Virus record (IMG/VR): IMGVR_UViG_3300030108_003390
Span: 1-22,597 of that record
Reading direction: 5' to 3' (one strand)
Length of the DNA: 22,597 nt
Origin: a virus
In this document: positions 1-22,597 of the stretch, one piece after another
Layout of the letters: each line of letters opens with the position of its first letter
How positions within the stretch are numbered: the stretch's first letter is position 1
The notes under the pieces: generated by a model
Database searches by the model: none
Told to the model about the DNA's origin: nothing
What the model saw: only the letters and a program-made list of their open reading frames with translations
Position numbers and translations under genes: made by a program

Positions 1-2
1 TA

Positions 3-1547
3 GATCGTATATCTGGATTTGAGCCGGGGAGTATTGATTACGACTGCACGTTGATTGAGTTTCATGTAAATTTGGATCTTGAGGGTTTTGAGGACACGGA
101 TGCGGAGGGCGAGGCGACGGGTATAAAGGTTCCTTATATTGTGACGATTTCGCAGGATAATGGGCAGATTTTATCGATTCGGCGTAATTATCGCGAGGAT
201 GATCCGTTAAAGAGCAAGATACAATATTTTGTACATTACAAGTTTTTGCCGGGTTTTGGTTTTTACGGGTTGGGATTGATTCACACGATTGGTGGTTTAT
301 CGCGGACGGCGACGGCTGCTTTACGTCAATTGATTGATGCGGGCACGTTGTCTAATTTGCCTGCGGGTTTCAAGGCTCGTGGTTTAAGGATAAGGGACGA
401 CGAGGATCCTTTACAGCCGGGGGAGTTTAGAGACGTTGATGCTCCGGGTGGTGCTATTCGTGACAGTTTGATGCCGTTACCGTTCAAGGGTCCGGACCAG
501 ACGTTATTTAATTTGTTAGGTTTTGTTGTTCAGGCTGGTCAGCGTTTTGCGACGATTACGGACATGAAGGTTGGTGATGGTAATCAGCAGGCTGCGGTTG
601 GCACGACGTTAGCGATGTTGGAGCAGGGTACGCGGGTAATGAGTGCTGTACACAAGCGGCTTCATTATGCGATGCGTATTGAGTTTAAATTGTTGGCTCG
701 TGTGATGAGCGAGTTTTTACCGCAGGAGTATCCGTACAGTGTAGCGGGTGGGGATCAGTCGGTAATGGCGTCAGATTTTGATGATCGTGTAGACATACTT
801 CCTGTGAGTAATCCGAATACGTTTAGTCAAGCGCAGCGGATAGCTTTGGCTCAAACGAAGATGCAGTTGGCTACTTCGGCCCCTGAGTTACATAATATGC
901 ACGAGGTTTATCGTGATATGTATGAGGCGATTGGTGTAAGTGACATTGATCGTTTGATGAAGCGGGTTCCGGACGAGGAGCCACGGCCCTTGGACCCTGC
1001 GTCGGAGAATATTAACGCGTTAGACATGGTGCAATTGGTTGCATTTCAGGGGCAGAATCATCAGGCGCATATTATGGCTCATTTAGTTTTTGGCACGAGT
1101 CCGGCGGTTGGTGGTATGCCTGCGGTTGCGATGGCGATGCAGAAGCATGTAATGGAGCATGTGAAGTTACAGGCGGAAGAGCAGGCGATGGTGCAAGTGC
1201 AGCAAGCGGGTCCTATGCCTGCGGAGCAACAGGAGATGCAATATCAGGCTTTGGTGGCGCAGGGGATTGCGCAGGGTTTGCAGGAGGCGAAGCAGATGTC
1301 TGCGCAGATATCGGGTGCTGGTCAGCCGGATCCTTTGGTAAAGTTGAAGGAGCAGGAATTACAGATACGAGCGCAGTCGGAGCAAGCGGACGCGCAGTTG
1401 GATCAGGCGAGATTGCAGCTTGAGGCGCAGAATCAGCAGATGCGGTCCGATCAGTTTGACAAGCGGTTGGCGAGCCAAGAGGCTCAGACGGCGGCTCGCA
1501 TAGACAGTGCGATGCAGCGTGAACTTTTGAAGCAAAGGGGTCAGTGA
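3..1547 (+). CDS. Portal protein, C-terminal part (5' truncated)
   Basis: The reading frame is open from base 3 with no stop, so the TTG at 51 is unlikely to be the true start and the N-terminus lies upstream of the window. About 514 residues remain. The sequence matches my memory of portal proteins of marine podovirus-type phages, with stretches such as GFGFYGLGLIHTIGGLSRTA, DAPGGAIRDSLMPLPFKGP and TDMKVGDGNQQAAVGTTLAM. The last third (from about base 1140) is rich in Gln, Ala and Glu and predicted to be helical, like the C-terminal helical barrel of P22-type portals. Portals form the dodecameric ring at one capsid vertex through which DNA is packaged and ejected. Terminase genes would be expected upstream, outside the window. 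Third codon positions are strongly G/T-biased compared with the right-hand genes. Confidence 0.9.
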   Translation, partial: DRISGFEPGSIDYDCTLIEFHVNLDLEGFEDTDAEGEATGIKVPYIVTISQDNGQILSIRRNYREDDPLKSKIQYFVHYKFLPGFGFYGLGLIHTIGGLSRTATAALRQLIDAGTLSNLPAGFKARGLRIRDDEDPLQPGEFRDVDAPGGAIRDSLMPLPFKGPDQTLFNLLGFVVQAGQRFATITDMKVGDGNQQAAVGTTLAMLEQGTRVMSAVHKRLHYAMRIEFKLLARVMSEFLPQEYPYSVAGGDQSVMASDFDDRVDILPVSNPNTFSQAQRIALAQTKMQLATSAPELHNMHEVYRDMYEAIGVSDIDRLMKRVPDEEPRPLDPASENINALDMVQLVAFQGQNHQAHIMAHLVFGTSPAVGGMPAVAMAMQKHVMEHVKLQAEEQAMVQVQQAGPMPAEQQEMQYQALVAQGIAQGLQEAKQMSAQISGAGQPDPLVKLKEQELQIRAQSEQADAQLDQARLQLEAQNQQMRSDQFDKRLASQEAQTAARIDSAMQRELLKQRGQ

Positions 1548-1750
1548 TGGCAAGTGTAAAGATTGTGACGAATACACCGGGTGCGGCTCCAAAGGCGCAG
1601 CCGTTTGCAGATATTAAAGATCAAGGACGTATTCCATATAAGCAGATGGAAGATGTTGCTACGCCAAGCACGGCGAAGGCTTCGGTGACGACGGGTAAGA
1701 AACGTGGCATGGGGGCAGCGCTTCGCGGCTCGCGGTTCACCAGTGCCTAA
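1547..1750 (+). CDS. Small conserved phage protein with RGMGAALRG tail
   Basis: 67 residues. The ATG overlaps the portal stop (TGATG) and a good Shine-Dalgarno (AAAGGGG, 1534-1540) precedes it; a GTG one codon upstream is an alternative start. The protein is basic and largely disordered-looking, and ends in KKRGMGAALRGSRFTS. I recall similar Arg/Gly-rich C-terminal signatures in small proteins next to portal genes of marine phages. The function is unknown. Coupling to the portal suggests a virion or packaging accessory role, which is inference. Confidence 0.7.
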   Translation: MASVKIVTNTPGAAPKAQPFADIKDQGRIPYKQMEDVATPSTAKASVTTGKKRGMGAALRGSRFTSA

Positions 1751-1753
1751 TTA

Positions 1754-1918
1754 ATGTGTGTTTTGGTCGCAGTTTTCTGGGGCCATGCATTTTCGATTGG
1801 ATTATACAAAGTTTGTGCTTATGATTGTGGGCACGACCGACCTGCGTATTTATGGTATGATAAGGTGCTTACGGCACCTGCAAATTTCATATGTCCTGCG
1901 AGGTTTTATGAGGTATGA
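1754..1918 (+). CDS. 54-residue Cys-containing mini-protein, possibly exported
   Basis: An open frame from ATG 1754 to TGA 1916-1918 encodes 54 residues. It lies four bases after the previous stop and its TGA overlaps the next ATG (ATGA, 1915-1918), a typical translational-coupling arrangement. The N-terminus (residues 2-20) is mostly hydrophobic and could be a weak signal or membrane segment. Residues 21-54 contain an ordered-looking YKVCAYDCGHDRPAY stretch and an ANFICPARF stretch, with Cys at 21, 25 and 47. The periplasm is a plausible location for disulfide formation. There is no clear Shine-Dalgarno. The overlapping GTG-started frame at 1758 is less protein-like. Function is unknown; its place ahead of membrane and lysis genes hints at an envelope role. 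Confidence 0.55.
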   Translation: MCVLVAVFWGHAFSIGLYKVCAYDCGHDRPAYLWYDKVLTAPANFICPARFYEV

Positions 1919-2385
1919 TAGATCCAGTCACTGCTATCGCGGGAGCGACCGCGGCGTTTAATGCTATCAAGAAGGGCTGTCAGATTGGACGGGATCTTGA
2001 GAGTATGGGAAAGGATTTATCAAGGTGGTCGAAAAGTTTAAGCGATTTTGAATTTGCGGCCAAACAAATAGAAAAGCCACCTTGGTATCGGGCTTTGGGA
2101 GGTGGCGTTCAAGCGCAAGCTATGGAACTGTTTGTTCAGCGTCGTCAGATACAGGCGCAACGTGATGAGCTAAGGGCATGGATTAGTGGCACGTTAGGGC
2201 CTTCGGCTTGGCAACAATTATTAAAAATTGAGGCGGAAGTTCGTCAAGCTCAAAGGGAGCATGAGTACAGGCGTATAGAGACGTGGCAAGCGATTTGGGC
2301 GTGGACTGCGGGCATTGGATTATCGTTAGTTTGCATTGGAGTGCTTTTTGTTTTAGTTTGGTTATTGAAGACAGCTAATAATTAA
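1915..2385 (+). CDS. Coiled-coil protein with C-terminal transmembrane helix
   Basis: 156 residues. The N-terminus MIDPVTAIAGATAAFNAIKK resembles a short amphipathic helix seen in conserved hypothetical proteins of marine phages. Residues 65-125 are Gln, Glu and Arg rich and likely form a long helix or coiled coil. One strong hydrophobic segment (about 128-151) precedes a short tail, so it is probably a C-tail-anchored membrane protein. ATG 1915 overlaps the stop of the upstream mini-gene. It opens a run of membrane genes ending in a peptidoglycan hydrolase, so a role in lysis timing or as a spanin-like component is possible but unproven. Confidence 0.75.
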   Translation: MIDPVTAIAGATAAFNAIKKGCQIGRDLESMGKDLSRWSKSLSDFEFAAKQIEKPPWYRALGGGVQAQAMELFVQRRQIQAQRDELRAWISGTLGPSAWQQLLKIEAEVRQAQREHEYRRIETWQAIWAWTAGIGLSLVCIGVLFVLVWLLKTANN

Positions 2386-2396
2386 CTGGGGCTACT

Positions 2397-2741
2397 ATGA
2401 CTGAATTTGAAAAAGCTGATCTGGATAAGAATGGCAACATTTCCAAAAGTGAGTGGGACAGGTTGGCTTGGGAAGATCAACGCCGTCAGATGGTTGATGA
2501 AGACAAGAAACGCGACAGTCAAAGGCATATGACGTGGTTTGCTTTAAGCGGCATGGTAATGTATCCCTTAATTATTTTAATTTGTTCTTTTTTGGGTTTT
2601 GAGAAAGCTGCAGAATTAATCACAGACATTGCTTCAATTTACATAGTGAGTGTGAGTGGTTTGTGCGCGGCATATTTTGGATTTAACGCTATGAACGGTA
2701 AGAAAGCCGCGGCTAAACCGTTGGGTGCTGCAACTAAGTGA
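2397..2741 (+). CDS. EF-hand protein with two transmembrane segments, holin-like candidate
   Basis: 114 residues. Residues 8-19 (DLDKNGNISKSE) match the canonical EF-hand loop: D8, D10, N12, N14 and S16, with E19 as the bidentate ligand, G13 at the turn and I15 at the hydrophobic position. A charged linker follows (about 20-44), then two hydrophobic segments (about 46-67 and 74-98) and a Lys/Ala-rich tail. Small size, paired TM helices and position upstream of a three-TM holin candidate and an endolysin fit a holin or antiholin. Calcium binding by the soluble N-terminus is a family-based prediction from the loop residues. A single EF-hand is unusual because EF-hands normally pair, so it may dimerise. 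A Shine-Dalgarno-like GGGG lies upstream. Confidence 0.75.
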   Translation: MTEFEKADLDKNGNISKSEWDRLAWEDQRRQMVDEDKKRDSQRHMTWFALSGMVMYPLIILICSFLGFEKAAELITDIASIYIVSVSGLCAAYFGFNAMNGKKAAAKPLGAATK

Positions 2742-2911
2742 TGGCACAAGAAGAGTCGGAACTGTTAAGAAGTCAATTGGATGAGTTAAAATTGCAGCTT
2801 GATGATTATCGAGTTGCTCTTGAAGGCTATGAAGCGGGCATTGCAGGGTTGACTGAGCGGCAACGTGTGATCTATGAGATGTTTAAAGCTTTTATGGGAG
2901 AAAGCACATGA
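2741..2911 (+). CDS. 56-residue coiled-coil mini-protein
   Basis: ATG 2741 overlaps the preceding TGA (TGATG), and the TGA at 2909-2911 overlaps the next ATG (ATGA), so the frame is coupled on both sides. The 56 residues are acidic at the N-terminus and show heptad-like Leu spacing (residues 9-23), followed by a helix with TERQRVIYEMFKAF. No TM segment or signal peptide is evident. Function is unknown. It sits between the EF-hand membrane protein and the three-TM holin candidate and could be a cytoplasmic regulator of either, which is inference from position. Confidence 0.65.
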   Translation: MAQEESELLRSQLDELKLQLDDYRVALEGYEAGIAGLTERQRVIYEMFKAFMGEST

Positions 2912-3369
2912 TGGCATTATTAGGAAGTTTGCTGGGATTTGGCACATCTTTTCTTCCAGAGATTCTTAATTACTTTAAAGCGGGTCAGGAACACAAACAT
3001 AATCTTGAGCGTATGCAGCTTGAGATGGATTTGATGTCCAAACGAGCAGAGTTAAAGATACAGGTGTTAGACAAGGAAGCTGATATAGCGGAAACGGAGG
3101 GTTTGTATAGTCATGATCAAGGACTTGATGGCGGGGGATTTGTCAATGCACTTCGGGCTTCTGTCCGACCTGTTATTACTTATGTTTTCTTTGGCCTTTT
3201 TTGTGCCATCAAAATCACGGCGCTCATGGCGTTGATGAACTCAGGCGTGGATCTTGGTCGTGCGCTTTCAATGCTATGGGATCCAGAAACTTCGGCGTTA
3301 TTTTCTGCTGTTCTCAGTTTTTGGTTTGGGGGTCGGGCAATACAAAAATATATGAAAGTGAAATCATAA
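2908..3369 (+). CDS. Three-TM holin candidate (GTA-type holin family)
   Basis: 153 residues. A hydrophobic N-terminal helix (about 2-20) is followed by a charged helix (26-66), the segment LRASVRPVITY leading into a TM helix (about 86-110), an acidic loop, then a last TM helix (about 128-142) running into FGGRAIQKY. This order, especially R-x-x-(I/V)RP before the second TM and FGGRA at the end, matches the three-TM holin family known from alphaproteobacterial gene transfer agents, recalled from memory. Such proteins permeabilise the inner membrane so the endolysin can reach peptidoglycan. GGGAG at 2896-2900 lies 7 bases before ATG 2908, which favours that start over ATG 2911. The M15 peptidase two genes downstream is the likely partner. 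Confidence 0.7.
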   Translation: MMALLGSLLGFGTSFLPEILNYFKAGQEHKHNLERMQLEMDLMSKRAELKIQVLDKEADIAETEGLYSHDQGLDGGGFVNALRASVRPVITYVFFGLFCAIKITALMALMNSGVDLGRALSMLWDPETSALFSAVLSFWFGGRAIQKYMKVKS

Positions 3370-3704
3370 TGGACGATTGTTTAATAGAGGAAAAACGCAT
3401 TCAGTACGAAGATTTGTATCGTAAGGCATGGGAAGCGCAGTGTAAAAGAGATGCAGCGGTTGATCCTAGAGTAAGATTAAAAGAACCTGAAAAGAAAAAG
3501 AGGTTTTTCTCTGTTCTTCCGAAAGATCGTCCACTTAATAATTTAGGAAGGCAAATTGATAGACTAGCGCGTCATAATATGAATGTGCATGATATGTCTC
3601 TTGTTTTGAATATTTCTGAGCCAGAGGTGCGAAGGATAATGAAGGATTTTGGTTTACCCAGAGAAACGTACACTGGCATGAGAAAAAGTAAGGAAGGTAA
3701 ATAA
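3369..3704 (+). CDS. Small helix-turn-helix-like protein
   Basis: 111 residues. ATG 3369 overlaps the previous stop (TAATG), and the stop overlaps the next ATG the same way. The frame extends upstream to 3201, but that part overlaps the holin candidate and is not needed. Residues 62-97 (LARHNMNVHDMSLVLNISEP then EVRRIMKDFGLPR) look like a helix-turn-helix of the RNA polymerase sigma or transposase type. The central part is highly charged (KEPEKKKR). It could be a DNA-binding regulator or a minor virion protein. Its place between holin and endolysin suggests late-gene or lysis control, which is inference. Confidence 0.6.
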   Translation: MDDCLIEEKRIQYEDLYRKAWEAQCKRDAAVDPRVRLKEPEKKKRFFSVLPKDRPLNNLGRQIDRLARHNMNVHDMSLVLNISEPEVRRIMKDFGLPRETYTGMRKSKEGK

Positions 3705-4162
3705 TGGGTTACAAATTGGGAAAACGCAGCCAGCAAAAGTTGGAGGGTGTAGACGAGCGTATGCAGTCAGTCGTCCGTTACGCCATATCTGTAACCAAGC
3801 AAGATTTCTCAGTAATTTGTGGTTTAAGAACTCGTGAGGAACAAGAGGTTTTGGTTGCCAAAGGCGCAAGTAAGACAATGAAGAGCAAGCATCTTGACGG
3901 TCATGCGGTAGACCTTATGGCCTATCTGGATGGTGGCGGTGATCGTTGGGAGTTGAATCTTTACGACGAAATTGCTGATGCTATGGCGGAGGGTGCGAGA
4001 GCGGTAGATGTGCCTATAAGATGGGGAGCCGCATGGACCGTGCCAAATATAGCGTATTGGAAAGGTGATATGGAAAGTGCGATGAACGATTATATTGACA
4101 CGCGCCGTGGGCAAGGACGCAGACCTTTTATAGACGCCCCACATTTTGAGCTTGTGGTATAA
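3704..4162 (+). CDS. Endolysin: M15-family L,D-peptidase (VanY / L-Ala-D-Glu peptidase type)
   Basis: 152 residues, typical for single-domain phage M15 endolysins. The zinc-binding signature is visible: SKHLDGHAVDL gives H63 and D70 in the H-x6-D spacing, and DAPHFEL gives the third ligand H147. The R-x-G-A-x-W-like stretch at 106-111 (RWGAAW) is also characteristic. The early CGLRTREEQ motif (39-47) corresponds to the SGYRS/T element of the family. The enzyme would cleave peptide cross-bridges of peptidoglycan at lysis. There is no signal peptide, so it needs a holin, and a three-TM candidate lies two genes upstream. It is the last gene before an intergenic promoter-like region. Confidence 0.88.
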   Translation: MGYKLGKRSQQKLEGVDERMQSVVRYAISVTKQDFSVICGLRTREEQEVLVAKGASKTMKSKHLDGHAVDLMAYLDGGGDRWELNLYDEIADAMAEGARAVDVPIRWGAAWTVPNIAYWKGDMESAMNDYIDTRRGQGRRPFIDAPHFELVV

Positions 4163-4164
4163 AT

Positions 4165-4193
4165 TTGCATAAACTCTTAAACACTTGTATACT
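4165..4193 (+). promoter_or_regulatory. Candidate sigma70-like promoter before the capsid cassette
   Basis: TTGCAT (4165-4170; only the TTG matches the -35 consensus well) is separated by 17 bases from TATACT (4188-4193; five of six matches to TATAAT). It lies in the only sizeable gap between the endolysin and the head cassette. The -35 is weak and no experiment supports it. Confidence 0.4.
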
Positions 4194-4216
4194 TCCCGTG
4201 TAAGAAAACGTGGGAA
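4193..4216 (+). promoter_or_regulatory. 5' leader hairpin covering a weak Shine-Dalgarno
   Basis: TTCCCGTG (4193-4200) can pair with CGTGGGAA (4209-4216), giving 8 pairs including two G-T wobbles, around an 8-base loop. No T-tract follows, so it is not a classical terminator. The 3' arm contains TGGGA, the best available ribosome-binding sequence for the ATG at 4226, so it could modulate translation. Confidence 0.35.
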
Positions 4217-4225
4217 AATATATGA

Positions 4226-4423
4226 ATGGATGAGATATTTATTGCAGAAGCTGTTTTTCGTATTATAAGGGATAGAAGACAAGACATTGTTGATTTGATG
4301 CAATATGGCAACGTCAAGTCTATGGAGCAATATCGTGAGCTTATGGGTAATATCGAAGCCCTAAATCATGTGGAACAGGAACTCAAGAGCCTGCTAAATA
4401 AACAGGAGCGCAGCATTGACTGA
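4226..4423 (+). CDS. Small conserved helical phage protein
   Basis: 65 residues, ATG 4226. An all-helical pattern runs through IIRDRRQDIVDLM, SMEQYRELMGNIEAL and HVEQELKSLL. I recall this I-x-x-R-x-x-x-I followed by M-E-x-Y-R-x-L-x-G-x-(I/L)-x-A-L arrangement as a small conserved protein in marine podoviruses and cyanophages, usually near capsid genes. Function is unknown. It overlaps the next gene by eight bases. It may be a chaperone-like or packaging accessory factor, judged from position only. Confidence 0.7.
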   Translation: MDEIFIAEAVFRIIRDRRQDIVDLMQYGNVKSMEQYRELMGNIEALNHVEQELKSLLNKQERSID

Positions 4424-4859
4424 CACAAAGGTAAATTTGTCATCTGTTGGCGAAGCGGTTGCAAAGCTTTCAGATGCATATGAAGCCCCAAAGGTTTTGA
4501 ATCCTGAAAACCTTGGTGGATCTCTCCTAGAAAGAATGCCAAATCCTACCGGTTGGCGAATACTTGTTCTACCGTATCGTGGTAAGGGAAAGACGGAAAA
4601 AGGTCTTTACATGCCTGATAGTGTTGTAGAACAGCAACAGGTTTCTACTCAAGTTGGTTATGTTTTAAAAGTTGGTCCTTTGGCTTACAAGGACTCCGAA
4701 AAGTTTCCTTCGGGAGCTTGGTGCAAGGCCAAGGATTGGGTGATGTTTGCACGATATTCGGGCTCTCGTTTTAATATTGATGGCGGTGAGGTGCGAATTT
4801 TGAACGATGATGAGATTTTGGCTTGTATTAGCGACCCAGAAGACGTTTTGCATTACTAG
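4416..4859 (+). CDS. GroES-like co-chaperonin (Cpn10)
   Basis: 147 residues from a TTG start, supported by AGGAG (4404-4408) seven bases upstream. The core from about residue 41 follows the Cpn10 plan: GWRILVLPYRGKGKTEKGLY opens the fold and runs into the mobile-loop region (about 55-77). STQVGYVLKVGP matches the GroES R-G-x-V-L-A-V-G strand, and VRILNDDEILACI matches the C-terminal I-L-x-x-x-D-I-L-A-I element. Phage co-chaperonins such as T4 gp31 and RB49 CocO cap the host GroEL to fold the capsid protein. The position just before scaffold and capsid genes fits that role. Residues 1-40 extend beyond the roughly 97-residue cellular GroES and are of unknown use. No GroEL is in the window, so host GroEL is the likely partner. 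Confidence 0.85.
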   Translation: MTDTKVNLSSVGEAVAKLSDAYEAPKVLNPENLGGSLLERMPNPTGWRILVLPYRGKGKTEKGLYMPDSVVEQQQVSTQVGYVLKVGPLAYKDSEKFPSGAWCKAKDWVMFARYSGSRFNIDGGEVRILNDDEILACISDPEDVLHY

Positions 4860-4868
4860 GAGATAAAG

Positions 4869-5717
4869 ATGGCAGACGAGGAAGAGCAACTTGAACTTGA
4901 AATGGACACTGAGGTAGAGGTTGAAGCCCCCGTACAGGAAGAGCCTTCGGTTGAGGTACAGAATTCCTCAGAGGATCAATTTGCAAAAGCAGAAAGTTCG
5001 ACACAAAAACGCATTGATCGTCTTACAAAGAAGATGCGTGAGGCAGAAAGGCGCGAACAAGAAGCAATAAATTACGCAAAACAGGTTCAAGAGGAGTCAA
5101 ATCAGCTTAAGGAGCGCTTTAGTGCTTTAGACAATAACTATGTTTCTGAATTTAGTGCTCGTGTTGAGACTCAAATGGAGCAGGCAGAAAAAGATTTAGC
5201 TCGTGCGATGGAGATTGGTGATGCTGCGGCAGCAGTAGAGGCAAATAAGCGCATGATGTCTTTAAATTCTCAGTCTGAGAGGGCTCAACAAGCAAAATTT
5301 GCTCAAGAACAGCAAAAACAAAAACCTGTTGAGCCTCAGCAAGAGTATGCACCACAACAAGAAATTCGGCGTCCTGATCCAAAAGCGGAACAGTGGGCGC
5401 AGAGAAACGATTGGTTTGGTCAAGACGAGGCGAAAACCTTTGCTGCGTTTGGCATACATAAGAAGCTTGTTGAGTCAGAAGGGTTTGACCCGACGAGCGA
5501 TGAGTATTATACTGAACTTGATCGACGCATTTCTGATACTTTTGGAGGAAATGAAAAATCCGCCGCAAAACGGCCCGCTCAGACGGTTGCAGGCGTTTCA
5601 AGATCAAATTCTGGGCGCAGTAGTGGGAAAAAGGTTAGACTCACCCCTAGCCAAGTCGCGATTGCGAAAAAATTGGGTGTGCCGCTAGAAGAATATGCGA
5701 AATACGTGAAGGAGTAA
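4869..5717 (+). CDS. Capsid assembly scaffolding protein
   Basis: 282 residues, ATG 4869 after AGGAG. The N-terminus is very acidic (MADEEEQLELEMDTEVEVEA). A long charged coiled coil spans about residues 40-165, then comes a Gln/Pro-rich linker. The basic helical C-terminus carries VRLTPSQVAIAKKLGVPLEE, which resembles scaffold C-termini of marine podoviruses. Acidic head, coiled-coil middle and basic C-terminal coat-binding segment are the usual scaffold architecture. It would direct procapsid assembly of the coat protein encoded at 6891 and then leave. Overlapping long frames at 5299 (+) and 5152 (-) are shadows of its biased composition. Confidence 0.82.
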   Translation: MADEEEQLELEMDTEVEVEAPVQEEPSVEVQNSSEDQFAKAESSTQKRIDRLTKKMREAERREQEAINYAKQVQEESNQLKERFSALDNNYVSEFSARVETQMEQAEKDLARAMEIGDAAAAVEANKRMMSLNSQSERAQQAKFAQEQQKQKPVEPQQEYAPQQEIRRPDPKAEQWAQRNDWFGQDEAKTFAAFGIHKKLVESEGFDPTSDEYYTELDRRISDTFGGNEKSAAKRPAQTVAGVSRSNSGRSSGKKVRLTPSQVAIAKKLGVPLEEYAKYVKE

Positions 5718-5722
5718 GCTAG

Positions 5723-6202
5723 ATGTCTGAAGAAAATACAGGATCAATAAAGCGAACTGCTCGCGCTAACCAAACAAGGGAGAAAACAGGACAACGGCGT
5801 CCGTGGGCTCCCCCGTCGATGCTTGATGCACCACCTGCACCGGATGGATTTGTTAATCGTTGGATTCGCGCAGAAACGCGCGGTTTTGATGACACGAAAA
5901 ATATCAGCGCAAAGATGCGCGAGGGTTGGGAGTTGGTTCGTAAGGACGAACATCCTGATTTTGAGGCCCCGGTAATTGATTCAGGACGATATGAAGGTGT
6001 TTTTGGCGTTGGTGGTTTAGTTTTGGCCCGGATTCCAGAAGAAACCGCACAGGAGCGCAATGCGTACTATCAAGCGCGTAATGCGGACCAAGTACAAGCG
6101 ATTGATTCTGAGTTAATGGCTCAAAACCAACACTCAACTATGACGATTTCTAAACCAGATCGTCAATCTCGTGTAACCTTCGGTGGCCCTCGACGCGAGT
6201 AG
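5723..6202 (+). CDS. Conserved head-region structural protein, function unknown
   Basis: 159 residues, ATG 5723 with AAGGAG upstream. Segments RRPWAPPSMLDAPPAPDGF, NRWIRAETRGFDDTKN, MREGWELVRKDEHPDFEAP and GVGGLVLARIPEE are recognisable from a conserved protein that sits between scaffold and capsid genes in uncultured marine podoviruses. The N-terminus is basic and disordered; the middle appears globular. The C-terminus ends SKPDRQSRVTFGGPRRE. Its role could be in procapsid assembly or as a minor head protein. I know no demonstrated function. Confidence 0.75.
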   Translation: MSEENTGSIKRTARANQTREKTGQRRPWAPPSMLDAPPAPDGFVNRWIRAETRGFDDTKNISAKMREGWELVRKDEHPDFEAPVIDSGRYEGVFGVGGLVLARIPEETAQERNAYYQARNADQVQAIDSELMAQNQHSTMTISKPDRQSRVTFGGPRRE

Positions 6203-6229
6203 GGGTCGCCCTGATAAGGAGAAAAACAA

Positions 6230-6877
6230 ATGGCAAATCAAGACACTGCCTTTGGTCTTCGTCCTATCGGGCTTAACGGCGCAGGAGCAAATACCACTGG
6301 TGTAACTCAGTATGAGATTGCATCTAACAATACGAATGCAATATTCCAAAATTCGCCTGTAATACCTACGGCGGCTGGGGTAATTGATATTGTTGGTGCA
6401 GCCAATGGTGGCACAGTTCCTGCACTTGGAGTCCTTATGGGCGTAGAATATGTTGATAGTTCTACAAAGAAGCCAGTATTTAAGAACTATTGGCCCGGTG
6501 CGAACAACGCAAGCGTTGATACGAACCATCCCGTAAAAGCTTTTGTTGCGGACAATCCGAATCAGTTATTTATGATTGCAGCCGACGGTTCTTCTACAGA
6601 CCGTGCGACGGCACTTACAAATATCTTTGCTAATGTTTCGTTGGCAAACGGTACATCTGGTTCAACAAATACTGGACGTTCAACTGCAGAAATGGATATT
6701 TCTACGGTTGCCACGACTGCTACATTATTACTACGCGTTGTTGGCCTTACGGGCGACGATGCTAACTTAGATTTTGATGCGGCAGGCGTGAACTATGTTG
6801 TTCGGTTTAATTTTCATCACAACGCACCAGTTGCGGCTTCAGCGTCGCAAACTACGTCGTTGTCCACTGGCATTTAA
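6230..6877 (+). CDS. Probable capsid decoration or minor head protein
   Basis: 215 residues, ATG 6230 after a strong AAGGAG. The N-terminus ANQDTAFGLRPIGLNGAGA is a signature I recall in head proteins next to the capsid gene of marine podoviruses. The body is rich in Gly, Ala, Thr, Val and Asn and predicted mostly beta, with an inserted low-complexity stretch (NGTSGSTNTGRST, about residues 141-155). Position between scaffold and major capsid matches the place of decoration or cement proteins such as lambda gpD, but no direct homology is visible. It is likely a virion surface protein. Confidence 0.65.
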   Translation: MANQDTAFGLRPIGLNGAGANTTGVTQYEIASNNTNAIFQNSPVIPTAAGVIDIVGAANGGTVPALGVLMGVEYVDSSTKKPVFKNYWPGANNASVDTNHPVKAFVADNPNQLFMIAADGSSTDRATALTNIFANVSLANGTSGSTNTGRSTAEMDISTVATTATLLLRVVGLTGDDANLDFDAAGVNYVVRFNFHHNAPVAASASQTTSLSTGI

Positions 6878-6890
6878 GGAGGGCTGAAAT

Positions 6891-7799
6891 ATGGCTATCT
6901 CTCGCGCACAATTAGCGAAAGAGTTGGAACCCGGCCTTAACGCCTTGTTCGGACTTGAGTATGATCGTTATGAAAACGAACATGCCGAAATTTTTGAAGA
7001 AGAGACTTCGGATCGTGCATTCGAAGAAGAAGTAATGCTGGGGGGTTTTTCCACGGCACCTGTTAAAGGAGAGGGCGCAGCCATCAACTTTGACGATGCA
7101 CAGGAAACTTACACTGCGCGTTACACACACGAGACAATAGCTCTTGCGTTTTCAATTACGGAGGAAGCGATTGAAGATAATCTTTATGATCGTCTTGCAT
7201 CTCGTTACACCAAGGCTTTGGCTCGCTCTATGGCGCAGACTAAGCAGATCAAGGCGGCATCTATTTTGAACAATGCGTTCAACACGGGTGCTAACGCGAT
7301 TGGTGACGGTGCTGCGTTGTGTTCGAATGCTCACCCATCGTTGTCTGGAAATCAACGCAACCTTTTGTCAACTGCAGCGGATCTCAACGAAACTTCTCTT
7401 GAGCAAATGCTTATTGACATTGCTGGTCTTACTGATGAGCGTGGTTTGAAGATTGCCGTTCGCGGTATGAAGTTGATAATTCCAAAAGAGCTTCAGTTTA
7501 TTGCGGAACGTGTTCTAAATTCGAACCTACGACCCGGAACTGCGGACAATGACAACAATGCCTTGCGTAGCATGGGAATGCTTCCAGAAGGTGCGGTAGT
7601 AAATCACTTCCTTACCGACACAGACGCATTCTTTATTAAAACTGATGCGCCAAACGGTTTTAAGTATTTTAACCGTGCGCCCATCAAGACTGCGATGGAA
7701 GGTGATTTTGATACAGGAAACATGCGTTTTAAGGCTCGTGAGCGTTATAGCTTTGGAGTTTCTGACTGGCGTTGCGTTTTTGGTACACCCGGCGCATAA
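6891..7799 (+). CDS. Major capsid protein (HK97 fold, Mu gpT-like)
   Basis: 302 residues, ATG 6891 after TAAGGAGGG, the strongest ribosome-binding site in the block. The sequence resembles the Mu gpT-like major head subunit family: N-terminal helix ISRAQLAKELEPGLNALFG, an acidic segment EHAEIFEEETSDRAFEEEVM, YTHETIALAFSITEEAIEDN, ALARSMAQTKQ and AALCSNAHPSLSGNQ near the middle, then ERYSFGVSDWRCVFG at the C-terminus. No prohead-protease gene is in the window, which fits a scaffold-dependent, uncleaved coat. A perfect intrinsic terminator follows about 60 bases downstream, consistent with a heavily expressed gene closing its transcription unit. Confidence 0.9.
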   Translation: MAISRAQLAKELEPGLNALFGLEYDRYENEHAEIFEEETSDRAFEEEVMLGGFSTAPVKGEGAAINFDDAQETYTARYTHETIALAFSITEEAIEDNLYDRLASRYTKALARSMAQTKQIKAASILNNAFNTGANAIGDGAALCSNAHPSLSGNQRNLLSTAADLNETSLEQMLIDIAGLTDERGLKIAVRGMKLIIPKELQFIAERVLNSNLRPGTADNDNNALRSMGMLPEGAVVNHFLTDTDAFFIKTDAPNGFKYFNRAPIKTAMEGDFDTGNMRFKARERYSFGVSDWRCVFGTPGA

Positions 7800-7856
7800 A
7801 GTGTGCTATACATAGGATACTGATGGTATAGTTCATTAGTTCCTCCTCTTTGAACT

Positions 7857-7885
7857 GGGGCAACTTCGGTTGCCCCTTTCTTTTT
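7857..7885 (+). terminator. Rho-independent terminator after major capsid gene
   Basis: GGGGCAAC (7857-7864) and GTTGCCCC (7869-7876) form a perfect 8-bp stem around the stable TTCG tetraloop, followed at once by TTTCTTTTT. This is a textbook intrinsic terminator on the + strand. Confidence 0.92.
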
Positions 7886-7914
7886 GTAAATTTCTATGTA
7901 TACTTTGCATATCC

Positions 7915-7935
7915 CTGACAGCCCCTTGGCTGACA
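7915..7935 (+). promoter_or_regulatory. Dyad with repeated CTGACA in the leader of the next gene
   Basis: CAGCC (7919-7923) and GGCTG (7928-7932) form a 5-bp stem with loop CCTT, flanked by two direct copies of CTGACA (7915-7920 and 7930-7935). It lies between the terminator and the ATG at 7958. It may be an operator or leader hairpin. TATACT at 7899-7904 could be a -10 but has no well-placed -35. Confidence 0.25.
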
Positions 7936-7957
7936 CACCCAAAGACAGGAGATCAAC

Positions 7958-8431
7958 ATGGGTCAAACGACTTTTTCAGGTCCGGTTCGTTCTGAACGCG
8001 GGTTTACCGCGGTAGGATCTACGGCTGTTGTAGAAATCACCGCAGAAACCACTCTTACATATGCAGATCACGTCGGTCGTATTATTGAAGTTAATGATGC
8101 GGACGGTGCAGTGACGCTTCCGGCAATCACAAGTGATACAATAGGAGCCACATACAAGTTTTTTATCGGCACTACTGCCACTGATTTAGACATTAAAACA
8201 GATGGCACAGATAAGTTTTCTGGTAATCTTGTTCTTGCTGCGAGTGCTACTTCTCAATCAAGAGGTTTTGCTCCCGGTGCAACAAACGACGTTATTTCGA
8301 TGAATGGTACAACGACGGGCGGCATTGCGGGTTCTGTTATAGAGGTCACGGCAATTGGGGCAGACGAATATCTTGTGACAGGAACATTGTTAGGTTCTGG
8401 GACACTAGCCACCCCGTTTGCAGACTCGTAA
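7958..8431 (+). CDS. Beta-rich virion protein, possible head fibre or decoration protein
   Basis: 157 residues, ATG 7958 after CAGGAG. It begins GQTTFSGPVRSERGF, then has VGSTAVVEITAETTLTYADH and GRIIEVNDADGAVTLP, a pattern common in phage surface proteins whose N-terminus names the virion partner. It is rich in Thr, Gly, Ala and Val with almost no predicted helix. It is the first gene after the terminator and leader dyad. The role is not established; head decoration and tail-needle-like roles are both possible. Confidence 0.65.
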   Translation: MGQTTFSGPVRSERGFTAVGSTAVVEITAETTLTYADHVGRIIEVNDADGAVTLPAITSDTIGATYKFFIGTTATDLDIKTDGTDKFSGNLVLAASATSQSRGFAPGATNDVISMNGTTTGGIAGSVIEVTAIGADEYLVTGTLLGSGTLATPFADS

Positions 8432-8441
8432 GGGGGTTTGA

Positions 8442-8720
8442 ATGGCTAACTCAGACGTAAAATCAAAACGTCTGACAGGAACAGGTGCGGCCTCAGTAGG
8501 CCGTGCCCGTTTACGTCAGATACAAATTTTGACAAGTTCCGGAGGCGCGGGTCGTTTAACGCTTACGGATGGAAACGGCGGAAGCACAGTTTTGGACCTT
8601 GATTTTTTAGCGTCTGATTCTCACTCCGTTAATATCCCAGATGAAGGTTTATTGTTTGTCAGTGATATTCATGTGGGAACGGCTACAAATGTCACGGCGC
8701 TTACGATTTTCTTCAGCTAA
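8442..8720 (+). CDS. Small conserved beta-rich virion protein
   Basis: 92 residues. The start MANSDVKSKRLTGTGAASVG is a signature I recall in small conserved proteins of marine phages. The rest alternates hydrophobic and polar residues (RLTLTDGNGGSTVLDLDF, HVGTATNVTALTIFF), indicating a beta sandwich. No TM or signal peptide is present. It lies ten bases after the preceding gene and is probably co-expressed. A structural role is inferred from context. Confidence 0.65.
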   Translation: MANSDVKSKRLTGTGAASVGRARLRQIQILTSSGGAGRLTLTDGNGGSTVLDLDFLASDSHSVNIPDEGLLFVSDIHVGTATNVTALTIFFS

Positions 8721-8728
8721 GGTGCATC

Positions 8729-9028
8729 ATGACCATAAGGGAAAGAAAACGCAAAAGCGATAACATGCCAAAGCGTAATAAAAAGAATTTTCGCCCCACT
8801 GAAAAAGGGGCGGGAATGACTAAGGCAGGAGTAAAGGCGTACAGGCGAAAAAATCCCGGTTCAAAATTACAAACGGCTGTAACAGGAAAGGTGAAAAAGG
8901 GCAGTAAGGATGCAAAACGACGTAAATCTTTTTGTGCACGGTCTGCTGGACAGATGAAGAAGTTTCCTAAAGCTGCAAAAAACCCTAACTCTCGTTTGAG
9001 ACAGGCAAGAAAGCGTTGGAAATGTTAG
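8729..9028 (+). CDS. Lys/Arg-rich small protein with CARSAGQMKK motif
   Basis: 99 residues from ATG 8729 (AAGGTG five bases upstream); an internal ATG at 8765 lacks a ribosome-binding site. It is extremely basic. Conserved-looking stretches are PTEKGAGMTKAGVKAYRRKN and PGSKLQTAVTG, then RRKSFCARSAGQMKKFPKAA and a final RKRWKC. I recall this as a domain of unknown function found in many marine phages and some large viruses. It contains two cysteines in the conserved part. DNA binding or a capsid-internal location is suggested only by charge. It opens a cluster of similar cationic proteins. Confidence 0.75.
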   Translation: MTIRERKRKSDNMPKRNKKNFRPTEKGAGMTKAGVKAYRRKNPGSKLQTAVTGKVKKGSKDAKRRKSFCARSAGQMKKFPKAAKNPNSRLRQARKRWKC

Positions 9029-9222
9029 ACAAACAGATAACTTGGGCCCTTGTAACTGCGTTGGTGGGTATCATAGGAGCGGTTTCGTATACTTGGGCAA
9101 GTTGGACAACAGAAACTTTAATTGCTGTAGATAAGCGTACAGAAGTTATGGCGGCACAAATAGAGTATATTAAAAAAGAGATGGAGATTATTTATGGCGA
9201 TGTCTCGCAAAAAACAAAATAA
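9022..9222 (+). CDS. Small single-TM protein with coiled-coil tail
   Basis: 66 residues from ATG 9022, which overlaps the preceding gene by seven bases; a TTG at 9016 is an alternative. An N-terminal hydrophobic segment (about 7-28, ITWALVTALVGIIGAVSYTW) is followed by a charged helix ending EYIKKEMEIIYGDV. The layout resembles small inner-membrane phage proteins with one TM and a coiled coil. It could be a lysis accessory or i-spanin-like protein, but it lies far from the endolysin and has no visible o-spanin partner. It overlaps the next gene by 29 bases. Confidence 0.6.
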   Translation: MLDKQITWALVTALVGIIGAVSYTWASWTTETLIAVDKRTEVMAAQIEYIKKEMEIIYGDVSQKTK

Positions 9223-9430
9223 AACGCCCAAAGGTCTAACTTATTTCCGCAAGGGAGGGGAAGCCTCTCGCAAAAGTAAGGGTAGTAAAATTTGTCCAGA
9301 AGGCAAGGCGTGGGCGAAGCGTACTTTTGACACGTATCCAAGCGCATATGCCAACTTAGCTGCCTCAAAATATTGCAAAGATCCAAATTATGCAAAAAAA
9401 GCAAAAGGCGGCAAGCGAAAGGGCAAGTAA
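9194..9430 (+). CDS. Cationic small protein with KICPEGKAWAK motif
   Basis: 78 residues, ATG 9194 with GGAG (9183-9186) seven bases upstream. The core is SKICPEGKAWAKRTFDTYPS followed by AYANLAASKYCKDPNYAK. This Cys-Pro plus YPSAYAN plus Cys signature is one I recall in small basic proteins of cyanophages, marine podoviruses and some giant viruses, annotated only as a domain of unknown function. The two cysteines may bind a metal or form a disulfide. The tail is a KAKGGKRKGK run. Confidence 0.75.
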   Translation: MAMSRKKQNKTPKGLTYFRKGGEASRKSKGSKICPEGKAWAKRTFDTYPSAYANLAASKYCKDPNYAKKAKGGKRKGK

Positions 9431-9431
9431 G

Positions 9432-9560
9432 GTGCTGAACAAAAAAAAGAGAGCCTCTGTGAAAAAAGTGATTAGAAGCTTGAACAAGGCTTCAAAAGCA
9501 CATGCGGGACAGGCTCGTAAACTTAAAAAAGTTATTGGCCCCACTAAAAGGCGTAAGTAA
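9432..9560 (+). CDS. 42-residue Lys-rich mini-protein with SKAHAGQA motif
   Basis: GTG 9432 to TAA 9558-9560 encodes 42 residues; AAAGGG (9418-9423) lies eight bases upstream. The sequence contains VKKVIRSLNKASKAHAGQAR followed by KLKKVIGPTK, a helical, strongly basic pattern I recall in very short conserved marine-phage proteins. The next gene's ATG follows its stop directly. A genuine gene is supported by the snug spacing on both sides and the motif. Function is unknown; nucleic-acid binding is plausible from charge. Confidence 0.62.
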   Translation: MLNKKKRASVKKVIRSLNKASKAHAGQARKLKKVIGPTKRRK

Positions 9561-9938
9561 ATGGGTGAGCTAAAAAAGTGGTTAAAACAAGACTGGGTAA
9601 GGATTGGTAGAGATGGTAATATCAAAGGTCCGTGCGGTACTTCGAAAGATAAAAAAAATCCTGACCGGTGCCTTCCAAGGTCGAAAGCAAACTCTCTTAG
9701 TAAATCCCAAAGAAAAGCCACTGCAGCCAAAAAAAAGCGAGAAGGTGGAAGAGGCAAAACCGTTGTCAAAAACACCAAAGCCGCAGAAGTCAAATTCGCG
9801 TCCAGCGGTGGTGAAATCAAAAAGCAAAAAGCCAAGAGGCCGCCCCCGAAAAAAAGTGCAGAGGGCGTAGTTGCAAGAGGTTGTGGCAAAGTGATGTCTA
9901 ATCGTAGAAAAAGAACAAAAGGTTCAGTTTCAACATAA
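9561..9938 (+). CDS. Lys-rich virion-associated candidate with two conserved segments
   Basis: 125 residues, ATG directly after the previous stop. The N-terminal segment KKWLKQDWVRIGRDGNIKGP with CGTSKDKKNPDRCLPRSKA, then RKATAAKKKREGG, matches a small basic protein family I recall in many phages. The C-terminus VARGCGKVMSNRRKRTKG carries a second short signature usually seen at the end of other tiny basic phage proteins, so this gene may be a fusion. Between them lies a Lys/Ala/Pro-rich linker. Three cysteines are present. The +1 frame over the same DNA encodes a peptide with an AT-hook core (see findings). Confidence 0.7.
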   Translation: MGELKKWLKQDWVRIGRDGNIKGPCGTSKDKKNPDRCLPRSKANSLSKSQRKATAAKKKREGGRGKTVVKNTKAAEVKFASSGGEIKKQKAKRPPPKKSAEGVVARGCGKVMSNRRKRTKGSVST

Positions 9939-9956
9939 CTTCATAAGGAGAAAAAG

Positions 9957-10205
9957 ATGCCAAAGAAGAAAAAAGGTTACCGTGCTGGTGGTAAAGTCAA
10001 AAAGATGGCTAAAGGCGGAGCGATGGGCGGTAAGATGCGTCGCATGGCTAAAGGCGGAGCGATGGGTGGCAAGAAGCCCACAAAGATGATGGGCGGTGGG
10101 AGTGCCATGACTATGGCTCAATTGAGAGCGGCGGCAAAACAAAAAGGTATGACTCTTACTCCTATGAAAATGGCTAAAGGCGGTATGGCGAAAAAGAAAA
10201 AGTAA
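9957..10205 (+). CDS. Gly/Lys/Met-rich repeat protein (KMAKGGAMGGK repeats)
   Basis: 82 residues, ATG 9957 after AAGGAG. It is almost wholly Lys, Gly, Met and Ala: a YRAGGK start, two copies of MAKGGAMGGK and a C-terminal MAKGGMAKKKK, with one conventional helix between (AMTMAQLRAAAKQKG). Similar Met/Lys/Gly-rich mini-proteins occur in marine phage structural regions, as far as I recall. It resembles protamine-like or disordered nucleic-acid-binding peptides in composition only. The stop overlaps the next ATG (TAATG). Confidence 0.72.
   Translation: MPKKKKGYRAGGKVKKMAKGGAMGGKMRRMAKGGAMGGKKPTKMMGGGSAMTMAQLRAAAKQKGMTLTPMKMAKGGMAKKKK
10005..10073 (+). repeat. Two 30-bp near-identical direct repeats (39-bp period)
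   Basis: Copies at 10005-10034 and 10044-10073 differ at two third-codon positions and encode MAKGGAMGGK. A third, partial copy shares ATGGCTAAAGGCGG at 10170-10183. Confidence 0.85.
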
Positions 10206-10882
10206 TGTCATATTTATATTCGAACGTGCCTTATTTTAAGGCATGGGTTCGCCGTGAGTACACTCATAATCATGAGCAGTATCACGGCGACTTTTTACAT
10301 GCGATGGTCATAGGTGTTACTTGCATTCCAAACAGGTGTCTAAGTTTTCAAGTTTTGTTTACAGGAAATGAGGCAGAGGATGCGGAAGAAGATACAGTTC
10401 ACGGGGGTGCAATGTGGGCCCGTATGCCAATTACTGCTTTGGTTGGCGACATACCTCTTGAAGAATGGCCTGAGCCAATGGACACGTACCAAGCACAACC
10501 TTGGGATTGCGCATCACATCATCATGCCGTTTTTGTTATGGATCGGGCCACACCTTGTCCTTGGATGGCAAAAATAGATGGAGAGATGTATCCGGCACAA
10601 TACTTGTTTACTGTTGATTATACCCAAAGTGAGATAGCAGATGACCCCGCACAACATAAACAGAGCCATGTATTGCAATTGTTGGATGCTGGCGAATGGA
10701 CTGGGAATGTTGTTGCATTGCCTAATAATAGGGTGAGAGTAACGCATCCAGCATGGTTTGTTACAGGAGAAGGGCCACCGGACTTTAAACCGTCGCAACA
10801 TATACACTATTCAAAAAGTGATTTAGACTATACACTTGATGTAAATCGCATCTTCGACAATTTATACAATGGAGAGGATTAA
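10205..10882 (+). CDS. Conserved phage structural-region protein, function unknown
   Basis: 225 residues, ATG 10205 overlapping the previous stop. Recognisable stretches are VRREYTHNHEQYHGDFLHAM, CLSFQVLFTGN, ARMPITALVGDIPLEEWP, QPWDCASHHHAVFVMDR and YLFTVDYTQSE, then DFKPSQHIHYSKSDLDY. I recall homologues with VRREYLxDHxxxxGEF and PISAFV elements in cyanophages and other marine phages, annotated hypothetical. The protein looks globular, with aromatic and His-rich segments and no TM. Its place just before the gp4-like adaptor suggests a head or neck role. Confidence 0.7.
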   Translation: MSYLYSNVPYFKAWVRREYTHNHEQYHGDFLHAMVIGVTCIPNRCLSFQVLFTGNEAEDAEEDTVHGGAMWARMPITALVGDIPLEEWPEPMDTYQAQPWDCASHHHAVFVMDRATPCPWMAKIDGEMYPAQYLFTVDYTQSEIADDPAQHKQSHVLQLLDAGEWTGNVVALPNNRVRVTHPAWFVTGEGPPDFKPSQHIHYSKSDLDYTLDVNRIFDNLYNGED

Positions 10883-11550
10883 TGGCGTTATCGGGATCAA
10901 AAGACTTTGAATTAGATGTTGCAGAGTATATTGAAGAGGCTTTTGAACGATGCGGTTTAGAGGTTCGCACGGGATATGATTTGCGGACTGCACGGCGTTC
11001 TTTGAATCTTATGTTAGCAGAGTGGGCAAATCGTGGGTTAAATCAATGGACTATTAAACAGCGGACGCTTACATTAACGCAAGCAGACGGTGAATATGAT
11101 CTTGGCACAGATGTAATAGATATTTTATCGGTGGTCGTCCGACGTAGTAACACGGATTTTTCTATTGAACGTGTGAGTCGGGATACGTTTTTAGCTATAC
11201 CAAACAAGACAACACAAGGTCGGCCCGCTCAGTTTTTTCTTGATCGTCAGATCACTCCAAATTTAAAGATTTGGCCGATTCCTGAAAACAGCACGGATGT
11301 AATTTTGTATGATGCTTTGACTCGCATGGATGATGCGGACGCTCAAACCAATACTATGGACATGCCTTTTAGGTTTTATCCGTGTTTAGCGGCAGGTTTA
11401 GCTTACTACATTGCGATGAAACGAGCTCCTCAACGCATTCAATTACTCAAAGCTGTTTATGAAGAAGAGTTTGAAAGAGCAATGGCAGAGGATCGGGATC
11501 GAGCATCTTTTAATGTAGTGCCCCGATATGAGTATTTTAGGACAGGTTGA
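10882..11550 (+). CDS. Head-tail connector, P22 gp4-like adaptor
   Basis: 222 residues; the ATG overlaps the previous TAA. The N-terminal helical region (DVAEYIEEAFERCGLEVRTG, then TARRSLNLMLAEWANRGLNQ) and the following TLTLTQADGEYDLGTDVIDI match the P22 gp4 / tail accessory factor family pattern (helix, L-N-x-M-L-x-x-W, then G-x-x-x-Y-x-L-G). The C-terminal half has the FYPCLAAGLAYYIAMKRAP helix and a final acidic helix. Family members dock under the portal ring and prolong the channel toward the tail. The TGA overlaps the next gene's start. Confidence 0.82.
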   Translation: MALSGSKDFELDVAEYIEEAFERCGLEVRTGYDLRTARRSLNLMLAEWANRGLNQWTIKQRTLTLTQADGEYDLGTDVIDILSVVVRRSNTDFSIERVSRDTFLAIPNKTTQGRPAQFFLDRQITPNLKIWPIPENSTDVILYDALTRMDDADAQTNTMDMPFRFYPCLAAGLAYYIAMKRAPQRIQLLKAVYEEEFERAMAEDRDRASFNVVPRYEYFRTG

Positions 11551-12335
11551 TGTCAAAATTTGCGTCTGGCAAAAACTCTTATGCGATTTCTGATCGGTCT
11601 GGTTTTCGTTACCGATACAGAGACATGCGCAAAGAGTGGAATGGCGCATTAGTCGGCAAGGATGAATTTGAGCCAAAGCAGCCTCAGTTAGGACCTTTTA
11701 GAAAAGTAATCGATGCACAGGCTCTACGAGAAGCCCGCCCGGACATTGCCTCTGGTTTATCTGTTTTTGTAGGGATACCTTTGGTTGAAATACCAAACCC
11801 GCGTCCATTAGTGGGATTTGGAAAAGTTGGTTCGGTCAGCGTGACGACAAATGAAAGTGTAGTTTCTTTCAATGTTACGGGCGTTTCTGCTACGGCTTCC
11901 GTTGGGTCGGCGGAGGTTACTGCTCAAGCTGTTTCAGTGGCAACTTCTGGATTGACCGCTACGGGTGATATAGGCACCGTTACTATACCAAATGAGAGTG
12001 TATCCCTTACCGGCACATCTGCAACCGGATTAGTTGGTTCGGTTGCAGCCGCGGGAGACATATTAGCACCGGTTACCGGTCTTACAGTCACGGCCTCTGT
12101 GGGAACGCCGACTGTATCGGCGGGAGCGACGGCCCCGACTTCTATTTCTGGTTTAACAGGATCCGTAGGATCCGTATCGGTGTCGTTAGACGTTACAATT
12201 ACTTTGACAGGTTTAAGTGCAACAGGTAATGTCGGAACCGCTACGGTTTTCACAGGTACGTGGGCCTTAGCTTCAGGTTCTTGGAGTGATTCTGGGGTTT
12301 GGAGTGATAGCTCTTATTGGAATGATGGATCTTAG
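11550..12335 (+). CDS. Tail-associated protein with TGxxATGxVG repeats
   Basis: 261 residues, ATG 11550 in TTGATG overlapping the previous stop. The N-terminal 70 residues (SKFASGKNSYAISDRSGFRY, RYRDMRKEWNGALVGKDEFE) form a conserved basic domain often found right after the connector in marine phages. Residues about 103-238 comprise six 20-24 residue units of the form V-T-G-x-x-A-T-x-x-V-G-x-x-x-V, each a likely beta hairpin. The C-terminus is Trp/Ser/Asp rich (GSWSDSGVWSDSSYWNDG). The same repeat type recurs in the protein at 16696. It is probably a tail appendage or spike, with the N-terminal domain as virion anchor. Confidence 0.72.
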   Translation: MSKFASGKNSYAISDRSGFRYRYRDMRKEWNGALVGKDEFEPKQPQLGPFRKVIDAQALREARPDIASGLSVFVGIPLVEIPNPRPLVGFGKVGSVSVTTNESVVSFNVTGVSATASVGSAEVTAQAVSVATSGLTATGDIGTVTIPNESVSLTGTSATGLVGSVAAAGDILAPVTGLTVTASVGTPTVSAGATAPTSISGLTGSVGSVSVSLDVTITLTGLSATGNVGTATVFTGTWALASGSWSDSGVWSDSSYWNDGS

Positions 12336-12346
12336 AGGACTGTGTA

Positions 12347-15283
12347 ATGGGTACATTTTCAGACGGCGAAAGCGGATCTTCGGTTCGTACAAAGATAAAC
12401 GCTGCGATTGAAAAGACAGAGGGCACCTCTGCAATATCGACTGTTGACATTAACGGTGGTGCAATTGATGGCGTGACGCTTGGGACAAACTCTGCCGTCA
12501 CGGACTTGCGTGTTGATAACATTAAAGTTGACAGCAATGAGATCTCAGCAACAAATACGAACGGCAATGTTCAAGTCACTCCGAATGGTACAGGTGTTGT
12601 TGAGGTCAAAGGTGCAGGTGGTAATGATGGAACGCTTCAGTTAAACTGCTCTGTAAACAGTCATGGCGTTAAAATTAAATCACCGCCACATTCTGCGGGT
12701 GCTTCTTACACATTAACGTTACCTAACAATGACGGCGATGCGTCACAGTTTTTGCAAACGGACGGTTCAGGAACGCTAAGTTGGGCAGCGGCGGGGGGGA
12801 CAGGTGTAACTGTTCATACAAACCAAGCTGCGATGCTCACGGATGCAGCGTCTGCTTCCGAGGGGTCTTTGCACTATGACACTGATGCGAATAAGCTCTA
12901 TGTGAAGCAAAGCAGTGGTTTCTTTTTACTAGCGACAATTACAAACACCACGCCAACTATTACTAGTTTTTCTGAGAACACAGGCGGTGCTGGTGCCAAT
13001 AATCTTACGACGGGCGGAACTTTTGGATTAACGGCTGGTTCGAATACGGTAATAACGATTAATGCCACTGATCCAGACCTTGAAACGCTCGTATACTCTG
13101 CCACAGTAACGAGTGGGACGGCAAGCAATGTTATTTCATCGCCGAGTCTACCCATCTCCAATCAATCTGGAAATACTTTTACGTTGGTGCCCGTGACCTC
13201 AGGGAGCGGCGGAAGTATAACAGTCCGTTTTGACGTGAGCGATGGGAATAATATTGCGAACGTAACTCAATCTTTTGAGATAACGTTTACTGTTACAGAC
13301 AGTAATTTTACCCGCCTGTTGATGGCTACTGATGATGCCGTTGGTGGCAATCAAAGCATCACGGATAGTTCGTCAACTGCCCATACAATCACCGTAAATA
13401 ATGATTCTCATGCAGGCAGTTTTTCGCCTCATCGGCACGGTGGATATAGCGTATTTTTTGACGGCAACGGTGATTATTTAAGTGTCGCGGATCACTCTGA
13501 TTTTGACTTGACTTCTGATTTTACAATAAAATTTTGGGCAAGGCACACTTATTATTATGCTCAAAACTTAGGCTATATTTACGGATATTTTGGTAATTTT
13601 TATTCGGCTGGCGGTTTAGCGTTGAGTGTCCGAGGCGCAAATAGCGATGGCGTTGTATTTTCATGGATGAACAGTTCGGGAACTCTCACAAACACAAATT
13701 TAAGTTTTTACCCAAGTCTTAACCAATGGTATTTTTACGAGTTAACGAGATCCAGTAACACATTAACGATCAAGGCCGATGGAACAACAATTCACACCGT
13801 TGATGTATCAACCCTGGGCAACCCTAGCCGCCCTTTGGTGATAGGAAATATACCTAGCGGTGCGTCAGGCATTGATACATTTGGTAATTTGTTTGGGTAC
13901 ATAACTGACTTTCAATATGTAACTGGCGGAACTGCGACAGAAGCATCTGTGCCGACTGCGCGTTTAACCTCTGACTCAAATACTGCGTTATTAACTTGCC
14001 ACCTACCTTACTTGTCAGATGGTTCATCAACAGGACATTCGATTACGATTGGCGGAGATCCATCAACCGAGCCTTTGTCTCCGTATGATAATGATGAGTA
14101 TGTAGAGAGCATTAATGGCGGGTCTATATCTTTTGATGGTAGTGCAGACAGTCTACAACTTACAGCAAGCGCTGATTTGCAGGCACTTGGCAGAACAGGA
14201 ACGGCGGCAACAATAGAGGCGTGGGTTTACCTTAACTCTGCACCGTCGTCGAATGGAACCGCTGTATACTCGCTTGGCACGGCGGGAAGCACAGGCGGCA
14301 ACAATATTTTGTCGTTCGAAATACAAAATAATAGAACGTTACGAGGAATGGTTAATGGGGGATATAGCAACACAACTGGTTGTCCCATAAGTACCGGAAC
14401 TGTACCACTAAAAATTTGGACGCATATAGCGCTTGTTTTAAACAGCGGCACTTGGACGATCTATCTCAATGGGTCTGCAGATGGAACTGCAACAGGCAGT
14501 TACCCAAGCGGAGCAAATCACAGCACAGCATTCGTCGGACGTGTTTTTTATGATAACGGACGTGACGCCGACATGGTTGTTTCAGACTTAAGAATTACTT
14601 CAGATGCTCAATATACAACTACTTTTACGCCCCCAACTGCTCCACTTTCAACCGTATCGAATACAAAGCTGCACATAAAAGGCACTGACGCGCATGTTTT
14701 AGACAAATCGCAGGTAAGTAATTTGAAGCTCGTTGGTGGGGCAGCGGCAAGCACGACCCAAGCCAAATTTGGAAGCACGGCAAGCGTTTATTTCGACGGT
14801 TCGGATGATATTGTGCAGACTCCGCAATCGTCCATGTTTAATCTTGGTACTGGAGCATTTACGGCAGAATGCTTTTTCCGCGTAAATGATGACGATCAAA
14901 ATTCTTTAATTTATTTTCTTAGCGGGAATACTAACGTTCTAGGTACTTTTTACTTTCACACAAACAATAGTATCGCTGTCTATGACAGTGGCTATATTAC
15001 AGGAAATACAGGAAGCGGAAGCAATCATAATATTTTAAGTATCAACACTTGGCATTATCTGGCAGTAACCCGCGACACAACTACAATGCGCGTCTACATT
15101 GACGGCACACAAGTTTTTAGTGGATCAAACACTACAAATTATTCGACTGACAATATTAGGCTAGGTGGTCATCAGTATGGAAATTACTTAAATGGTTATC
15201 TTCAGGATGTGAGAATATCTATCGGTAAAGCTAGGTACACGGGTAGTACGCATACTGTACCAACATCATCATTGAAAGGTTAG
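12347..15283 (+). CDS. Large tail fibre / adhesin with Ig-like and three LamG-like domains
   Basis: 978 residues. The N-terminal 190 residues are fibre-like (SDGESGSSVRTKINAAIEKT, TNGNVQVTPNGTGVVEV and DGSGTLSWAAAGGTGV). An Ig- or cadherin-like region spans about 200-321 with ITINATDPDLETLVYSATVT. Three concanavalin-A/LamG-type modules follow at about 364-528, 591-768 and 813-978. Each opens with an S-x-x-F-D-G-(N/S)-x-D pattern (FFDGNGDYLS, SFDGSADSLQ, YFDGSDDIVQ) and closes with a G-x-(I/L)-x-D-(F/V/L)-(Q/R) type strand. LamG modules commonly bind glycans, so this is a strong candidate receptor-binding protein for host surface polysaccharide. It sits between the connector-region genes. Confidence 0.82.
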   Translation: MGTFSDGESGSSVRTKINAAIEKTEGTSAISTVDINGGAIDGVTLGTNSAVTDLRVDNIKVDSNEISATNTNGNVQVTPNGTGVVEVKGAGGNDGTLQLNCSVNSHGVKIKSPPHSAGASYTLTLPNNDGDASQFLQTDGSGTLSWAAAGGTGVTVHTNQAAMLTDAASASEGSLHYDTDANKLYVKQSSGFFLLATITNTTPTITSFSENTGGAGANNLTTGGTFGLTAGSNTVITINATDPDLETLVYSATVTSGTASNVISSPSLPISNQSGNTFTLVPVTSGSGGSITVRFDVSDGNNIANVTQSFEITFTVTDSNFTRLLMATDDAVGGNQSITDSSSTAHTITVNNDSHAGSFSPHRHGGYSVFFDGNGDYLSVADHSDFDLTSDFTIKFWARHTYYYAQNLGYIYGYFGNFYSAGGLALSVRGANSDGVVFSWMNSSGTLTNTNLSFYPSLNQWYFYELTRSSNTLTIKADGTTIHTVDVSTLGNPSRPLVIGNIPSGASGIDTFGNLFGYITDFQYVTGGTATEASVPTARLTSDSNTALLTCHLPYLSDGSSTGHSITIGGDPSTEPLSPYDNDEYVESINGGSISFDGSADSLQLTASADLQALGRTGTAATIEAWVYLNSAPSSNGTAVYSLGTAGSTGGNNILSFEIQNNRTLRGMVNGGYSNTTGCPISTGTVPLKIWTHIALVLNSGTWTIYLNGSADGTATGSYPSGANHSTAFVGRVFYDNGRDADMVVSDLRITSDAQYTTTFTPPTAPLSTVSNTKLHIKGTDAHVLDKSQVSNLKLVGGAAASTTQAKFGSTASVYFDGSDDIVQTPQSSMFNLGTGAFTAECFFRVNDDDQNSLIYFLSGNTNVLGTFYFHTNNSIAVYDSGYITGNTGSGSNHNILSINTWHYLAVTRDTTTMRVYIDGTQVFSGSNTTNYSTDNIRLGGHQYGNYLNGYLQDVRISIGKARYTGSTHTVPTSSLKG

Positions 15284-15286
15284 ATT

Positions 15287-15943
15287 GTGAGTTTTACATA
15301 CGCACAACTTAAAACTGCAATACAAGATTACACGGAGAATGATGAAACATCTTTCGTAACAAATCTGCCTGTTTTTATCCGGTCTGCAGAAGAACGAATT
15401 TTAAAAAACGTTCAATTAAGTTTGTTCCGCAAAAACGTTTTAGCTAGAACCACGATTTCAAATAAATACCTTCCAGTTCCATCAGATTTTTTAGCGCCTT
15501 TTTCGTTGAGTTTAGCGGGTACAAATAATGATAAGGTGTTTGTTGAATTTAAAGATCCCTCTTTTGTTCAATCTTATACACCAGATGAGTCTACAACAGG
15601 TTTACCAAAATATTATGCACAATTTGATGTTGATTATTTTATTTTGGGTCCGACGCCCGATATCGAATATGTTGCAGAATTGCACTACTTTTACAGACCA
15701 GTGAGTATTACAAGCACTACATTAAGTGATAGCAGTACAACATGGTTAAGTGAAAATGCAGAGTTAGCGTTGCTTTATGGCTGCTTAATAGAAGCATATG
15801 TCTACATGAAAGGTGATCCGGATGTTATGACCATGTATAACCAACGGTTTCAAGAAGCCTTAGTTGGGATAAAATTGTTAGGAGAGGCTAAAGAAGTGAC
15901 TGACGAATATCGCACTGGAAAAATAATAAGGCCAAAACAATAA
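15287..15943 (+). CDS. Second head-tail adaptor candidate (phage SU10 adaptor-like)
   Basis: 218 residues from GTG 15287, supported by AAAGG seven bases upstream. The N-terminus SFTYAQLKTAIQDYTENDET, then FIRSAEERILKNVQL, FLAPFSLSL and TGLPKYYAQFDVDYFILGPT, followed by LHYFYRP, matches a conserved marine-phage protein. I associate it, with moderate certainty, with the adaptor of podovirus SU10. The C-terminal helix (NAELALLYGCLIEAYVYMKG) resembles the connector-family helix also seen in the protein at 10882. The likely role is in the neck between portal and tail. The stop overlaps the next ATG. Confidence 0.7.
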   Translation: MSFTYAQLKTAIQDYTENDETSFVTNLPVFIRSAEERILKNVQLSLFRKNVLARTTISNKYLPVPSDFLAPFSLSLAGTNNDKVFVEFKDPSFVQSYTPDESTTGLPKYYAQFDVDYFILGPTPDIEYVAELHYFYRPVSITSTTLSDSSTTWLSENAELALLYGCLIEAYVYMKGDPDVMTMYNQRFQEALVGIKLLGEAKEVTDEYRTGKIIRPKQ

Positions 15944-16239
15944 TGTTTAAAATAGATGTAAGTGTGCCGCAACATGAGCCCATCGTGGGTGTAAACACGA
16001 CGGATCATCGTGGATTTACTCCGGACGAACTTGCTGAACAGTGTGTTTCAAAGATTATTTCTGTTTCCGAAAATGCTCATCCGGGTATACGGGATCAAGC
16101 TCGCGCTTTTTCAAAACACGTTGAAAAACTGATTTCTTACTATATGCGACAAGCTATTCACAGTGATAGGACAACTGTGTATAATGCTCTGAAAGATGCG
16201 GGGCATCCTGAATTGGCAGAACTCATAAGGAGATTGTGA
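15943..16239 (+). CDS. Conserved small phage protein with SDRTTVYNALKDAGHPELAE motif
   Basis: 98 residues; the ATG overlaps the preceding TAA. It is strongly conserved-looking: TTDHRGFTPDELAEQC, SENAHPGIRDQARAFSKHVE and YYMRQAIHSDRTTVYNALKD, then AGHPELAELIRRL. I recall near-identical proteins across marine and cyanobacterial phages, always without assigned function. The helical C-terminal half resembles a small DNA- or protein-binding bundle. Tight coupling to the adaptor and the next structural gene implies a virion or assembly role. Confidence 0.75.
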   Translation: MFKIDVSVPQHEPIVGVNTTDHRGFTPDELAEQCVSKIISVSENAHPGIRDQARAFSKHVEKLISYYMRQAIHSDRTTVYNALKDAGHPELAELIRRL

Positions 16240-16240
16240 A

Positions 16241-16690
16241 ATGGCCTTTAGTGGAAACTTTATGTGTACCTCTTTTAAGAAAGAGCTTCTTGAGGGTGGA
16301 CACAACTTTTTAAATTCTGGCGGAGATACTTTTAAACTTGCGCTTTACGATAACAACGCATCCTTTACTGCGGCAACTACGGCTTACACGACGTCAAACG
16401 AAGTAAGCAACTCTGGCACATACAGCGCAGGCGGCGGCACTCTTACGAGAGTGGATCCAACAACATCAGGAACTACGGCTTTGACGGATTTTGGCGACCT
16501 TACGTTTACCTCTGCAACAATTACGGCGCGTGGTGCTTTGATATATAATACTACAGAAGGGTCGGGTTCTGGCACTGCAAATACTGTTGTAGTTTTAGAT
16601 TTTGGCTCAAATAAAGCGTCGACCTCTGGTGATTTTCAAATTGTGTTTCCAACGGCAGATGCTAGTAACGCAATTATTCGCATTGCTTAA
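16241..16690 (+). CDS. Conserved phage structural protein, tail-region, beta-rich
   Basis: 149 residues, ATG 16241 after AAGGAG. The signature MAFSGNFMCTSFKKELLEG, then FKLALYDNNASF, TTAYTTSNEV, ITARGALIYNT and a C-terminal FPTADASNAIIRIA is one of the best conserved virion proteins I recall from uncultured marine podoviruses. It is beta-rich with few charged residues. The fold resembles small tail-knob or decoration proteins only by impression. Function is unknown. Confidence 0.75.
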   Translation: MAFSGNFMCTSFKKELLEGGHNFLNSGGDTFKLALYDNNASFTAATTAYTTSNEVSNSGTYSAGGGTLTRVDPTTSGTTALTDFGDLTFTSATITARGALIYNTTEGSGSGTANTVVVLDFGSNKASTSGDFQIVFPTADASNAIIRIA

Positions 16691-16695
16691 ATAAA

Positions 16696-17217
16696 ATGGC
16701 TGACGCAAAGGTTGTCTTTTCGGGTTGGGATTCTTCCACACAAACTTGGGGTGCTGGGGGCTGGGGCCAAGACGTTGCGATTACAACTGCGGCCACAGGC
16801 GGGACAAACAGCGTCACAGTCGAAGGAGCAGCCTCTGTACCGGAAACAGGTCTTGCTGCGGTAACCGGAGTTGGCTCTATTACAATTTCCGTGGGTTCGG
16901 GCGTGTCGACAAACGTGACAGGCTTACAGGCTTCTGGTTCGGTAAATGCGGTTTCTGTCGGGGCCGCGGCATCTGTTACGGTCACGGGTCTTGCGGCAAC
17001 GTCTGGTGTAGGTTCCGTTACTCTTAAAACAAATCAAATCATCCCGGTTGTCCCAAGTGGCATATCCTCGACAGGAGAGGTTGGTTCTGTTACAGTGATT
17101 GGAGATGCAAATGTGTTTCCGACGGGCATCTCTGCTACTGGTGAAGCGGGTCGTACAACGGTTTGGGGTAAAATCATCCCTGATATAAGCACAACATGGA
17201 CTGAAATAGCTGCGTAG
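16696..17217 (+). CDS. Virion repeat protein sharing TGxxATGxVG units with 11550 gene
   Basis: 173 residues. The N-terminus KVVFSGWDSSTQTWGAGGWG is Trp/Gly rich; about 47-155 contains five 22-24 residue units such as SVTVTGLAATSGVGSVTL and VFPTGISATGEAGRTTVW. The C-terminus IIPDISTTWTEIAA is a closing element I recall in marine phages. The units are clearly of the same class as in the protein at 11550, so the two probably share an ancestor or form part of one appendage. The repeats are likely a beta-solenoid or string of hairpins. No catalytic motif is visible. Confidence 0.7.
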   Translation: MADAKVVFSGWDSSTQTWGAGGWGQDVAITTAATGGTNSVTVEGAASVPETGLAAVTGVGSITISVGSGVSTNVTGLQASGSVNAVSVGAAASVTVTGLAATSGVGSVTLKTNQIIPVVPSGISSTGEVGSVTVIGDANVFPTGISATGEAGRTTVWGKIIPDISTTWTEIAA

Positions 17218-17225
17218 GAAATAAA

Positions 17226-17942
17226 ATGGCAAGCACATACACAGGAAGCGGTGTTGAGAAAATCGCCACAGGTGAACAGTCTGGTACATGGGGCACTACA
17301 ACAAACACCAACTTTGACATTCTGGATCGTCTTATAAATGGCGTTGGAACTATAACTTTATCTGGAACTACTCACACTTTGACAACGACGGACGGCACAT
17401 TGTCAGACGGTATGTTTAAAGTTTTGGTTTTGAGTGGTTCGCCTTCTGGAACAAATACAATTACAATATCCCCCAACGATGCTGCACATCTTTACCTTGT
17501 GCAGAATGATAGCGGTCAGGATGCTATTTTCTCACAAGGTTCTGGCGCAAACATCACTGTCGGTAATGGCGATAGTAAAATAATTTATTGCGACGGTGCA
17601 GGTTCTGGTGCCGCGGTCAGTGATTTTACGAGTGACTTGTCGATGGACAGTGCTCGAATTACGGGCGGTAATATTTCAGGTATTGCGGATCTTGCAATTG
17701 CGGATGGCGGTACAGGCGCTTCCTCAGCGTCTGCGGCGAGAACGAATCTTGGTGTTGCTATAGGAAGTGATGTTCTTGCATATGACGCAAACCTGCAAAG
17801 TTTCGTAACAGCACTTACTTTGCCAACCTCTGATGGAACAAACGGGCAAGCGTTGGTAACAAACGGTAGCGGCACTGTTTCTTTTGGTAGTGCTGGAATT
17901 TCAACTGGTAAAGCCATAGCTATGGCAATCGTGTTCGGCTAA
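17226..17942 (+). CDS. Tail fibre-like protein with GGTGASSA repeat element
   Basis: 238 residues. The N-terminus ASTYTGSGVEKIATGEQSGT with WGTTTNTNFDILDRLINGVG is a recurrent start of phage fibre proteins of this type. The middle is beta-rich with ITISPNDAAHLYLVQND. Residues about 157-195 hold ADGGTGASSASAARTNLG followed by DVLAYDANLQSF, a motif common near the end of tail fibres where a trimeric coil forms. It is likely a fibre or fibre-base subunit. The final TGKAIAMAIVFG resembles fibre C-termini I recall. Confidence 0.75.
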   Translation: MASTYTGSGVEKIATGEQSGTWGTTTNTNFDILDRLINGVGTITLSGTTHTLTTTDGTLSDGMFKVLVLSGSPSGTNTITISPNDAAHLYLVQNDSGQDAIFSQGSGANITVGNGDSKIIYCDGAGSGAAVSDFTSDLSMDSARITGGNISGIADLAIADGGTGASSASAARTNLGVAIGSDVLAYDANLQSFVTALTLPTSDGTNGQALVTNGSGTVSFGSAGISTGKAIAMAIVFG

Positions 17943-17954
17943 GGAGATAAGGAA

Positions 17955-18329
17955 ATGGCGGCACCAAATATTGTAAATGTGGCGACGATCACGGGCAAGA
18001 CTGCCAAGATCGCCCTCTCTTCTACTTCGGCAACCACGCTGGTTACAAATGCTGCATCTAGCGACAAAGTGTTTAAAATTAACATGATTCAAGTTGCCAA
18101 TGTAGACGGCACAAATGCAGCAGATGTGACGGTAGATGTTCATAGCGCAGCATCTGGTGGAGGTACTGCATATTCTTTGGTTAGTACAGTTTCTGTGCCA
18201 GCGGATGCGGCCTTGGTTGTTTTAGATAAAAACACAGCGTTGTATTTAGAAGAGAACACGTCGATTACCGCTACGGCAGGCACTGCAAATGACCTTGAAG
18301 TGTTGGTGAGCTATGAGGAAATTAGCTAA
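17955..18329 (+). CDS. Small beta-rich structural protein
   Basis: 124 residues, ATG 17955 after AAGGAGATAAGGAA. It alternates hydrophobic residues (IVNVATITGKTAKIALSST, VFKINMIQVANVDGTNAADV, SLVSTVSVPADAALVVLDKN) and contains LYLEENTSITATAGTANDLE, an arrangement typical of small beta-sandwich phage proteins. There is no TM segment. Lying between two fibre genes, it is probably a virion component, perhaps a fibre adaptor, but this rests on position only. Confidence 0.65.
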   Translation: MAAPNIVNVATITGKTAKIALSSTSATTLVTNAASSDKVFKINMIQVANVDGTNAADVTVDVHSAASGGGTAYSLVSTVSVPADAALVVLDKNTALYLEENTSITATAGTANDLEVLVSYEEIS

Positions 18330-18341
18330 TAGGAGCCTCAC

Positions 18342-19547
18342 ATGGCAAAGGGTAGAGGCGGCTTTATAGGTCAAGATGGTCTGAACGCACCAGATAGTCC
18401 GACAGGCGTCAGTGGAACAGCCGGAGATTCACAGGTTAGTGTTAGCTTTACAGCACCTACTGATGTTGGCGGCTCTGCCATTACTGCCTTCAGAGCGCAA
18501 TCTAATGATGGGATTGGCACGTCAGGCACATCTTCTCCTTTAACGGTCACGGGTCTAACCAACGGCACAAGCTACACGTTTAACGTCTGGGCGATCAATG
18601 CGTTTGGATATTCTGCGCCTAGTGATGCGAGTGGGAGTGTAAGTCCTATAGCAGATCTCGCGGTATTTATGGGCGGCCAAACAGGTTCTGGCACTTATAG
18701 AACAAGTATTATAGATTATGTTTCTATTTCAACAACGGGTAATGCCTCAAACTGGGGCAGTCTTACTGTTGCAAGAGGGGGCGCGGCCCCTGCTTCAAAT
18801 TCCACTCGTGGAATTGCGGCGGCGGGGGGAAATATGTATAATTCAAGCCAAATTTATGATACTATCGACTATATCACATTTGCATCTACGGGCAATGCCA
18901 CAGATTTCGGTGATACTACCGTCGCAAGATATTATAAAGTGGGTGGAATATCTAACGACACTCGTGGAGTGTTTGCATGTGGCCGTAACTCTTCGTTCCA
19001 AGGAACTGAAACCACTGATTATGTTACAATATCTACTACAGGTAATGCTACAAACTACGGTGATTATGGTATTACATTACGTGAGGGGCCGTCTGGCTGT
19101 TCTTCGTCAACAAGAGGGGTTTTAGCGGGTGGCTTCACAGAGGCAAGTGCAAAAAAGAATGAAATTAGGTACACGACAATAGCAACAGTGGGAACTTGGT
19201 CAGATTTTGGAGATTTGTCTACCACGTCGCATCAACACGGGGCGGCATCTAATGGCACACGAGGAGTTTTTCCGGGCATAAATGGGGCAAATACGATAGA
19301 CTTTATAACAATAGCGTCTACGGGTAATTCATCTGATTTTGGAGACTTGACGCAGACAAGCCAACAAAACGAGGCAACAAGCAATAAGACTCGTGCCATC
19401 GTGGCCTCTACTAATAGTTCAGGTGGTGCGATGAACCTAGACTTTTTTGCCATAGCAAGCACGGGAAATGCCTCTGACTTCGGCACTTTGAACACCGCTA
19501 CAACAAACCCTGCGGCGGTAGGAAACAGTCATGGGGGAGTTTCTTGA
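18342..19547 (+). CDS. Adhesin: FN3 domain plus six propeller-like repeats
   Basis: 401 residues, ATG 18342 after AGGAG. A conserved short anchor (MAKGRGGFIGQDGLNAP) precedes a fibronectin type III domain at about 16-103 (GDSQVSVSFTAPTDVGGSAI ... YTFNVWAINAFGYSAPSDAS). From about 107 come six units of roughly 43-48 residues with the core Y-(V/I)-(S/T)-(I/F)-x-S/T-T-G-N-A-x-(D/N)-(F/Y/W)-G-(D/S), then (S/N)-x-T-R-G-(V/I). This suggests a kelch-like beta propeller or similar toroid. Loops between cores are variable. It ends SHGGVS. It is likely a receptor-binding or glycan-binding tail protein. The next gene is a paralogue without FN3. Confidence 0.75.
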   Translation: MAKGRGGFIGQDGLNAPDSPTGVSGTAGDSQVSVSFTAPTDVGGSAITAFRAQSNDGIGTSGTSSPLTVTGLTNGTSYTFNVWAINAFGYSAPSDASGSVSPIADLAVFMGGQTGSGTYRTSIIDYVSISTTGNASNWGSLTVARGGAAPASNSTRGIAAAGGNMYNSSQIYDTIDYITFASTGNATDFGDTTVARYYKVGGISNDTRGVFACGRNSSFQGTETTDYVTISTTGNATNYGDYGITLREGPSGCSSSTRGVLAGGFTEASAKKNEIRYTTIATVGTWSDFGDLSTTSHQHGAASNGTRGVFPGINGANTIDFITIASTGNSSDFGDLTQTSQQNEATSNKTRAIVASTNSSGGAMNLDFFAIASTGNASDFGTLNTATTNPAAVGNSHGGVS

Positions 19548-20479
19548 TGCCCAATTATCAAGGTGTATGGTCCCTCTCCGCGCAGTATCAGAATGCTAGT
19601 GATTGGCCTGTGGTTCCGATAGCAGGTGATCTTGCATTGTTTCCGTCAGGTGCAGCGGCGGACACTAGCGTTAATTACATTGTAATTACTACGACAAGCA
19701 ACACAATTAGTTGGGGAAATTTATCTGCGGGTTGTTTAAACAGTGCGGGTATGTCCTCAAGCACTCGTGGTGTATTTGCGTTTGGTAAGTCTACGGGCAA
19801 TTCAAGTGTTAATACAATGGAATTTGTTACCATGAGGTCCATTGGAACAAGCACTGATTTTGGCGATGCGCAATCTACTGAGGTTAAACAAGATACTGGT
19901 TCTGGAAGTAATACACGAGGTATATTTAAAGATGGGGGAACCAGTGATAATACAATAAGCTATATTACTATAGCCACTACAGGCAATGCTACAGACTTTG
20001 GTGACAGAACAGTAAACGGAAATAGTTTAGCAGGGTTTTCTTCTACAACACGAGGCGTATTTGCTGGTGGTACAACTGGTAGTAGAATAAATACAATTGA
20101 CTATGTGACTATATCCTCAACAGGAAATGCTACAGACTTTGGTGATTTAACACAAGTACAGGCTGACTGTGCAGGTTTGTCTAACTCAACAAGAGGTATA
20201 ACTGCAGGGGGTGCAAGTTCAGGTTTAACTAATGTGATATCATATGTAACGATAGCCTCAACGGGTAATGCTACAGACTTTGGTGATTTAGGTGCAAGTA
20301 AACAGTTTTGCTCCGGCACCAGTAATTCTACTAGGGGCGTGATTCAATTGGGTGAGAGTTTTTCAAACACTTTGGAATATATTACAATCGCCTCAACTGG
20401 AAATTCTTCTGTTTTTGGTAACTATCAATATACAACGGGCGCTGGTGCGGTATCTACTGCACATGGGGGGCTTTCTTAA
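19547..20479 (+). CDS. Paralogous adhesin with six propeller-like repeats
   Basis: 310 residues. ATG 19547 overlaps the previous TGA; GGGGGAG lies seven bases upstream. The N-terminus YQGVWSLSAQYQNASDWPV carries a G-V-W-S-L ... W-P element seen at the start of many marine phage fibres. Six repeats follow with the core Y-(I/V)-T-I-(A/S)-(T/S)-T-G-N-A-T-D-F-G-D and S-x-T-R-G-(V/I/F), closely matching those of the upstream protein. The C-terminus STAHGGLS parallels SHGGVS there. The pair probably arose by tandem duplication with exchange of the N-terminal domain. The stop overlaps the next ATG. Confidence 0.75.
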   Translation: MPNYQGVWSLSAQYQNASDWPVVPIAGDLALFPSGAAADTSVNYIVITTTSNTISWGNLSAGCLNSAGMSSSTRGVFAFGKSTGNSSVNTMEFVTMRSIGTSTDFGDAQSTEVKQDTGSGSNTRGIFKDGGTSDNTISYITIATTGNATDFGDRTVNGNSLAGFSSTTRGVFAGGTTGSRINTIDYVTISSTGNATDFGDLTQVQADCAGLSNSTRGITAGGASSGLTNVISYVTIASTGNATDFGDLGASKQFCSGTSNSTRGVIQLGESFSNTLEYITIASTGNSSVFGNYQYTTGAGAVSTAHGGLS

Positions 20480-22473
20480 TGACAGGTAAGCGATATTTAG
20501 GCAACATTATTACAAACAATCCGACTAATCCTGCGGGTCCGTTTCAGGATGGTGTGGCTTCTGGCATATGGTCCGTGTCTGAAGCAGAGACATTTAAGAG
20601 GGCTGGTTTATGGCCCACTGCGGGTAATATAAATCTTGATGCGTTTGTAGAGAATGTGTTCAGTACGTTTTTGTACACGGGTACGGGAGCGAACCCTCAA
20701 ACAATTACCAACAACATTGATCTTTCTGATGGTGGGTTGGTTTGGGTGAAAAGTAGAGCATCTAGAGCACATGCGTTGTATGATACTGAACGAGGTACAA
20801 ACTCTGTTTTATTCTCAAACAGTGCCGGTGCAGCTAGCACGGTTGGTCAGTATATTACGTATAATAACAATGGATTTGCTCTGACTAGCCAAAATAACGA
20901 TCAATATAGCGGCGAAGATTATGTTTCATGGACCTTTAAAAAAGCCCCTAAGTTTTTTGACGTAGTTACTTATACTGGTAACGGAACATCAGGTAGAACC
21001 GTTAGTCATAACTTAGGTGCAGTGCCGGGTATGATTATTGTAAAAGCTACAGGTCAGTTCGATCAGTGGATGGTTTATCATAGGGGTTTAGGAAATACTA
21101 AATATATAACTATTTCAACTACAAATGCTGAATCGACGGCTAGTTCAGCTTGGAACGACACAGATCCGACAGCAACTGAGTTTACAGTTGGAAATGCGGG
21201 AACAGTCAACCAAAATGGTTCAACTTATGTAGCCTACCTCTTTGGTCACGACACAAGCTCTGATGGTATGATCCAGTGTGGAAGTTATACTGGTAATGGT
21301 TCATCTACTGGACCCACTGTTACACTCGGTTTTGAGCCACAGTGGATATTGATTAAAAACGCGTCATCAACGGGCCCTTGGGTTGTGTTAGACAATATGA
21401 GAGGATGGCCTGTTACAAACGATACTACATATACAGACCACATGCTGTGGTGGAATACAAGTGATGCAGAATACACGTCAGTGAAACGTGCAAATCTTAC
21501 ATCAACTGGATTTCAAATTCGACAAAACAATAGTCAAGTAAACACGAATGGAAACACTTACATCTACATGGCAATTCGGCGTGGTCCAATGGCTACACCA
21601 ACCGCAGCGTCTGATGTGTTTTCAGTGAAATTATCTGACACAAACACTGATACAAATAGACCAGCTTATATTTCTAATTTTCCTGTTGATTTTGCAATAT
21701 ATGCTAATCCTGCTGCTGGAGGTTTTAGGTATACTGGAACTCGTATGACAGGCGCTAATTATCTTGAAACAAATAGTAATTCTGCTGAAGCAAGCCAAAG
21801 CACTTGGACTTTTGATTGGATGGACGGTTGGAGAGATAATTTTAGTGCCACAGGTTATCCTTCATGGATGTGGAAGCGTGCACCCGGCTATTTCGACGTG
21901 GTTGCTTACACTGGAAATGCAACAGCGGGACGTACTGTAAATCATAATCTTGGTGTTGTTCCAGAAATGATATGGATCAAAGGAAGAACGGCATACGGTT
22001 GGGTAGTTTACCACCAAGCTTTGGGTAATACAAAAATAATTAATCTTAACGATACTTACTATGCATATACCCAAGCTAATTTTAATGACACAGACCCAAC
22101 ATCATCTGTATTTACACTTGGGTCTATAGCAGGAACTAATGCTAATAATGCTACTTTTATAGCTTATCTTTTTGCAACACTTGCGGGGGTAAGCAAAGTA
22201 GGTTCTGTGACGCACTCTGGAACAACAAACGTGGACTGCGGATTTACGTCGGGTTCTTCCTTTGTGTTACTTAAACGTACAGATGCTAGTGGTGGCTGGT
22301 ATGTCTGGGATTCTGCCAGAGGTATAGTTGCGGGTAATGATCCTTATTTATTTTTAAATGACACTGCGGCAGAGGTTACAAACACAGACTTAATAGACCC
22401 ACTATCGTCAGGTTTCACCATAACAGATGATTTTACAGATGGTGACTATATTTTCTACGCAATAGCGACATAA
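20479..22473 (+). CDS. Large internally duplicated tail adhesin
   Basis: 664 residues, ATG 20479 overlapping the previous TAA with GGGGGG upstream. An N-terminal anchor (about 25-47) carries GIWSVSEAETFKRAGLWPT, related to the GVWSL element of the previous protein. Two related halves follow, at about 148-320 and 463-664. Both contain F-D-V-V-x-Y-T-G-N-x-T-x-G-R-T-V-x-H-N-L-G-x-V-P, then W-x-V-Y-H-x-x-L-G-N-T-K and N-D-T-D-P-T, then A-Y-L-F. I recall this repeated module as a domain of unknown function in marine phage tail proteins. The sequence is rich in Asn, Thr, Trp and Tyr, fitting a carbohydrate-binding surface. No catalytic signature was recognised. Confidence 0.78.
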   Translation: MTGKRYLGNIITNNPTNPAGPFQDGVASGIWSVSEAETFKRAGLWPTAGNINLDAFVENVFSTFLYTGTGANPQTITNNIDLSDGGLVWVKSRASRAHALYDTERGTNSVLFSNSAGAASTVGQYITYNNNGFALTSQNNDQYSGEDYVSWTFKKAPKFFDVVTYTGNGTSGRTVSHNLGAVPGMIIVKATGQFDQWMVYHRGLGNTKYITISTTNAESTASSAWNDTDPTATEFTVGNAGTVNQNGSTYVAYLFGHDTSSDGMIQCGSYTGNGSSTGPTVTLGFEPQWILIKNASSTGPWVVLDNMRGWPVTNDTTYTDHMLWWNTSDAEYTSVKRANLTSTGFQIRQNNSQVNTNGNTYIYMAIRRGPMATPTAASDVFSVKLSDTNTDTNRPAYISNFPVDFAIYANPAAGGFRYTGTRMTGANYLETNSNSAEASQSTWTFDWMDGWRDNFSATGYPSWMWKRAPGYFDVVAYTGNATAGRTVNHNLGVVPEMIWIKGRTAYGWVVYHQALGNTKIINLNDTYYAYTQANFNDTDPTSSVFTLGSIAGTNANNATFIAYLFATLAGVSKVGSVTHSGTTNVDCGFTSGSSFVLLKRTDASGGWYVWDSARGIVAGNDPYLFLNDTAAEVTNTDLIDPLSSGFTITDDFTDGDYIFYAIAT

Positions 22474-22482
22474 AGGAATTTA

Positions 22483-22597
22483 ATGCCAAGAGACATACAA
22501 AAAGAAGTCGCTCTTACAACGCCTGACATAAACATTCAGCTTCCGCAAGCGAAGCCTGAATACAAATCTATGTTGGCAAACATACAGGAAAAAGCTC
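22483..22597 (+). CDS. N-terminal fragment of next gene (3' truncated)
   Basis: ATG 22483 follows AAAGGA and opens a frame that stays open to the window edge, giving 38 residues (PRDIQKEVALTTPDINIQLP, then QAKPEYKSMLANIQEKA). It is polar and probably helical toward the end. Too little is visible to name a product. Confidence 0.6.
   Translation, partial: MPRDIQKEVALTTPDINIQLPQAKPEYKSMLANIQEKA

Follow-up and report, generated by a model that had tools for sequence, protein, structure and literature searches.

A conserved cassette of small cationic protein genes between the capsid and adaptor genes of a marine podovirus-like phage, with related modules in T4-like cyanophages

The internal proteins IPI, IPII and IPIII of phage T4 bind DNA at low salt, are present at about 360 copies each and are ejected, and the T4 leader directs proteins into the head (PMC9026906). 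Phage DNA is thought to be neutralised by metal ions and polyamines, with basic proteins helping little (PMC3281028). Among the systems described in the same paper are the virion proteins of high pI of chlorovirus PBCV-1, which stay with the DNA and some of which join a basic domain to others, and the protamine-like proteins of adenovirus and baculovirus (PMC3281028).

The window analysed here is a stretch of 22,597 nucleotides (positions 1 to 22,597 of IMG/VR virus record IMGVR_UViG_3300030108_003390). Its source is a marine podovirus-like phage. It has the gene order portal-like gene, M15 peptidase, co-chaperonin-like gene, capsid (6891–7799) and adaptor (10882–11550), the last being of the SU10 type (PF24175). 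This order resembles that of pelagiphages HTVC023P and HTVC027P and, most closely, that of lake phage DSL-LC04, in which capsid, cement, DUF6321, small basic genes and adaptor follow one another as they do in the window. At the DNA level the whole window gave no near match to phage records. Three further genes (11547–12335, 12347–15283 and 16696–17217) encode repetitive Val/Thr/Ser/Gly-rich proteins with recurring TGLxATGxVG-like repeats, which are probably of the fibre or surface type.

Six consecutive ORFs on the + strand occupy positions 8729–10205. An earlier note on this DNA had described five of them as strongly cationic, which translation and charge counts confirmed, and all of the signatures that it quoted are present in the translations. 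The five proteins (K1, K3, K4, K5 and K6) have net charges of +0.23 to +0.38 per residue and are the top five by this measure among 34 genes; the remaining genes of the window have a mean of -0.024 and a maximum of +0.10, and acidic proteins are encoded by the capsid, adaptor and neighbouring genes. With random placement, the chance of five genes falling within six consecutive ones is approximately 146/278256, or 5e-4.

K1 (8729–9028) encodes a DUF6321 protein of 99 amino acids with a net charge of +32 and invariant Cys69 and Cys99. It scores 49.9 bits against Pfam PF19846 (DUF6321), for which the curated cut-off is 28.5; matches were found in 365 phage records, and the Cys pair is kept in 103 of 104 homologues. 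TM2 (9022–9222), which overlaps the K1 stop codon, is the one member of the cluster that is not cationic: its near neutral product (66 amino acids, net -1) has an N-terminal hydrophobic stretch, a dN/dS of 0.157 and only weak PHROG matches, and could be a lysis or membrane protein. K3 (9194–9430) specifies the KICPEGKAWAKRTFDTYPSAYAN protein (78 amino acids, net +19), a match to PHROG 27331 (E 4e-23) with an almost invariant core (alignment A3) and invariant Cys34 and Cys61, both present in 149/149 homologues. The KASKAHAGQA protein K4 (9432–9560) has 42 amino acids and a net charge of about +17 if read from the GTG at 9432, near which its homologues begin, or 56 amino acids and +21 if read from the ATG at 9390; the shorter form accounts for the lower size limit given in the earlier note. 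K5 (9561–9938), the PCGTSKDKKNPDRCLPRSKA protein, comprises 125 amino acids with a net charge of +29 and matches PHROG 23735 (E 2e-24). It has at least 571 confirmed relatives in a scan of viral contigs; its conserved Cys25 and Cys37 are retained in about 153 of 156 homologues, and Cys108 is present in most. An AlphaFold model of K5 residues 2–63 reached moderate confidence only, and a fold search with this model gave no match. K6 (9957–10205) is a MAKGGAMGGK repeat protein of 82 amino acids, net +25, with no Asp or Glu and no family match. The gene that follows it (10205–10882) encodes an acidic protein of 225 amino acids belonging to PHROG 3704, a family annotated variously as purM or ferredoxin, and shows 26–28% identity to cyanophage copies.

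PDB sequence searches with the cluster proteins returned nothing, no solved structure resembling them. The Cys pairs that had been ascribed to several of these proteins are found in K1, K3 and K5 and not in the other members. The earlier statement that no function is established for these families was right: K1 belongs to DUF6321, which has no known function in Pfam, and the other matches are to PHROGs without known function.

K1, K3, K4, K5 and K6 are conserved coding genes under purifying selection, with median dN/dS values of 0.087 for both K1 and K3, 0.18 for K5, 0.36 for K6 and 0.38 for K4. They fall into two sorts. In alignments of homologues K1, K3 and K5 show nearly invariant cores in addition to their Cys pairs, and in K4 and K6 composition is better preserved than sequence.

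Relative contigs were chosen by their capsid protein alone, so the small genes had no part in the selection. In 56 complete capsid-to-adaptor intervals the order of the cassette genes was unchanged throughout (56/56). Co-occurrence of the signatures, proposed earlier as a check, proved complete for K3 and K5 (present in 46 and 47 intervals, respectively; both in 46, neither in 9, K5 only in 1) and partial for K1 (24), K6 (19) and K4 (8). Inside this clade no statistical linkage of K1 with K3 or K5 was seen over the 56 intervals. K6 co-occurs with the PHROG 3704 gene next to it (p = 1.4e-7, uncorrected for relatedness); the contigs are related to each other, so p-values overstate the evidence. 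Cationic ORFs, defined by a net charge of at least +10 and at least +0.15 per residue, were counted in 55 relatives and amounted to 0.91 per kb between capsid and adaptor versus 0.05 per kb elsewhere on the same contigs. This density, some 18 times higher, corresponds to 146/432 ORFs within the interval versus 22/829 elsewhere (Fisher p 1.7e-52, which is no true probability since the contigs are related). At least one cationic ORF was present in 51 of the 55 intervals, and by the cut-offs used none in the other 4.

Intervals without K1, K3 and K5 often hold other basic families, namely PHROG 16028 (GLYANIHAKRKRIAAGS), PHROG 7595 (FRARHNC...ARYWSCK) and proteins with RGGGM repeats. Such a swap for unrelated basic proteins is, we infer, the expected outcome of selection on charge. 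PHROG 16028 and PHROG 7595 were seen in the same slot of the capsid-to-adaptor interval at four loci (L133, L104, L152 and L160). PHROG 7595 also matches inside an ICP1 ORF annotated as capsid protease and, weakly, a PHROG annotated as 'minor head protein and DNA pilot'.

When K3 and K5 served as direct tblastn queries, few annotated phages came up, so links to other phages rest on profiles. Relatives of K3, K5 and K1 are neighbours in HTVC203P (gp24, gp23 and gp26, respectively), lie together upstream of groES and capsid in HTVC027P, and are located between scaffold and capsid in the T7-like cyanophage P-SCSP2; in other phages the set recurs at a second place in the genome. Bacterial and archaeal bins supplied 46 DUF6321 loci, most likely on phage contigs, of which 17 have K3-like and K5-like ORFs (the K3 threshold being loose) in two alternative places. 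In several lineages DUF6321 genes adjoin terminase, scaffold or capsid genes.

In T4-like cyanophages a single protein, T4-GC119, joins K5-like, K3-like and DUF6321 modules. All three are fused in S-SM1, S-SCSM1, S-B43 and relatives, and all three signatures occur in 64 of 79 DUF6321 ORFs from loci that were fetched with S-SCSM1_29 and so were selected by that query. Profile comparison (hhalign) with the GC119 modules gave 99.3% for K1, 95.9% (E 5e-9) for K5 against the N-terminal module, and 58% (E 1e-4, 16 columns) for K3 against the PSAYA module, with mismatched pairs at no more than 0.4%. The single-profile scores of K5 against GC119 (16–18 bits) do not stand out from the top score among 6800 shuffles (17.2). 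K3 and its GC119 counterpart share the PSAYA motif between two Cys, but this link is weak because the profile probability is only 58%. A structure model of the fused protein was too poor for use. S-SZBM1_190 ('virion structural protein') was considered as a GC119 homologue and rejected, as no module of this type is present in its sequence. Besides the three modules, cyanophage GC119 proteins (L309 and other GC119 loci) contain another basic one with a Cys pair, CWKGYEKKG...PNC. The coordinated role that the earlier note had suggested draws support from the fusion of the three modules, the constant gene order, the pairing of K3 with K5 and of K6 with its neighbour, and the recurrence elsewhere.

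Mass spectrometry of S-SCSM1 virions identified 45 phage proteins (PMC9602691). The GC119-type protein S-SCSM1_29 bears the GenBank label 'virion protein'. Since this label is also borne by ORF91, ORF213 and ORF214, which PMC9602691 names as detected, and is missing from several predicted structural genes of this phage, among them that for the head completion protein, it very probably indicates mass-spectrometric detection. In S-CREM2, ORF137 (108049–109521) was detected in virions with 4 unique peptides (4.1% coverage) and its basic neighbour ORF136 with 8, the authors noting that abundant contaminants are possible (PMC10665884). The end of ORF137 is a DUF6321 domain (109291–109512). Because this protein is acidic overall (-20) and its coverage is tiny, the cationic module alone may not explain its packaging. 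The 30 proteins that mass spectrometry revealed in S-SZBM1 virions do not include the DUF6321 protein S-SZBM1_192, and GC119 of S-SM1 is annotated as hypothetical though the S-SM1 virion was analysed; Lys/Arg-rich proteins are poorly seen by tryptic methods, and we infer that such absence weighs little. The literature searched contained no virion proteome for a phage that has the small genes separately.

The N-terminus of S-SZBM1_192 (MKTFKQYITEA) is a near copy of that of T4 ipII and ipIII (MKTYQEFIAEA, T4 record). In cyanophage loci 27 of 34 T4-type leaders lie on or beside the DUF6321 gene, although some excess is expected as the loci are centred there. A universal T4-type leader on DUF6321 proteins was rejected, only 4 of 131 having one, and the K1, K3 and K5 alignments show no conserved leader of this capsid-targeting type, which in T4 is cut by the prohead protease. 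The earlier proposal that the proteins are packaged or ejected with the DNA gains indirect support from the mass-spectrometric detection of DUF6321 proteins in two cyanophage virions and the leader on a third.

We give about an even chance to the reading that the cassette encodes head-internal, DNA-associated proteins which act like the T4 internal proteins without being related to them in sequence. Speaking for it are the observed charge and clustering, the purifying selection and Cys pairs, the constant order and co-occurrence, the module fusion in cyanophages, the positions beside head genes in several lineages, the virion detections of DUF6321 proteins and the T4-type leader of S-SZBM1_192. 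Its products would be late, head-associated, nucleic-acid-binding proteins built into the particle, against the packaged genome. K1, K3 and K5 would work together as small structured modules, a conserved Cys pair holding each of them, and K4 and K6 would be loosely conserved polycations supplying extra positive charge. They would probably enter with the prohead or with the DNA and probably help to organise or partly neutralise it, and they may be ejected with it. Here DNA would be the ligand, the proteins would be present in the virion of this phage and inside rather than outside it, and the properties of the homologues would carry over to the small separate proteins. Against this reading, K3 and K1, with their near-invariant sequences, show more conservation than a simple counter-ion would need, and the classical view finds no evidence for a large contribution of basic proteins to the neutralisation of phage DNA (PMC3281028). 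The absence of S-SZBM1_192 from the detected virion proteins, the low frequency of the leader among DUF6321 proteins and the lack of linkage of K1 to K3 or K5 also count against it.

The same near-invariance would suggest a fixed protein partner, as expected if the cationic, Cys-stapled modules served as structural glue or cement that binds acidic capsid, portal or neck proteins and not DNA. The acidity of the capsid, adaptor and neighbouring proteins and the placement of the genes between capsid and adaptor agree with this, and virion detection of the homologues fits it equally. We nevertheless regard it as unlikely: the head proteins that would be the partners are very different in the podovirus and the myovirus lineages sharing the modules, cassette-family genes also occur apart from the capsid genes in some phages, e.g. 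HTVC203P and HTVC010P, and four intervals lack any cationic ORF by our cut-offs. Distinctly unlikely is a role as DNA-binding helpers that aid terminase or the filling of the prohead but do not stay in the virion. In its favour, terminase genes flank DUF6321 genes in P-TIM68, Venkman and S-TIP28, cyanomyoviruses have the DUF6321 gene between gp16 and gp17, and in Venkman an endonuclease VII gene is adjacent; against it stand the detection of homologues in purified virions of two cyanophages and the targeting leader of S-SZBM1_192. Charge alone would permit proteins that are made in the cell and bind host nucleic acid or ribosomes outside assembly, but such a host-takeover function is very improbable given the virion detection and a head-module position in every lineage except LMM01, HTVC010P-type and similar cases. 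That the lysine-rich ORFs are mere by-products of an A-rich strand, as the positive AT skew across the cluster (+0.33 at 9001–10000) might have hinted, is ruled out for practical purposes: dN/dS lies far below 1 for each of the five, homologues number in the hundreds, the Cys pairs are invariant and synteny is preserved.

DUF6321 is not mentioned in the literature searched, which included few subscription papers, and no description of the linked cassette or of its tie to a virion protein was found there. The families themselves were already known as unknowns; the linkage and the virion-protein tie are the new part, and give DUF6321 and several uncharacterised PHROG families a first lead to function. 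Now that a cationic cassette has proved to be conserved in ocean phages that are very common, and to be tied to a cyanophage virion protein, the assumption that basic proteins help little becomes testable in cultured isolates. A bolder and on balance unlikely extension of the head-internal reading is that abundant podoviruses of the sea use a dedicated set of structured, Cys-paired cationic proteins to pack their DNA, a phage counterpart of viral chromatin, and that T4-like cyanophages have this set fused into a single protein.

As in T4, one phage would supply a number of small, basic proteins of the head, and the cassette products are indeed basic; the K1 relative S-SZBM1_192 has the T4-like leader. 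The T4 proteins are, however, less cationic (+4 and +9) and poorly conserved, whereas K1, K3 and K5 are strongly conserved and have Cys pairs. Because there is no sequence kinship and the proteins of the window have no conserved leader, we assign no cassette protein to the T4 internal-protein family. The basic virion proteins of PBCV-1, with their basic adaptor domain, are alike in high basicity, but they come from a eukaryotic algal virus and gave no sequence match, and their DNA association was measured. Protamine-like proteins are small and very basic, and K4 and K6, being of low complexity and loosely conserved, may resemble them (dN/dS 0.38 and 0.36 versus 0.087 for K1 and K3 with their near-invariant cores). 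K1, K3 and K5 differ from them in their constrained sequences and in their Cys pairs, and in the cassette lysine exceeds arginine; a plain counter-ion role would fit K4 and K6 better, since the sequences of the other three are tightly constrained. T4-GC119 (PHROG 727 / 3477), very probably present in S-SCSM1 virions, has in common with the cassette the DUF6321, K5-like and, weakly, K3-like modules, but there they form one long myovirus polypeptide with further modules and acidic linkers, and in the window they are separate genes.
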